Below are positions 1-64,000 of a stretch of DNA of 64,000 bases, piece after piece. This DNA is from Spirobacillus cienkowskii. Its GTDB lineage: Bacteria > Bdellovibrionota_B > Oligoflexia > Silvanigrellales > Silvanigrellaceae. The stretch covers positions 1 to 64,000 of the forward strand of contig NZ_CP146516.1 of the NCBI RefSeq assembly GCF_037081835.1, written 5' to 3'. Positions within the stretch are counted from its first letter, which is position 1. Every line of letters starts with the position of its first letter. The notes beneath the pieces were generated by a model. It had not been told where the DNA came from and made no database searches. It saw nothing but the letters and a program-made list of their open reading frames with translations. Position numbers and translations under genes: made by a program.

Positions 1-42
1 AAGCTACCCCATTTTTTAATTCATTACGAGTTCTTAACAGAC

Positions 43-407
43 TTATCCACACGTTATCCACATAGACATTGGTCACCCTCAACAAGTCATTTTTTTCCAT
101 ATTTTAGAACGATTTTCAAGATTTTAAAAAAAAGTTATCCACATCAAAATGCAAAGTTATCCACATATTCACATAACCACAAAGTCAAAAAAATTGGATT
201 GAGACTATGTGGATAAGTATGTGGATAACGTGTGGATAAGTATGTGGATAACTTTTTGCCTAAAAAAAAGACGGTGACTTATCCACACGATTTTGGGGTT
301 ATCCACATGTTATCCACATACTTATCCACATAAAAAAACCCTGTTTTTAGACAAAGTTATTCTTTAATAACATAAAGTTAAATTTACCGCGAGACAAGTT
401 ATCCACA
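43..407. other. oriC: Chromosomal replication origin (oriC), DnaA-box cluster
   Basis: Thirteen exact copies of the DnaA box TTATCCACA are present. Forward copies start at 43, 54, 135, 157, 279, 299, 310, 322 and 399; reverse copies start at 208, 220, 231 and 243. Many neighbours are 11-12 bp apart, about one helical turn, so bound DnaA would stack on one face of the DNA. Boxes are grouped as forward, reverse, forward blocks. An AT-rich stretch at about 345-390, between the boxes at 322 and 399, is a candidate unwinding element. dnaN follows directly, which fits an origin; dnaA is not in the window and may lie to the left of base 1. The exact limits and the unwinding site are inferred. Confidence 0.93.
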
Positions 408-559
408 TAAAACCGCTTCACCTACTACTACTAACAAAATAAAGATTTTTAAATTTTATAGTGTATAAGAAGAAGGTGCTTCCAAACTCTTGCTTGAAGT
501 GCATTAGACAATAGGTTAAGCAGACAGTTGCATAGGTAAATTTTTTTAAAGGTGGACAT
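408..559 (+). promoter_or_regulatory. Leader between oriC and dnaN
   Basis: AT-rich leader that must carry the dnaN promoter. I cannot fix a convincing -35/-10 pair. A strong ribosome-binding site (AAAGGTGG, about 549-556) sits just before the ATG at 560 and decides that start for dnaN. Confidence 0.45.
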
Positions 560-1745
560 ATGTTTAAAAAGAGCAAATGTTTTTTTTCATCCGACGTCCA
601 AAATACTCACTGCGATATTTTTGCAGAATTTGAAAGAGATAAACTAGCAAGCGCTTTACTCTCTGTAAGCGCAGCACAAATTGACCCAGACATTGGTTGG
701 GTACAATTATTCTTTCATAGATGGAAAACAAGTCGTCATATCTTCGATTAGTCATAATCTAGCCATTAAATGTGAAATTGCAGCATCTTATTCTGGACAA
801 GGAATTATAAAAGTTTCAGGAAAACAGCTTTCTGATTATGTAAAGCAACTACCCTCAAACAAGGTTATTTTGAAAACAGAGTTTCCAACTCGTATTAGTT
901 TAAAATGCGGAAGAAGCTCAGCTAAAATCCAGCTCATACACGATCAATCTCAAAGTCGCATTGACATTCCTGATCCTGGAACAATGATAACAATTAAAGG
1001 TAATCACATTGAAAACTGGGTTTCCAGCTTTAAAGATTTTGTTTCTGTTGATGACAATCGATTTTATGCAAATGGAGCCTTAATTTGGGCTGAACAAGCC
1101 ACAAATAACAAACCAACTCTTAATGCTGTTGCAAGTGACGCGTTACGCTTAGCCAAGTCCACATTAAGCGAAGGAATAAAAATAGAGAGCCTTGATACAA
1201 GTCGTATTTTGATTCCAAGAAAAGCTTTAGAAGAGTTAAAAAGAGTCTCTTCTGCTGCACCAGAAAAAGAATTTTGTCTTAAATGGCATGAAAAAGAGCT
1301 TTTTTTCTCTGTTGAAGCAGATGAATACACAATGCTTGCGAAGTGTATTGCAGGCCAATATCCTCCATATGAATCAGCTATTCCTCAAAAAATTAACACA
1401 GAAGTTCAGTTGGATTTAAAAGCAATCCAAGATAGCGTAAGGCGTTCCTTATTGTTTGCAGATAAAAACAAAGTCATGAAACTTTTGTTTGAAAATTCTT
1501 TGCTTACTATGGCAAGTTGTACCCCTGGTCAAAAAGAGGGCGAAGAGGTTATAGAACTTAATATTTCTGTACAGTCTCCTTTTGAAGTCAATTATAATGG
1601 TTCTTTGATTATGGGTATTTTAGGAGTTTTGACTGGTTCTAGGGTACAGTTTGCTTGGGAAAATACGACACGACCTGTTAAAATAACAGGCGAAAACGAA
1701 ATAGGGCTAGATGTGTTTTACCTGCTTGTACCAGCCAGGTTTTAA
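560..1745 (+). CDS. dnaN: DNA polymerase III beta sliding clamp, reading frame broken near 669-690
   Basis: Ring-shaped clamp that tethers the replicative polymerase to DNA. The N-terminal part is read from ATG 560 (good ribosome-binding site) and contains FERDKLASALLSVSAAQ, matching the first helix of DnaN. The rest (TLVGYNYSF, then LAIKCEI, KQLSDYVKQLP and the C-terminal VFYLLVPARF) is in the next frame, which opens only after a stop at 666-668. The first frame ends at a stop at 749-751. Joining them needs a +1 shift between about 669 and 690, for example at the AAA of CAAATT. The joined product of about 394 residues has the normal length of the family. A TTG at 681 opens the second frame but has no ribosome-binding site and would remove the first helix. 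A sequencing indel is the simplest cause because the clamp is essential. The N-terminus carries roughly 25 residues before the usual start. Confidence 0.88.
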
Positions 1746-4235
<2,490 letters not shown>

Positions 4236-4265
4236 TTATAGTAACAAAAGTTTGGAAAAAATATT

Positions 4266-6764
4266 ATGTCACAAGAAAAACTAGGTGTTATTTCTGCTAA
4301 TATTAATGATGAAATGAAAAATGCATACCTCGATTATGCCATGAGCGTAATTATAAGTCGTGCATTACCAGATGTTCGTGATGGTATGAAACCTGTTCAT
4401 AGGCGTATTTTGTATGCAATGTATGAACAAAATAACTTATTTAACAAACCTTTTAAAAAATCTGCTCGTATTGTAGGTGATGTGCTGGGTAAATACCATC
4501 CACATGGTGATAGCGCAGTTTATGGTGCATTGGTTCGTTTAGCGCAAGATTTTTCGATGCGTTATCCATTAATTGATGGTCAGGGGAACTTTGGTTCTAT
4601 TGATGGCGATTCTGCTGCTGCAATGCGTTATACAGAAATTCGTTTAGCAAAAATTTCTGAATCTCTAATGGATACTATCGAAGAAGATACTGTCGATTTT
4701 GGGCCAAACTATGATAACAGCGAAATGCAACCCTTAGTCCTACCAACTGTTCTTCCACAGCTTTTGATTAATGGTCAAAGTGGTATAGCGGTTGGAATGG
4801 CAACAAATATTCCTCCACATAATTTAACTGAAGTTTTGGATGCACTTCTGTATTTGCTCGAAAAAGATAAAGTTACAGTCGATCAATTAATGCATTTTGT
4901 TAAAGGCCCAGATTTTCCAACTTATGGGATGATATGTGGTTTAAAAGGTATTCAAGACGCTTATCGTACTGGCCGCGGAAGTATAGTTGTACGTGGCAAA
5001 GCTTTTGTTGAGACAATAAAAGGAGGCCGAGAGCAAATTGTTGTGACTGAACTTCCTTTTCAGGTTAATAAGTTAACTTGGATAGAAAAAATTGCGGAAC
5101 TTGTAAAAGAAGAAGAAATTTCTGGAATATCTGACATTAGAGATGAGAGTAATAAAGAAGGTATTCGGGTTGTTATCGAAGTTAAAAAAGGTGACAACGC
5201 AGAAGTGATATTAAACCACTTGTATAAGCGGACAAGACTCCAAGATACATTTGGCGTAAACATGGTTTGCATAGTCAGAGGTGTTCCAAGATTACTTAAC
5301 CTAAGAGAATCTTTGGGATATTTTCTTGATCACCGACTCGAAGTCGTGACTCGTCGCACAACGTATCGACTACGCAAAGCTGAAGACCGTTTGCATATTC
5401 TTGAAGGTTTAAAAATAGCAGTTGATAACATAGATAAAGTTGTTGCAGTGATTCGTGGTGCCGAAAGTCGTGATGATGCTAAAGAAAAACTTGTTTCAGC
5501 ATATTCACTTTCAGAAAAACAAGTAAGCGCTATTTTAGATATGCGCTTAGCACAATTAACAGGATTAGAGCGTGACAAAATACTCGCAGAGCATAATCAA
5601 ACTGTTTTAATAATAAATGATTTAAAAGATATCTTACAAAAGCCTGAAAGAGTTCGAGCAATAGTTAAAGAAGAATTTATTCAGTTAAAAAATACCCATG
5701 GCGACAAAAGAAGAACAGAAATCGTTGTCGATGCAGGAGAAGTTGATATTGCAAGTTTAATTCCTCCAGCAGATGTTTTTGTTACTTTTTCTAGTACTGG
5801 TTATATTAAAAGAGTAAATTTAGACGAATTTAAAACTCAAAATAGAGCTGGTAAAGGCAAAACTGGTGCCGCATTAAAAGAAAATGATGTAGTGAGATTT
5901 ACTTTCCATGCCCATACGCATGATTATGTTTTGATGTTTTCGAATTTAGGTAAAGTTTATAGCTTTAAAGTATACGAATTACCAGAAGCTTCAGCTACTG
6001 CCAGAGGAAAGTCTCTGAATCAAATTTTAACAATGTCTAGCAACGAGCAGATTACAGCAATGTTGCCAGTAAAAGAGTTTATAGAAAACAATCAAATACT
6101 TATGGTGACTAAGCAAGGTACTATAAAGAAAACTGATTTGACTTCTTTTGCCAACATTCGTTCTGGTGGTTTAAGAGCTGTGACTCTTGAAGATGGAGAC
6201 ACATTAGTTTCTGTTAAAATAACTTCTGGAAAAGATGAAATCATCATTGCAACTGCTAATGGTAAAGCAATTCGTTTTGATGAAGAAGATGTGCGTTGCA
6301 TGGGCAGAACGGCAAAAGGCGTTAAGGGAATTACTCTTGATGAAGAAGAAAAAGACTATGTTGTTACTGCTGAGGTTGTAAAAAATCAGCCATTAGAAGC
6401 CAGCCGTGCTCAAGAAAGCTTGTTGGTTGTGACTGAAAATGGTTATGGAAAAAGAAGCAAACTAGATGAATATAGAAAGACAAGTCGTGGAGCTAAGGGT
6501 GTTAAAACCATAAAAATAAGCGAAAGAAATGGCAAAGTGATTAGTATGATGTCTGTTGCTGCTGGCACAGATATTATGCTGACAACAAATACAGGACGAG
6601 TTCTTAGAATTTCAATTGATTCTTTACGTGTTATGGGAAGAGTCACTCAAGGGGTTTGTTTAATGCGAATTCTTGATGATGAAAAAATTGTATCTGTCTC
6701 GATGCCTAGTGAATTTGATGACACCCCTGTAACGCATATAGAATCTAGTGACGAAATTGAGTGA
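4266..6764 (+). CDS. gyrA: DNA gyrase subunit A
   Basis: Breakage-reunion subunit of gyrase. The catalytic tyrosine is Tyr122 in [10 protein letters not shown], the same number as in E. coli. The quinolone-resistance region reads [10 protein letters not shown], so Ser83 is kept but the position of E. coli Asp87 is Gly. The C-terminal DNA-wrapping beta-pinwheel begins after about residue 500, with a GyrA-box-like [10 protein letters not shown] near 525. At 832 residues the length is normal. An acidic tail (HIESSDEIE) ends the protein. The stop overlaps a GTG start of the next ORF. Confidence 0.98.
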
Positions 6765-6775
6765 TTGTGAATGAT

Positions 6776-8641
6776 ATGAAAAAATTAATTACGTCTTTTT
6801 GTTTGTTTTTGACATCGTTTTTATGTTTTTGTGCTAAAAGACCTCTTGCACCAGAAATAGGAGATAATATTTCTTTTCCTGGAGCGATTGTAGCCTTAAA
6901 TTCAACTAATTTTTTAGTGTTAAATACTTCTGGAAATGGTGAGTATTCAAATGGCAGTATTCAAAGCTATTCAGTTAACAACTCAGGCATTCATTCTTTA
7001 CAAACAGTAATGCCTGTTCCTGCCCATGGTTCTGAACTTGCTGTCAGTGATGATGGAAAGCTAGTTGCGCTGTCTTTTGACTCTTCATACCCATCTACTG
7101 AAATTTGGTTTTATGATTACTCAAATTCTTTGCCAACAAGTCTTTCTAACTTAAAACTTGTTTTGCCTTCATCCGTAGCAAAACAATCTGTTAAAAATTT
7201 AGGTATTTTTAGAAGAAGTATTGATAGTAGTGATACGAATTATTATGTTTATGGAACAATGACTCCCTTTGTTCAAGAAGATAACATAACTGGAGCCAAA
7301 ACACCTGCAAGAGTGTTTGTTGCAAAAGTGAACAGTGCTTTTACCTCTACTGAATTGCAGTTTATTTTGTCTTATGGTTTAAATGATCCAAAGTCACTAG
7401 TGCGTAATTCAATTTCTAATTTAACAAGTAATTCATCAAGCATACAATATAAGTTTGGCTTTTCTTCCCCTACCTATGATGCAGTTCATGATTTATTTAT
7501 TGCATTTCCTACTGGGGTAACGGAAGGCAAAAATGAATTAGTTGATGCGCTTCCTTATTTTGCTGGAGTTGCGGGAGCCAATCAAAAAACATGTTCTGGT
7601 GGCGCTGTGAATTGTCTTCAAACAGATTTTAGAACTGTTTCATTGGCTGCAGTAGATATGGCAGATATTGTGAACTCCAAATCTTTAAATTTATCGACAT
7701 ATTTTGTTCCTTTAGGTTGGAATCAAAATGGCATGTCATATGCTTCAACAACTAATGGTATTAATATCTTAAATGGTTCTGATCGCTCAAAAATTGATGT
7801 AAGTAGCTTTTCGTTTCAAGCAGGTTTTTGGTCTTCGTATTGGGCTAATTCTGTAAACAATGGTTCGGGGCCAACAGGTTCTGCTGTTGGTTGTTACAGT
7901 TCCACATCAGCAACTAGCCTTGTAAATCAGTATTCTATTTTGGGTGATAATTCTCTATTTGTTGTTAAAAGAGGAAATAATGGATCGAATGACAAATCTG
8001 GAACAGAGTCTTCTTCTGGATATGGAAATGAAGTTTTTGGAGTTACGGGTTTAGAGCTTTTAAAAGCGAATATTAGCAGTATTAAAGGAACAAGAGGCAC
8101 ATCTTTAGATGATTCAGATTTTAAAAATATTGCAAATATTCAGCTTATTGATCAATATAATACGACCACTCCTAGTATTAAAAGCAATTGGGTAAATGGA
8201 GCATCTGGCACCAAAAACGCAGGTCCATTAACATTTTTTATGTACTCACGAACTTCGCAAGTAAAGGCGCCTCAATCTGATAAAGATATTTTTAAAAGCT
8301 TTAATACAGGTATAAAAAACTTTGGTGTGTTAAAATTTCCAGGAAATGTCTGTTTACCTTATTGGGCAAGGCTTTCATACTCAACTTCTTCGCTAGGCAG
8401 GGATTCAAGTTGGTTAACTTCTAACCCATCATCTTTAAGCGGTAACCAAACTTATCCAAATTTAGTGGTTGATCCATTAAAACCTTCAATCTTTTCGTTT
8501 CAAGCAGCTAATGGAGAAGAGGCATGTACTGATGTTTCTCCTGTTGCTAGTACACCTCAAATTTTTTGTATAAACTTTATTTATGGAAAAATTTCTCGCT
8601 TTACAGTTCAGCAAACAGATCCTGTTTTTACCCTAAATTAA
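6776..8641 (+). CDS. Exported protein of unknown function
   Basis: I do not recognise this protein. From the ATG at 6776 it begins MKKLITSFCLFLTSFLCFCAK, a signal-peptide-like segment with two cysteines. It may be a lipoprotein, but the residues before the cysteine do not match a good lipobox. The mature part of about 600 residues is rich in Ser, Asn and Thr. Segments such as GSELAVSDDGKLVALSFDS resemble blades of a beta-propeller, and there are scattered cysteine pairs. An in-frame GTG at 6761 overlaps the gyrA stop (GTGA), so translation may be coupled to gyrA; the ATG at 6776 gives the better signal peptide. It sits between gyrA and a transaldolase gene, and neither suggests a function. 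Periplasmic or surface location is inferred. Confidence 0.72.
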   Translation: MKKLITSFCLFLTSFLCFCAKRPLAPEIGDNISFPGAIVALNSTNFLVLNTSGNGEYSNGSIQSYSVNNSGIHSLQTVMPVPAHGSELAVSDDGKLVALSFDSSYPSTEIWFYDYSNSLPTSLSNLKLVLPSSVAKQSVKNLGIFRRSIDSSDTNYYVYGTMTPFVQEDNITGAKTPARVFVAKVNSAFTSTELQFILSYGLNDPKSLVRNSISNLTSNSSSIQYKFGFSSPTYDAVHDLFIAFPTGVTEGKNELVDALPYFAGVAGANQKTCSGGAVNCLQTDFRTVSLAAVDMADIVNSKSLNLSTYFVPLGWNQNGMSYASTTNGINILNGSDRSKIDVSSFSFQAGFWSSYWANSVNNGSGPTGSAVGCYSSTSATSLVNQYSILGDNSLFVVKRGNNGSNDKSGTESSSGYGNEVFGVTGLELLKANISSIKGTRGTSLDDSDFKNIANIQLIDQYNTTTPSIKSNWVNGASGTKNAGPLTFFMYSRTSQVKAPQSDKDIFKSFNTGIKNFGVLKFPGNVCLPYWARLSYSTSSLGRDSSWLTSNPSSLSGNQTYPNLVVDPLKPSIFSFQAANGEEACTDVSPVASTPQIFCINFIYGKISRFTVQQTDPVFTLN

Positions 8642-8654
8642 TTAAGGTGAATTT

Positions 8655-9311
8655 ATGAAAATATTTATTGATTCGGCTGATATTGATGAAATTAAAACAG
8701 TAGCAGAGCTTGGAGTATGTGATGGAGTCACTACAAACCCAACTCTCATTGCAAAATCTGGAAAAGATTTTAAATCGGTATTGTTAGACATTATAAATAT
8801 TATACCAGGACCTGTTTCTGCAGAAGTGATATCTCAAAACTGCAAAGATATGCTTCGTGAGGCAGAAGAACTCATAAAAATTGCAAATAGTATTGTGATT
8901 AAGTTACCGTTAACTCAAGAAGGCTTAAAAGCATGTAAGTTTTTAACTGGTAAAGGAATTAAAACCAACGTGACGTTGTGTTTTAGTGTTGGCCAAGCTC
9001 TTCTTGCTGCAAAAGCTGGGGCAACATATATCTCACCATTTATCGGTCGGCTTGATGATATTGGCGAAGAGGGTATTCGGCTTATATCTGAAATAAAAGA
9101 ACTTTACTCATCGCATAAAGTTGATACCAAAATTCTTGCAGCAAGTATAAGAAATCCAAGGCATGTTACAGACGCTATTATTGCTGGCGCTGATGTCGCA
9201 ACAATACCCTATAAAGTGTTGATTCAACTTTATAAGCATCCGTTAACCGAAAAAGGCTTGGCTCAATTTATTGAGGATTGGGAAAAGTCGGGACAAAAAA
9301 ACATTGTTTAA
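8655..9311 (+). CDS. tal: Transaldolase, short TalC/FSA type
   Basis: Moves a three-carbon dihydroxyacetone unit between sugar phosphates in the non-oxidative pentose phosphate pathway, or acts as fructose-6-phosphate aldolase. The start MKIFIDSADIDEI and the DGVTTNPTLIAKSG motif are typical. The Schiff-base lysine is in VIKLPLT (Lys83). ISPFIGRLDDIG and ILAASIRNP are the later barrel motifs. Length 218 matches the small TalC/FSA subfamily. Start supported by AAGGTG seven bases upstream of ATG 8655. Sequence alone does not separate transaldolase from fructose-6-phosphate aldolase activity. Confidence 0.93.
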   Translation: MKIFIDSADIDEIKTVAELGVCDGVTTNPTLIAKSGKDFKSVLLDIINIIPGPVSAEVISQNCKDMLREAEELIKIANSIVIKLPLTQEGLKACKFLTGKGIKTNVTLCFSVGQALLAAKAGATYISPFIGRLDDIGEEGIRLISEIKELYSSHKVDTKILAASIRNPRHVTDAIIAGADVATIPYKVLIQLYKHPLTEKGLAQFIEDWEKSGQKNIV

Positions 9312-9332
9312 TTTTAGAAAAGTTTTTTATTT

Positions 9333-10172
9333 ATGACATTTTTAATATTTACATCCAATCAAGGAAAACTAAAAGAATTTAAAAATATTTTAAAGCCTGA
9401 GGTTCCAGTTATAGGAATTAATGAGTTAAAAAAACTTTCTAATGATCACGACAAGCTATTAAATCCTATTGAAAATTCAGATATTTTTTTAGCAAATGGT
9501 TTTGTAAAAGTTATTTCAGCAATCACATTTTTGCACAATAATTTAGAAAAAACTAAAGAACTTAATATTAATAGAATTATTGCAGATGATTCAGGTTTGT
9601 GTGTTCCAAATTTACATTTTTTACCTGGGGTTCACTCAGCTTCTTTTGGTGGAGAACCTCGTGATGATGCGAAAAATAGATTTAAATTAAGAAATCAGAT
9701 ATTAAGTTCTGTTCATTCTTATCATTTTAAAGATGAAAAAAGATTAAAAGGATTTTTTATTTGTTTTCTGTTTGAAGTTAATTTTAATACTATAACCAAT
9801 AATTCTAGTTTATTAATTAAAGATTCTATCGATTTTGTTAATCCTAAGACTATTCATTATGAAAAAGAAATTCTAGCAAAAATTAACTACGAACAAAATT
9901 GTTTTGGAGATGGTTTTATTTTGAATATTCCATTTTCTGATTTTAATTCAAAACTTTCAGATCAGAATTTTGTAAGAGTTAGTGTAGGTTATTGTCGGGG
10001 TGAAGTTTCTTCTCAAGAACAGAATTTAGTTGAGGGCGCTGGACATGGGTATGATTCATTATTTTACCCAATGCAAAATAATAACTTATCTTTTGCAAGC
10101 ATTTCTTTAGAAGAAAAAAATAAGCAGAGTCATCGAGCTTTTGCAATGCAAAAAATCAGTAAAAAAAGTTAA
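9333..10172 (+). CDS. rdgB: RdgB/HAM1-family non-canonical purine NTP pyrophosphatase, enlarged
   Basis: Family enzymes hydrolyse dITP, dXTP or ITP to monophosphates and keep deaminated purines out of DNA and RNA. Visible motifs are TSNQGKLKEF at the N-terminus, ADDSGLCV near residues 84-91, LPGVHSASFGG just after, GHGYDSLFYP, and a C-terminal SHRAFAMQKI. The usual GYDPIF is GYDSLF here. At 279 residues it is about 80 longer than the E. coli protein; the extra residues lie mainly in a segment before the central DDSG motif and one around residues 130-190. The gene ends 9 bp from the convergent tolB. Confidence 0.88.
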   Translation: MTFLIFTSNQGKLKEFKNILKPEVPVIGINELKKLSNDHDKLLNPIENSDIFLANGFVKVISAITFLHNNLEKTKELNINRIIADDSGLCVPNLHFLPGVHSASFGGEPRDDAKNRFKLRNQILSSVHSYHFKDEKRLKGFFICFLFEVNFNTITNNSSLLIKDSIDFVNPKTIHYEKEILAKINYEQNCFGDGFILNIPFSDFNSKLSDQNFVRVSVGYCRGEVSSQEQNLVEGAGHGYDSLFYPMQNNNLSFASISLEEKNKQSHRAFAMQKISKKS

Positions 10173-10181
10173 ATTTAATTT

Positions 10182-11675
10182 TTAATCAGCTTCAAATTGC
10201 AAGATATATGGTCCCCAAGAGGGCTGTTTTGCTTCTGCAAGTGGGATATCTAATGCCTTTTGATAAGCCCCATCTTTAGTCATAACAAAAAGTTTTTTTG
10301 TACCGTAGCGAGTTCCTTTTGAATTTCTGTCGGATTGAAAAATTATAAATCTTCCATCAGGAGACCAACTCGGCTTTTCGTTATCACCTTGGTTTAAAGT
10401 TAATCTTTCAATATTAGAGCCATTTGCGTTAATCTTGAACAAATCCCATCTATCAATATCTCGGTCATAACTTGCAAACGCAATAGTTCTGCTGTCTGGT
10501 GACCAACTTGCAGAGGCATTATACCAACCTGCATAAGTGATCCGAGTATTGCTATCGTTTTCTAAATCTTTAACAAAAATCATAGGTTTACCAAATTTTG
10601 TGCTTGTATAAGCTAAAAATTTACCATCAGGAGAAAAAGAAGGTTCTACCTCAATTGCGCTTGTATCAATTAAAACTTTTTTATTACTGCCAAACTTGTT
10701 CATACTAAAAATATGGGTAGAGCCGTCGTTTGTGCTGGATGAGAACGCAATTGTATTGCCATCAGGTGACCACGATGCGCCAGAGCTGTTTGGCATATTA
10801 GCGACTACTCGAAGCTCTTGTTTTGTGTTTAAGTTGTAAGAATATATTTCGGGTTTACCCGATTTAAAAGATGTGTAAGTAATTTTTGTACCATCTTTTG
10901 TCCATGTTGGACTTAAATTAACAGAATTATTATTGGTTATTTGTTTTAAATTTCCTCCATCAAAGTCAGAAATATATATTTGTCCATTTGTATCAGAATG
11001 TTTTCTTCCTACAAAGACAATTTGCGACATAAATGGACCTTGAGTGCCTGTTAAAGCTTCAATAAGTAAGTCACCAAATCTTTTTAAAGCAACATCAACA
11101 GATTTAAAATTAAGGTTTAAATAGCTTTTACCAATAATTAAATTTTGAGTTTTAACGTCAAATAATCTTAACTCTAAATTAAATCTATTTTGTGATGAAG
11201 AAATATTGAAATTTCCTATAATTACATATTCTGTTTTTAATGATTTCCAAGTTGTCGCTTGAAATGGCAATAGATTTTGTTTTGAATTATTTTGTTGAGT
11301 TTCTTGAGAAATAAATTCAAACCAATTAGTAAATGCAAGAATATTGTGCATTCTTTTTGTGAATTTGTTTAGATCAGTATTGTTTATAGGAATTGATTTA
11401 TCTATTAAAAAAAAGTTAGGTATTGTTATTTTTATTTTTTTTACGCCAGGAGCACCAACATCAATAGTATTATCTAATTTATTTTCTGGAACTTCATCAT
11501 CAGCATTTGCAATTTTAATATAGTTATTATTTTCAAGATTTTTTTTTGGATTAGTTCTTAAAAATTTTGTTTTATTAGAAAAACTAAAATCTTCTTTTGC
11601 AAATAAAGGTTTATAGTTTAGTACTAATAAAAAAATTAAGAAAGTAAAGTGTTTTAAAAAATATTTAAATTTCAT
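10182..11675 (-). CDS. tolB: Tol-Pal system periplasmic beta-propeller TolB
   Basis: Periplasmic component of the Tol-Pal envelope machine, which constricts the outer membrane at division. An N-terminal signal peptide (MKFKYFLKHFTFLIFLLVLNY, ending near LFAKE) precedes an alpha/beta domain (VIGNFNISS) and a C-terminal propeller with repeated blades: PTWTKDGTKITYTS, ASWSPDGNTIAFSS, PSFSPDGKFLAYTS, PSWSPDGRFIIFQS. The ATG at 11675 is chosen because GAGGA lies five bases upstream; an in-frame ATG at 11687 has no such site. It is the last gene of the accA-cmk-tolQRAB run. pal, usually next, is absent; the convergent rdgB follows. Confidence 0.93.
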   Translation of the reverse strand: MKFKYFLKHFTFLIFLLVLNYKPLFAKEDFSFSNKTKFLRTNPKKNLENNNYIKIANADDEVPENKLDNTIDVGAPGVKKIKITIPNFFLIDKSIPINNTDLNKFTKRMHNILAFTNWFEFISQETQQNNSKQNLLPFQATTWKSLKTEYVIIGNFNISSSQNRFNLELRLFDVKTQNLIIGKSYLNLNFKSVDVALKRFGDLLIEALTGTQGPFMSQIVFVGRKHSDTNGQIYISDFDGGNLKQITNNNSVNLSPTWTKDGTKITYTSFKSGKPEIYSYNLNTKQELRVVANMPNSSGASWSPDGNTIAFSSSTNDGSTHIFSMNKFGSNKKVLIDTSAIEVEPSFSPDGKFLAYTSTKFGKPMIFVKDLENDSNTRITYAGWYNASASWSPDSRTIAFASYDRDIDRWDLFKINANGSNIERLTLNQGDNEKPSWSPDGRFIIFQSDRNSKGTRYGTKKLFVMTKDGAYQKALDIPLAEAKQPSWGPYILQFEAD

Positions 11676-11686
11676 AAATATCCTCA

Positions 11687-12895
11687 TTATTTAACAGTTT
11701 TAGAAGTATAAAAAGCCTCAAATTTTTTAGGAGGATTGATATCTTTTGGAGGGCGTTCGTCTACAGGGAAAGTGCTTTCTAAAGAATTTAATACTAATGT
11801 ATCAAATTCTTTATTACCACTAGAAGAAATAATTTTAGGTTTACCAATTAGGTAACCATATTGATTAATTGTAAATTCAACTTTTGACTTTAAAGAGGCA
11901 GGAAAGCTTGTGCCTTCTGAAGTTAGCCAATTTAATTTTAATTGTCTTCCGATGTATGCTTTATAAGTATTATAACTTTTGCTACTTACTTTTCCTTCTA
12001 ACACTCCAGAAGGAGAGTCTGCAAAAGGATTGGCTGGGCTATCAGAAGGAGAAGCAAAAGGTGATTTATTAACCACATCTGGTGTATTTAACTTTCCATC
12101 TGGCTTTGTTTCGTCTTTGTTTCTAACTCCATCAGTTTTCATGCTACTACTTTTTCTTGTGTCTATTTCTTTTCTATTTAAAAAATCTTCTAATTTAACT
12201 TTTTGTTTATCTTTTTCTGGAATAGGCCCCAATGGTTTGTTGTTAAGTGTAATTTCCTTTTTTTCTTTTTTTTCCTCAGATTTTACAAGTTTTTTTTGTT
12301 CTTTAAATAATGCTTTTTCTGAATCGTCTTTAAATTTAATTTGATCTTCTATGCTTGGAGAAGTGTCGGGAGTAATATTTTTTGTAAGCTGTGGTAAATC
12401 TCGAATAGTTTTAGTTGCCTCAGTTTCACCAATTTCATCTGAGTTACTTTTTTGAGCTGTTTGAGAGTTATTGTCATTTATGCCAAATGTTACTTCTATA
12501 AATTCAATTTTTTTATTTTGCAGTTGCATAAAGTATGAGGCAATAAAAAATAAAATTATTAAGCAGCAATGAAGGGATAAAGAAATATAAAAATGATTTA
12601 ATTGAGGTTTATAAATTTCTTTTACTTCCTTTGGAGATAAAAACGGAATTTTAAAATTGCTATGTTTTATGTCTATTAAGGGTTGTTTTATTTTTAAATT
12701 TAAAGGAATTTCTGAGATTTTTATAAATTTATTGCTATTAAGAGGTTTATCATAAATACTATAATTAGAGTATCTAGAAAAGTAAATATGATTGTTTGAT
12801 GAATAATATGTTTTATTGTATTTAATCATATTGTTTTCATCAACATCAGGAAATTTATAATGATTTTTATTAATTAATTCATTTTTATTAATCAT
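11687..12895 (-). CDS. tolA: TolA/TonB-type energy-transducing protein
   Basis: Links inner-membrane TolQR to the outer membrane. Unusually, about 105 residues of predicted cytoplasmic, Asn/Tyr/Lys-rich sequence come before the single membrane segment (HCCLIILFFIASYFMQL). A long charged, Lys/Pro-rich periplasmic linker follows. The C-terminal domain (YIGRQLKLNW, VEFTINQYGYLIGKPKIISSSG, FDTLVLNSLESTFP) is of the TonB/TolA C-terminal type. Its position between tolR and tolB argues for TolA, although the C-terminal domain alone also fits TonB. The start overlaps the tolR stop, and TAATG links its stop to the next reading frame. Confidence 0.85.
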   Translation of the reverse strand: MINKNELINKNHYKFPDVDENNMIKYNKTYYSSNNHIYFSRYSNYSIYDKPLNSNKFIKISEIPLNLKIKQPLIDIKHSNFKIPFLSPKEVKEIYKPQLNHFYISLSLHCCLIILFFIASYFMQLQNKKIEFIEVTFGINDNNSQTAQKSNSDEIGETEATKTIRDLPQLTKNITPDTSPSIEDQIKFKDDSEKALFKEQKKLVKSEEKKEKKEITLNNKPLGPIPEKDKQKVKLEDFLNRKEIDTRKSSSMKTDGVRNKDETKPDGKLNTPDVVNKSPFASPSDSPANPFADSPSGVLEGKVSSKSYNTYKAYIGRQLKLNWLTSEGTSFPASLKSKVEFTINQYGYLIGKPKIISSSGNKEFDTLVLNSLESTFPVDERPPKDINPPKKFEAFYTSKTVK

Positions 12896-13338
12896 TTTTT
12901 ATCACGTTTATTGTCACCAACCATACCAATTCTATCAACACCGGCTTTTTGTGCTGCAGCCATAGCACTCATAACTTTTCCATAAGGGACTCCGTCATCA
13001 GCTCTAATAAATATAGAAGTCTGCTCTTTGTTTTTAAATGAATTTTTAATTTGGTAAACTAAATTATTTTCTTTTACAAGAGTTTTTCCTAAGTACATTT
13101 CACCTTTTTTATTAATAGAAAGTACAAGTGAGTCTGAAGATAAAGATAATGGTTTTGTATTTGATGTTTTAGGTAAATTAACATTGACTCCAGATATTGC
13201 AAATGGTGCTGTAACCATAAAAATAATAAGTAAAACAAGGCACACATCAACAAAAGGAGTCATATTAATTTCTAAAATTAAACTTGAGCTTTTTTGACTT
13301 TCTGAACTAAAATTTTCATTGTCAAGATGAAAAGACAT
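12892..13338 (-). CDS. tolR: TolR/ExbD-family proton-channel subunit
   Basis: Forms the stator with TolQ and converts the proton gradient into movement of TolA. A single N-terminal membrane segment contains the family signature INMTPFVDVCLVLLIIFMVT, with the conserved Asp. A small periplasmic domain follows (SLVLSINKKGEMYLG, TSIFIRADDGVPYG, AAQKAGVDRIGMV). 148 residues is normal. AGGAAA lies upstream of ATG 13338. It overlaps tolA by 4 bp, and tolQ lies 15 bp upstream. Confidence 0.93.
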   Translation of the reverse strand: MSFHLDNENFSSESQKSSSLILEINMTPFVDVCLVLLIIFMVTAPFAISGVNVNLPKTSNTKPLSLSSDSLVLSINKKGEMYLGKTLVKENNLVYQIKNSFKNKEQTSIFIRADDGVPYGKVMSAMAAAQKAGVDRIGMVGDNKRDKK

Positions 13339-13353
13339 ATTTAAAATTTCCTA

Positions 13354-14070
13354 TTATGTATTTTCATGATTTTCTGGTTTTATAGTGTAGTGTCTTTCTA
13401 AAATATTAATAAAATCAGCAGAAAATCCATCTAATAAAACAAGGTGTTGTTTGATTCTATTTATTAAAATATTGTAAAATACAACTGCAGGAATTGCAAC
13501 AAACAAACCTAAAGCTGTTGCAACTAAAGCTTCAGAGATTCCTGGAGCAACAGCAGCTAAACTCGAAGCTCCGCTAGAGCCGATATCGTGAAACGCTCTA
13601 ATAATTCCAATAACAGTACCAAAAAGTCCAATAAAAGGGCCAGCAGAAGAGCAAACGGCGAGTATACTTAAATTTGTTGCGAGGTTTGCTTCTTCAATCA
13701 TTTTTTGTCTTGAAAGCGTTCTTTTCACTGTATCAAAAACGATAGGGCTTGTTGCGCCACGTTTTTCTCGAGTTTGTAGCAATCGAATCATCTCGTTAAA
13801 TCCAGAACGAAAAACCTCGCGAGCTGGGCTATATTCCATATCTTTTACTCTTAAATTTAATTCAGAAAGGCTTTTTGCTTCCCAAAAACTACTTAAAAAT
13901 TTTTCAGATAAATAGTGCATTGTATTTAAAGTTCGCATTTTACTAATTATAACTAACCAAGCCCATACGCTCATACCTATTAATAAAATCATGATTGCCA
14001 TACCAATTGGTCCACCATTTAATATGATAGAAAACCAATCGATTTTTGATGAAACAATAGGATTATCCAT
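13354..14070 (-). CDS. tolQ: TolQ/ExbB-family proton-channel subunit
   Basis: Polytopic partner of TolR in the proton-driven motor. The first membrane segment is IGMAIMILLIGMSVWAWLVI; the second and third are in the conserved block ATNLSILAVCSSAGPFIGLFG to ALGLFVAIPAVVFYN, with VAPGISEALVATA between them. 238 residues is typical of TolQ. GGAAGG lies five bases upstream of ATG 14070. TolQ is preferred over ExbB because tolR, tolA and tolB follow. Confidence 0.93.
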   Translation of the reverse strand: MDNPIVSSKIDWFSIILNGGPIGMAIMILLIGMSVWAWLVIISKMRTLNTMHYLSEKFLSSFWEAKSLSELNLRVKDMEYSPAREVFRSGFNEMIRLLQTREKRGATSPIVFDTVKRTLSRQKMIEEANLATNLSILAVCSSAGPFIGLFGTVIGIIRAFHDIGSSGASSLAAVAPGISEALVATALGLFVAIPAVVFYNILINRIKQHLVLLDGFSADFINILERHYTIKPENHENT

Positions 14071-14094
14071 AAAAACCTTCCAGTAAATTATATT

Positions 14095-14808
14095 TCAAAT
14101 AGAAATTATTAAATCTTTTTGCACTGCAAATTGTAAAATTCTTTTAGCAATTTCTTCTTGAGTTGATTTTGTTGAATCTAAGGAAATCGCATCAGTTGCT
14201 GGCTTTAAAGGAGCGATTGATCTGTTTTCATCTCTCGTATCTCTTTCTTGAATTTCTTTTACCAATTCTTTTAAGTTTGAAGAGTGGCCATTTTGATATA
14301 ATTCTTTGTACCTCCTTTCAGCTCTTTCTGATATTGATGCGGTTAAAAATATTTTTAAAGGAGCATCAGGAAATACAATTGTCCCCATATCTCTTCCATC
14401 AACAACGGCTCCATGGTTATTAAGTACAATTTTTCTTTGAATTGGTAGTAATCTTTTTCTAATAAAATCTTCTTGAGCAAGTATGCTTGCTAATTGAGAA
14501 ACCACAGGAGTTTTAATTTCATCAGTCACTTCCCGTTCTCCAATAAAAACCCGACCATTCGAAGATTCTTGACGATATCTTTCGTTGATGAAAGATATAA
14601 ATCTTTCAATATTTTCAAAATCTTTTTCTGTTAAATTTGCTTCGTGAACAAGAAGAGCAAGAGTTCTATATATTGCGCCAGTTGTAACGTAAATCCAACC
14701 TAATTTTGCTGCAACTATCTTGGCTACTGTGCTCTTACCAGAGCCTGCTGGGCCATCTATTGTTATTACTTTTAGTTTATTGGATGGGTGGCTTTCAAAG
14801 TTTGTCAT
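14095..14808 (-). CDS. cmk: Cytidylate kinase
   Basis: Phosphorylates CMP and dCMP with ATP. The P-loop is GPAGSGKSTVAK near residues 19-30. The NMP-binding part includes YVTTGAIYRTLA, and the catalytic block has VVDGRDMGTIVFPDAPLKIFL. ERDTRDENRSIAPLKPA is the lid/nucleotide-binding region. 237 residues matches the family. AAAGGA precedes ATG 14808. It lies between accA and tolQ on the same strand with 9 and 24 bp gaps, so it probably shares their transcript. Confidence 0.96.
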   Translation of the reverse strand: MTNFESHPSNKLKVITIDGPAGSGKSTVAKIVAAKLGWIYVTTGAIYRTLALLVHEANLTEKDFENIERFISFINERYRQESSNGRVFIGEREVTDEIKTPVVSQLASILAQEDFIRKRLLPIQRKIVLNNHGAVVDGRDMGTIVFPDAPLKIFLTASISERAERRYKELYQNGHSSNLKELVKEIQERDTRDENRSIAPLKPATDAISLDSTKSTQEEIAKRILQFAVQKDLIISI

Positions 14809-14817
14809 AGTATTCCT

Positions 14818-15888
14818 TTATTGGAGATTTAAAGCAGCTTCAACACTCTCCCATGATTCATTCCACTCGGTGTTAATTGGTGTTTTAGAATTATAATGAG
14901 ATATTGGTGCCATGTTTTGAAATGCGCCAATTTTAAAGTATTTTTTCATTCGTTCATTTTTGAGATCATTATAACTCATATTACACAAACTATTTAAACC
15001 ACTTTCAATAACGTCGGCAATAGATTGAATAGCTTGCTTGCTTTTCCAATGAGCACCACCAAGAGGTTCTTTAATGATGCCATCAATAATCCCATTTTTT
15101 AGTGCTGTTTCTGCAGTAAGACCAAGAATATTTGCAGCTTTATCTGCTTGTGTTCCGTCTTTCCAGAGAATTGAAGCACATCCTTCAGGAGAAATTACAC
15201 TGTAAGTAGAATATTCCATCATATACGTTTTGTTGGCGACTCCAATTGCTAAAGCGCCGCCACTCCCTCCTTCTCCAATAACGACAGAGATGATTGGAAC
15301 CGAAAGAGCACTCATCTCCATGATATTTTTAGCGATAGCTTCACTTTGGCCGCGTTCTTCAGCATCCATACCGGGGTAGGCGCCAGGAGTATCTATAAAA
15401 GTAACAATTGGGAGTTTAAATCTCTCTGCTAATTGCATTATACGTAATGCTTTTCTGTAACCTTCAGGTTTTGGCATTCCAAAGTTTCTTTTCATATTTT
15501 CTTTAGTGCCACGACCTTTTTGATGACCAATTATTATTATTTTTTTATTTCTAAATATCGCAAGTCCAGTTACAATGGCTTTGTCATCTGCAAAACTACG
15601 ATCACCATGTAATTCAATAAACTCAGAGCATATTTGATTAATAATGTCTAACGTATATGGTCTATTTGGATGTCTTGAAAGCTGAGTGATTTGGTATGGA
15701 GTTAAGTTAGAGAAGATCTCTTTTGCTAGTATTTCAAATTTATTTTCAAGAATGGAAATTTCTTCGTTTAATTCTTTAGTATATTCTATTTTAAAAGGAA
15801 AAATTGAGGTTTGTTGTACCACTAGCCTAAGTTCTGAAATTCTATTGTATAGTTCTAGTAATGGTTTCTCAAGTTGAAGAATATCCAT
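14818..15888 (-). CDS. accA: Acetyl-CoA carboxylase carboxyltransferase subunit alpha
   Basis: With AccD, transfers carboxyl from biotin to acetyl-CoA to give malonyl-CoA, the first step of fatty acid synthesis. Crotonase-like carboxyltransferase motifs are clear: HPNRPYTLDII, ELHGDRSFADDKAIVTGLA, IGHQKGRGTKENMKRNFGMP, FIDTPGAYPGMDAEERGQSEA and VIGEGGSGGALAIG. At 356 residues it is slightly longer than E. coli AccA (319). It is first in the run accA-cmk-tolQRAB, so the promoter is probably in the divergent gap to the citrate synthase gene. Confidence 0.97.
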   Translation of the reverse strand: MDILQLEKPLLELYNRISELRLVVQQTSIFPFKIEYTKELNEEISILENKFEILAKEIFSNLTPYQITQLSRHPNRPYTLDIINQICSEFIELHGDRSFADDKAIVTGLAIFRNKKIIIIGHQKGRGTKENMKRNFGMPKPEGYRKALRIMQLAERFKLPIVTFIDTPGAYPGMDAEERGQSEAIAKNIMEMSALSVPIISVVIGEGGSGGALAIGVANKTYMMEYSTYSVISPEGCASILWKDGTQADKAANILGLTAETALKNGIIDGIIKEPLGGAHWKSKQAIQSIADVIESGLNSLCNMSYNDLKNERMKKYFKIGAFQNMAPISHYNSKTPINTEWNESWESVEAALNLQ

Positions 15889-15932
15889 GTTGTTTTCGCC
15901 TTCTTAAAGTGCTTGTATGACTCATTGAGTAA

Positions 15933-15947
15933 AGTTCATTACGAACT
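15933..15947. promoter_or_regulatory. Inverted repeat in the divergent accA/citrate synthase gap
   Basis: AGTTCATTACGAACT is a 5-bp inverted repeat around a 5-bp centre, in the 124-bp gap between divergent genes. Just before it, ACTCATTGAGT is another near-palindrome. Either could be an operator; no regulator is known from the sequence. Confidence 0.3.
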
Positions 15948-16012
15948 CTAAGCATTGTTTAAGTTGGTAGCAAAATTGAGCCTTTTGGTCAAAAGAACTG
16001 AGGTAGTTTAAA

Positions 16013-17176
16013 ATGAATCATTTTGACACATCTAAAAAACCAGAAGATATAAAGCAAAATATGCAAGATATTATTGTAGATACTACTGGTATAAGCTGGG
16101 TAGATGGTGATAATGGTCGTTTGTTTTATAGGGGAATTAATATTGCAGAGCTAGCTGCCCACGCTTCTTTTGAAGAAACAGCTTGGCTTTTATTGGTAGG
16201 AAAACTTCCAGATAAAATCAAATTAGATGCTTTTAGTTGGGGTCTTAGAAACATGTCCAGTTCTCAAGAAAAAATTATTAGAATTATAAAAGAATTCCCC
16301 CAGCATTCGAAGCCTTTATTAATTTTACAAACAGCTCTTGCTGCTTTAGCAAGTATTGATAGAAATGAAAATTATTTAGAAGAAGAAAACTTTATTGAAA
16401 AAGTGATGAGAATTATTGCGCAAACACCAGTAGTTTTATCAGCCGCATATAGGCATTATTTAGGAGTTCCATTACTGGAGCCACGATCTGATTTGTCGTT
16501 TGTTGAAAATTTTATTTATATGCTTTTTGGTAAAATTCCAACAAAAAACCAAAGTCGTTGTATGGAAATAGCTTTAATAATACAAATGGATCATGGTTTT
16601 ACTCCTTCTACTTTTATAGCTCGTTCGGTAGCTTCTACACAAACAAATTTTTATTCTGCAACAAGTGCAGCGGTTGGAGCTTTAACAGGAAATTTACATG
16701 GAGGAACTAGCGCTTTGGTGATTGAATTGATTAAAAATGCTAAAAACAGTGGTAATGTGAAAAATTATATTTATAATTTACTAAATTCTGGTGGAAAAGT
16801 TGTAGGTATGGGGCATAGAATTTATAAAACAATGGATCCTCGTGCTATAATCTTTAAAGATTTACTTTCTCAGTTAACAAGTAAAGATGAAAAAGAAAAT
16901 GACTTTAATATTTTATTAGAAATAGAACAAGTTGCTAGAAAATATTTTGAAGAAAAAATGTTACCAATATATGCAAATGTAGATTTATGGAGTGGAGCAG
17001 TATATAAAAAATTAGGAATACAGCCTGTTTTATATTCTGCAATTTTTGCTGCAGCAAGAATAGTTGGTTGGTGTGCACATATTTTGGAATTGAGGCAAAG
17101 CAATAAAATATACTATCCAGAATCTGAGTATGTTGGTTTTAAAGATATACCATATGTTCCTTTAGAACAAAGATAG
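16013..17176 (+). CDS. gltA: Citrate synthase, short form (or 2-methylcitrate synthase)
   Basis: Condenses acetyl-CoA with oxaloacetate to enter the TCA cycle. Catalytic regions are visible: DHGFTPSTFIARSVAST, LTGNLHGGTSALV (active His), GMGHRIYKTMDPRA (second His) and ANVDLWSGAVYKKLGI (active Asp). The N-terminal ISWVDGDNGRLFYRGINIAELA is typical. At 387 residues it is the short prokaryotic type, which includes 2-methylcitrate synthases, and sequence alone does not exclude that. GAGGTAG lies before ATG 16013. No prp genes are nearby, which favours citrate synthase. Confidence 0.92.
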   Translation: MNHFDTSKKPEDIKQNMQDIIVDTTGISWVDGDNGRLFYRGINIAELAAHASFEETAWLLLVGKLPDKIKLDAFSWGLRNMSSSQEKIIRIIKEFPQHSKPLLILQTALAALASIDRNENYLEEENFIEKVMRIIAQTPVVLSAAYRHYLGVPLLEPRSDLSFVENFIYMLFGKIPTKNQSRCMEIALIIQMDHGFTPSTFIARSVASTQTNFYSATSAAVGALTGNLHGGTSALVIELIKNAKNSGNVKNYIYNLLNSGGKVVGMGHRIYKTMDPRAIIFKDLLSQLTSKDEKENDFNILLEIEQVARKYFEEKMLPIYANVDLWSGAVYKKLGIQPVLYSAIFAAARIVGWCAHILELRQSNKIYYPESEYVGFKDIPYVPLEQR

Positions 17177-17191
17177 GTTTGGAGTTGTATT

Positions 17192-18685
17192 GTGATATTT
17201 GTATATGAAAAATTTCAATTAATAATTTATTATATATTGAAATTTTTTTTGTTTTTTATAAGAAGTAAAAAAGCAAAAAGATTTGTTGAACTTAGAAATC
17301 CAAAATTATTTTTTAGTAGTATAATTGAAGCAAAAAAAATAATTGATAATGATGTTAAAAACCAAATTGAATATGATGTTTTTTGGTTTCATGTTTCGAG
17401 TGCTGGAGAAATGGAGCAAGCAATTCCTGTAGCCAGAAAACTTAGCGAAAATTTAGGTGTTCGCTATTTCTTAACATATTACTCTCCTAGTGCAGAACCT
17501 TTTTTAAATAATTTCCCTTATAAAATTGGGTATTCCGGACTTCCTTTAGATAACAAAAAATATTTTAATTTGGCTTTAAATTCATTAAATATTAAAAAAA
17601 TATTTTTTGTTCGTTATGATTTATGGCCTTCTTTGTTTAATTCTTGTTTAGATAATAAAGTTGAGATTAATTTGATTTCTGCTACTTTAAATAAAAGCAG
17701 GGTTGGTTTTTTTGCTTTTTTAAGTGAATATATTAATAAAAATTACTATAAAAATATTACAAATATATTTGCTGTAAACAATCATGATGCCCAATATTTT
17801 ATGAAATTTTCTACAACTAAAAATGTTTTTTTAGCAGGAGATGCTAAGTGGTCTAGGGCTTTAGAAAGAGCAAATAATTCTTCAAAATTAAAAAACGATA
17901 AATTTTTTAATTTATTTTACTATTATTGTTTGTATAATAAGTTGATTTTGAATAAAAAATGCTTGGTTTTTGGTTCTCCTCATCAAATTGAAAATAATAT
18001 TGCTCTTCAATGTGAAGGAATTAAAGATAAAATTTTTATGATTTATGTTCCACACGAAACAGATCACAAAATTTGTAATAAGTTGTTGCATGATTTTTTA
18101 CAAGCAGGACTTAAAGTAGAGTTTTTTTCAAAAATTATCTTAAAATTAAAAGATTATTGTGAAAGAAAATCTATAGATATAAATGTAAATTATAATATTC
18201 AAGATAATATTATAGGATTTAAAAATTATAATAATTTAGATCTATTAAATAAAATCCAAAATTTTAATTTTGAATTTTTAGAAAATTACGAAATTATAAT
18301 TTTTGATAAAATTGGTTATTTAGCTGAATTGTATGAGTTAGGAGATATTGCTATAGTTGGAGGGGGCTTTGATGGTCAAATTCATAATGTTCTCGAACCA
18401 GCTGCTCATGGAATCCCTGTATTAATTGGTAACAATTTTTTAAAATCTTATGAGGCTAGTGAGCTTATAGAGCATGGTGCGGCAATTTCTTTTCAAAACA
18501 GCAATGACTTGTTTCAATTTTTAGTTCAGTGGGTTAGTTTGGAAGGGGAAGAAGTTGATGCCATGCATCCAGTGAAACGTCTGAGCTTAGCAAGAGACAG
18601 AGCGGTTAAGCTGTTTAAAAACATTCCTGATACAAGTGAAATTATCTTGAACACCTTTTTAAAGGGTAAGAAAAGTAGCAACTAG
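17192..18685 (+). CDS. waaA: 3-deoxy-D-manno-octulosonic acid (Kdo) transferase
   Basis: Adds Kdo from CMP-Kdo to lipid A precursor in the inner membrane, so it shows the cell makes lipopolysaccharide. An N-terminal membrane anchor (LIIYYILKFFLFFI) is followed by the GT-B fold. Motifs are FHVSSAGEMEQAIPV (conserved Glu), FFVRYDLWPSLF, and the C-terminal VGGGFDGQIHNVLEPAAHGIPVLIG. At 497 residues it is about 70 longer than the E. coli enzyme; the added material is AT-rich sequence between the two halves. The start is GTG 17192 with GGAG upstream. It follows the citrate synthase gene by 15 bp. Confidence 0.93.
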   Translation: MIFVYEKFQLIIYYILKFFLFFIRSKKAKRFVELRNPKLFFSSIIEAKKIIDNDVKNQIEYDVFWFHVSSAGEMEQAIPVARKLSENLGVRYFLTYYSPSAEPFLNNFPYKIGYSGLPLDNKKYFNLALNSLNIKKIFFVRYDLWPSLFNSCLDNKVEINLISATLNKSRVGFFAFLSEYINKNYYKNITNIFAVNNHDAQYFMKFSTTKNVFLAGDAKWSRALERANNSSKLKNDKFFNLFYYYCLYNKLILNKKCLVFGSPHQIENNIALQCEGIKDKIFMIYVPHETDHKICNKLLHDFLQAGLKVEFFSKIILKLKDYCERKSIDINVNYNIQDNIIGFKNYNNLDLLNKIQNFNFEFLENYEIIIFDKIGYLAELYELGDIAIVGGGFDGQIHNVLEPAAHGIPVLIGNNFLKSYEASELIEHGAAISFQNSNDLFQFLVQWVSLEGEEVDAMHPVKRLSLARDRAVKLFKNIPDTSEIILNTFLKGKKSSN

Positions 18686-18739
18686 GTAACTCCACTTGTG
18701 TTTGGATTTTTGAACCTTTTAAAAAAAAGAATATGAGTT

Positions 18740-20294
18740 ATGGTCGCTAAGCAGTTAGTCATTAATAGTACTTCGTATGAGACTCGCGTTGCTCTTATCG
18801 AAGGAGGGCAAGTTTCAGAGTATTATATTGAAAGAAGTCGAGATAGGGGAATAGTTGGGGGAATTTATAAAGGTAAAGTAATACGTGTTTTGCCTGGTAT
18901 GCAAAGTTGTTTTGTAGATATAGGTCTAGAAAGAGCTGCCTTTTTATATGGTGGAGACATTAAACCCGAAGGTCTTCAAGAACTACCTGAAGAGTTTGAT
19001 GATGATGGAAAATCAATTCATTCCTCTCAATCAGAAGATGATGACAATTTAGACAATGTAAATTCAAAGTCTTATCATAAGAATTACAAAATTTCTGATC
19101 TTGTTAAAGAAGGTCAAGAAATTTTAGTGCAGGTGGCTAAAGATGCGATTAGTACAAAAGGAGCTCGTGTTACAACGTATTTAAGCCTACCTGGACGTTA
19201 TGTTGTATTGATGCCAAGCATAAACCACATTGGTGTGAGTCGTAGAATTCAATGTGAAGAAGAGCGTGTACGTCTTAGGAGTATTGTCCAAAAAATAAAG
19301 CCTGATGGTGCAGGAATAATAGTAAGAACTGCAAGTGAAAACGTTCCAGAAGATAAAATTATTGCGGATATCGATTTTTTAGCAAAACTTTGGGAAACAC
19401 TTCGGATTAAAAGTTTAAAATCAAAATCTCCTTGTTTGGTACATGAGGATCTTGATCTCTGTTTTTAGAGCGACCCGAGATTTCATTTCTAGAGATTTAG
19501 ATAGAATAGTGATTGATGATAAAAAACGATACGAAGATTTAGTTAGGTTTTTAAATAGATTTAGCGTGAAACTAGGTGCTCAAGTTCAATTATATCAAGG
19601 AGAAACTCAGATTTTTGATGCCTTTGGAATAGAACAAGAAGTTTCTAGAGCATTAGGTTCAAAGGTTTGGTTAAAATCTGGTGGATATTTAATAATAGAA
19701 CAAACGGAAGCTTTAACAGCTATTGATGTCAATACCGGTAGATTTGTTGGAAATAAATCTTTAGGCGATACAATAGTTAAAACGAATTTAGAAGCAGTTA
19801 AAGAAATCGTGCAGCAACTTAGACTTAGGAACATTGGTGGAATCATTATTCTTGATTTTATCGATATGGATAGGACAGAAGATAGAGATAAAGTATTTCT
19901 TGCACTTGTAGAAGAACTTAAAAAAGACAAAGCTAAAACAACTGTTTTGAGAATTTCTGAAATGGGTTTAGTGCAAATGACCCGTAAAAGAACTGAAGAA
20001 AGTTTAATGCAAAAAATGACTATAGGCTGCCCTTATTGCGAAGGTAATGGTCATGTTAAAAGTCCTTCAACTATTTCTTATGAAGTGATTAGAGAGTTAT
20101 TGAGAGAGTTTAACCGTTCAAATAATGAAGGGTTTGTCGTTAAAGCTAACCCTCAGGTATCAGATAGACTACTAGAAGAAGATAAAATTTTTTTGGATGA
20201 ACTAAAATTAAAGTATTCAAAAAAAATTGTTGTCAAATCATACGTTGATTTTCACATTGAGCATTTTGAAATTGCGCCAATTCGTTTTGAATAA
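18740..20294 (+). CDS. rng: Ribonuclease G/E family, frame broken at TTT TAG (19463-19468)
   Basis: Single-strand endoribonuclease of rRNA maturation and mRNA decay. The first frame (242 residues) has the S1-like domain GIYKGKVIRVLPGMQSCFVDIG, the insert and LPGRYVVLMP, and stops at TAG 19466 right after HEDLDLCF. The second frame resumes with RATRDFISRDLDRIVIDD, then the catalytic DVNTGRFVGNK and IIILDFIDMD, and the zinc-link-like CPYCEGNG. Joining LCF to RATRD keeps the family spacing exactly. This needs a +1 shift at TTTT AGA: either one extra T in a run of five, or slippage of Phe-tRNA from TTT to TTT at a stop. About 517 residues is right for RNase G. bolA converges 12 bp downstream. Confidence 0.88.
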
Positions 20295-20306
20295 AAGTTT
20301 AAATTT

Positions 20307-20615
20307 TTATTCATGTTTATTAGTGCAAAAGGCAGATTTTTCTAAATTTTTATTTTTTTTCAGCCATTCTTCTTCTGTCATAACTTGCATTGAACACGCT
20401 TTTATAAGCATTAATTCTTCTGTGATAGTTTCATTAATTGCTCGATGTCTTGCTAAGAGAGATAAATTATCAAAATATTTCGATATGATCTCTATACGAA
20501 AATGTGACTCACTATTTTTTGAGCTATGATGAAGGTGGCTCTCATTTAACACGTTTAAAAAAATTGGATTGAATTTTGTAGTCAGTTTTTTTTCAATTTG
20601 AGTTTGAATATTCAT
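20307..20615 (-). CDS. bolA: BolA family protein
   Basis: Small KH-like protein of the BolA family; members act with monothiol glutaredoxins in iron-sulfur trafficking and in stress morphology. The core is typical: IEKKLTTKFNPIFLNVLNES, then HFRIEIISKYFDNLSLLARHRAINE (the FxxxxLxxRHRxI signature) and EELMLIKACSMQVMTEEEWL. An SESHF motif precedes the core strand. 102 residues is normal. No glutaredoxin gene lies nearby. The ORF on the opposite strand here is a shadow. Confidence 0.92.
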   Translation of the reverse strand: MNIQTQIEKKLTTKFNPIFLNVLNESHLHHSSKNSESHFRIEIISKYFDNLSLLARHRAINETITEELMLIKACSMQVMTEEEWLKKNKNLEKSAFCTNKHE

Positions 20616-20716
20616 TTATTTTGCTTGTTAACTCCGTAATGCTTAAAAAATTAGCTTTTAAAGTGCAAAATAACGAGAAGTAAAATTTTTTACGAATACA
20701 ATGTTTCAATAAAAAA

Positions 20717-20801
20717 TGGTGCGGACGAAGAGACTCGAACTCCCACGCCCAAGGGCTCTGGCTTCTAAGACCAGTGTGTCTACCAATTTCACCACGTCCG
20801 C
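20717..20801 (-). tRNA. tRNA-Leu (anticodon UAG), CCA encoded
   Basis: Acceptor stem GCGGACG pairs with CGTCCGC, followed by the discriminator A and encoded CCA (20717-20719). The anticodon stem CTGGT/GCCAG holds loop CTTAGAA, so the anticodon is TAG (reads CUA/CUN Leu). A long variable arm (AGCCCTTGGGCGT) and the T arm GGGAGTTCGAGTCTC complete a class II tRNA. Confidence 0.96.
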
Positions 20802-20870
20802 ATAAGGGCTGTTTATATTAGAATTACGTTAAGTGCAACTTTATTTTATTATAAAAAATTAAAAAAAAAT

Positions 20871-21845
20871 TTAAATGCTAAAGAACTGAAATGACCGCTG
20901 TTTTTTACTAAAATTCTTAGGACTTGTGGTTAGGTTTAGAATTGCTATCACTTCTGTCGTTTTATGTGGCATGACTGTAATAATCAGTGAACTTAATCTT
21001 TCCATAACCATAAAAAGACCAAGGCCAGCCCCTACTGCTTCGTGCTGTAATTTGATCATTGCTTTTTTATCACTAGCAAAAAGAAACTTTAAATACTTAT
21101 AAACAGTTGGCTTTTTAAACGTTCCAAAAGAATCTCTAACCCCGATAGCAAGGTATGTTCCATCAAAGCTCCATTCTACTTGAACAGTTTCTTGCGGTAA
21201 AAGTGATATTGGGACCCGTCTATCAACATCATGAAGCTTAGGATTGGCATCCCAAATTGCGTTCATAAGCAACTCTTCTTGGACTTCTACGCCGTATTGA
21301 GCATAGGCGTCTGTGGGGCGACCGAGAACAGAAGATAAGCCTTTTATAAACTCAAATAAAGCATCTCTAAACCATTGTCTTTGGTCAGAATGTGATAGGA
21401 CATATCTATGAACGTAGGCTCCATAAGACACGCATTTATTTACACCAAAATATTTTTTTTCTCGGATTTTTCTGATTGTGCTCATGAGTTGTAAATGTGG
21501 TACATGCTCTTGATTACAAGACAAAACATGCCCAAAAAGCATGAGCCCCTCACTATCAATGATTTTATCTTTAGTTTTATCATCTACTAATAATAAATTT
21601 TCAATTTTGATAGAAGGTATTAGATCTTGATCTTTTAATTTTTGTTCCTCAATTTTATCTGAAATATACAAAGCCTGTAAACAACCACTTGAGGCTAGTT
21701 TTTTTAATTCTTCGATACTTTTTTCCTGAGAAGCAACAATTGGATTAATTGCTGAGCTTTTAAATAACGCAACCAACTCGTTTTTGTAATTTTCATTATC
21801 TACATCGAGTACAGCATCTAGATTTAAGTTTGTAGAATCTAACAT
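20871..21845 (-). CDS. GHKL/HATPase-domain regulatory protein, partner-switch type
   Basis: The C-terminal half is a GHKL ATP-binding domain of the anti-sigma/histidine kinase kind: an N-box-like EELLMNAIWDAN, a D-box-like IGVRDSFGTF and a glycine box GAGLGLFMVMERL. The N-terminal ~110 residues resemble a degenerate receiver or sensor domain (NPIVASQEKSIEELKKL), but I see no safe phosphoacceptor. There is no dimerisation/phospho-His box, so it is more like RsbW-type kinases than a normal histidine kinase. It lies 14 bp after a STAS-like gene, the usual partner of such ATPases. Target unknown. Confidence 0.75.
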   Translation of the reverse strand: MLDSTNLNLDAVLDVDNENYKNELVALFKSSAINPIVASQEKSIEELKKLASSGCLQALYISDKIEEQKLKDQDLIPSIKIENLLLVDDKTKDKIIDSEGLMLFGHVLSCNQEHVPHLQLMSTIRKIREKKYFGVNKCVSYGAYVHRYVLSHSDQRQWFRDALFEFIKGLSSVLGRPTDAYAQYGVEVQEELLMNAIWDANPKLHDVDRRVPISLLPQETVQVEWSFDGTYLAIGVRDSFGTFKKPTVYKYLKFLFASDKKAMIKLQHEAVGAGLGLFMVMERLSSLIITVMPHKTTEVIAILNLTTSPKNFSKKQRSFQFFSI

Positions 21846-21859
21846 TATTAAACCCTTGA

Positions 21860-22312
21860 TTATTTTAAGTTCTCGATAAAGTAAAAGTATGATTCAAAAT
21901 CAACATCTGACTCAATGCTGCATCCTTCTTTTTCACATTTAGGAAGCTCGTAATCTAATTTTTTGCCGGGAGTAAATTCTTTTCCAGATCTTAAGACAAA
22001 TATTTTTTGTTCTGCGCAGGTTTCGCAATATGCAGGTATTTGAAAGCTTTCTACTTTAACATTATTCGCTAAAATTTCTTTAACCATATTAAACTGCATT
22101 ACAACTGACTGAGGGCAATTATAATAAATTGGATTTATTTTAAGTTTAGATATCCAAAGAATCCATTCGCGAACACCGCAACTGTTTATTGTTCTTACAT
22201 TTCCTAAATCAAACTTAACTTGCCCAGAAGGAAGACCAAATTCGCTCAAGTTACACGTTTCTGTGATGTCACCAGACACATAATACATGCCGTCTTTTAA
22301 TTGAACATCCAC
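21860..22312 (-). CDS. STAS-like protein with cysteine-rich tail
   Basis: The first ~90 residues look like a STAS (anti-sigma antagonist) fold: GMYYVSGDITETCNLSEFG, VKFDLGNVRTINSCGVREW and LKINPIYYNCPQSV. The Ser-Cys-Gly of TINSCGV sits where SpoIIAA-type proteins carry the phosphorylated serine. The C-terminal part has CETC and, about 35 residues later, CEKEGC, four cysteines that could bind zinc or sense redox. The downstream gene encodes a GHKL ATPase, so the two may form a partner-switching pair. That pairing is inference. Confidence 0.72.
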   Translation of the reverse strand: MDVQLKDGMYYVSGDITETCNLSEFGLPSGQVKFDLGNVRTINSCGVREWILWISKLKINPIYYNCPQSVVMQFNMVKEILANNVKVESFQIPAYCETCAEQKIFVLRSGKEFTPGKKLDYELPKCEKEGCSIESDVDFESYFYFIENLK

Positions 22313-22339
22313 GCCGTAACCTCCTGATTACCTTTCTAC

Positions 22340-23551
22340 TCATTCTACTAAGCTTACAGATATTTTTGCCACATATCTTCGATCTGTTACAAAACCATCA
22401 GCTGTAGAGACTTGTTCTCCATAAGTCGAAAAATCAATGTCAGCGAAAAAGAGATTTACAGATACTCCTGCACTAACACTCTGCATTCCATAACCAATAC
22501 GCATAGAGAAGGGAGCATTGGATCCGTTAAATGATCCAAAACTAAGTTCGCATCCTGCTCTTATTTTATCTCGGAAGTTAAGCCTTGAATCATTAATCCT
22601 TTCTTGTTCGATTGATACAGTTGCGCCAATATTTTTTGATATGCTCGGATTTATACTTAATCCCGCTTTGATATTCATTTTTTCAATTTCATCTTTTGAT
22701 AAACTTTTAGCTGACTTGTATGTGGTATCACCAATATCTAGTAAAGAAACACCAATTTTACTTCTTAAAAAATGTTGAAATGGGACAATAATTCCTACAT
22801 CAAAGGCAGTTCCTTTAGTGTAGTTAGCATTATCTTCAATATTTTGATATGATTCATTAATAGTGCTATTTTTGTCTGCTTCTATAATGTTAATAATAGT
22901 TTTTCTTTGTAAATATCTTGCTCCAAAGCCAATAATAAAGTGCTCAAAAATTGGCAAGCTAAAGCCACCAATTAATCCAAATTGATCTCGCCTGACAATA
23001 GAAAATTCTCTATCATATGTTGTAGCGGAAAAGGCGCTTGTTTGAGGGCTGTTTAGTTTGCTTGTATACCCACTTAAATGAGAGTCGACTAAGATTCCAA
23101 ACTCTGCAAAATCAAATACAATATTTGGGAAAAAACTAAACCTTGAAAAAATAATATCTGATTTATTGATATTTTGCACAGACAGATCAATTATATTTTT
23201 TGGATGTGTAAATGGATTAAAGTAGTGGTTGATTAAATTATATGTGTAAGAATTTGAGGCTATACTAAATCCTGGAAAAGAAGCGCTTTTTACGAAGTCT
23301 TTTGTTTTATTTCTTGAGTCTATAAAACCAATTCCAGCGGGATTACTAAATATTGCGTTTTCATCGTCGGCAACCCCGACAAAGGCATTGCCCATGCCTA
23401 GTGGTCTGCTGTTTAATGCAATTGGTAGGGGTGGTATAATTATGGAACCAGCCAAAGCTGTATTATATTGTATTATTATTATAATAAAAACAGTTCTTTT
23501 TTGTAATTTTTTTATAATTTTATACAAAATATCCTCTGTGAATTTATTCAA
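22340..23551 (-). CDS. Outer-membrane beta-barrel protein, PorV/FadL-like
   Basis: A signal peptide (KRTVFIIIIIQYNTALAGS) precedes the family-like start SRPLGMGNAFVGVADDENAIFSNPAGIGF, seen in PorV/UPF0164 and FadL-related barrels. The body alternates polar and hydrophobic residues (IIGFGARYLQRKTI, FDVGIIVPFQH, IKAGLSINPS) as expected for beta strands. Translation appears to start at TTG 23551 with GTGGTGA just upstream. About 403 residues. Exact role (lipid uptake, secretion partner) cannot be read. It is first in a run of three minus-strand genes with the STAS/ATPase pair downstream. Confidence 0.78.
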   Translation of the reverse strand: MNKFTEDILYKIIKKLQKRTVFIIIIIQYNTALAGSIIIPPLPIALNSRPLGMGNAFVGVADDENAIFSNPAGIGFIDSRNKTKDFVKSASFPGFSIASNSYTYNLINHYFNPFTHPKNIIDLSVQNINKSDIIFSRFSFFPNIVFDFAEFGILVDSHLSGYTSKLNSPQTSAFSATTYDREFSIVRRDQFGLIGGFSLPIFEHFIIGFGARYLQRKTIINIIEADKNSTINESYQNIEDNANYTKGTAFDVGIIVPFQHFLRSKIGVSLLDIGDTTYKSAKSLSKDEIEKMNIKAGLSINPSISKNIGATVSIEQERINDSRLNFRDKIRAGCELSFGSFNGSNAPFSMRIGYGMQSVSAGVSVNLFFADIDFSTYGEQVSTADGFVTDRRYVAKISVSLVE

Positions 23552-23812
23552 ATCACCACAAAATATAAATCATGTTTTATTATGAAGTATTAAAAGACTC
23601 GCGTTGAGGATTTTTGTGCTTACTATAAACAGTTTTTTGACTGATGTTCCTGAAGTGCAAGCATTAAATTTTGTATCAAAAAAACTAATTTACCTTGTTA
23701 TCAGTGATTTTTAGCGGGAAAATTTTCTTTTAATTTTTTGTCAAATAAAATATTAAAATATTTTGTTAGTAATTGTTTAATAAAATTGGTTAATTTTTAG
23801 CATTGTTATGAT
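23552..23812. other. AT-rich intergenic stretch
   Basis: AT-rich DNA between the barrel gene and the terminator of the SNF2 gene. It probably holds the promoter of the barrel gene on the minus strand. I see no ORF, tRNA or clear repeat in it. Confidence 0.5.
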
Positions 23813-23866
23813 AAAAAAAGAAGCTCCAGCTACAGAATAAAAATTGATGCAGTTGGAGTCAAGCTT
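23813..23866 (-). terminator. Rho-independent terminator of the SNF2 helicase gene
   Basis: On the minus strand, CTCCAACTGCA pairs with TGTAGCTGGAG (one mismatch, one G-U), the outer arms AAGC and GCTT extend the stem, and a run of seven T follows. It begins about 28 bp after the SNF2 stop codon. Confidence 0.75.
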
Positions 23867-23893
23867 AAAAATATACTTTCTAGTTTTAATTAA

Positions 23894-26074
23894 TTATAAA
23901 ATACTTAAGATTTCTTCTTTAGAAAGACTTGTTTTCTCACCGCTAAGTTTTATGAGTTGCTCTTCGGATGCATTATCTAGTATTTGGCTAGCTGTTTTTA
24001 TTTTGTCAATTAATGATTTTTTAATATATTCATCTACGGTATCAGTTGCAATTAAGTGAATAACTAAACATTTATCCGAACTTTGACCAATACGGTGAAA
24101 ACGAGCTTGAGATTGAAGATAACTACCGCCATCAAAATTCAAATCCATATAAATCATTGTATCAGCTTTCATTTTACCATCTTTAGGTAACAAAGTTAAA
24201 CCTTCTTTAGCAGACTGAGGGGTGGCAATAAATAAACGACATTTAGGATTGTTTTGAAATTCGTGTACACTTTTTGAACGTTCTTCTACAGACATTTCGC
24301 CTGTGTGGGCAACTGCTCCCCATTGTTCAAAGTATAATTCACTAAGATAATTAACATTGCCTACAAAATGGCTCCACAAAATAACTTTTTTAGTATCATC
24401 AGAAAAAATATCTGATAATAATTCTTCTAATTCTATTAGTTTTGCATTTGGACCGCTATAATTAGGATCAATAAGTTTAGGATTAGAAGCAATTTGTGAT
24501 AAGCGTAAGAGTCTTACAACAATATTATTAGCCTTCATTGAATATTCTTCAGGACTCATGTTTTCAATTTCACTTCTAACAGAATCTCTCATTTTCATGT
24601 AAATTGATTTTTGTTCTGCTTTTAATTCTATTGAATAATCTTTGTTAATAATTGGTGGAAGATTGAGAACCTCATTTTTTAAACGGCGAAGGCTTGTTGC
24701 TTGTATTCTTTTTCTAAGCTCTTCTCCATTTCTAACTCCAAGAAATTTTTCTACCTTAATTTTTTTTCTTCCTTGAGGTATTTCAATTATTTCAATGTAA
24801 CAAAAGGTGTTTTTAAAAGCTGTAAAGTTTGTACCAAAAGTTTTTCCATTGTCCATTACATAATATTGGGCAAAAAGATCGATTGGACGATTGGCAATAG
24901 GAGTACCCGTTGCAATAACACAACGTTTAGCGTTATTTCTTATATACTTTGCGCTGATAGTTGTTTGTGCTGTCAGATTTTTTATTCGTTGACTCTCATC
25001 AAAAACAATCATTCCATTGCCATGTTGTATCCACTCTGAAAGAGTTTCTTTTTCTAGCCTTATACCTTCGTAGTGTATTATAAAAATTGAATCGTTACTT
25101 TTAAGTAGTTTTGCGCGTTGTGCTGGCGATCCTTCAATGACTGTAAAAGGAATTTTAGTTGCAATTGTTAACTCTTCTACCCAAGTTCTAACCAAGGACT
25201 TTGGAGCCACAACTAAGCATTTATCAATTGCTTTATTCTGTAAAAGTATGGCAACCGAGGATGCAATTTGAAAGCTTTTACCGCATCCCATTTCGTCTAA
25301 AAGTGCGCATGCTGGATTTTGTAATAAAAATTCAATACCAGAAAGTTGATGAGAATAAGGTTTTCTTTGAAATGGAAAACTTGCAATTTGCTTTTTTACC
25401 TCTTTAATTATTTTTATTTGATCTGGAGAGGCATTGTTTGGACTAGCCAAAGAATTTATCATAGCTTCACTACCAATATTCATTTGAATATCTGAATTTA
25501 GGTCAAACTCTTCAAACCAACTTTCTCGGATAATGAGTTTACCGAGTTTATTTGGAGCAATATTTGCGTAGTATTTTGTTTTAATAAAATTTGAAATTTC
25601 TGAAAAGGCTTCGTCTGTTATTTTAAAACCTTTTCCTAAAATATCAAATAAATCATCAAAAACACCAATAAATACTCTCCAGGCTCGGTTTTCTGGGTCC
25701 CATTGTCTTTCATTACGATCAAGACCTTTAATTCTATCTATGGTGGTTTGATTATAATTAAAAATGATTTTTAAATTTCCATTATCAAAGTCTACAATTG
25801 TATTTGTATTGAGGTATCTACCTTCTTCATAAATTTTAGACAGGTTATTAGCAATACGATTTAACAGTTTAGCCGACAGACTTGGTGCTAAGTTTATGTT
25901 AACTTTTTTTAGAGTTAAAGTTCCCTGAATTTCCTGTGACTCAAATTGAGGTTGCATTGGAACTGGCGGCTTAATTTCTTCTTTATTATTATTAATTATT
26001 CCAAAAGCTAGACGAATAGGCCCTTTGGGAGGTTTTGGTCGGTAAGTATTTTTATTATTGCTTTTAAATCCCAT
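23894..26074 (-). CDS. SNF2-family DNA helicase/ATPase
   Basis: Superfamily 2 DNA translocase. A region near residues 60-150 (LKIIFNYNQTTIDRIKGL, WDPENRAWRVF) resembles the HARP/SMARCAL1-type domain that binds forked DNA. The motor begins with LLDEMGCGKSFQIA (Walker A), then FDESQRIKN (DExx), VIATGTPIANR and the C-terminal RFHRIGQSSDKCLVIHLIATDTVDEYI. The combination matches SMARCAL1/ZRANB3-like annealing helicases, which suggests a role at stalled forks, but this is inference. GGGAGA precedes ATG 26074. Monocistronic, with its own terminator. 726 residues. Confidence 0.9.
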   Translation of the reverse strand: MGFKSNNKNTYRPKPPKGPIRLAFGIINNNKEEIKPPVPMQPQFESQEIQGTLTLKKVNINLAPSLSAKLLNRIANNLSKIYEEGRYLNTNTIVDFDNGNLKIIFNYNQTTIDRIKGLDRNERQWDPENRAWRVFIGVFDDLFDILGKGFKITDEAFSEISNFIKTKYYANIAPNKLGKLIIRESWFEEFDLNSDIQMNIGSEAMINSLASPNNASPDQIKIIKEVKKQIASFPFQRKPYSHQLSGIEFLLQNPACALLDEMGCGKSFQIASSVAILLQNKAIDKCLVVAPKSLVRTWVEELTIATKIPFTVIEGSPAQRAKLLKSNDSIFIIHYEGIRLEKETLSEWIQHGNGMIVFDESQRIKNLTAQTTISAKYIRNNAKRCVIATGTPIANRPIDLFAQYYVMDNGKTFGTNFTAFKNTFCYIEIIEIPQGRKKIKVEKFLGVRNGEELRKRIQATSLRRLKNEVLNLPPIINKDYSIELKAEQKSIYMKMRDSVRSEIENMSPEEYSMKANNIVVRLLRLSQIASNPKLIDPNYSGPNAKLIELEELLSDIFSDDTKKVILWSHFVGNVNYLSELYFEQWGAVAHTGEMSVEERSKSVHEFQNNPKCRLFIATPQSAKEGLTLLPKDGKMKADTMIYMDLNFDGGSYLQSQARFHRIGQSSDKCLVIHLIATDTVDEYIKKSLIDKIKTASQILDNASEEQLIKLSGEKTSLSKEEILSIL

Positions 26075-26288
26075 GATTTGCTTCTCCCAAACGTTTTATG
26101 GAAACAGACTAGCGTTGAATAACAATTTTTTCTATTTAAATTGAAATCATTTATCAAAGGGTTTTTAACTCTTTTTTTAATGTCTGTAGACATTATCAAA
26201 TGCTTTCTTTAAATTACCGTCTGGCACATGCCAATAAAAAAATTGATGTGCGTTTTAGAAGGGGTTTTTGACCCTTGGAGATTTAGTT

Positions 26289-26915
26289 ATGGATAAAATT
26301 GTTTGTGTTGGCAAGAATTATAGCGATCATGCTAAAGAGTTGGGAGACGCTATACCAGATAAACCAGTTCTTTTTTTAAAGCCGAAAAGTATTTTAAGAG
26401 CCGCCATTGACCATGAAGAGCTTGAGTTGTCTATTCCTACGAATTCTAGTTCGCTGCATTATGAGGCTGAAATAGTTTTAAGGCTTGATAAAGGTGGGTA
26501 TCAGCTTGATCTTAAAGATGCCGAAAAAGCAATTGGCGCTGTTTCTGTTGGTTTGGATATGACTCTTCGAGATCTACAAACAGTTCAAAAAAAGAATGGT
26601 CACCCTTGGACAACAAGTAAGGTGTTTCCGGATAGCGCAATTGTTGGGCCATGGCTAAGGCTTTCTGAGTTTTCTAATTATTTAGATGAAAAATTTACGT
26701 TTTCATTAGATGACAAAATTAAACAAGAAAGTTTTGGAAAACATATGATTATGAATCCCGTAGAGTGTGTTTCGTATATTAGCAAGTTTTTTCCATTGGT
26801 GGCGGGAGATTTGATATTTACTGGGACTCCTGCAGGGGTTGGTCCTGTTAGTTCTGGTCAAAGAGGCGTATTAAGTTTTGGTTCAATTCGTTATTCGGTT
26901 ATTTGGAGTTCGTAA
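26289..26915 (+). CDS. Fumarylacetoacetate hydrolase (FAH) family protein
   Basis: Family members hydrolyse or decarboxylate beta-diketo acids (acylpyruvates, oxaloacetate). The core is clear: CVGKNYSDHAKELGD, KPVLFLKPKS, HYEAEIVLRL (metal-binding Glu-Ala-Glu), VGLDMTLRDLQ and LIFTGTPAGVGPV. The start is taken at ATG 26289 because TTGGAG lies eight bases upstream; 7 further in-frame codons reach back to 26268. At 208 residues it is the short YcgM/FAHD1-like form. Substrate not determinable. Confidence 0.9.
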   Translation: MDKIVCVGKNYSDHAKELGDAIPDKPVLFLKPKSILRAAIDHEELELSIPTNSSSLHYEAEIVLRLDKGGYQLDLKDAEKAIGAVSVGLDMTLRDLQTVQKKNGHPWTTSKVFPDSAIVGPWLRLSEFSNYLDEKFTFSLDDKIKQESFGKHMIMNPVECVSYISKFFPLVAGDLIFTGTPAGVGPVSSGQRGVLSFGSIRYSVIWSS

Positions 26916-26928
26916 ATACCAAATAAAA

Positions 26929-27786
26929 TTAGTTAATATTGCATATTTCTTCTTTTTTAGGCAGCTGATTACACAAAAAATTTATAAGTTTTTTTCTATA
27001 GGTACTATCTTTTTGAATTAATGCAGAGCAATGCCCTTCTTGAGGAATCTCCCAAAAATCTTTTTTTGAGTTAATTTGACTATAAAGCTCTTTACCAAGA
27101 TCAAATGGGACAATGGGGTCATTCAAACTATGAATAGAAATAATTGGAATTTGAATTTGAGATATTGAATCAATAGGGCTCCAATCGTCAGACACAAGAA
27201 AGCTTAAAGGCCATTGAAAGGGCCAGGTTATAAAAAAATCCCCAGCTTTTTGCCGAGCTATTCTTCTGTAAGATGAGAAAGTACTATCTAAAATTATTGC
27301 TTTAATACTTGGAACAGAGTTTTGTACATAGGCAGGAATTGCAACCGCGCCTCCTAAGCTTTGCCCTAATATAAAGTTTTCAGCGGTTCTGGAATTTTTT
27401 TTGGTCCAATTTAATGCTGCTATACCATCTTTAATCAAACCATCTCTTGTGGGTTTTCCAGAAGATTTACCAAAACCTCTATAATCAAAAATTATAATGT
27501 CAAAACCATAGTTAGATAGCCAACTTGAGTATAAAAAATGACTTGTAATATTTTGAGAATTGCCATGAAAATGTAGAATTGATGCAATGGGCTTTTTTGT
27601 ATTAGCATAAATTATCCAACCATTTAAATTAACTTTATCCTCTGTTAATATGTTTATTTCATTATAATTTAGATTAAATATTTTAGGATCTGTATAAATC
27701 CTAGAATTGGGGTGATAAAATAAATGATTGCAGCTTTGTATTAAAAACAAAATACTAATAATAAAAGTAATTTTAAAATAAATCAT
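26929..27786 (-). CDS. Alpha/beta hydrolase lipoprotein
   Basis: N-terminal MIYFKITFIISILFLIQSC has a lipobox (LIQSC), so the protein is probably lipid-anchored in the periplasm. The hydrolase fold follows: ILHFHGNSQN (oxyanion region), FDYRGFGKSSG, nucleophile elbow GQSLGGAVA, a DSLNDPIVPF-like Asp region (HSLNDPIVP) and EGHCSAL with the catalytic His. It resembles BEM46/ABHD13-type serine hydrolases. Substrate unknown. The pduO-type gene lies 24 bp upstream on the same strand. Confidence 0.87.
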   Translation of the reverse strand: MIYFKITFIISILFLIQSCNHLFYHPNSRIYTDPKIFNLNYNEINILTEDKVNLNGWIIYANTKKPIASILHFHGNSQNITSHFLYSSWLSNYGFDIIIFDYRGFGKSSGKPTRDGLIKDGIAALNWTKKNSRTAENFILGQSLGGAVAIPAYVQNSVPSIKAIILDSTFSSYRRIARQKAGDFFITWPFQWPLSFLVSDDWSPIDSISQIQIPIISIHSLNDPIVPFDLGKELYSQINSKKDFWEIPQEGHCSALIQKDSTYRKKLINFLCNQLPKKEEICNIN

Positions 27787-27810
27787 TTTGTTTCCAAAAA
27801 AAATGAATGT

Positions 27811-28419
27811 TTATTTAGAGTGATCTAAAAAAATAGAGCGTACTCCCATATTTTTATCCCATTTTACTTCATCTATTTTAAGTAAACTTTGCACCCAACG
27901 AGATAAAACAAATAAAAAATCTGAAAGTCTATTAATATAGTGAATAATAAACAGATTGATCTCTTTTTCTTTTGAGAGTTTTACAATTATTCGTTCGGCC
28001 CTACGACAAACGGTACGAGCTAGATGTAAGTATGAGTTTAGAAGCGTTCCGCCAGGCAAAACAAATTCTTGTAAAGGTTTCAGTAAATTTTGACAATAAT
28101 CTATCATTTTTTCAAGTTGAGTTACATCATGACTTGTTATAAGTACCATGTTTTGCCAGCGAGCTTGAATAGGAGTAGCTAAATCAGAACCAATATTAAA
28201 CAGATCATTTTGAATTGCTAGTAACCAATTATTAATTACTTTTTGCTCTTTTTTAGAAATTTGCTGTATATTTTGTCTACAAATACCAATAACACTATTT
28301 AATTCATCAATTGTGCCAAAACTATTTATTCTTAAGTCATCTTTTGATGTTCGGCTCCCATCGGCTAGCCCAGTTGTACCATTATCACCTGTTTTTGTAT
28401 AAACTTTAATAATACTCAC
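27811..28419 (-). CDS. Cob(I)alamin adenosyltransferase, PduO type
   Basis: Transfers the adenosyl group of ATP to cob(I)alamin to give coenzyme B12. The N-terminal KVYTKTGDNGTTGLADGSRTSK is the ATP-binding signature, and DELNSVIG, FVLPGGT and ARTVCRRAERIIV are the other family blocks. 202 residues is normal. The start is GTG 28419 with GGAG seven bases upstream. It sits after the nucleoside transporter genes; no other B12 gene or visible B12-dependent enzyme is in the window. Confidence 0.94.
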   Translation of the reverse strand: MSIIKVYTKTGDNGTTGLADGSRTSKDDLRINSFGTIDELNSVIGICRQNIQQISKKEQKVINNWLLAIQNDLFNIGSDLATPIQARWQNMVLITSHDVTQLEKMIDYCQNLLKPLQEFVLPGGTLLNSYLHLARTVCRRAERIIVKLSKEKEINLFIIHYINRLSDFLFVLSRWVQSLLKIDEVKWDKNMGVRSIFLDHSK

Positions 28420-28450
28420 TAGGCTTCTCCAAGAACAAATATTTTAAAAG

Positions 28451-29377
28451 CTATCTGTTTCTTAAGTAAGGCTGACCTAAAGCTTTTGGAGGACGACTTT
28501 TACCAACAAAACCTGCGACAATCACGATAGTTAAAATATAAGGTATAATTTGGATAAATTGGGGAGAGACAACAAAGTTCCAGATATGGTTTAATATTTG
28601 AAATTCAAAAATGGATTTAGGAATCTGAATTCCTTGTAAAGTAATCCCCAATGCATCAAAAAATCCAAAAGCCAAACAAGCAAATGCAGCCGCTAAAGGT
28701 TTCCATCCACCAACGATTAATGCTGCAAGAGCCATATATCCACGCCCTGCAGTCATGTTTCTTGTGTAGCTACTTGATAAACAGATCGACAAGGTTGCTC
28801 CTCCAAGACCTGCTAGAAAACCAGATAATAGTATACCACTCCATCTTGTTCGAATCACATCTATTCCTGATGTTTGCAAAGCATCAGGATGCTCACCGGC
28901 AAACTTATGCCACATTCCATAAGGTGTGTATTTAAACCAAACCCAAGTAAGACCAATTATAACCCAAGCAGCTATAATTGGTCCATGAATAAATCTGTTA
29001 TCCATTGGTATTTCAGGAGTTGAGCCTGTATTTTGAAATAATAGCTGAGCTATAAATGGAACGCTACCAGCAGCTAGGATTGTTATGGCTGTTCCTGTTA
29101 CAATTTGATTCGATTTAAAATTTATTACAAAAAGCCCATAGATAGCTGACATAACCATGCCGGCTAGACCTCCACATAAAAAGCCTAGAAATGGTGAGTG
29201 CGTGAGGGTTGTCACTGCGGCTGCAGTAAATGCACCAGCTAACATTTTACCTTCTAAGGCAATGTTAATAATACCACTACGCTCACTAAATAAGCCTCCT
29301 AGGGCTGCAAATATAAGAGGGGCTGACATGCGAATTGTAGCACCAAAGATTGAAGATAAAAGGTTAATCCATTCCAT
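28451..29377 (-). CDS. BMP-type (nucleoside) ABC transporter permease 2
   Basis: Polytopic membrane protein of the BmpA-NupABC/YufOPQ family, which imports purine nucleosides. The start has LIFAALGGLFSERSGIINIALEGKML, typical of the second permease. Further family blocks are GGWKPLAAAFACLAFG and several membrane segments. 308 residues. Its start overlaps the first permease gene by 14 bp, so translation is likely coupled. Nucleoside specificity is inferred from the family; related systems can import other ligands. Confidence 0.9.
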   Translation of the reverse strand: MEWINLLSSIFGATIRMSAPLIFAALGGLFSERSGIINIALEGKMLAGAFTAAAVTTLTHSPFLGFLCGGLAGMVMSAIYGLFVINFKSNQIVTGTAITILAAGSVPFIAQLLFQNTGSTPEIPMDNRFIHGPIIAAWVIIGLTWVWFKYTPYGMWHKFAGEHPDALQTSGIDVIRTRWSGILLSGFLAGLGGATLSICLSSSYTRNMTAGRGYMALAALIVGGWKPLAAAFACLAFGFFDALGITLQGIQIPKSIFEFQILNHIWNFVVSPQFIQIIPYILTIVIVAGFVGKSRPPKALGQPYLRNR

Positions 29378-30404
29378 GTTTCTTGAGCCTTTTTTTAGTT
29401 AACAATTTTTCCCACAATCCATCAGCAGATACAGCAAGAATAATAAAAGCTTGAAGTACTAAAGCGAGATCAGATGTTACATTTTGGGTGTAAATTTCAA
29501 GATCACTAGAACCTTTTTGAAGAGCTCCAAATAAAAGACCCGAAAAAATGATCGCAATTGGATTTCCTCTAGCAAGAAATGCGACCGCAATTCCTGTAAA
29601 ACCATATCCCGGAGAAAAATCAAGTTTAAAACATTCTGAGCGTCCTAATATTTCTCCTACGCCAACAAGTCCAGAAATTGCACCGGCAATAAACATGCTC
29701 AAAATTTGAGTTTTAGAAATACTGATTCCTGCTGTAGAAGCTGCTGATTCATTATCACCTACACATCGAATTTCATAACCAAGAGGAGTTCTATATAAAA
29801 ATAGCCAAGTTAATAAAGCAATAATTATTGATAAAAATAAGGCAGATGTAACAGGAGCACCTTGAAAGAAATTAAAAGATTCGAGCACATAATTTTTATC
29901 AATTGGTAAGGTTTGAGGATTTTGAGTGTTGGGGTCTTTAAGTAGATATACTGTTACATAACTTGCAATTCCTGCAGCTATAAAGTTTAGCATAATAGTA
30001 ATTATAACTTCATGAGCGCCTCTTTTGGCTTTTAAATATCCTGCAATACTTCCCCAAAAACCGCCTGCAAGTGCTGCACAAATACCAGCAAATAAAGGAG
30101 CGAAAAGTTGCGGAACATTAGGAAAGAGTACACCTACAGAAGCTGCTGCTAAGGCACCTATTGTTAGTTGTCCTTCTGCGCCAATGTTAAACATTTTGGC
30201 TTTAAATGCGACAGCAACAGATAAACCAGTAAGAATAAGCGGCATACTGTATGTTAAAGTCATTCCAAAATCGTAAGCTGATCCAAAACCAGATTTTGCA
30301 AAGATTAAAAAAACTTCAACAGGATTTTCTCCAGCAAAAGAAGTAATAAGTAATCCAATTACTAAGGCAATAATGGTAGCTAAAATGGGGCGAATGATAT
30401 TCAT
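29364..30404 (-). CDS. BMP-type (nucleoside) ABC transporter permease 1
   Basis: First permease of the transporter. MNIIRPILATIIALVIGLLI begins at ATG 30404, with GGGGG seven to eight bases upstream; an in-frame upstream extension lies inside the ATPase gene. Motifs: LTYSMPLILTGLSVAVAFKAKMFNIGAEGQL and LARGNPIAIIFSGLLFGALQKG, both typical of the NupB/YufP group. It overlaps the ATPase gene by 4 bp (ATGA). Confidence 0.9.
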   Translation of the reverse strand: MNIIRPILATIIALVIGLLITSFAGENPVEVFLIFAKSGFGSAYDFGMTLTYSMPLILTGLSVAVAFKAKMFNIGAEGQLTIGALAAASVGVLFPNVPQLFAPLFAGICAALAGGFWGSIAGYLKAKRGAHEVIITIMLNFIAAGIASYVTVYLLKDPNTQNPQTLPIDKNYVLESFNFFQGAPVTSALFLSIIIALLTWLFLYRTPLGYEIRCVGDNESAASTAGISISKTQILSMFIAGAISGLVGVGEILGRSECFKLDFSPGYGFTGIAVAFLARGNPIAIIFSGLLFGALQKGSSDLEIYTQNVTSDLALVLQAFIILAVSADGLWEKLLTKKRLKKHGMD

Positions 30405-32032
30405 TTTGAATTCCCCCTGTAAGAGTTTGGTAAACCACCACACATTGCAAGACCGAGCGTGTGTTCATTTGCTTCATTTCTATTGTATTCAGCCACAATA
30501 CTTCCGCCATACATCACAACAATTCTGTCTGATAGTGTTATAATTTCATCCAATTCTGAAGAAATTAATAATACTCCTACTCCTTTATCTCTTTCGGCAA
30601 CGATTTGTTTATGAATATACTCAATTGCGCCTATATCAACGCCACGGGTAGGATTTGCAGCTACAATTAATTTGGGTTCTTTTCCAAATTCACGTGCAAT
30701 AATTATTTTCTGTTGATTTCCCCCAGAAAATCCAGAAGCATTAAGTTTTGAATTTCTTGGTCTTACGTCATATTGTATCATTTCTTGTGCAACTGTTTTT
30801 TGAATTTCTTTAATTTTTTGTAGGAAACCAAATCTAAATTTCTTTTCCCAATGTCTGCCTAAAATATAATTTTCTTCAGCTGACATATTAAGTAATAAAC
30901 CGTTTTTGTGTCTGTCTTCTGGAATTAAACCAACAATTAAATCCAACATTTGTGAGCTTTTTTTATGTTTTATTGCTTTACCTAGAAGGTAAATATCACC
31001 AGTGGCAGGATGATGAGAAGAAATTTTTTTTCCGAAATATTTTTGTGGATGAAAAATAATATCAATAAGCTCTGATTGCCCATTTCCTTCAACACCAGCT
31101 ATGCCAACAATTTCACCGGCCTTTACAGTAAGAGAAACTTCATGAAGCAAATTTCTTTTGGAATCTTTGGTTTGATAGTTTTTTAATGTAACGTTATTTA
31201 TTTCTAAAACAGGATTTCCGACATTTTTATTTGAAGGAATATTAGGATATAAATTTACATTTCTTCCAACCATCATAGAAGCAATTTTTTCTTCAGTTGC
31301 TTCAGAAGTTCTCATTTCTCCTACAACTTTACCTGAGCGAAAAATAACAATATTATCAGTAAAATTTAAAACCTCTTTAAGTTTATGTGTAACAATAATT
31401 ATTGTTTTACCTTCTTCTTTAAGCTTTCTAAGATTTTCAAATAGTTCATTCACCTCGATAGGGGTTAATACTGCAGTAGGTTCATCTAGTATCAGAATTT
31501 CTGCGTTTCTATAAAGAAGTTTTAATATTTCTATTCGCTGCTGCATACCAACAGGAAGCTTTGAAATTTTAATGTTTAATGGAACATTTAACCCATATTT
31601 TTTAGCTATAGTTTCTATTTCTAATTTTGCTTTTTTTCTATCAATAAAATTAAATGGTGTTGGAATATAAGGAAGAAGCAAAGTATGTGATTCATCGCCA
31701 AGTATAATGTTATCTAAACCAGTAACATTTTCTGCTAACATAAAGTGTTGATGAACCATACCAATGCCGTTTTTGATGGCATCCTTAGGCGAATTCCAGT
31801 GTTGTGGTTTTCCATTAACTAAAATTTCTCCTTCATCTTCTTTATACAATCCAAACAATATTTTCATTGCAGTGGATTTTCCCGCACCATTTTCGCCAAC
31901 TAAAGCCTGAATTGTTCCTTTTTTAACAGAAAAACTAATATTATCGTTAGCGACAACATTGCCAAAAGTTTTTTTAACTTTTTTGAACTCTACTGCTATA
32001 TTTGACTCTGAGTTATTACATTTAGTTTTCAT
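30401..32032 (-). CDS. BMP-type (nucleoside) ABC transporter ATPase, two ABC domains
   Basis: Energises the importer. The first ABC domain has Walker A GENGAGKSTAMK near residues 43-54, a Q-loop in GMVHQHFML and Walker B ILILDEPTAVLTP. The second has GVEGNGQSELIDI as a degenerate Walker A, then the signature ASGFSGGNQQKIIIARE and ANPTRGVDIGA. The tandem domain form and 543 residues match NupA/YufO and RbsA-like ATPases. The gene lies between the binding-protein gene and the two permeases in one minus-strand run. Confidence 0.94.
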   Translation of the reverse strand: MKTKCNNSESNIAVEFKKVKKTFGNVVANDNISFSVKKGTIQALVGENGAGKSTAMKILFGLYKEDEGEILVNGKPQHWNSPKDAIKNGIGMVHQHFMLAENVTGLDNIILGDESHTLLLPYIPTPFNFIDRKKAKLEIETIAKKYGLNVPLNIKISKLPVGMQQRIEILKLLYRNAEILILDEPTAVLTPIEVNELFENLRKLKEEGKTIIIVTHKLKEVLNFTDNIVIFRSGKVVGEMRTSEATEEKIASMMVGRNVNLYPNIPSNKNVGNPVLEINNVTLKNYQTKDSKRNLLHEVSLTVKAGEIVGIAGVEGNGQSELIDIIFHPQKYFGKKISSHHPATGDIYLLGKAIKHKKSSQMLDLIVGLIPEDRHKNGLLLNMSAEENYILGRHWEKKFRFGFLQKIKEIQKTVAQEMIQYDVRPRNSKLNASGFSGGNQQKIIIAREFGKEPKLIVAANPTRGVDIGAIEYIHKQIVAERDKGVGVLLISSELDEIITLSDRIVVMYGGSIVAEYNRNEANEHTLGLAMCGGLPNSYRGNSK

Positions 32033-32064
32033 TTTGTACTTATCTTAGTTGTTATTTAAGTGTT

Positions 32065-33108
32065 TTAGTTTTTACTCGTTTTATAATAATCTGGAACCTC
32101 AATTTCATTATCAATAATTCCATGTTTTATTTTATTTATTTTATGAATTTCTTCATTATTAAATAATGATTTGTTATGACTATCTAACGACCAATCAATA
32201 CCACCGTCTGAAAAACCATATCTAATAACACCAGTTGTAAATTTATTGTTTAAATAATCTTGAATTGCTTCAAATACTTTTAAATCAACTTTTTTCTCCA
32301 TACTTGTAAGGACAAGACCTGGCGCAATATAATTTTGGTTAGAGTCTACTCCAATAATAAATTTTTTTGATTGTTTTTTATTAACTTCCATAACAGCATC
32401 AAACACACCTTGAGATGAGCCTCCTGCTGCAACAAATATGACATCAGAACCTTGATTGTACATAGACATAGCGAGCTCTTTTGCTTTTGTTGGGTTATTC
32501 CAAGCGCTAGAAGTTATTCCTACATAAGTTACTGTGGTTTTAATTTTTGGATCAATATATTTTGCCCCTGATTCAAAACCTAAGGCAAATCTTTTAATTA
32601 AAGGAATTTCCATTCCCCCAATAAAGCCAATTTGTTTAGACTTTGATTTCATTGCTGCAATCGCTCCAACAAGAAAACTACCTTCATGTTCTTGAAATGA
32701 TATTGATCTTATGTTCGGTTCATTAATATTAGAATCCACTAATATATATTTTTGATTAGGAAATTTTTTTGCAATTTTACCGACCGTATCTGAGTTATTA
32801 AACCCAACTGCGATGATTAACGCACACTCTCCAGAAGAGAATGACCGCATGAATTGCTGAGATTGTGAATCTTCTCTAACTGTAACAAACTTGCTATCTT
32901 TAGAGATTTTTAATTCTTTTTGTGCTTTGACAAAACCTTCATAAGCTGATTGGTTGAAGGATTTGTCATCCTTACCACCTTTATCAAGAACAAGGCAAAT
33001 TTTAGGATTTTTTTCTAAAGATGAGCTTGAAGTATTTCCGTAAGACAAAAAATTAAAATAAATAAGTTGAGAAACGATAAGTACTTTTATAAAATTTGAT
33101 GTTTTCAT
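32065..33108 (-). CDS. BMP-family substrate-binding protein (copy 1)
   Basis: Periplasmic binding protein that delivers ligand to the permeases. KICLVLDKGGKDDKSFNQSAYEGF is the N-terminal family signature, and SISFQEHEGSFLVGAIAAM, GFIGGMEIPLIKRFALGF and DVIFVAAGGSSQGVFDAV follow. The ATG at 33108 opens a signal peptide (MKTSNFIKVLIVSQLIYFNF). No lipobox cysteine is seen, although most BMP proteins are lipoproteins. GGAG lies 12 bp upstream. It is followed by the ATPase and permease genes. It is closely similar in motif order to the second copy upstream. Confidence 0.92.
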   Translation of the reverse strand: MKTSNFIKVLIVSQLIYFNFLSYGNTSSSSLEKNPKICLVLDKGGKDDKSFNQSAYEGFVKAQKELKISKDSKFVTVREDSQSQQFMRSFSSGECALIIAVGFNNSDTVGKIAKKFPNQKYILVDSNINEPNIRSISFQEHEGSFLVGAIAAMKSKSKQIGFIGGMEIPLIKRFALGFESGAKYIDPKIKTTVTYVGITSSAWNNPTKAKELAMSMYNQGSDVIFVAAGGSSQGVFDAVMEVNKKQSKKFIIGVDSNQNYIAPGLVLTSMEKKVDLKVFEAIQDYLNNKFTTGVIRYGFSDGGIDWSLDSHNKSLFNNEEIHKINKIKHGIIDNEIEVPDYYKTSKN

Positions 33109-33536
33109 GCTAATTTTATGCTCCAATAAAATAAGTTATGTTTTTTAATAAAGTAAAAAAATTATATATTATTTTATACCCTGTGTTTATTTTCTTGATA
33201 AATGAAGAGCGGCTAAAATAAGTATATATTTTTAAAGAAAAAATAAATGTCGTAGTTTGTAATATCATTAAAAAAATCCTTTGTTTAGGTTAAGAAACAA
33301 AGGATTTTTTAGAATTTGATCTAAATTTATAATTTTATCAAGCAAAGTCATTAAGAGTATTTTGACTTTTTTTATCTCAACATTGCCTTTTTTATGGTTT
33401 GAAATCTTGTTTTTTATATTGAGAAATTTAAGGTTTTTTGAAAGTTTTGTTTTTGTAAAAACATTATATTTAATTACAAAAAATAATTCTGGAATATATT
33501 TATTCATTCTGATAAACCTCATATTACTCAAACACT
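33109..33536. other. Gap between the two BMP genes
   Basis: Very AT-rich. It holds the terminator at 33270-33311 and, by position, a promoter for copy 1. A minus-strand ORF at 33268-33531 (87 codons) runs into the terminator hairpin and has low-complexity composition, so I do not call it a gene. Confidence 0.6.
33270..33311 (-). terminator. Strong rho-independent terminator between BMP copies
   Basis: A 16-bp perfect stem, AAAAAATCCTTTGTTT with its complement, around an 8-base loop (AGGTTAAG). The A and T ends make it work on either strand. By position it ends the transcript of BMP copy 2, separating that gene from the transporter operon. Confidence 0.9.
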
Positions 33537-34628
33537 TTATTTTTTTTCAATTTCATAATAATCAGGAACGGTAATTTTTCCATTAATTATTTTTTCTTTA
33601 ATATCTTGAATTGTTTTTATTTGATTTTCAGAATAAAATTTCTTGTTATGTTCATCTAAAGCCCAATCTACTCCTCCATCTTTTAATCCATATGAAATGT
33701 GGTTTGCGGTGTATTTGTCGTCTAAAAAATCTTTTATACTACTGTAAACTGCTTTATCTACTCTTTTTACCATACTTGTAATAATTATATCTGGCTTAAT
33801 CCAGTTTTGATTTGAGTCAACTCCAATAGAGTAAAAAGCTTTTTTATTATTAAATTTTTTATTCATTTGCTCAGCAGAATCAAATACACCTTGTCCTGAG
33901 TTTGCCGCAACTTGAAAAATGACATCAATTCCTTCGTTGTATTGCGAAAGTGCAAGTTCTTTTGCTTTGGCCGGATTATTCCAAGCGTCATGGGTCACGC
34001 CCACATATGAGCTAGTTGTTTTTATCTTAGGATTTAAATACTTAGCGCCAGCGACATAACCTGTTTCAAACCTGCGAATAAGTGGAATATCCATGCCTCC
34101 AATAAAACCTATTTTTCCTGAAACCGACTTCATTGCTGCAACGGCACCAACCAAAAATGAGCCATCATGTTCTTGAAATGTAATAGAACGGATGTTGTGA
34201 TTTTTGTTTTTGTCTTCGATGTTCGTATCTATAGCAAGAAATTTTTTATCAAGGTATTTTTGTGCAAGTTCTGGTAGGTATGTTGATGGATTAAAGCCAA
34301 TTGCAATAATTAAATCACAGTTAGCTGATGTTGCAAAGCTCCTAAAAAATTGGGCAATTTGAGAATCATTTTTTGGTTCTACAAATTTACTCCCTTTGTT
34401 GATATTGAAGTCTTTGAGTGCTTTACCAAAACCAATGACTGCCGATTCGTTGAACGAATGATTGTCTTTGCCTCCCTTGTCGAGCACCATACAAATTTTT
34501 TTATTTTCTAAAGGTTTTTTTATATTATTGTCTGTGTTAGCAAAAGATTCAAAATTATTAGTAACATATAAGCTTGTTAGTATGGTTATAATTATTCTTG
34601 CTTTTTTGATTAAATGATAAGGAGGCAC
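33537..34628 (-). CDS. BMP-family substrate-binding protein (copy 2)
   Basis: Paralogue of the copy downstream with the same blocks: KICMVLDKGGKDNHSFNES, SITFQEHDGSFLVGAVAAM, GFIGGMDIPLIRRFETGY and FQVAANSGQGVFDSA. A signal peptide (ARIIITILTSLYVTNN, ending near SFA) leads it to the periplasm; no lipobox is seen. The start is GTG 34628, supported by AAAGGA six bases upstream. It is cut off from the transporter operon by a strong terminator, so it may be expressed separately and give the importer a second specificity. That is inference. Confidence 0.92.
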   Translation of the reverse strand: MPPYHLIKKARIIITILTSLYVTNNFESFANTDNNIKKPLENKKICMVLDKGGKDNHSFNESAVIGFGKALKDFNINKGSKFVEPKNDSQIAQFFRSFATSANCDLIIAIGFNPSTYLPELAQKYLDKKFLAIDTNIEDKNKNHNIRSITFQEHDGSFLVGAVAAMKSVSGKIGFIGGMDIPLIRRFETGYVAGAKYLNPKIKTTSSYVGVTHDAWNNPAKAKELALSQYNEGIDVIFQVAANSGQGVFDSAEQMNKKFNNKKAFYSIGVDSNQNWIKPDIIITSMVKRVDKAVYSSIKDFLDDKYTANHISYGLKDGGVDWALDEHNKKFYSENQIKTIQDIKEKIINGKITVPDYYEIEKK

Positions 34629-34710
34629 GAGAGATCCTTTCAGGGTAAAGTTTCTTGGTGAAATGAATTACTTAGCCATATAGGCAAGAATCTGAAAAGG
34701 CATAACACAA
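34629..34710 (-). promoter_or_regulatory. Structured 5' leader covering the ribosome-binding site of BMP copy 2
   Basis: Read on the minus strand, CCTTTTCAG (34692-34700) can pair with CTGAAAGG (34636-34643), which contains the AAAGGA ribosome-binding site. Inside it, TTCTTG pairs with CAAGAA and GCC with GGC around TATAT. The nested stems leave an asymmetric internal loop (ACTTTACC). This looks like a translation-blocking element or riboswitch. It does not match the purine, preQ1, TPP or SAM consensus that I know. Confidence 0.4.
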
Positions 34711-34890
34711 AAGAATCAAATGTTTCTAGGAGTTTTTTTTGATTCCCTAAAGCTTTTAAACTTCTAGGAGTTTTTTCTAATATTAACCTCAATGAATAAA
34801 AAATCGTGATTGTATGTTGACTAATCTTTTTTGATTTTGTACATCACAAGTCACCTTGCAGTAAGGAAGTATCTTTAGCTGCTGTATGTT

Positions 34891-34967
34891 GCGCGGTTAG
34901 CTCAGCTGGATAGAGCACCAGACTACGAATCTGGCGGTCAGGCGTTCGAATCGCTTACCGCGCGCCA
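34891..34967 (+). tRNA. tRNA-Arg (anticodon ACG), CCA encoded
   Basis: Acceptor GCGCGGT pairs with ACCGCGC, then discriminator G and CCA (34965-34967). The anticodon stem CCAGA/TCTGG holds CTACGAA, giving anticodon ACG, whose A34 is normally converted to inosine by TadA. TadA is encoded 128 bp downstream. Confidence 0.97.
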
Positions 34968-34979
34968 CATTTTCCCTTG

Positions 34980-35070
34980 GGAGCGATGGGTGAGTTGGCT
35001 TAAACCACGCCCTTGCTAAGGGCGCGAAGGGGAGACTCTTCCGAGGGTTCGAATCCCTCTCGCTCCGCCA
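34980..35070 (+). tRNA. tRNA-Ser (anticodon GCU), CCA encoded
   Basis: Acceptor GGAGCGA pairs with TCGCTCC, then G and CCA (35068-35070). The anticodon loop TTGCTAA inside the CGCCC/GGGCG stem gives anticodon GCT (Ser, AGC/AGU). A long variable arm (AAGGGGAGACTCTTCC) is present. A T run follows at once (CCTTTTTTTA). Confidence 0.96.
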
Positions 35071-35095
35071 CCTTTTTTTATAAGCGTTATTCATA

Positions 35096-35590
35096 TTGTT
35101 TCCATTTAATATAGCTGACCATAATCACTTTATGACAAGATGCCTTGATTTAGCTCGAAATGCCGCAGCTATTGGTGAGGTCCCTGTTGGCGCCATTATT
35201 GTAGATTCTAATAAAAATATTATTACAGAAGCGCATAATCTTAGAGAAACAAATAAAACGGCCACCGCTCATGCAGAACTCATTGCAATAGAAAAGGCCT
35301 GTCAATCTCGGTCGCAATGGCGTCTTCAAGACTGTACCCTTTACGTTTCGCTTGAGCCATGTTTTATGTGTGCAGGGGCTATAATTCTTGCAAGAATACC
35401 TAGAGTTGTGTTTGCGGCTTCAGACCCTAAAGCAGGTGCTGTTGGGTCATTATTTAATGTATTGAACGATAGTCGTTTAAATCATAGATGCGAAGTCATT
35501 GCTGGTGTATGCTCTGAGGAGTCTTCTCGGCTATTAAAATCATTTTTTCAAGAGCGTAGAAAAAAATCGGGTTGCAGCTGTGGGACTTAA
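35096..35590 (+). CDS. tadA: tRNA-specific adenosine deaminase (A34 to inosine)
   Basis: Deaminates the wobble adenosine of tRNA-Arg(ACG). The zinc-dependent deaminase motifs are TAHAELIAI (His and catalytic Glu) and LEPCFMCAGAI (PCxxC zinc ligands). The N-terminal helix and GEVPVGAIIV match the family. Start is at TTG 35096, because the next ATG (35132) would cut the first helix; no clear ribosome-binding site is seen for either. 164 residues. Its substrate tRNA gene lies just upstream on the same strand. Confidence 0.95.
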   Translation: MFPFNIADHNHFMTRCLDLARNAAAIGEVPVGAIIVDSNKNIITEAHNLRETNKTATAHAELIAIEKACQSRSQWRLQDCTLYVSLEPCFMCAGAIILARIPRVVFAASDPKAGAVGSLFNVLNDSRLNHRCEVIAGVCSEESSRLLKSFFQERRKKSGCSCGT

Positions 35591-35896
35591 ATTCAATAAT
35601 TAATTCAAAATTACAATAATATATTAAAACACAACGAATTCCTAAATATTTTATAAATTAAAAATAATTCTTAATAAAAATCTTGCTTTTTCGGTGGGCT
35701 AAAAAATTTATAAACCATATTTCAAGTAGAAAGAGGTTTTTATTGCTTGTGCTAAGCACATTGTACTACGTACAATGTGCTTGCATGATGGTGAAGCCAA
35801 CTATGCCTTTTCTCTGATAGTTTATGTAATTTATTGAGAGAAAAGAAGCTAAGAAATTAATTACTTTTAAATTAATTTGTCATGAAGGATGACTTT
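35591..35896. promoter_or_regulatory. Upstream region of glmU/glmS with two stem-loops
   Basis: A gene-free stretch of about 300 bp. It holds a near-perfect 13-bp-arm palindrome at 35754-35782 (AAGCACATTGTAC, a 3-base centre, then its complement) and a second stem-loop at 35807-35846 (CTTTTCTCT with AGAGAAAAG). Neither is followed by a T run, so they look more like operators or mRNA leader structures than terminators. No glmS ribozyme core is recognised. Confidence 0.5.
35754..35782. repeat. Long palindrome upstream of glmU
   Basis: Arms AAGCACATTGTAC and GTACAATGTGCTT around TAC. Just before the palindrome, TGTGCT is followed by an overlapping complement (AGCACA), so part of the motif is repeated. 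Confidence 0.8.
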
Positions 35897-36706
35897 GTGG
35901 AAATACAAAAAATTCTTAAAGAAAAAACTATTGGAGTTGTGCTTGCTGCAGGAATGGGTAAAAGAATGAAATCTGATATTCCTAAGGTAGCACATGTACT
36001 GTATGGTAAACCTCTTTTAATTTGGGCAATGCACGCATTGATTGATACTGGTATTGATAAAATTGTTATAGTTATTGCTCCAACTCAAACAGTGGTTGAA
36101 GAGTTGATTAAAAATCATCAATTTCCAAGTCACATAACAATAAAATTAGCATATCAAGACATGCCATTAGGAACAGGGCATGCTGCACGCTGTGGCATAG
36201 AAGCGGTATCTAAATATTTTGTGCAAGAAGCAGATTTAGAAACAAATATACTTATTGCTTATGGAGATACGCCTGCTGTTAGTAGTGTAACTTTTCAAGA
36301 GTTTATATATTTTCATCTACAACAAAAAAATTATTTTACTATATTGGCATTTAAAACAAAAAATCCTTTTGGCTATGGTAGAATTATAACTGATAAAAAT
36401 GGAAATTTTTTAGAAATTTGCGAAGAAAAAGATTGCACTGAAGAACAAAAAACAATTCTACTTTGTAATTCTGGATTTTTATGTGGTAATTATTTTCAGT
36501 TTCAAAAGATATTGCCGCAATTAAAAAATGAAAATGCCTCCAAAGAATATTATTTAACAGATGTTCCTATATTAGCAAGTAAACTTGATGGTAAAGTTGG
36601 TTATTTAATTAGTAAAAATGAAGAAGAACTTTTGGGGATAAATTCCCAAGAACAATTGAAAGAAATGGAATTAAAATTTCAAAAAAAATTTTTAAATGCG
36701 AAATGA
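35897..36706 (+). CDS. glmU: UDP-N-acetylglucosamine pyrophosphorylase domain protein (GlmU N-terminal half only)
   Basis: Nucleotidyltransferase that makes UDP-GlcNAc from UTP and GlcNAc-1-phosphate. Motifs are VVLAAGMGKRMKSDIPKVAH (UTP loop with the catalytic Arg and Lys), QDMPLGTGHAA, IAYGDTPAV, ILAFKTKNPFGYGRII, EEKDCTEEQ and LCNSGFL. The ORF stops at ~270 residues, where bifunctional GlmU (~456) continues into the left-handed helix acetyltransferase domain. So the acetylation step must be encoded elsewhere. Start taken at GTG 35897, with AAGGA seven bases upstream; an ATG at 35882 has none. glmS follows 9 bp downstream, giving a GlcN-6-P to UDP-GlcNAc unit. Confidence 0.88.
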   Translation: MEIQKILKEKTIGVVLAAGMGKRMKSDIPKVAHVLYGKPLLIWAMHALIDTGIDKIVIVIAPTQTVVEELIKNHQFPSHITIKLAYQDMPLGTGHAARCGIEAVSKYFVQEADLETNILIAYGDTPAVSSVTFQEFIYFHLQQKNYFTILAFKTKNPFGYGRIITDKNGNFLEICEEKDCTEEQKTILLCNSGFLCGNYFQFQKILPQLKNENASKEYYLTDVPILASKLDGKVGYLISKNEEELLGINSQEQLKEMELKFQKKFLNAK

Positions 36707-36715
36707 GGTGAAAAT

Positions 36716-38566
36716 ATGTGTGGAGTTATAGGATATATTGGCTCTGGAGCCACACCTGAATTTTTTTATAATGCTTTAAAACGATTAGAATATCGAGGAT
36801 ATGATTCTGCAGGTATAGCAATGATGGATTCTACCGGTGTTTTTATTCAACGTGCAGAAGGTAAACTTTTAAATTTACAAAAAAAACTTGATAAATTTCC
36901 TAGCTCTACAAAAATTGGAATTGGCCATACTCGTTGGGCGACACATGGAAAACCCTCGGAAGCAAATGCACATCCTCATCGTTCAGAAAATATAATTTTA
37001 TTGCATAATGGTATAATAGAAAATTATAAAACGATTAAGAATTTTTTGATTGAAAAAGGATATAATTTTCTTAGTGAAACAGATACAGAAGTTGCTGCTC
37101 ATTTATTAAATTATGAATATAAAAAACAAAATGATAAACTAAAACCAATAGAAAAAATGAAAAAAGCAATTTATGCTGTAGTTTCGCAAATTAAGGGCGC
37201 ATTTGCTTTTGGAATTTTATGTACAGAAATACCAGATACTTTATTTGTAGTAAAATATGGTTCTCCAATAGTTTTAGGAGTTGGGGATAATGAAAATTAT
37301 ATGGCATCTGGAATTACAGCTTTAGTAGATCATACGCGGTCTGTAATAATTCTTGAAGATAAAGAAATAGCTTTTTTAACAGCAGAAGATATATCTATAG
37401 TTGATTTTACTGGAAACCCAATAAATAGAGATCCTATTTTAGTTTCTTGGTCTACAAGTATGTTAGAAAAAAATGGTTATGATCACTTTATGCTAAAAGA
37501 AATACACGAGCAACCACAAGCAGTCGCTCAAACTATTAAAGGAAGATATGATAAATTATCAGGTAAAATTAATTTATCTGGATACGGAATTAAGAATTTA
37601 AAATTAACAGAAATTGATCGAATTCAAATTATCGCATGCGGAACGAGTTACTATGCTGGTTGTTTATCTCGTTACTTTATAGAAAAATTTTCTGGAATTC
37701 CTGTTGAAGTAGAGTTAGCAAGTGAGTTTAGGTACAAAGCGCCAACTATGAATAGTAAGACCTTGTGTGTTGCAATATCGCAAAGTGGTGAAACTATTGA
37801 CACACTTCAAGCAATGAAGTTCGCAAAAGAAAATCATGCAAAAACAATTGCAATAGTTAATGTTCCTGGTAGCAGTATTGCGCATGTTTGTGATGAAGAA
37901 AGTTTAATTTTTGCAGGGCCAGAAGTTGGTGTCGCTAGTACTAAAGCGTTTTCTGCCCAATTAAGTTCTTTAATGATACTTGCTTTAGCTTTAGCACAAG
38001 AAAATAAAAAATTAAGTTCTGAAAAAATTACAGAATATATAGACGAATTGGTTAAAGTACCAAGTTTTATAGAAAAATTATTAGAAAAATCTAATTTAAT
38101 TAAAGATATTTCTGAAAAATATGCGAGTTTATCAAGTTTGCTATATATTGGCAGAGGGTATCATTGGCCTGTAGCCTTAGAGGGAGCTTTAAAGTTAAAA
38201 GAAATTTCTTATATTCACGCTGAAGGTTATGCTGCAGGTGAATTAAAGCATGGGCCAATTGCGTTAATTGATGAAAATATGCATGTTGTGTGCATTGCTC
38301 CTAAAGATTTGTATTATGAAAAAACATTAAGTAACATAGAAGAAATTAGGGCAAGAGGTGGTAAAATTCTTGCTATTGGTACAGAAGGAGATAATGATTT
38401 ACAAAGTATTTCAAATGATTTTATTGGAATACCAGAATGTAGTGATCTTATTCTCCCATTTTTAACTACAGTACCAATGCACTTATTAGCATATTGGATT
38501 GCGGTAAAAAAAGGTACAGATGTTGATCAACCCCGAAATTTAGCTAAAAGCGTAACTGTTGAGTAA
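36716..38566 (+). CDS. glmS: Glutamine-fructose-6-phosphate aminotransferase (isomerizing)
   Basis: Makes glucosamine-6-phosphate, the entry to cell-wall amino sugars. Nucleophile Cys2 follows the start Met (MCGVIGYIG), with HTRWATHGKPSEANAHPH and LHNGIIENY in the glutaminase domain. Two SIS domains follow: CGTSYYAGCLSRY, ISQSGETIDTLQAM, EGALKLKEISYIHAEGYAAGELKHGP. It ends with the canonical DQPRNLAKSVTVE. 616 residues. GAGGTG precedes ATG 36716. Confidence 0.98.
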   Translation: MCGVIGYIGSGATPEFFYNALKRLEYRGYDSAGIAMMDSTGVFIQRAEGKLLNLQKKLDKFPSSTKIGIGHTRWATHGKPSEANAHPHRSENIILLHNGIIENYKTIKNFLIEKGYNFLSETDTEVAAHLLNYEYKKQNDKLKPIEKMKKAIYAVVSQIKGAFAFGILCTEIPDTLFVVKYGSPIVLGVGDNENYMASGITALVDHTRSVIILEDKEIAFLTAEDISIVDFTGNPINRDPILVSWSTSMLEKNGYDHFMLKEIHEQPQAVAQTIKGRYDKLSGKINLSGYGIKNLKLTEIDRIQIIACGTSYYAGCLSRYFIEKFSGIPVEVELASEFRYKAPTMNSKTLCVAISQSGETIDTLQAMKFAKENHAKTIAIVNVPGSSIAHVCDEESLIFAGPEVGVASTKAFSAQLSSLMILALALAQENKKLSSEKITEYIDELVKVPSFIEKLLEKSNLIKDISEKYASLSSLLYIGRGYHWPVALEGALKLKEISYIHAEGYAAGELKHGPIALIDENMHVVCIAPKDLYYEKTLSNIEEIRARGGKILAIGTEGDNDLQSISNDFIGIPECSDLILPFLTTVPMHLLAYWIAVKKGTDVDQPRNLAKSVTVE

Positions 38567-38599
38567 GAATAATTTAAAAATTTATTTAAATTATTCTTA
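38564..38599 (+). terminator. Stem-loop at the end of glmS
   Basis: TAAGAATAATTTAAA and its complement form a 15-bp, AT-only stem overlapping the glmS stop codon. No T run follows, so it may act as a 3' stabiliser or a weak terminator. Confidence 0.5.
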
Positions 38600-38731
38600 G
38601 GATAAACAAGTAATAGGTTAATTTTACAGCCAAAAAACTATACACTTTACAATGCAAATATTTTTTATTGTTTGCCATTATTTAATATAATAAATTTATA
38701 AAATAATTTATTAAAAGTAATGGAGATAAAA

Positions 38732-39106
38732 ATGATAAGAGCATTCTTATTATTAGCTTTTTTCTCAGTAACTGCATTTGCTGAAACTCCACAAGATTTC
38801 TTAACACAATACGAAAAATTGTCTGGTAAGTCTTCTATTTCTAGAGGGCAGCAATTTTTTACAAAAACACACGGAAAAGAATGGAGTTGCGCAAGTTGCC
38901 ATAATAATCCCCCCACAACGCAAGGCAAGCACATGGAAACAGGTAAAAGAGTTAAGCCTCTTGCACCTGCATTTAATCCAAAAAGATTTACTAAAGAAGA
39001 AAAGGTAAACAAATGGTTTAAACGGAATTGTAATGATGTACTTGGTCGCGAATGTACTTGGCAGGAAAAAGCAGATGTTCTCGCATATTTAATATCTCTT
39101 AAATAA
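38732..39106 (+). CDS. DUF1924/SHP-like monoheme c-type cytochrome
   Basis: Signal peptide MIRAFLLLAFFSVTAFA, then a mature region with one heme motif CASCH. PTTQGKHMETGKRVKPLAPAFNP and DVLGRECTWQEKADVLAYLISLK match DUF1924 (sphaeroides heme protein-like). Two further cysteines (NCND, REC) are kept. Start ATG 38732 with GGAG six bases upstream. A cytochrome b gene follows 38 bp downstream, as in SHP clusters where these proteins exchange electrons. Confidence 0.87.
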   Translation: MIRAFLLLAFFSVTAFAETPQDFLTQYEKLSGKSSISRGQQFFTKTHGKEWSCASCHNNPPTTQGKHMETGKRVKPLAPAFNPKRFTKEEKVNKWFKRNCNDVLGRECTWQEKADVLAYLISLK

Positions 39107-39144
39107 ATTGTGAATTAACTCTTTAATAGGCGGGGTGTGCCTAA

Positions 39145-39771
39145 ATGAATAATAAAGTTTTGGTTTGGGATTTTCCAGTAAGAATATTTCACTGGGGATT
39201 AGCAATTTGTTTTGTTGGTTCATGGCTAACCTCAGAGTCAGAAGAATATAAAATGTTACATATTTCTTTTGGATATACAGGTGTTTTACTCTTATTATTT
39301 CGTATTTATTGGGGGTTTTTTGGTACTAAATATTCAAAATTTAAAACATTTATATATCGTTTTGTAGAAATTAAAAAATATATTTATAATGTTTTTTATA
39401 AGAAAAAAAATCATTATATTGGGCATAACCCAGCTGCGGGTCTTATGATGTTATTTTTGATGATTTTATTTTTATTAACTTCATTTAGTGGATTTTTACT
39501 TTATAAAGAGTTTGTTGAATCAAAGGATTTTCATGAAATATTTGCTAATATAACTATGATTTTAGTGATTGGACATGTGCTTGCTGCTATTGTAATGAGT
39601 ATAATGGAAAAACAAAATCTTGTTAAATCTATGGTAACAGGTGAGAAAAAAGGCATCTCTAAAGAGGGTATTAAAGAGTCAAAATTAGTTGTTGGAGTAT
39701 TTCTTATTATTGTTTCAGTTGTCTTTTTTTATTTGTTAATAACTCATCATATTCCTGCTCTCACTCAGTAA
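39145..39771 (+). CDS. Cytochrome b561-family membrane protein
   Basis: Di-heme-type membrane cytochrome b. VWDFPVRIFHWGLAICFVGSWL and HISFGYTGVLLLLFRIYWGFFGT carry the first conserved His residues; GHNPAAGLMMLFLMILFLLTSFSGF and HEIFANITMILVIGHVLAAIV carry the rest. Four to five membrane segments. It probably passes electrons between quinol and the c-type cytochrome encoded upstream. Confidence 0.9.
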   Translation: MNNKVLVWDFPVRIFHWGLAICFVGSWLTSESEEYKMLHISFGYTGVLLLLFRIYWGFFGTKYSKFKTFIYRFVEIKKYIYNVFYKKKNHYIGHNPAAGLMMLFLMILFLLTSFSGFLLYKEFVESKDFHEIFANITMILVIGHVLAAIVMSIMEKQNLVKSMVTGEKKGISKEGIKESKLVVGVFLIIVSVVFFYLLITHHIPALTQ

Positions 39772-39787
39772 AAAATTAGGGATTTTT

Positions 39788-40261
39788 ATGCCAAATTTTT
39801 TTAAAAAAGTAACGATTCCAAATAAAAAAAGAATTGTTTTGATTGCCCATGATAGTAAGAAAAAAGAATTGATTGATTGGGTAAATATAAATTGTAATAA
39901 ATTATCAGATCATGAACTTTATGCAACAGGTACATCTGGAAGATTAATTGAAAAAGAAACTGGATTAAAAGTAACATGTTTTGAAAGCGGTCCATTAGGT
40001 GGAGATATGCAGGCAGGAGCATTTATTACAGAAGGTAAATTAGATTTAATTCTATTTTTTTGGGATCCACTTGAATCACAGCCGCATGATCCCGATATTA
40101 GAGCATTGCTAAGAATTGCTGTTGTATGGAATGTTCCGCTTGCTTGCAACGTTGCAACAGCTGATTTTTTGGTTAGTTCAATTTATTTTTCAAACTCTTA
40201 TACTAAAACAATAAAAGATTTTACAACATATAAAAAAAGAAAAATAATTAATAAAAATTAA
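39788..40261 (+). CDS. mgsA: Methylglyoxal synthase
   Basis: Converts dihydroxyacetone phosphate to methylglyoxal, a phosphate-releasing bypass of lower glycolysis. Motifs: IVLIAHDSKKKELIDW, LYATGTSGRLIEKETG, SGPLGGDMQAGAFITEGKLDLILFFWDPLESQPHDPDI (cut here into its parts GPLGGDMQ, the catalytic Asp region and HDPDI) and NVPLACNVATADFLV. 157 residues, close to E. coli (152). It ends one base before the convergent prkA stop. Confidence 0.96.
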   Translation: MPNFFKKVTIPNKKRIVLIAHDSKKKELIDWVNINCNKLSDHELYATGTSGRLIEKETGLKVTCFESGPLGGDMQAGAFITEGKLDLILFFWDPLESQPHDPDIRALLRIAVVWNVPLACNVATADFLVSSIYFSNSYTKTIKDFTTYKKRKIINKN

Positions 40262-42514
40262 TTATTTTTTCATTATATTTATAAATATTAAGCTTTCCCA
40301 AGCGGTTTTTCTTGTATAATTAAATATTTTTTCTAAGTTTTCAAATGTGTTTTCGCATAATTCATATATTTCCTTGGGTAATTTTTTATAATCCTCACTA
40401 CCGTGCATCATCATTGAGCTTTTAATCTTTTTTATTTCTCCTTCTTTACTTTCATATATTCTTTTAGAAATAGTTGATAATTCTGCTTCAAAAACTTTGG
40501 AGAAATTTAATTCATCAGTGGGTCTTTCTACTTTCCATGAGGCAATTTTAGCAACCAAACGTTCTCTTATTTCTCTTTTATTGCCACTTGCCCCCATTAA
40601 GGCTTCAATTTCTTCCATAGTTGTTTCGTTTGCTTCTTCCTGTCTTCCTGTTATCTCATTTTGTATTTTTTCTTTTTTGAGGTAGGCGCTGACGTGCCTC
40701 ATATATCTTTGTAGGGCTTTGATATATTGATTTTCATCATATAAATTTAATGCTGATAAAAATTCTTTATGAAAGATTAAAGAATATTGTTGTTTAATAT
40801 GTTTAATGAATTCTCTATAATCGTGATAGCCACCTCGCGGTTCAAACTGTAAATAATCGTATATTGTGCGATCTCTAGTAAGTTTTTCGATTTCATCGAA
40901 TAAAGTTATTGCAGATAAAGAATCATGTCTTTCATTTTGTGCTGCAAAATAAAGAATCATTTTCATTTCTCTAGGACTTGCTCCAAATCTACCTTCGTAT
41001 GCTACTGAACTTTGACTTTCTCTTAAAATCTCATCTACATTCTTTTTTAGCAAACCTTTTTCTGTTTCTGTAAATGTATTTGATGGTTCATTTCCATCAT
41101 ACAAAGCTTGCTTATCGTAAGGATCTAGCCTTGCGATTAAATTTCTTAAACTTGGATCGTAACAATCAGGATCCGGTTGTCGTAATCTAGTAAGTACCGC
41201 CCATTTCGCTAATAATGTAAGTGAGTGAGGGCCAATTTTTTTTGTTTTTTCTATTATTCTAATATCCTCTTCATAAATTTTTTGTTCGAGTTTTGCTGAT
41301 AAAAGATAAGGAACTCTGACAAGTTCAAATCTACCTTTAAATGAAGGCCAATCTGGAGAATTTTTAAATGCATCCAAATGTTTTTCGTTTGTACTTGCCA
41401 TCATTATCAAATCAAGATCAGCTATTCCACTTGGTAAACTTATATTCATTTTTTCAATTGTGGTTAATAAATATTTAAAGGCCTCTAATGGTCTTTTTAG
41501 TAAATCAGCAAATTCTATAAAACCTCTATTTGCGTCAATAAGCTCACCTTGTGGCTCAAAAATTCGAATATTTTGGAGTGCAGGTGGAATATTTTGAATA
41601 TTTCTTTCCATCGTTATTTGTCTATCTTGTGCATCCATAGCCATTTGTGGTTCAACAGAGGCAATTCCAACACGGTATCTGCTACTATAAAAAAATCTTT
41701 CAACCTGTACATGTCGTAGTACTTTTTCAAGATCTCCTTTATATGCAACTAATAGTGAGTCAAAAATTTTTTTGCTTTTAGCGCTAATTGCTCCCTCTTC
41801 AAGGTATGTAGGAATATCTTCTGGGTAAATACTGTTTTCAGTAATTTTTTTATAATATTCTAGTCGTTCTTTTTTAGGTAAAATAAAAATTGGATTTTCT
41901 TTCATATCACTTATTATTTTACACATTATTTCATCGTCTTCTAAATGAGCAAAGCTTTTATTTCCATTTCTTGTAGGATTATCATCTCCAAATCCAATGT
42001 GTTTATTTAACTTGTCTCCTAACCCCTCGTAGCCAATTTTATCCGATGGAAAAATCCAATTAAATTTGTAAACTACCCCTTGCTCTGTTTTTGAATATTC
42101 TTCTAAACCGCTTGCTATTGCTTCTGCTGTTGAAGACTTACTAGATCCATTTGGACCATGGAGTAAAATAAGTTTGTCAATTTTTCCTTGTCTAACAAAT
42201 TGCTCAAGCACACGATAAATGTTTTCATGAGCTTCTTCTTGTCCTGTAATGGCGGGTTTGTTTTTGCCACGCACCCTTTCAAATAATTTAAAATGTCTCT
42301 TAGTGAAATGATAACCATATTTAACTTCACTAACTCCAAAGTATTTAAACATGTCGAGCATGTATTCAGCGGAGTTGCGAATTAATTTTCTAGAATCTTT
42401 ACTAAAAACATCTAAAAATTCATCATATGATAAAATGTATTTTTGGTCTTTAAATTCTCTTTTAACACTTTCTGAAACCGTGCATAACAGATCTTTGGAG
42501 TGCATAAGTGCCAT
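40262..42514 (-). CDS. prkA: PrkA-family serine protein kinase (AAA+ type)
   Basis: PrkA/YeaG proteins have an AAA+ domain and a C-terminal kinase-like region and act in stress and sporulation-type responses. The N-terminal part has Walker A LLHGPNGSSKSSTAEA near residues 111-126, and FIEFADLLKRPLEAFKYLLTTIE plus DLIMMASTNEKHLDAF are typical. At 750 residues it is about 100 longer than E. coli YeaG. The usual partners YeaH and SpoVR are not next to it. AAGGAG precedes ATG 42514. phoH is divergent upstream. Confidence 0.9.
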   Translation of the reverse strand: MALMHSKDLLCTVSESVKREFKDQKYILSYDEFLDVFSKDSRKLIRNSAEYMLDMFKYFGVSEVKYGYHFTKRHFKLFERVRGKNKPAITGQEEAHENIYRVLEQFVRQGKIDKLILLHGPNGSSKSSTAEAIASGLEEYSKTEQGVVYKFNWIFPSDKIGYEGLGDKLNKHIGFGDDNPTRNGNKSFAHLEDDEIMCKIISDMKENPIFILPKKERLEYYKKITENSIYPEDIPTYLEEGAISAKSKKIFDSLLVAYKGDLEKVLRHVQVERFFYSSRYRVGIASVEPQMAMDAQDRQITMERNIQNIPPALQNIRIFEPQGELIDANRGFIEFADLLKRPLEAFKYLLTTIEKMNISLPSGIADLDLIMMASTNEKHLDAFKNSPDWPSFKGRFELVRVPYLLSAKLEQKIYEEDIRIIEKTKKIGPHSLTLLAKWAVLTRLRQPDPDCYDPSLRNLIARLDPYDKQALYDGNEPSNTFTETEKGLLKKNVDEILRESQSSVAYEGRFGASPREMKMILYFAAQNERHDSLSAITLFDEIEKLTRDRTIYDYLQFEPRGGYHDYREFIKHIKQQYSLIFHKEFLSALNLYDENQYIKALQRYMRHVSAYLKKEKIQNEITGRQEEANETTMEEIEALMGASGNKREIRERLVAKIASWKVERPTDELNFSKVFEAELSTISKRIYESKEGEIKKIKSSMMMHGSEDYKKLPKEIYELCENTFENLEKIFNYTRKTAWESLIFINIMKK

Positions 42515-42663
42515 TTCTTTTTTTCTCCTTCTTTTGATCTAAAAAAAAATGAGAGTATCTGTTAACCTATAATCGTTCTCATGGAATGATAGATTAAGAT
42601 TTGATTTCTTGTAAGAGTGAACTCTCTTTTTAAAAGGGTAGGTTAATTGAAAGGGGTAATGGG

Positions 42664-43995
42664 TTGAAAAAAAAATTTGTAATTGACACAAATGTGTTGT
42701 TATCGAATCCGAGTGCCATTTTCTCTTTTGAAGATAATGATGTGTATATCCCCATTTCTGTCATAGAGGAACTAGACACGTTTAAAAAAGGATTAAGTGA
42801 AACAGGGAGAAACGCAAGACACTTTTCTAGAATTTTAGATGATTTAAGAGAAAAGGGTTCATTAAGTAACGGAATACCTCTTTTTAACGACAGAAGAGAC
42901 AGTGGTAAAGTTTATGTTGTTTTAGAATCTGATATGGCATTACTTCCTGCTCATTTTGAAAGAAAACCTGATAACCTTATTTTAAGTGTAGCATTAATAC
43001 TTAAAAAACAAGCTTTTGATATGCCGGTAATTCTTATAACTAAAGACTCTAATTTAAGAATTAAAGCAGATGCTCTTGGTGTAGATGTTTCAGATTTTGA
43101 AGCAGATAAAGTAAATATTGAAGAGCTTTATACTGGTATTGTAGAATATGAAGTAGAATCTGAAATTTTAAAGAAATATTTATCTTCGGGTTCTGTTTCG
43201 TTAGAAGATTATGATCTTATGCCAAATCAGTATGTAATATTAAGAGATATTAGAGAACCGTTACAATTTGTTTATGGTAAATTTGATCATGTTACTGGGC
43301 ATCTTAAAAATTTAAATTTAGGTGGAAAAGATTTTGTATGGGGTATTTATCCTAGAAATCTGGAGCAAAGTTTTGCACTAGATTTATTGTTGGATGATGA
43401 TGTTAAGTTAGTCACTTTAGTTGGTACCGCAGGTACAGGTAAAACGCTTCTAGCGATTGCTGCAGGGCTAGAAAAAACAACAGATGAATCAAAATACCAA
43501 AAGCTGCTGGTAAGTAGACCAATTTTTCCGTTGGGTAGGGATGTAGGTTATTTGCCTGGTACTTTAGAAGAAAAATTAAACCCTTGGATGCAGCCTATTT
43601 TTGATAATTTGGAATTATTATTAGGTGGGGTCACTCAAGGAAGACAAAAAAGACTATCACAAAGTTATCATGAACTTATAAATCAGGGAATTTTAGAAGT
43701 AGAGCCTCTAACATATATTAGAGGAAGATCCATTCCTAATCAGTTTTTTATTGTTGATGAAGCGCAAAACTTAACTCCTCATGAAATTAAAACAATTTTG
43801 ACTCGTGCTGGCGAAAACACTAAAGTTATACTTACTGGAGATCCTTATCAAATTGACAACCCATATGTTGATGCAGCATCAAATGGATTGACTTATGTTG
43901 TTGAAAAAATGAAGCAAGAAGCTATTGCGGGACATGTTTCTTTGGTTAAAGGAGAACGCTCACCATTGGCAACAATTGCAGCATCTTTATTATAA
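42664..43995 (+). CDS. phoH: PhoH-family protein with N-terminal PIN domain
   Basis: Two domains. The PIN RNase-like domain begins FVIDTNVLLSNPSAIFSF (conserved Asp), with ELDTFKKG, FNDRRDSG and LITKDSNLRIKADALG. The PhoH ATPase domain has Walker A GTAGTGKTLLA, then LVSRPIFPLGRDVGYLPG, FIVDEAQNLTPHE and TGDPYQIDNPYVD. This matches PhoH2/YlaK proteins, which couple an RNA helicase to a PIN nuclease. Start is TTG 42664, supported by AAAGGGG eight bases upstream; the ATG at 42659 stops after two codons. No antitoxin ORF is seen upstream. Confidence 0.95.
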   Translation: MKKKFVIDTNVLLSNPSAIFSFEDNDVYIPISVIEELDTFKKGLSETGRNARHFSRILDDLREKGSLSNGIPLFNDRRDSGKVYVVLESDMALLPAHFERKPDNLILSVALILKKQAFDMPVILITKDSNLRIKADALGVDVSDFEADKVNIEELYTGIVEYEVESEILKKYLSSGSVSLEDYDLMPNQYVILRDIREPLQFVYGKFDHVTGHLKNLNLGGKDFVWGIYPRNLEQSFALDLLLDDDVKLVTLVGTAGTGKTLLAIAAGLEKTTDESKYQKLLVSRPIFPLGRDVGYLPGTLEEKLNPWMQPIFDNLELLLGGVTQGRQKRLSQSYHELINQGILEVEPLTYIRGRSIPNQFFIVDEAQNLTPHEIKTILTRAGENTKVILTGDPYQIDNPYVDAASNGLTYVVEKMKQEAIAGHVSLVKGERSPLATIAASLL

Positions 43996-44012
43996 TTTAT
44001 TTATTATTAAAA

Positions 44013-44915
44013 TTATTTGTTTTTTGGTGAAATAACATTTCCTAAAATAAGTTCTGATATTCGCTCTAAATCATCTAAAGTGTAGTAGCTTATTTCAATT
44101 TTACCTTTATTTGTATCTCCTGTAATTTTAACTTTAGTGCCTAAGTGTCCTTTATATTGATTGCAAATATATCTTAAATCAGGGGAGATTGAATCAATAA
44201 GCGCTTTTTGTGTTTTTTCTAATTTGATAGTTTTTACGAGTTCTTCTGTTTGTCTGACCGAAAGCTTTTTTTTAACTATTATTGAATGAGCTTTTAATTG
44301 CAATTTTTCATTTTCACAAGAGCATAACGCTCTTGCGTGGCCCGCTGATACAACTCTACTATGGAGATCATTAAGTATTTTTTCGGGTAGCGATAATAAA
44401 CGAATTGTGTTTGTTATCGAAGTTCTACTTTTTCCAAGTCGTGATGCCAGGTCATCTTGTGAGTAATTGTGGTCATCTAAGAGTTGTTTAAAAGATTTTG
44501 CTTCTTCTACAGGAGATAACGATTCTCGTTGGATATTTTCTATAAGCGCAAGTTCTAACTGTGAATGATCATGAAGTTCTCTTATAATACAAGGGACCTT
44601 ATCGAGTCCCGCAATTTGAGCAGCGCGCCATCTTCTTTCTCCAGCAATGATTTTTATTTGATTATTATTTTCTAGAGAAACAATAATTGGCTGCAAAATT
44701 CCAAAAGTTCTAATACTTTGTGCTAAATCCTCTAAACCTTCTTGATTAAAAGAATATCTAGGCTGTTTTTCTAATGGGGTTAGTAAATTTACTGAAAGAT
44801 ATTCGACAATTTGATTTTGATAGTAGTTTTTTGAATCTTCCGAATACTTATGATTTATCGTCACTGGTTTTGGTGGCTCATAAGTTTGAGTATCATTTGT
44901 TATGTTTTGATTCAT
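44013..44915 (-). CDS. parB: ParB chromosome-partition CTPase / parS-binding protein
   Basis: Loads on parS, slides as a CTP-dependent clamp and recruits SMC and ParA. Motifs are YLSVNLLTPLEKQPRYSF, the CTP-binding GERRWRAAQIAGLDKVPCIIRE, ENIQRESLSPVEEAKSF, and the helix-turn-helix YSQDDLASRLGKSRTSITNTIRLL. The C-terminal dimerisation region follows. Start is ATG 44915 (MNQN), with GGGAGA seven bases upstream; an in-frame ORF reaches 44936. Six perfect parS sites lie just upstream. parA, normally adjacent, is not in the window. Confidence 0.97.
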   Translation of the reverse strand: MNQNITNDTQTYEPPKPVTINHKYSEDSKNYYQNQIVEYLSVNLLTPLEKQPRYSFNQEGLEDLAQSIRTFGILQPIIVSLENNNQIKIIAGERRWRAAQIAGLDKVPCIIRELHDHSQLELALIENIQRESLSPVEEAKSFKQLLDDHNYSQDDLASRLGKSRTSITNTIRLLSLPEKILNDLHSRVVSAGHARALCSCENEKLQLKAHSIIVKKKLSVRQTEELVKTIKLEKTQKALIDSISPDLRYICNQYKGHLGTKVKITGDTNKGKIEISYYTLDDLERISELILGNVISPKNK

Positions 44916-45025
44916 CCATATTTCTCCCAAGAACAAATTGAAATAGTAAATATATAATAATTTTTATTTCAACCTTTTTCACAATTAGTTCAATAATTAC
45001 ATTAATTCAATGAGTTATAAGAAAA

Positions 45026-45041
45026 TGTTTCACGTGAAACA
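45026..45041. promoter_or_regulatory. parS: parS site 1 (outside the tandem array)
   Basis: Perfect TGTTTCACGTGAAACA, extended by matching arms to a 30-bp palindrome (AAGAAAA and TTTTCTT flanks). It lies about 110 bp upstream of parB, so ParB bound here could also repress parB. 330 bp from the next site, not 333. Confidence 0.97.
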
Positions 45042-45047
45042 TTTTCT

Positions 45048-45065
45048 TATGTAAATTTTTACATA
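45048..45065. repeat. Palindrome next to parS 1
   Basis: TATGTAAATTTTTACATA, 8-bp arms, six bases after parS 1. Possible operator in the parB promoter region. Confidence 0.6.
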
Positions 45066-45126
45066 GCAAGTTATAAAATAAAATTAAAAATTAGTAGGAA
45101 AGATTAACCTATATTAAACTATGACA

Positions 45127-45157
45127 ACAAAATTGCTTAAACAATAAGCGATTTTGT
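45127..45157. repeat. Stem-loop at the left edge of the array
   Basis: ACAAAATTGCTT pairs with AAGCGATTTTGT (12 bp, one G-U) around a 7-base loop. It borders the tandem array; a terminator or insulator role is possible but unproven. Confidence 0.6.
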
Positions 45158-45355
45158 TTGTGCGAGTCTCTAATAAAAAATAGGAAGTCATAAAACATAT
45201 ACAATCCAAGACAAAATTAAAGTAACAGGCTAGGGATTGTTTCAACAAAGCTCGTGATTAAATCATTGTAATTATTGAGTAATTTTTTATAGTAAAAATA
45301 GTGAAATTCGGGAAAGTGCAAAATAAGGTATAATTTATAGTAAGTTATATCAAAA

Positions 45356-45371
45356 TGTTTCACGTGAAACA
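45356..45371. promoter_or_regulatory. parS: parS site 2
   Basis: Perfect TGTTTCACGTGAAACA in repeat unit 1, with CAAAA/TTTTG arms. Confidence 0.97.
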
Positions 45372-45410
45372 TTTTGAGAGATACTGGATAGAAAAAGTGA
45401 AAAGGAAAAC

Positions 45411-45434
45411 GTGATCAACGCTAAACATAAATAA
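45411..45434 (+). other. Possible seven-codon micro-ORF, repeated in four units
   Basis: GTG-ATC-AAC-GCT-AAA-CAT-AAA-TAA after AAAGGA. Copies lie at +333 steps (45744, 46077, 46410); the later two have GCA for GCT, a synonymous change. Could be chance; no evidence of translation. Confidence 0.15.
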
Positions 45435-45442
45435 CGTAACAG

Positions 45443-45471
45443 AAATATGGTTGGTAGAACCATATTTTATT
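45443..45471 (+). terminator. Stem-loop with T-rich tail, repeated in each unit
   Basis: AAATATGGTT and AACCATATTT around loop GGTAG, then TTATT. Copies begin at 45443, 45776, 46109 and 46442; the last has loop GGCAG, the stem unchanged. It looks like a terminator about 110 bases after each TATAAT box. Confidence 0.5.
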
Positions 45472-45688
45472 CAAACGATCGAGAAAGAGCACAGAATTAT
45501 ATCAAAATCATAAGAACAGAAGTAAAAACATTTACAATCCAAGACAAAATTAAAGTAACAGGTCAGTGATTGTTTCAACAAAAACCATAATTAAAGCATT
45601 GTAATTATAGAGTAATTTTTTATAGTAAAAATAGTGAAATTCGGGAAAGTGCAAAATAAGGTATAATTTATAGTAAGTTATATCAAAA

Positions 45689-45704
45689 TGTTTCACGTGA
45701 AACA
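45689..45704. promoter_or_regulatory. parS: parS site 3
   Basis: Perfect TGTTTCACGTGAAACA in repeat unit 2, 333 bp after site 2. Confidence 0.97.
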
Positions 45705-46021
45705 TTTTGAGAGATACTGGATAGAAAAAGTGAAAAGGAAAACGTGATCAACGCTAAACATAAATAACGTAACAGAAATATGGTTGGTAGAACCATATTT
45801 TATTCAAACGATCGAGAAAGAGCACAGAATTATATCAAAATCATAAGAAGAGAAGTAAAAACATATACAATCCAAGACAAAATTAAAGTAACAGGTCAGT
45901 GATTGTTTCAACAAAAACCATAATTAAAGCATTGTAATTATAGAGTAATTTTTTATAGTAAAAATAGTGAAATTCGGGAAAGTGCAAAATAAGGTATAAT
46001 TTATAATAAGTTATAGCAAAA

Positions 46022-46037
46022 TGTTTCACGTGAAACA
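46022..46037. promoter_or_regulatory. parS: parS site 4
   Basis: Perfect TGTTTCACGTGAAACA in repeat unit 3, 333 bp after site 3. Confidence 0.97.
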
Positions 46038-46354
46038 TTTTGAGGAATACTGGATAGAAAAAGTGAAAAGGAAAACGTGATCAACGCAAAACATAAATAA
46101 CGTAACAGAAATATGGTTGGTAGAACCATATTTTATTCAAACGATCGAGAAAGAGCACAGAATTATATCAAAATCATAAGAAGAGAAGTAAAAACATATA
46201 CAATCCAAGACAAAATTAAAGTAACAGGTCAGTGATTGTTTCAACAAAAACCATAATTAAAGCATTGTAATTATAGAGTAATTTTTTATAGTAAAAATAG
46301 TGAAATTCGGGAAAGTGCAAAATAAGGTATAATTTATAATAAGTTATAGCAAAA

Positions 46355-46370
46355 TGTTTCACGTGAAACA
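46355..46370. promoter_or_regulatory. parS: parS site 5
   Basis: Perfect TGTTTCACGTGAAACA in repeat unit 4, 333 bp after site 4. Confidence 0.97.
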
Positions 46371-46687
46371 TTTTGAGGAATACTGGATAGAAAAAGTGAA
46401 AAGGAAAACGTGATCAACGCAAAACATAAATAACGTAACAGAAATATGGTTGGCAGAACCATATTTTATTCAAACGATCGAGAAAGAGCATAGAATTATA
46501 TCAAAATCATAAGATGAGAAGTAAAAACATATACAATCCAAGATAAAATTAAAGTAACAGGCTAGGGATTGTTTCAACAAAGCTCGTGATTAAATCATTG
46601 TAATTATTGAGTAATTTTTTGCAGTAAAAATAGTGAAATTCGGTAAAGTGCAAAATAAGGTATAATTTATAATAAGTTATAGCAAAA

Positions 46688-46703
46688 TGTTTCACGTGAA
46701 ACA
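46688..46703. promoter_or_regulatory. parS: parS site 6
   Basis: Perfect TGTTTCACGTGAAACA in the truncated last unit, 333 bp after site 5. The repeat homology ends a few bases later. Confidence 0.97.
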
Positions 46704-46966
46704 TTTTGAAAAAATTCAAAAGCTTTAGCTGCCTTTATTTTATTCTCTGACATACAAGAGATATTCTATTGAGATGTAATAATTTAAAATAACTGAATAA
46801 AGCAAAACACTTTTTATATTTAAAATAAAAATTCAATAATAATAAAAATAATATTTTGTAATTATTAAATTAATCACTTTTTTAACTATCTGTATAAACT
46901 ATGTAGCTTGTCTAAAAATCAAAAATTATAGACTAAAACTTTGAGAGTATGGGTAAGGAGAAAATA

Positions 46967-47791
46967 ATGTTATTTCCACGTACAAATTTAGTTTCAAAAT
47001 TAATTAAGAAAAATTTGAGTAAAGAAGTTGATCAGGTTTTTGAAATTAGCAAACAAGGTTTTGATGTGCATGTAAAAACACCATTTAAAGAAATTGAAAA
47101 CATGCTTATTGAAGTTTTTAAAGTAGAATCAAATATAACCAACAAACCGTTTAGATTAATTTTAGATGCCAACTCATTAAAGAATGAAATTGAAAATCAA
47201 AACACCGATCATGACATTTTTCCAATTATATACATTAGCTCCAATGAGCTTCAAAAAGGTTTTGGGTTTGTTCAATTTAGTTTTTCTTCGCCAGATTGCT
47301 TATTGAGTTCTGTATCATTGGCTACTGAAGAAATTTTACGTTATTTCAATTTAAATGTATTTTTGGATGTTTTTGATTCAGATGTATTATCATTACTAAA
47401 AATGATAGCAAGGTCGTATGGAATTTCTGTTTTGATTGATGCTGTGGTTCAGACCGCCTTTATTGCAGGTTTTCAGGGAGATTCAAATAAAGCACTGGAT
47501 TATTTAAAAATGATGCAAATTAAAAATGATGAAATTTATAGCATAAATAGCTTATCAACTGAAAAGTGCGCTGAGAGATTTTTTTCATATGTGGTACTCA
47601 AAGGAGAGGATGCTCATACTTTCCTAAAGTCTAGTTTAAGTTACTATGCAGTTCGGCTTCAAGGATTTTCAATGACTAGAGCGAGCCAAGTTTTGCAAGT
47701 ATCAAGAACCACTTTGCTTGAACATCTTAAGCAAGCAGAAAGACTTGGTGTATCACAGTTTTTTGAGGGTTATATTCAAACATCAATTTAA
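46967..47791 (+). CDS. Protein with C-terminal Fis/NtrC-type helix-turn-helix
   Basis: The last ~45 residues (LQGFSMTRASQVLQVSRTTLLEHLKQAERLG, split here: a helix LQGFSMTRASQVL and a recognition helix VSRTTLLEHLKQAE) look like a Fis/NtrC DNA-binding domain. The first ~230 residues show no domain I recognise; they are mixed alpha/beta with no Walker motif, so it is neither an NtrC-type activator nor ParA. Start is ATG 46967, supported by AAGGAG six bases upstream; an in-frame ATG at 46949 lacks a site. It borders the parS array on the right and precedes the ATP synthase operon. A link to the array is speculation from position only. Confidence 0.75.
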   Translation: MLFPRTNLVSKLIKKNLSKEVDQVFEISKQGFDVHVKTPFKEIENMLIEVFKVESNITNKPFRLILDANSLKNEIENQNTDHDIFPIIYISSNELQKGFGFVQFSFSSPDCLLSSVSLATEEILRYFNLNVFLDVFDSDVLSLLKMIARSYGISVLIDAVVQTAFIAGFQGDSNKALDYLKMMQIKNDEIYSINSLSTEKCAERFFSYVVLKGEDAHTFLKSSLSYYAVRLQGFSMTRASQVLQVSRTTLLEHLKQAERLGVSQFFEGYIQTSI

Positions 47792-47994
47792 TTATAATAA
47801 ATATTTCAAATTATGAGATTGAGGGCTTGCAGAAACTTAAACTTCACAGTAATAACATGGCCAGATAAAGCAACCAGTGGGTGCTTTGAAAGTTCTTAAC
47901 AGAACTTTTGGAAGGAGCCTATTGTTCGGTTATTTTTTGTTTTTTTTTCTATAATTCAGCTTTAATATGCTGAGAAGTTGGGCTGAGGTTGTAA
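47792..47994 (+). promoter_or_regulatory. Leader of the ATP synthase operon with an inverted repeat
   Basis: Holds the stem-loop AAAGTTCT-TAAC-AGAACTTT at 47889-47908 and a TATAAT at 47950-47955 without a well-placed -35. GAGG lies seven bases before ATG 47995. Confidence 0.45.
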
Positions 47995-48996
47995 ATGGCA
48001 GGTTCATTAGATATTTATCCATTTCATGACACTGAAGGTGCTATCAGATTTGGTATTCAAATAGCAATTTTTATGATAGGGGTCATAGTTGCTCAAAAGT
48101 ATATCATTACACCAGCTATAAAGTTGCATAATGAACGCAAGCGCAGAACTGTTGGAAGTGCTGAAAACTCTCGTCTTGAGGTTGAGCGAGCCCGAAAATT
48201 AGAAAATGATTATTTAAGTTCTTTAAAAAAAGGTGCGGAAGAGGCAAGAAAATTGAGAGAGCAAGAAATCAATGCTGCTCATAAATCTGCTAATGAATTA
48301 ATCTTAGAAAATCAAAAAAAATCTGAAGCCTTTTTAAACTCTGTGCAAAAAAATCTTGATTTAGAAATTTCTGCAGCTAAATCAAGTCTACCAAGTCAAG
48401 TTAAAGAACTTGTCGATACAATTTATAAAAAAATTGGCATTGTAGTGGTATTGCTTATTTTAGGGTTCGGCTTCAAAAGCGAGTCTGCGATGGCGGCTTC
48501 TGCTGTTGGTGAGTTTTCTTTTTGGTACAGTGTATTTTGGCCCTATTTTCAGTTTGTTTTGTTTTTAATAGCGCTCGTTTTTTTTGCAAGAAAACCAATA
48601 CTCTCTTTGCTGGAAAAAAATCGTTCAGAATTAAGAACTCGACTTTCTGAAGCAAGAGAAGCGGCAATTCTTGCTGAACGCAAGGTTAAAGAATATGAAT
48701 CTAAAGTAGCCACACTTGAAAATGAAGTTAATGAGCTTAAAGAAAGAAGTCTTTTAGATGCAAAAATTGAACGTGATAAAATTATGAGCGAAGCTGTAAA
48801 ATTATCTGAATCAATTTTAAAAGATGCAGAAAGAACTGCAAAAGAACTTATAATGCGAAGCAAAGAAGAGCTTAGGCAAGAGCTTTTTAATTTAGCTCTC
48901 AATGAGGTTGAAAAATCACTTACTCCAGACGACCTTCAGAAGCTTGATTTAAAGTTAAAACTTGAAACAATTGATGGTATTAAATCGTTAAACTAG
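47995..48996 (+). CDS. atpF: ATP synthase peripheral stalk: b' and b subunits fused in one chain
   Basis: Subunits b' and b tie the F1 head to the membrane part. Here one 333-residue ORF carries both. Residues ~1-140 are a b' unit: membrane segment FGIQIAIFMIGVIVA, then a charged coiled coil (SRLEVERARKLENDYL). Residues ~142-166 are a hydrophobic stretch ending SESAMAASA, like the signal peptide found on b subunits of related bacteria. Residues ~167-333 are a second b unit: FWPYFQFVLFLIALVFFA, then a coiled coil (LRTRLSEAREAAILAERKV). AMA-A would suit signal peptidase. Both halves are in one frame without a stop. The rest of the operon follows in standard order; atpB and atpE are absent. Confidence 0.9.
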   Translation: MAGSLDIYPFHDTEGAIRFGIQIAIFMIGVIVAQKYIITPAIKLHNERKRRTVGSAENSRLEVERARKLENDYLSSLKKGAEEARKLREQEINAAHKSANELILENQKKSEAFLNSVQKNLDLEISAAKSSLPSQVKELVDTIYKKIGIVVVLLILGFGFKSESAMAASAVGEFSFWYSVFWPYFQFVLFLIALVFFARKPILSLLEKNRSELRTRLSEAREAAILAERKVKEYESKVATLENEVNELKERSLLDAKIERDKIMSEAVKLSESILKDAERTAKELIMRSKEELRQELFNLALNEVEKSLTPDDLQKLDLKLKLETIDGIKSLN

Positions 48997-49021
48997 TTGT
49001 TAACGGTAATTTGGAGAATTC

Positions 49022-49594
49022 TTGGTTATGAAAAAGTTTTCGGGATCATTAGCAAGGCGTTATGGAACCGCACTTTTTGAGTGTGCAGTTGAAGCTTCTA
49101 ACAAAGTTGATTCTTCAATATTTGATAATTTTGTTGAAATTTCTAGCGCATTATTGGTTCAATGTGATAAAAATATGACTTCATATTTTGCAAATCCCAC
49201 TCTTTCTTTTGAAGAAAAAATTAAGTTACTAGATGAAATTTTAAACAAAATTTTAATGGGAAGTAAAATTTCTTCTGAGTTTAGAGAGTTTTTGAAAATT
49301 GTAATTGCAAATCACCGTTTTTCTGAACTGACGTCAATATTAAAATACTTTTTAGCAAAAGCTGATGAGTATCGTGGCATTACTAGAGCTAAGATTGTAT
49401 CGGCAAAAAAACTTGAAGAAAGTAGTGTTACAGATTTTTCTGATGCTCTTCATAATGTTTTAAATAAAAAGGTTTTGCTAGAGACCGAAATTGATGAATC
49501 TTTACGGTCTGGATTTATAATAAAAATAGGAAATACTAATGTAGATGCGAGCTTACGTTCTCGTCTTTTGAATCTTAAAGAGTCTTTGAGTTAG
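49022..49594 (+). CDS. atpH: ATP synthase subunit delta
   Basis: Joins the peripheral stalk to the top of F1. [19 protein letters not shown] is the typical start, and [35 protein letters not shown] and [26 protein letters not shown] are the conserved C-terminal blocks. 190 residues. The start may be TTG 49022 (GGAG five bases upstream) or ATG 49028 (eleven bases). Confidence 0.95.
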
Positions 49595-49605
49595 GAGTTA
49601 AATTC

Positions 49606-51132
49606 ATGGAGCATATCCGGGTTGATGAAATAAGCCAATTATTAAAACAAAAAATTCAAGCTTTTGGACGAAGGGCAGAAGTTTCTGAAACTGGCACTGT
49701 AGTGTCAATTGCAGATGGTATGGCTCGTATTTACGGCTTAGAAAAAGCTATGGTTAGTGAACTTATTCAATTTGAAAATGGTATTAAAGGGATTGTTCTT
49801 AACCTAGAAGAAGATAATGTTGGTGTTGCTGTATTTTCAGGTTCTGAGTCTATTCGAGAAGGCATGCAAGTTCGTCGAACTGGTAAGGTTAATAGTGTTT
49901 CTGTTGGCCACCAGCTTCTTGGAAGAGTTGTGAACGCTCTTGGTGAACCTATCGATGGTTTGGGAGAGTTAAATACAACTGAAGTTGCTCCTGTTGAAGT
50001 GAAAGCTCCTGGTATTATGGCTCGTAAAAGTGTTCATGAACCTCTTCAAACAGGAATTAAATCTATTGACTCTATGATTCCAATTGGTAGAGGTCAGCGT
50101 GAATTAATTATTGGAGACAGGCAAACAGGTAAAACTGCAATTGCTGTTGATACCATTATTAATCAAAAAGGTAGTGGCGTTAAATGTATTTATGTTGCAA
50201 TTGGTCAAAAATATTCAACAATTGCTCAGGTCGTTGAAAAACTACGTCGTGCTGGTGCATTAGAATATACAACAATTGTTGTTGCAGGAGCTTCTGAGGC
50301 AGCAACTTTACAATTTATGGCGCCTTATACTGGTTGTACAATTGGTGAATATTTTAGAGATCGCGGAGAGCACGCTGTTGTATTTTATGATGATCTTACA
50401 AAACATGCGCAAGCTTATCGCGAGTTGTCATTGTTATTAAGAAGACCTCCAGGACGTGAAGCGTATCCTGGTGATGTATTTTATTTGCATAGTCGTTTGC
50501 TTGAGAGAGCGTGTAAACTTAATGATGAACTTGGGGCTGGTAGTTTAACAGCATTTCCAATTATTGAAACGCAAGCTAATGATATTTCTGCATACATTCC
50601 AACAAACGTTATATCCATTACTGATGGACAAATTTTTCTTGAAGCAGACTTATTCAATGCAGGTATGAGACCAGCAGTTAACGCAGGTTTATCAGTATCT
50701 CGTGTTGGTGGCGCAGCTCAAACGGGTGCAATGAAACAGGTTGCCGGTAACCTTCGCCTTGAATTGGCTCAGTACCGTGAGTTAGCTGCATTTTCGCAGT
50801 TTGGTTCTGATCTTGATGCTGCAACGCGTAAGCAAATTAGCCGTGGTCAGCGACTCACTGAATTGCTTAAGCAAGCTCAGTACTCTCCATTATCTATGGA
50901 AAAACAAGTTCTTACTATTTTTGCTGCAATTAATGGTTATCTCGACAATATTGAAGTGCGCCATGTGGGTACATTTGAACGCCAAATGTTGAATTATTTT
51001 GAAGCAGCACATAAGAAAGTATTAGAGCAAATCGCAACAGGTAAAAAAATGAGTAATGAATTGCAAGCGGAAATTAAAAAAGCCCTTGACGAATTTGTAA
51101 AGAGGTTTGAGCCAAATGCCAGCAAGTCTTAA
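49606..51132 (+). CDS. atpA: ATP synthase subunit alpha
   Basis: Non-catalytic nucleotide-binding subunit of F1. Walker [18 protein letters not shown]-like [11 protein letters not shown], and the signature [18 protein letters not shown]-terminal beta barrel [21 protein letters not shown]. 508 residues, the normal length. It overlaps atpG by 17 bp. Confidence 0.98.
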
Positions 51133-52054
51133 GGATCTTCGCAATAAAATAAAAAGCGTTAAGGGAACCCAACAAATTACTAAGGCAATGAAGTTGGTTT
51201 CTGCTGCAAAATTTGGCCGAGCTCAGCACAATGTCGTGAATGCTAGGCCTTACGCCCAGTCATTATCTCAGCTTACTTCAAGAATTGCAGGTGTTGCAAA
51301 CGATGCATCAAACCATCCTTTGATGCAAACCTCTTCGTGTAAAAATGCAATTGTTCTTGTTATTTCTTCTGAAAGAGGATTATGCGGTGGCTATAATGCT
51401 AACGTTACTAAACATGCAATAAAAACTGTTTCTGACCTTGAAGAAGAGGGTTACAAAGTAACTACTGTATGCATTGGAAAAAAGGCGCTTCAGTTCTTGA
51501 GTCGAAAAAGAAAACAAGTTTCTAAAGGCAAAGACGACATAGTTTATGTTTCAGAAGAACAGTATAGTGCTAATCCCTCAATGCTAATGTCTGAAAGTGG
51601 TTTAGTTTCTATAGCGACACATTTTGACAAACCAACAAATGCGTCAGCGATGCGTTTGTCCGAAGCGTTTGGTAAACTTTATTCAGATGGTAATATTGGT
51701 AAATTTCTTGTTGTCTATAATAAATTTCAATCTGCTATGTCTCAGACTCCAACATCTGAAGTTGTTTTGCCGCTTCATATTGATGCTGCATCAGTTGATG
51801 CAGAGCCTATATTTGAACCTGAAGTTGATGAATTGCTTACTTTTGTTATTCCGCGTTACATGACTTCGAGAGTTTTTCAAACTCTTTTAGAAGCAATTGC
51901 CAGTGAACACGGCGCAAGAATGACTGCAATGGATAATGCTACTCGCAATGCTAAGGAAATGGAAAGAAAGCTTCAGATTACTTATCAGCGTGCTAGACAG
52001 GCAGCAATTACTAAAGAACTTATTGAAATTATAAGCGGTGCAGAAGCATTGTAA
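51116..52054 (+). CDS. atpG: ATP synthase subunit gamma
   Basis: Central rotating shaft. [32 protein letters not shown] is the N-terminal helix (begins MPASLKDL, with [11 protein letters not shown]). [14 protein letters not shown] is the conserved loop, and the C-terminal helix is [16 protein letters not shown] and [19 protein letters not shown]. Start set at ATG 51116 with AGAGG upstream; the ORF extends to 51107. About 312 residues, slightly longer than E. coli (287), with a short basic insert ([15 protein letters not shown]). Confidence 0.97.
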
Positions 52055-52060
52055 AATTAA

Positions 52061-53491
<1,431 letters not shown>

Positions 53492-53508
53492 TTGGGAGTT
53501 AAGTTATT

Positions 53509-53964
53509 ATGGCAGAATCAAAAGGAAATATGAGAGTTGTTATTTTAACTCCCTACAAGCGACTTTTCGATCTTTCTGGGGTTACGGAACTCTATTTTCC
53601 CATTGAAAATGGTGTTATTGGGGTTTTGCCTGGGCATGCTCCAATGGTGACTGCAGTTGGAACAGGTATATTGATTTATACTCAGAATGATGTTTCTGGC
53701 TTTTTTAAAGTTTCTGGTGGTGTTGCTGAAGTCACTGGTGGTTCTGTCACTTTATTGGTTGATGTTGCTGAAGATGCATCTCAAATTGATTTGGAAAGAG
53801 CAAGAAAAGCTTTAGAAAGAGCCGAGAGTCGTTTGAATACAAAAACCTCCGACAGTGAGCTTGATACGAAACGCGCTGAGTTTGCACGTTTAAAAGCGCT
53901 TTCTCGAATTCAAGCTTCAGAATTAAATAAAAACAAACAATCTCAAACTAGTAAACCTGAATGA
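53509..53964 (+). CDS. atpC: ATP synthase subunit epsilon
   Basis: Regulatory subunit at the foot of the shaft. N-terminal beta sandwich: VVILTPYKRLFDLSGVTELYFP, then ENGVIGVLPGHAPMVTAVGTG, FFKVSGGVAEVTGGSVTLLV. C-terminal helices (AEDASQIDLERARKALERAE and ARLKALSRIQASEL) are present. 151 residues. The frame at 53148-53606 is a shadow of atpD. Confidence 0.96.
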   Translation: MAESKGNMRVVILTPYKRLFDLSGVTELYFPIENGVIGVLPGHAPMVTAVGTGILIYTQNDVSGFFKVSGGVAEVTGGSVTLLVDVAEDASQIDLERARKALERAESRLNTKTSDSELDTKRAEFARLKALSRIQASELNKNKQSQTSKPE

Positions 53965-54036
53965 GTTAACCACCTGAAGTAATTTTTTTGATGTTTTAAG
54001 TTGCCTGAAACAGTTATTGTTCTGGTTAATATGTTA

Positions 54037-54076
54037 GAATAAAAGGAAGGGTTTTATCTCTTCCTTTTATTCTTTT
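54037..54076 (+). terminator. Rho-independent terminator of the ATP synthase operon
   Basis: GAATAAAAGGAAG and its complement make a perfect 13-bp stem around a 10-base loop, followed by TTTT. Confidence 0.9.
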
Positions 54077-54091
54077 ATAACGGTGTGAACA

Positions 54092-55522
54092 ATGGCGTCC
54101 CAGTTATCTTATGTTGAAGATTCAAATGCGAAAAGTAGCTACGATATAATTTGGCTAGTTATTGATTCGCGTACTGCTCAATATGGAGTTGTGTCTGGTA
54201 TTTCGCGTTTTGTTATAGGGTTGACAACAGCATTAGTTCGTGAACTAAACGTCAGAAAACAAGAAATTTTTCAAAATAATAAAAGATTAAAACTTTTAAT
54301 TGTTTCAAAATCTGAACCAGCTCAATGGGTTATTGAATTGGTTCATAAATATCCAAATATTGTGTCTTTTTGGAGTGGTGGTCCTGGATCATTACAAAAG
54401 TCATACGATAAACCAATTTGGCTATGGTCTACGTTTGCTTTAAAACGTATACAGAAGTTAACTAATAATCAGGTAATTTGGCTTGCTCCTGCAAATTTTG
54501 ATAGACCTTTGTTTATTTCAAGAAATAATATGTCTTCAAGGGTGATTCAGGTTGTTCATGATAATATTCCTTTTTTACCAGTTAAAGGTATTGGCTACTT
54601 TTTTAAGAGACAGTTTCGTTTTTTAGTAAAAAGAACTTTAGCGAGATTGCCATTTGTCACGACAGTATCTCAACATTCTGCAAAAGCATTACAAAATATC
54701 GTAAAAAAAAGAACGACTCCATTATATGTAATTAGTAATGCAGTCGATTCAATTTTTGGCAACGAAAAAAGAATAATTGATTTAGATATTATAGTTTCAA
54801 GGAGAAAAATTTTTATTGAAAAAGTATCTATAGAAAAGGATGCTGAAAAGCTAAATTATATTTTTGATAAAATTGGAAAATCAAATTGGGTTCTTGGCGT
54901 TGGAATGAATCAAAAGTATAAATCTTGGGAAGTTGCATATCAGGCTGTTTTAAAGGTTGTAAATGATTCGCAACTTGACGTTTGGTTTGTAAGAGTTGGA
55001 GCTGATCCTAAAGAAATTTCGAGCTATGTAAAAAAATGTGTTCCTAAAGAAATTGGAAAAATTAAGCTTTTTGAAAATCTTAGAATAATTGTTTTACCTA
55101 TTTTAATTGATGCAGAATTAGCAGAAATTTATAGAATTTCGACTTTGCTAATTCACCCCTCTGTTGCAGAAGGTTTTGGGTTACCACCTTTAGAAGCTGC
55201 ATTAAGTGGTACTCCAGTCATTTTTAGAAGTTCTACGGCAGTCGATCAGCATTTTCCATCTGGAATTCTTCCAAATAATTATTGGTGTCCAATTGATTCT
55301 GGTTATTTATCGATTTGGGCTAAGCAAATCGAAAAAATGCTCACTGATAAAAAAGATTCAGAATTTTACAAAAATTTACATAATTCTTCTTCAACGCGAG
55401 AGTTTATTGTAGAAAAAAGTCATAGCTCAAACTTTGAGTGGAGAGACTCTGCAATTTCTCTACTAGAATGGTTATTTAAGGATGATGGAATTATAAATAA
55501 ATTTAATAGAAAAAACTTTTAA
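54092..55522 (+). CDS. GT4-family glycosyltransferase
   Basis: Retaining GT-B glycosyltransferase. The C-terminal donor-binding part is clear: LLIHPSVAEGFGLPPLEAALSG (E-x7-E motif), then TPVIFRSS. VVHDNIPFLP and FVTTVSQHSAKAL are acceptor-side motifs. The N-terminal part has IDSRTAQYGVVSGISRFVIGL. 476 residues. Acceptor unknown; surface polysaccharide or LPS is a guess. It has its own gap after the atp terminator and is followed by an unknown gene. Confidence 0.9.
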   Translation: MASQLSYVEDSNAKSSYDIIWLVIDSRTAQYGVVSGISRFVIGLTTALVRELNVRKQEIFQNNKRLKLLIVSKSEPAQWVIELVHKYPNIVSFWSGGPGSLQKSYDKPIWLWSTFALKRIQKLTNNQVIWLAPANFDRPLFISRNNMSSRVIQVVHDNIPFLPVKGIGYFFKRQFRFLVKRTLARLPFVTTVSQHSAKALQNIVKKRTTPLYVISNAVDSIFGNEKRIIDLDIIVSRRKIFIEKVSIEKDAEKLNYIFDKIGKSNWVLGVGMNQKYKSWEVAYQAVLKVVNDSQLDVWFVRVGADPKEISSYVKKCVPKEIGKIKLFENLRIIVLPILIDAELAEIYRISTLLIHPSVAEGFGLPPLEAALSGTPVIFRSSTAVDQHFPSGILPNNYWCPIDSGYLSIWAKQIEKMLTDKKDSEFYKNLHNSSSTREFIVEKSHSSNFEWRDSAISLLEWLFKDDGIINKFNRKNF

Positions 55523-55570
55523 ATCATAATTTAAATTATATTATTTACAATATAAAACCTGGAGTTATCA

Positions 55571-56533
55571 ATGAAAATTGGTGTGTTTTTTTGGGGTTTT
55601 AAAGATCTTGGTTTAGTAGCTGATTGTGCTAAAATAATTAAAGATAAGCATGATGTGAAAGATTTTTATGTTCAAATTTCGGTAAATCAAAAAACTATAT
55701 CATTACTTGATGTTTTTCCAGAAGAAATTATTAGATCAGAAATAGATGACTTTAACATTTTATATAAATGGCTTATAAAAAACCATAAAAAAAATATTAT
55801 TATAGTTATGGATTTTTGGAGTTTATTAACAATAAAAGATTTTTCTAATAGGGTTGATATCTTAAAAAAAATATTTAATGAACCTTTTAGTTTTTTATTA
55901 TGTTGTCCAAAGAAATATTATGAATATTATACCGGAATTTATGATAAAGTATTATTAAGTATAGCAGAAAAAACTCAAGATTATTTTAAAAATTTATATA
56001 TTTTGAATGATATATCTTTAAATTGCCTATCAAATATGTTTTTACTTACTTTTCCTCCCATGCTTTCTTTATTGAATGAAGTTTGTAGGCAAGATTTTTT
56101 TAGTATTAAAAAAATAAGTGTTTTTAAGTTTATCCCATCATTGATTAATGATTATCCATCCCAATATTTAAGTAAGCAGGGTTTTTTAAATGGTTTAAAC
56201 AAAAAAATTGGAGAAATAACAGAAACATTTCAAGGCATAAAAAACTTGGGGCAAAAACAAATAATTTTTGAATCAACGCTGGAATCAGATTCTTTAAACA
56301 TATTTTATAAAAATCATGCAAATATTAAAAAACGTTTTGATAAAGGAGTTTTAATATTAAGTTCTATTGAAAGATTTTATAAATTAAATACAAAAGAAGA
56401 TACAAAATTCCTTTTGTGGCTAATATATTTGTCGATATTAGAATGTAAAGAAGAAGTTATGCAAGTCAGTAACTTAAAGCAAAAAAAATTTTACATTCAG
56501 TCAAAAAATATATTTTCAAATATTCCTTTGTGA
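55571..56533 (+). CDS. Hypothetical protein, 320 residues
   Basis: I do not recognise it. It begins MKIGVFFWGFKDLGLVADCAKIIKD (a beta-alpha start like a Rossmann-type fold) with several hydrophobic strands (KNIIIVMDFWSLL, FSFLLCCPKKYYEYY). It is very rich in Lys, Ile and Phe. No signal peptide or clear membrane segment. It lies 48 bp after the glycosyltransferase gene on the same strand, so a role in the same pathway is possible. Its 3' end overlaps ftsZ by 18 bp, tail to tail. GGAG precedes ATG 55571. Confidence 0.7.
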   Translation: MKIGVFFWGFKDLGLVADCAKIIKDKHDVKDFYVQISVNQKTISLLDVFPEEIIRSEIDDFNILYKWLIKNHKKNIIIVMDFWSLLTIKDFSNRVDILKKIFNEPFSFLLCCPKKYYEYYTGIYDKVLLSIAEKTQDYFKNLYILNDISLNCLSNMFLLTFPPMLSLLNEVCRQDFFSIKKISVFKFIPSLINDYPSQYLSKQGFLNGLNKKIGEITETFQGIKNLGQKQIIFESTLESDSLNIFYKNHANIKKRFDKGVLILSSIERFYKLNTKEDTKFLLWLIYLSILECKEEVMQVSNLKQKKFYIQSKNIFSNIPL

Positions 56534-58294
56534 GTCATCTTTTCTGCGCATGAATGCTGGTGTTTCAAAATCAGAATCGTCAATTTCTATGTCAGAAAGT
56601 TCTTTAGCAAGTTTTAAAGCTGTTTCTGCTGCATCATCATTGATTTGATCGTCATGTTGCTTAGTTGCAGTTGCACCCATCACTTTTGCTTCAGCATTTT
56701 TTTGAGAATTGACTGATTGTTGCTGCTGATTTGCCATATCAAAAGTCCATTTTGTTAACTCTTCAAAATCCGATCCTTCTGGTTTTGATATTGTTTGATG
56801 ATGAATTGAAGTTGTTACAGTTGCTGTCCGATGATTTAATGAATTATTATCATTTGGTCTTTGAAGTGAATTAATGTTTTTATTATCTAAATGCGAGCTG
56901 TTTCGATTAAAGGGTTGTTGAACTGCGTGAGAAGGAGAATTTTGCAGATTTAAATTCTCTTGACCCTGTAAAGTTGGCCTTTGAGAATTATGAGTATGAT
57001 TTGTACCTTGTGCTCCAAAGTTAGGTTGCATTTCTCGTCCAAACTGTGATCTAGAAAACTGATTATTTAAGTTAGTATGTTGTGTAAATTGATTATGCTG
57101 CTGTTGTGCTGCTGCATGTTGCGCCTGAGCATTGTTTCTGACTTCGTAAGGGTTAACAGCCGGAATACTTGGTGAAAAGTTGTTTTGTGGACGTTGCGTA
57201 TTCATTGAAGCAAAGCTTTGATTAGGCAATTGTTGTTGTTGTTGTTGGTTATTTAAATTTTGGTTTAAAAATTGGGGTTGCTGCGCAATGCTTGCAAATC
57301 CTTGCGCTGTTTCAGGAAAAGAAACTCTTGCTTGATCAAATCCTGTTGCAATCACTGTGACCCTAATTGTATCACCCATTGATTCATCAATTACAGCACC
57401 AAAAATGATATTTGCCTCTTCATGAGCTGCTTCTTGAATAAGTGTTGAAGCTTCGCTAATTTCATGCAAAGTCATTGAGCTCGTTCCTGTAATATTAATT
57501 AAAATACCAGTTGCGCCTTCAATATCAATGTCTTCTAAAAGTGGTGAGTTAATTGCCGAACGCGCAGCTTCTGCAGCCCTATTAGGTCCAGTCGCTGTGC
57601 CAATACCCATGAGCGCCATACCCATTTCAGACATAATTGTTTTAACATCTGCAAAGTCAACGTTAACTCGACCTGGAATATTGATAATATCAGAAATGCC
57701 TTTTACCGCATTGAGTAACACTTCATCAGCGAGTTTAAACCCTTCAAGCATTGACATATCTGGAGGGGCAATACTTAATAGTCTTTGATTAGGAATTGTT
57801 ATCAGGGTATCAACCGACTGACGTAATGATTGAATACCATGTTCAGACTGTTGTTTTCTGCGTTTGCCTTCAAAAGTAAAAGGCTTTGTCACAACACCTA
57901 CGGTGAGTGCTCCCAGCTCTCTTGCAACTTGAGCAATAATTGGAGCGGCTCCAGTACCGGTACCGCCTCCCATTCCTCCAGTGACAAAAACCATGTCTGC
58001 GCCACTAAGAACTTCTTGGAGAATTGCTTTGTCCTCAAGGGCGGCATTTCTTCCCATTTCAGGGTTTGCGCCTGCACCTAGTCCTTTAGTAAGCTCTCTT
58101 CCAAGTTGGATTTTAATTGGGGCTAAGTTAGATTGAAGTGCTTGAACATCTGTATTCGCAGCAATAAATTCAACTCCAGTTAAACCAGACTCAATCATTG
58201 TATTAAGAGCGTTTCCCCCACCGCCGCCCACACCAATCACTTTAATGATTGCATTAGATGAGTATTTATTATTTTTTTCCGCTCTATCACTCAT
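56516..58294 (-). CDS. ftsZ: Cell division GTPase FtsZ with long Gln/Asn-rich linker
   Basis: Tubulin-like protein of the division ring. Motifs: GVGGGGGNALNTMI, AANTDVQALQ, VTGGMGGGTGTGAAP (tubulin signature), NVDFADVKTIM and GTATGPNRA. The globular domain ends near residue 330. A linker of some 240 residues follows, with runs of Gln and Asn (NNQQQQQQLPNQ, AAQQQHNQ), against about 50 residues in E. coli. The C-terminal peptide SDFETPAFMRRKDD is the FtsA/ZipA-binding tail. Start is ATG 58294 with GGAGG eight bases upstream; an in-frame ATG at 58309 overlaps this site. Last gene of the dcw run. Confidence 0.98.
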   Translation of the reverse strand: MSDRAEKNNKYSSNAIIKVIGVGGGGGNALNTMIESGLTGVEFIAANTDVQALQSNLAPIKIQLGRELTKGLGAGANPEMGRNAALEDKAILQEVLSGADMVFVTGGMGGGTGTGAAPIIAQVARELGALTVGVVTKPFTFEGKRRKQQSEHGIQSLRQSVDTLITIPNQRLLSIAPPDMSMLEGFKLADEVLLNAVKGISDIINIPGRVNVDFADVKTIMSEMGMALMGIGTATGPNRAAEAARSAINSPLLEDIDIEGATGILINITGTSSMTLHEISEASTLIQEAAHEEANIIFGAVIDESMGDTIRVTVIATGFDQARVSFPETAQGFASIAQQPQFLNQNLNNQQQQQQLPNQSFASMNTQRPQNNFSPSIPAVNPYEVRNNAQAQHAAAQQQHNQFTQHTNLNNQFSRSQFGREMQPNFGAQGTNHTHNSQRPTLQGQENLNLQNSPSHAVQQPFNRNSSHLDNKNINSLQRPNDNNSLNHRTATVTTSIHHQTISKPEGSDFEELTKWTFDMANQQQQSVNSQKNAEAKVMGATATKQHDDQINDDAAETALKLAKELSDIEIDDSDFETPAFMRRKDDSQRNI

Positions 58295-58335
58295 TTTTAA
58301 TTCCTCCATATTATTTAATATATTAATATTATTGA

Positions 58336-59643
58336 TTATCTAGAAGCAAATGGCTCTTTTAATTTTAGCCATATTTTTGTTGCAAAAGATCCAATTCTTC
58401 TAGTGTCTTCATAATGATTTACTGCTTGTTCTCTATGAATTGATGAGAATAAATTTGAAAGGGTTCCTACAGTAGAAGCCCAAATTGGAGATTTTAACCC
58501 CTCAGTAACTCCCGTTATGCTAGTAGGCATCCCCACGCGAGTATGTAATGAAAATATTTCTTCTGTTGCTAAAGCCATTCCGCTCAATAAAGCGCCTCCA
58601 CCCGATAAAATAATTCCTTTTGACGCTTTTGTAATAAGTCGAGACCTTTTTAAATCCATATAAACAGTATTTAAAATTTCTTTAACTCGGGGTTCTATAA
58701 TTATGTTAATTTCTTTTCTAGTTACCATTCTAGTTGAATTGCCATCAGTAGTAGATATTTCAATTTTTTCATTTGCATCTTTTGTAGAAAACTCTATCGC
58801 AATACCAAATTCTTTTTTTACTTTTTCTGCCTCTGCTTGAGTGGTTCTCAAGCCTATTGCAAGATCTTTTGTAATATGATGTGAACCAATTGGATATTCT
58901 TTAGAATAAAACGGTGTGTTGTTAATATAAACAGATGCGTGAGTGAGGTGAGCTCCAATTGAAATTGAAATACAGCCAAACTCTTTTTCGTCAGTAGTTA
59001 GTACACCTTCTGCAGCAGCCAAGGGTTCAAATGCAAAACCTTGAACTCTAACACCTGCATTATTGCAAGCTTTGATAATGTTGTGAAGTTCTGTTTGGGG
59101 ATAAAAGATCCTGTGATGCATGATTGATAAAGAAGATCCTCGCATTCCAATAGGATTTTGAATATCATGCTTGTTATCAACTGAATAAGAACTTGGAATC
59201 ATATGAATAAAATCAAAGCCAAGCGGCGGTTTTTGACTTTTTATAGCAGCAGTTACTTTTTCTAAATCTGACAATCTAATTTCTTCTCCTTTAATTTGAG
59301 AAGTTTCAATATGATTATCAAATTGAGCTGCTGTACCTGCAATACATACTCTAAAAGAATCTATTTCTATACCAGATTGACGCTCAACTTCATCGATAGC
59401 TTCTAAAATTGAAGTTGTAACAGCATCAATACTTGAAATACTTCCTTTTTTTATAGCTCCATTGTTTGCGATTCTTGCTGCACCTAGAATTTGAATCCGC
59501 AATGGTTCTTTGTCTGAATGGGATTGTTTGTCTTCTTTTGCTGAATTAAAAGTTTTGTATTCATAACTCGCTGCAATAAGACTGGTATGAGTTGAGCCCA
59601 GTGTAAGAGAAATACAAATATTTTTATTTTGAGATGTTTTCAT
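58336..59643 (-). CDS. ftsA: Cell division protein FtsA
   Basis: Actin-like membrane anchor of FtsZ. ISLTLGSTHTSLIAA is the first phosphate loop, and SIGAHLTHASVY the second. SKGIILSGGGALLSGM is the adenosine motif. The C-terminus KIWLKLKEPFASR may be the amphipathic membrane helix. 435 residues. An unusual insert of about 15 residues follows the first strand (FNSAKEDKQSHSDKE). It lies between ftsQ and ftsZ. Confidence 0.95.
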   Translation of the reverse strand: MKTSQNKNICISLTLGSTHTSLIAASYEYKTFNSAKEDKQSHSDKEPLRIQILGAARIANNGAIKKGSISSIDAVTTSILEAIDEVERQSGIEIDSFRVCIAGTAAQFDNHIETSQIKGEEIRLSDLEKVTAAIKSQKPPLGFDFIHMIPSSYSVDNKHDIQNPIGMRGSSLSIMHHRIFYPQTELHNIIKACNNAGVRVQGFAFEPLAAAEGVLTTDEKEFGCISISIGAHLTHASVYINNTPFYSKEYPIGSHHITKDLAIGLRTTQAEAEKVKKEFGIAIEFSTKDANEKIEISTTDGNSTRMVTRKEINIIIEPRVKEILNTVYMDLKRSRLITKASKGIILSGGGALLSGMALATEEIFSLHTRVGMPTSITGVTEGLKSPIWASTVGTLSNLFSSIHREQAVNHYEDTRRIGSFATKIWLKLKEPFASR

Positions 59644-59747
59644 GTCAATTTAACTTTGCATGCAAAATGTTTAAAAAGCATTTTGTAAACGCACTCCCTT
59701 TAAACTTACACAAACAAAAAATAAAAGTCATTAGTAAGATTTAAAAA

Positions 59748-60854
59748 TTAGTATTTAGATGATTTTGCAGGTTGGGAAGGAATTTTAAAACTAGCCTTAT
59801 CATTGAAATCAAGATCGACTTTTGTTGGATAAATATTTTTAATAGTCAAATCTGTGAGAACTAATTTAAGATGTTCAATTTTTTCTTTAATATGATTATC
59901 GCCAACATTAATAATTAAGTGATCACTATCTATTTTTTCATTTGTTGTAGTGATTTGCTCTTCTATTTTTTCTTGAATCGTATCTTTTTTCTTATTAATA
60001 ATAAGAATATTATTACGATTTATTTTTAAAATAAAACCATTATTTGAATCCCAGTATATTTTATTTAATGAATAACCAGTCCCAAGATTTAAAATTTCAG
60101 AATTAATTAACTTGGTTTGTGTTATCAACCAAGGAAAATTTACGGCTGGAAGTGGTTCGGGTTTGTGGTTTGATGATTCAATTTTGCTATTTTTTTTATT
60201 TTTTCTAATTATATTTTTTGATTTCCATTGAATTTTAAGTTCTGATGCTTCTAATCTAATAAGGGTTGAGTAAGCATTTTGTGCGGGGTTTTTCGCTATT
60301 ATTTTTAAATTGTTACTAACTACAAATCGATCGCCATTTTTAGTTTCAAGCAAAACTATTGGAATATGCATAATAGCATTTATTTGAAGTTTAGCATCAA
60401 GCCCTAGTCTGATCCAATATTGGTCAATAATATCTTTTGAAGCAAGAATTGAGTGTATGTTTTTTAAAAAAATAGTTCTAGTTTCCGAATTTTTTTTGCT
60501 TTTTTCTAGTTCCTTTATAACTTCTCTTAATATTTCTTCAGTAATAATTTTGTTATCAGTTTCAATTGAAATATGACTAGGTAATATTTTTTCGCTAAAA
60601 TTATTAACAAGAAAAACACTTGTTTTAGTGATAATTAAACAAATTATTATAATTGAAATTAGATATGTTGTCTTTGAGTTTGTTTTGGTTAAGAAATAAA
60701 TATTAAGAAATATTTTTTTAAAAATAATAAAAATATTTCTTAATTTAGAATTATTTATTTTGTTAATATTTATACTTTTTCGTGAACGTAAATCAAGATT
60801 TTGAGTTGATAATAGATTGGCTTTTCTAAGTCTTTTATTTACATTCAAGTTCAA
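59748..60854 (-). CDS. ftsQ: Cell division protein FtsQ/DivIB
   Basis: Bitopic scaffold of the division complex. A basic cytoplasmic N-terminus (~60 residues), one membrane segment (TTYLISIIIICLIITKTSVFLV), then a POTRA-like region (ILPSHISIETDNKIITEEIL) and the FtsQ domain (QYWIRLGLDAKLQINAIMHIPIVLL, GDRFVVSNNLKII). 368 residues, longer than E. coli (276) through low-complexity Lys/Asn inserts. Assignment relies on position and topology as much as on sequence. The start overlaps murC by 20 bp; TTG 60854 or TTG 60848 both follow GGAG. Confidence 0.85.
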   Translation of the reverse strand: MNLNVNKRLRKANLLSTQNLDLRSRKSININKINNSKLRNIFIIFKKIFLNIYFLTKTNSKTTYLISIIIICLIITKTSVFLVNNFSEKILPSHISIETDNKIITEEILREVIKELEKSKKNSETRTIFLKNIHSILASKDIIDQYWIRLGLDAKLQINAIMHIPIVLLETKNGDRFVVSNNLKIIAKNPAQNAYSTLIRLEASELKIQWKSKNIIRKNKKNSKIESSNHKPEPLPAVNFPWLITQTKLINSEILNLGTGYSLNKIYWDSNNGFILKINRNNILIINKKKDTIQEKIEEQITTTNEKIDSDHLIINVGDNHIKEKIEHLKLVLTDLTIKNIYPTKVDLDFNDKASFKIPSQPAKSSKY

Positions 60855-62244
60855 GTTTCTCCAAAAGCATAGTTCCGGCTAGTTTAACATCTCCAGCTCC
60901 CAATGTTAAAACTACAAACTCATGTTTATACGGATTATTTTTAATAATTTGTAAAGCTATTGAAGCTGATTCATTTAAACTTTGTGCAATAAAAGTAGAA
61001 TTAGAATAATTATTAAAACTATTTACTTTAATCTGATGCGCCAAAATATCTAAATTTATTCCTTGAATTTCTTGTTCTCCAGCAGAATAAATTGGAGTTA
61101 TAATTACGTGATCGGCATCTAAAAAAGCTTTTGAAAATTCGGACATCTGATTTTTAACTCTAGAATATCGATGTGGTTGAAAAATAACTATAATTTGTTT
61201 TTTAGGAAAGCTTTCTTTGGTTCCTTTTAAAACAGTTTCTATTTTTTTGGGATTGTGGGCATAATCATCAACAACAATATTGTTCTTTATTTCTCCTAAG
61301 ATACTAAATCGATGTTGTACTCCTTGAAATTTAGAAATTGCCTTACTAATTTTATTAGAATCAAGTTCAAGAACAGAAGAAACTGCAAAAGTTGCTAAGG
61401 AATTTGTAAGATTATAGAGTCCAGGCATTTTTAATTTTACTTTAGATGCTGGTTTTCCATAGATAACAGGGGTATAACTTGTGTAAAATCCATCTGTAAT
61501 TTTGTCTATTGCTGTAATATCTGCATCTTGTCTTAATCCGTAGGTTACAACTTTGCGTCTGATTTTTGGAAGAATTAATTGAATAATTGGATCATCAATA
61601 CAAGCACAAATTGCTCCATAAAATGGTACTTTATCAATAAATTTTTCGAATGCTTGTATAATTGCTTCAAGGTTTTCATAGTGATCCAAATGATCTCTAT
61701 CTATGTTTGTAATAACAGCAATAGTCGGTGTTAATCGTAGAAAACTGCCATCACTCTCATCAGCTTCGGCAACAAAAAGTTCGCCTTTGCCCAATTTAGC
61801 ATTACTTCCAAATGCGTTAATTTTGCCGCCTATAATAACAGTGGGATCTAAATTAAGTTCATAAAGAGCTGAAGCAAGTATGCTTGTTGTTGTTGTTTTA
61901 CCGTGGGTTCCCGCAACGACAATTCCGTATTTCATTCTCATTAATTCACTTAACATTTCTGTTCTGTGAATTATTGGTACTTTTAAGTTATGAGCTTCAA
62001 TGATTTCGGGATTATGTTTATTAATTGCACTACTTATCACAACAACCTGAGCTTCTTTTATGTTTTCACGTTGATGTCCGATAAAAATTGTTGCTCCAAT
62101 ATCTTTAAGATGCTCTGTTGTTGGAGTGCTTTTTATGTCGCTTCCTGTAATAATAAATCCAGAGTTAATTAAAACTTCTGCAATTCCGGACATTCCGCTA
62201 CCACCAATGCCTACAAAGTGAATTTTTTTTATCGTATTTAACAT
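60835..62244 (-). CDS. murC: UDP-N-acetylmuramate-L-alanine ligase
   Basis: Adds L-Ala to UDP-MurNAc in peptidoglycan synthesis. HFVGIGGSGMSGIAEVL is the UDP-binding start, GTHGKTTTTSILA the P-loop, NIDRDHLDHYEN and VVDDYAHNPKKIETVLKG later motifs. 469 residues. ftsW lies 26 bp upstream; murG and murB, often neighbours of murC, are absent. Confidence 0.97.
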   Translation of the reverse strand: MLNTIKKIHFVGIGGSGMSGIAEVLINSGFIITGSDIKSTPTTEHLKDIGATIFIGHQRENIKEAQVVVISSAINKHNPEIIEAHNLKVPIIHRTEMLSELMRMKYGIVVAGTHGKTTTTSILASALYELNLDPTVIIGGKINAFGSNAKLGKGELFVAEADESDGSFLRLTPTIAVITNIDRDHLDHYENLEAIIQAFEKFIDKVPFYGAICACIDDPIIQLILPKIRRKVVTYGLRQDADITAIDKITDGFYTSYTPVIYGKPASKVKLKMPGLYNLTNSLATFAVSSVLELDSNKISKAISKFQGVQHRFSILGEIKNNIVVDDYAHNPKKIETVLKGTKESFPKKQIIVIFQPHRYSRVKNQMSEFSKAFLDADHVIITPIYSAGEQEIQGINLDILAHQIKVNSFNNYSNSTFIAQSLNESASIALQIIKNNPYKHEFVVLTLGAGDVKLAGTMLLEKLELECK

Positions 62245-62270
62245 AAAAATTAGAACCTTAATTAGAAATA

Positions 62271-63455
62271 TTATTGGCTATATATTCTTCTGGAAATTTG
62301 AGACATAAGACCAATTATAAAATAATTAGCAACCAAAGCGGTACCTCCGCTAGAAATAAAAGGAAGTGGAAGTCCTTTATTTGGAAGTGCTCCTGCAACA
62401 ACTCCCATATTAATTATAGTCGTGGTGACAAGAATTGCGAATGCACCTGTAGCTAATAATCTGTCTCTGTGCGTTTTTCCATATAGAACCAGCCTTAGAA
62501 TAGCATAGTAAAGAACAGAATATAAAATAGCCAGCACAAGAATTCCAATAAATCCCATTTCTTCTGTAATAACTGCTAAAATAAAATCTGTATGTGCTTC
62601 TGGTAAGAAAAAAAGCTTTTGTTGACTCTCTCCAATCCCTCTGCCAAAAAGTCCACCGTTTGCAACAGCGACAAAGCTTTGAATTACCTGAAAACCAGAA
62701 CCTAACGGATCTTTAAATGGATCAAGAAAAGTAATGATTCTTGAAATTCTATAAGGTTCAGCCAATACAGCGGCTGTCATTCCAAAAACTAAAAGACCAA
62801 AAATTCCCACAAAATATCTTTTTGCAAGTCCATTCATAAATAACATGGCAACTATTCCTGAGGTTACAACAACTGTTGAACCAAAATCTTTTTGCGAAAT
62901 TATTGCAATGGGTGCAAGTAAAAGAAAAAAATAATTTAGTGTATAAGGTATTTTTTTTTCATTTTTATTAATTTTTATATCAGAAGATGATTGTTTAAAA
63001 GTTATAATCGAAGCTAAAAAAATAATTGTAAAAATCTTTAAAAATTCTGATGGTTGAATTGGTGGAAGTGGTTTTATTGATATCCATCTTGCAGCACCGC
63101 TAACAGTTTTTCCAATGTATGGGAGATGTGTAGAAAAAGTTAATACTATTAAAATAAAAAACAAAAATTTAATATATCTAAAATAAAATTCTAATGGAAT
63201 TTTAGCTCCTGCAACTGCTGCTATAAATGCAGGTATAAGAAACAAGGTTTGTTTTTTTGCATAATAAAATTCTGTTCCGTAATGTTGTGCCGAATAAACA
63301 GATGAAGAACTATACACAAATAAAATACCAAAACCTGTTAGTGCAATGACTGGAATCCACAATACATTTCCACCGTAAGTCATCCATGTACTTGGTTTTG
63401 AGTCTAATTGATTTTCACTTTGTTTTGTAATTGTGTCATTGTTATAATGATTCAC
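62271..63455 (-). CDS. ftsW: Septal peptidoglycan glycosyltransferase FtsW (SEDS family)
   Basis: Polymerises lipid II at the septum. About ten membrane segments. Motifs: FGILFVYSSSSVYS, KPLPPIQPSEFLKI, AKRYFVGIFGLLVFGM, SFVAVANGGLFGRGIGESQQKLFFLPEAHTDFI (its parts GLFGRGIGES and PEAHTDFI) and GLPLPFISSGGTALV. 394 residues. Its start overlaps the murD end by 14 bp. FtsW rather than RodA from the context. Confidence 0.95.
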   Translation of the reverse strand: MNHYNNDTITKQSENQLDSKPSTWMTYGGNVLWIPVIALTGFGILFVYSSSSVYSAQHYGTEFYYAKKQTLFLIPAFIAAVAGAKIPLEFYFRYIKFLFFILIVLTFSTHLPYIGKTVSGAARWISIKPLPPIQPSEFLKIFTIIFLASIITFKQSSSDIKINKNEKKIPYTLNYFFLLLAPIAIISQKDFGSTVVVTSGIVAMLFMNGLAKRYFVGIFGLLVFGMTAAVLAEPYRISRIITFLDPFKDPLGSGFQVIQSFVAVANGGLFGRGIGESQQKLFFLPEAHTDFILAVITEEMGFIGILVLAILYSVLYYAILRLVLYGKTHRDRLLATGAFAILVTTTIINMGVVAGALPNKGLPLPFISSGGTALVANYFIIGLMSQISRRIYSQ

Positions 63456-64000
63456 TTTTATTTTCCTTTAAATGAGATATAGCCCATTCGCGAAAAACAT
63501 TTCCTCTGTGCTCAAAATCTCGAAATTCATCGAAACTACTGCATGCAGGAGAAAGAAGTATAATTTCATTATTTTGTGCATCATTTAGAGCTAAATTTGC
63601 GGCTGAAATCATATTATTAGATGGCTTAGCTAAATAATTTTTATTCGATATCAATTCGTTAAAAATAATTTCTGAAGCGTCTCCAAATGGGTATACTTTA
63701 ATTAAGTTTTTGTTAAAAAACTCTATAATTGGTTTATAGCTATCTCCCTTAGGTTTACCACCTAAAAGAAGCCTGATTGGTAGCTTAAAAGAGGTTAGGG
63801 CGACTAAAGTACTTTCTACGTTGGTTGCTTTTGAATCATTAATAATTAGTAAATTTTTTTCTTGTAATAATTCGTTAATAAAAATACAGTAACCTTTACC
63901 AATTTTTTCTAAACGATGCGGTAAATGAATATACTTTGAACTGCTTTCATTCCATTGAGATGTAATGAATTCATCATGTATACCAAGATGTTGAGCAATT
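63442..64000 (-). CDS. murD: UDP-N-acetylmuramoylalanine-D-glutamate ligase, C-terminal part (cut by the window end)
   Basis: Adds D-Glu to UDP-MurNAc-L-Ala. Only the C-terminal ~185 residues are in the window; the frame is open to base 64000. INDSKATNVESTLVAL is the conserved D-S-K-A-T-N motif, followed by RLLLGGKPKGDSY and LLSPACSSFDEFRDFEHRG. The shorter ORF starting at 63654 is just an internal TTG. Upstream genes are outside the window. Confidence 0.97.
   Translation of the reverse strand, partial: IAQHLGIHDEFITSQWNESSSKYIHLPHRLEKIGKGYCIFINELLQEKNLLIINDSKATNVESTLVALTSFKLPIRLLLGGKPKGDSYKPIIEFFNKNLIKVYPFGDASEIIFNELISNKNYLAKPSNNMISAANLALNDAQNNEIILLSPACSSFDEFRDFEHRGNVFREWAISHLKENKSESL

Follow-up and report, generated by a model that had tools for sequence, protein, structure and literature searches.

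A Shortened GlmU beside glmS in Spirobacillus cienkowskii and a Stand-Alone Archaeal-Type Acetyltransferase as Its Probable Partner in UDP-GlcNAc Synthesis

Results

The glmU–glmS Locus

The window analyzed, a stretch of 64,000 nucleotides of Spirobacillus cienkowskii (NZ_CP146516.1, positions 1 to 64,000), carries a glmU gene encoding the uridylyltransferase half only, followed on the same strand by glmS (Table 1). A preliminary description had placed the gene at 35897–36706; its end was retained, while its start was moved to an ATG at 35882, 35897 being an alternative in-frame GTG five codons downstream. The 274-aa protein matched positions 4–241 of the 452 positions of the bacterial GlmU profile TIGR01173 (197.6 bits, E = 3.4e-58), short of the profile's cut-off of 366.85 bits, and Pfam gave nucleotidyltransferase domains only, with no hexapeptide repeats above the cut-offs. 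The lack of an acetyltransferase domain beside an adjoining glmS, which the preliminary description had claimed, was thereby confirmed, as was its clean gene end followed by the ribosome-binding site of glmS: the TGA stop lies at 36704–36706, and a GAGGTG motif overlaps it. A remnant domain between the two genes is excluded, because only nine bases separate them. No riboswitch or other known RNA reached the gathering score between 35000 and 39000 of the window. On the opposite strand, at 32065–34628, two similar genes for basic-membrane-protein-like substrate-binding proteins lie near each other, with an ABC nucleoside-transporter-like cluster downstream of them at 28451–32032 (all named by reading).

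Table 1. Coordinates of the glmU–glmS features (window positions) and of the stand-alone acetyltransferase candidate (genome positions).
Feature	Position	Strand	Remarks
Truncated glmU, uridylyltransferase half only	35882..36706	+	274 aa, ATG start; TIGR01173, Pfam
Shine-Dalgarno-like GAGGTG of glmS	36705..36710	+	Read in sequence; overlaps glmU stop
glmS, glutamine--fructose-6-phosphate transaminase	36716..38566	+	616 aa; TIGR01135, 792 bits
Stand-alone LbH acetyltransferase candidate	genome 751417-752115 (ATG)		232 aa; 715 kb from glmU

The truncated protein was compared with E. coli GlmU at 17 positions, which we take to represent the uridylyltransferase site region, and 15 were identical (L11, A12, A13, G14, R18, K25, Q76, G81, T82, Y103, D105, G140, E154, N169, and N227), the exceptions being K15, replaced by Met, and Q79, replaced by Pro. 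Given this agreement, the uridylyltransferase half looks functional. Among the matches listed, those of seven further genomes, each from this species or its genus, ended alike, at profile positions 236–243, and the truncation is therefore no assembly slip of a single genome. Of 31 loci examined in the class, that of the window being one, 30 have glmU and glmS adjacent on the same strand, and in the remaining one the stretch stops with the glmU frame. The gene is therefore the glmU orthologue at its usual location, with its second half missing.

A Stand-Alone Acetyltransferase in the Same Genome

The genome, a single contig of 2,806,830 bases, was searched with profiles for TIGR01173 and for the hexapeptide and GNAT families. 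A separate acetyltransferase had been expected, and an LbH protein with GlmU-type site residues was indeed found (Table 1); an alternative TTG start at 751402 would give a 237-aa ORF (751402–752115, equivalent to L049:7403-8116). It matched positions 205–391 of the 393 positions of the archaeal GlmU profile TIGR03992 (158.6 bits, E = 2e-46), against 43.3 bits for the bacterial profile TIGR01173. The TIGR03992 cut-off of 292.1 bits was not reached, the C-terminal half of the model alone being matched; the nucleotidyltransferase half is absent, and Pfam gave helix families only. When the PDB was searched with a profile of the enzyme and 12 relatives, ST0452 came first (E = 2e-41, 145 bits), and the best bacterial GlmU scored 53 bits. 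In the AlphaFold model (pLDDT 94.3), an N-terminal helical part precedes the LbH. The closest structure to this model was Sulfolobus tokodaii ST0452 (Z 27.6, rmsd 1.9, 203 residues aligned), followed by E. coli GlmU with CoA and GlcN-1-P (Z 19.2, rmsd 2.5, 154 residues aligned).

The residues R333, K351, H363, Y366, N377, N386, and K392 of E. coli GlmU, presumably those of its acetyltransferase site, correspond to R109, K133, H145, Y148, N159, N168, and K191 of the stand-alone protein. An alignment gathered by profile search (A1), with 13 sequences of the class, showed no variation at any of the seven, which were also retained in nine of nine stand-alone rows, including four from other phyla. 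An alignment of 36 rows had six of these residues invariant and K133 conserved to at least 90%, which adds little for R109, H145, and Y148, since the rows had been fetched with patterns holding one of these three. At other points the site varies, E. coli S405 being replaced by Cys in the stand-alone enzyme and ST0452 itself having a Gly aligned at R333. In the window's genome the stand-alone gene adjoins neither glmU nor glmM. As judged from these comparisons, the missing acetylation step, that of a glucosamine-1-phosphate N-acetyltransferase (EC 2.3.1.157), is most likely carried out by the stand-alone LbH protein.

Other Enzymes in the Genome

GlmM was found at about 2.023 Mb (559 bits, cut-off 447.55), which makes the four-step route to UDP-GlcNAc complete on paper. 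The preliminary description had named a full-length glmU elsewhere, which would make the window's gene a paralogue, as an observation that would overturn it; the profile search of the whole single-contig genome yielded no second GlmU. The nucleotidyltransferase matches that came up were set aside, two because their first residues resemble, by eye, glucose-1-phosphate thymidylyltransferase and mannose-1-phosphate guanylyltransferase, and the remaining one as a GmhB-fused protein. No UDPGP-family protein was found in the genome either. Among its hexapeptide proteins, a GlmU-type acetyltransferase score was obtained for the stand-alone candidate alone, the others being best read as LpxA, LpxD, DapD, a gamma-carbonic anhydrase, a CcmM-like domain, and a sugar O-acetyltransferase-like protein.

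Two apparent fusions were seen along the way. The first, a 691-aa protein at about 557–559 kb (L054:3276-5351, minus strand), has a SulP/BicA-like anion transporter and a CcmM/gamma-carbonic-anhydrase-like hexapeptide domain in one chain and is possibly a bicarbonate transporter with a built-in carbonic anhydrase. At about 2.297–2.299 Mb (L055:2920-4857, minus strand), a 645-aa protein appears to combine domains of three kinds, namely a sugar nucleotidyltransferase, a phosphatase resembling GmhB, and one that is uridine-kinase-like; its neighbors are, by eye, GmhA-, GHMP kinase-, and epimerase-like genes, and the region is perhaps a heptose-nucleotide cluster.

Distribution within the Class Oligoflexia

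The sample comprised 58 genomes, searches by class and by phylum giving the identical set. Relatives with the domain still fused had been named as a second observation against the preliminary description, and none of the 58 genomes reached the TIGR01173 cut-off. An early-ending glmU match (E ≤ 1e-30) was present in 51, spread over 12 of the 13 family codes of the class, and every class match at this threshold stopped at or before profile position 337. The ends were graded: 24 of the 51 lay at position 252 or earlier (the window's own genus and several families, with G017 at 182), five at 293–297 (three other genera of the same family), and 22 at 305–337, some of the 51 being short pieces (G017; G002 and G003, which are without the first part). 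No residue aligned at R333, K351, H363, N377, N386, or K392 in any of 31 truncated proteins, the window's included, and all six positions were filled in eight of eight full-length controls. This alignment took the place of a text motif for the catalytic His, which seven of the eight full-length controls had failed as well.

The stand-alone enzyme was detected in at least 54 of the 58 genomes, although two of these matches were short (G003, model positions 235–319; G045, 211–362). The four genomes without a listed match (G002, G020, G036, and G055) have completeness values of 85, 77, 90, and 72, respectively. Among the 51 truncated GlmUs, 27 still have the opening coils of the bacterial helix, and 26 of these occur in genomes with a listed stand-alone protein. 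Because the ends are graded among relatives, these data suggest that the helix of GlmU was lost stepwise, presumably after acetylation had been taken over.

Some genomes did not fit this pattern. Six (G007, G010, G024, G025, G036, and G044) had neither a GlmU half at E ≤ 1e-30 nor a UDPGP protein, and the stand-alone acetyltransferase was listed in all of them except G036. In G032, the sole glmU match among those listed was a 59-position fragment (E = 2.4e-18). While some of the misfits are MAGs with parts missing, this is not obviously the case for G024 (96% complete) or G025 (92%, 7 contigs).

Distribution outside the Class

Scanning 84,980 species, one genome per species, gave 312 relatives, of which 80 loci were kept. 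Most were from MAGs, and their titles included Chlamydiae, Chloroflexota, Thermodesulfobacteriota, Verrucomicrobia, Gemmatimonadetes, Nitrospira, Bacillota, Cloacimonadota, Riflebacteria, and others. GlmU was then assessed in 49 of the 80 genomes, selected as enzyme carriers presumed to come from outside the class; 29 of Oligoflexia-type or unclear naming (likely the same phylum) were left out, together with L129 and L192. Among the matches listed, GlmU was full-length in three genomes, truncated in 26, and without a match in 20. The three genomes with both a full GlmU and the stand-alone enzyme imply that the enzyme's job may sometimes differ. The 26 truncated matches ended at positions 236–356, weak cases among them being G062 (110 bits) and G082 (122 bases from a contig start). 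Seven were read, and none had a residue aligned at H363, Y366, N377, N386, or K392; R333 was kept in several, and L201 reaches K351, where it has Arg. Another of the seven, a 392-aa GlmU of genome G085 (L202:1459-2637, plus strand), carries the C-terminal tail of the family with no aligned residue from H363 to K392, which looks in sequence as if the middle of the helix, and not its end, had been lost.

Within the Chloroflexota, full-length GlmU was present in 96 of 141 genomes (93 over the cut-off plus G139, G183, and G223, which reach positions 433–435; the partial pieces of G135, G150, G159, and G204 were not counted as full). An archaeal-type helix occurred in 22 of the 141, none of them among the 96 (Fisher p = 1.4e-13, shared ancestry ignored). 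Since 21 of these 22 helices lie in ORFs of 401–986 aa and are probably fused, the contrast concerns the archaeal-type domain in general. A second Fisher value (4.5e-15), obtained by setting the three of 49 against the Chloroflexota background, was discarded, as the two sets come from different phyla. At E ≤ 1e-25 the enzyme was missing from two Chloroflexota genomes whose GlmU is clearly truncated (G194 and G210) and from another six with weaker truncated matches. In G163 and G212, an archaeal-type helix frame of about 400 aa adjoins a nucleotidyltransferase frame of about 405 aa that has a partial helix match.

Gene neighborhoods were seldom informative: in the flanks of the 80 loci, some of them cut by contig ends, a GlmU half was found once and a phosphohexomutase twice. 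One Anaerolineales chromosome (L167) carries three genes in line, for a phosphohexomutase, a GlmU half of 263 aa, and the stand-alone enzyme, the mutase scoring 370 bits as archaeal GlmM and 367 as PgmG, both below the cut-off. In a Bacillota MAG (L196), glmM lies 39 bases before the LbH gene, and the genome also has a full GlmU.

Fifteen of the 20 enzyme-bearing genomes without a GlmU half were titled Chlamydiae or similar, and 18 of the 20 contained a UDPGP-family protein over the cut-off. None was found in 14 control genomes, nine Oligoflexia, or three others searched. The one compared with the PDB, that of G104, was closest to UDP-GlcNAc pyrophosphorylases (E = 4e-54), with AGX1 among the matches; some of the UDPGP matches are weak or come from a second protein of about 730 aa (in G066, from that one only). 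Two kinds of UDPGP protein per genome were observed in G059, G060, G070, G075, G079, G090, G092, G095, G100, and G104, one with frames of about 360–490 aa, UAP-like where tested, and the other of about 690–760 aa. The pairing of one acetyltransferase with two unrelated uridylyltransferases points to GlcN-1-P acetylation as the probable constant job of the stand-alone family.

Phylogeny of the Stand-Alone Family

A tree of 80 helix domains with hand-picked rows was built by a short search with SH-aLRT as the only branch support, from 24 Oligoflexia, 33 other stand-alone proteins, 15 of the 21 fused Chloroflexota, seven bacterial tails, and ST0452. The 57 stand-alone rows clustered together (SH-aLRT 100), on the archaeal-type side beside the fused enzymes, separated from the bacterial GlmU tails by a branch that also had an SH-aLRT of 100, and the Oligoflexia rows grouped together (SH-aLRT 85). 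Three long frames (L151, L161, and L170; 396–781 aa from stop to stop) were counted as stand-alone; by eye, L151 and L161 have plausible start codons shortly before the N-terminal stretch of the family, and L170 has one at residue 551. A W..L stretch before the helix resembles, by eye, the linker of the fused enzymes and, together with the N-terminal helical part of the model, weakly hints at descent from a fused archaeal-type protein.

Discussion

A Split Route to UDP-GlcNAc and Its Alternatives

Both peptidoglycan and lipopolysaccharide draw on UDP-GlcNAc, an essential cell-wall sugar, for which GlmU usually counts as the two-in-one bacterial enzyme, and as a drug target. The analysis went beyond the preliminary description in finding that the separate enzyme is archaeal-type, class-wide, and present in other phyla, and that the truncation is graded among relatives. 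With a probability of about 85%, as estimated from sequence comparisons, UDP-GlcNAc in S. cienkowskii would be made by a split system of truncated GlmU and stand-alone archaeal-type LbH acetyltransferase. In this route GlmS would provide GlcN-6-P and GlmM would turn it into GlcN-1-P, the stand-alone enzyme would transfer an acetyl group from acetyl-CoA onto GlcN-1-P, and the truncated GlmU of the window would join GlcNAc-1-P and UTP. GlcN-1-P would thus be the substrate of the stand-alone enzyme, and the enzyme the sole supplier of this step. In the past, the archaeal-type domain would have displaced the bacterial acetyltransferase domain, with the helix of GlmU lost in steps afterwards.

That the two halves exist as separate genes with identical catalytic residues could also reflect a gene fission, in which the stand-alone protein is the bacterial GlmU tail of the organism itself, cut off and moved. 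This is very improbable, as the tail scores far higher as archaeal than as bacterial GlmU (158.6 against 43.3 bits; in the PDB search, 145 against 53 bits), the tree puts the 57 stand-alone rows on the archaeal-type side with the bacterial tails opposite, and the first bacterial helix coils are still held by those 27 truncated GlmUs, nearly all of which occur in genomes with a listed stand-alone protein. Acetylation might instead precede the mutase, a GNA1-like GNAT enzyme acetylating GlcN-6-P and GlmM acting on GlcNAc-6-P. The genome does hold six GNAT matches over the Pfam cut-off, two of which had no NCBIfam match at E ≤ 1e-5 while the other four stayed below curated cut-offs. None of the six was named GNA1 by NCBIfam at that threshold (family names only were compared), the nearest names being RimI (two), ribosomal S5-alanine acetyltransferase, and PaiA; GlmM is plainly a phosphoglucosamine mutase of the bacterial kind, and an LbH protein present in at least 54 of the 58 class genomes would be left without a role, all of which makes this route about as improbable as fission.

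Archaeal ST0452 uses both GlcN-1-P and GalN-1-P, and a full GlmU occurs together with the stand-alone enzyme in three of the 49 genomes (among the matches listed), both of which lend something to the idea that the LbH protein acetylates another amino-sugar 1-phosphate, such as GalN-1-P, with a different enzyme serving GlmU. We regard this as slightly less improbable than the two preceding accounts, and still quite unlikely, given that the single-contig genome offered no second GlmU-like candidate among its hexapeptide proteins, that full GlmU is strongly excluded from enzyme-bearing genomes, and that there are neighborhoods, though few, with a mutase and a truncated GlmU. Least credible of all is salvage of GlcNAc from host chitin, which would render acetylation dispensable and the truncation a sign of relaxed decay. 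For this Daphnia parasite, whose complete genome is one circle of 2.81 Mb, three chitinases have been reported and glucosamine import suggested (PMC12321486). A salvaging organism is at odds with glmS and glmM over their cut-offs, with truncated matches in nearly all family codes of the class, and with conserved uridylyltransferase residues.

The split system is thus preferred for the window's genome. A broader proposal appears reasonably probable, and is held less firmly: that the widespread stand-alone archaeal-type GlcN-1-P acetyltransferases constitute an interchangeable module, which would have displaced the GlmU domain phylum-wide, with stepwise loss of the helix thereafter, and whose partner would be a bacterial GlmU half or, in Chlamydiae, a eukaryote-like UAP. 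A split GlmU with an archaeal-type acetyltransferase is apparently fixed in one phylum and present in others.

Comparison with Known Systems

The pathway is a known one in a new arrangement, two separate enzymes apparently replacing the usual fused GlmU. No description of a stand-alone bacterial GlcN-1-P acetyltransferase or of a natural split GlmU was found in the open-access literature as judged by titles and abstract beginnings. Of the two GlmU orthology groups K04042 and K11528, the latter presumably denotes the one-function enzyme. In one study the two groups are merged in one GlmU profile and UDP-GlcNAc supply is called problematic in some species (PMC5814848); the words "glmU" and "peptidoglycan" do not occur in the main text of the S. 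cienkowskii genome paper (PMC12321486). The stand-alone family probably carries out the acetylation in genomes titled Chlamydiae too. If the proposal is true, pathway annotation would be corrected where the acetylation step looks missing, and the reach of GlmU acetyltransferase inhibitors would be limited. It would further offer a natural truncation series of GlmU from which to learn how the helix serves the uridylyltransferase, and an example of an archaeal-type domain taking the place of its counterpart in a cell-wall enzyme.

The eukaryotic UAP1/AGX1 family, present in 18 of the 20 half-less enzyme-bearing genomes, was not found in that of the window. With archaeal GlmU (TIGR03992; ST0452, PDB 2ggo, 5z09, and 5z0a) the stand-alone enzyme has the C-terminal acetyltransferase half in common, including the site residues His, Tyr, Asn, Asn, Lys, and Lys shared with ST0452; it differs in being without the nucleotidyltransferase half, in its own N-terminal helical part, and in forming a separate group in the tree. 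With bacterial GlmU (TIGR01173; E. coli, PDB 1hv9 and 2oi6) the window's protein shares the uridylyltransferase half with a conserved active site, and E. coli has the same glmU–glmS gene order; unlike the bifunctional enzyme, the protein is without the acetyltransferase half, its match stopping at 241 of 452. A comparable truncation is the 331-residue chain of E. coli GlmU (PDB 1fwy/1fxj), presumably a laboratory cut; the window's protein is shorter still and has no helix coils, and the 22 Oligoflexia GlmUs that end at 305–337 are perhaps the natural counterpart of that chain.
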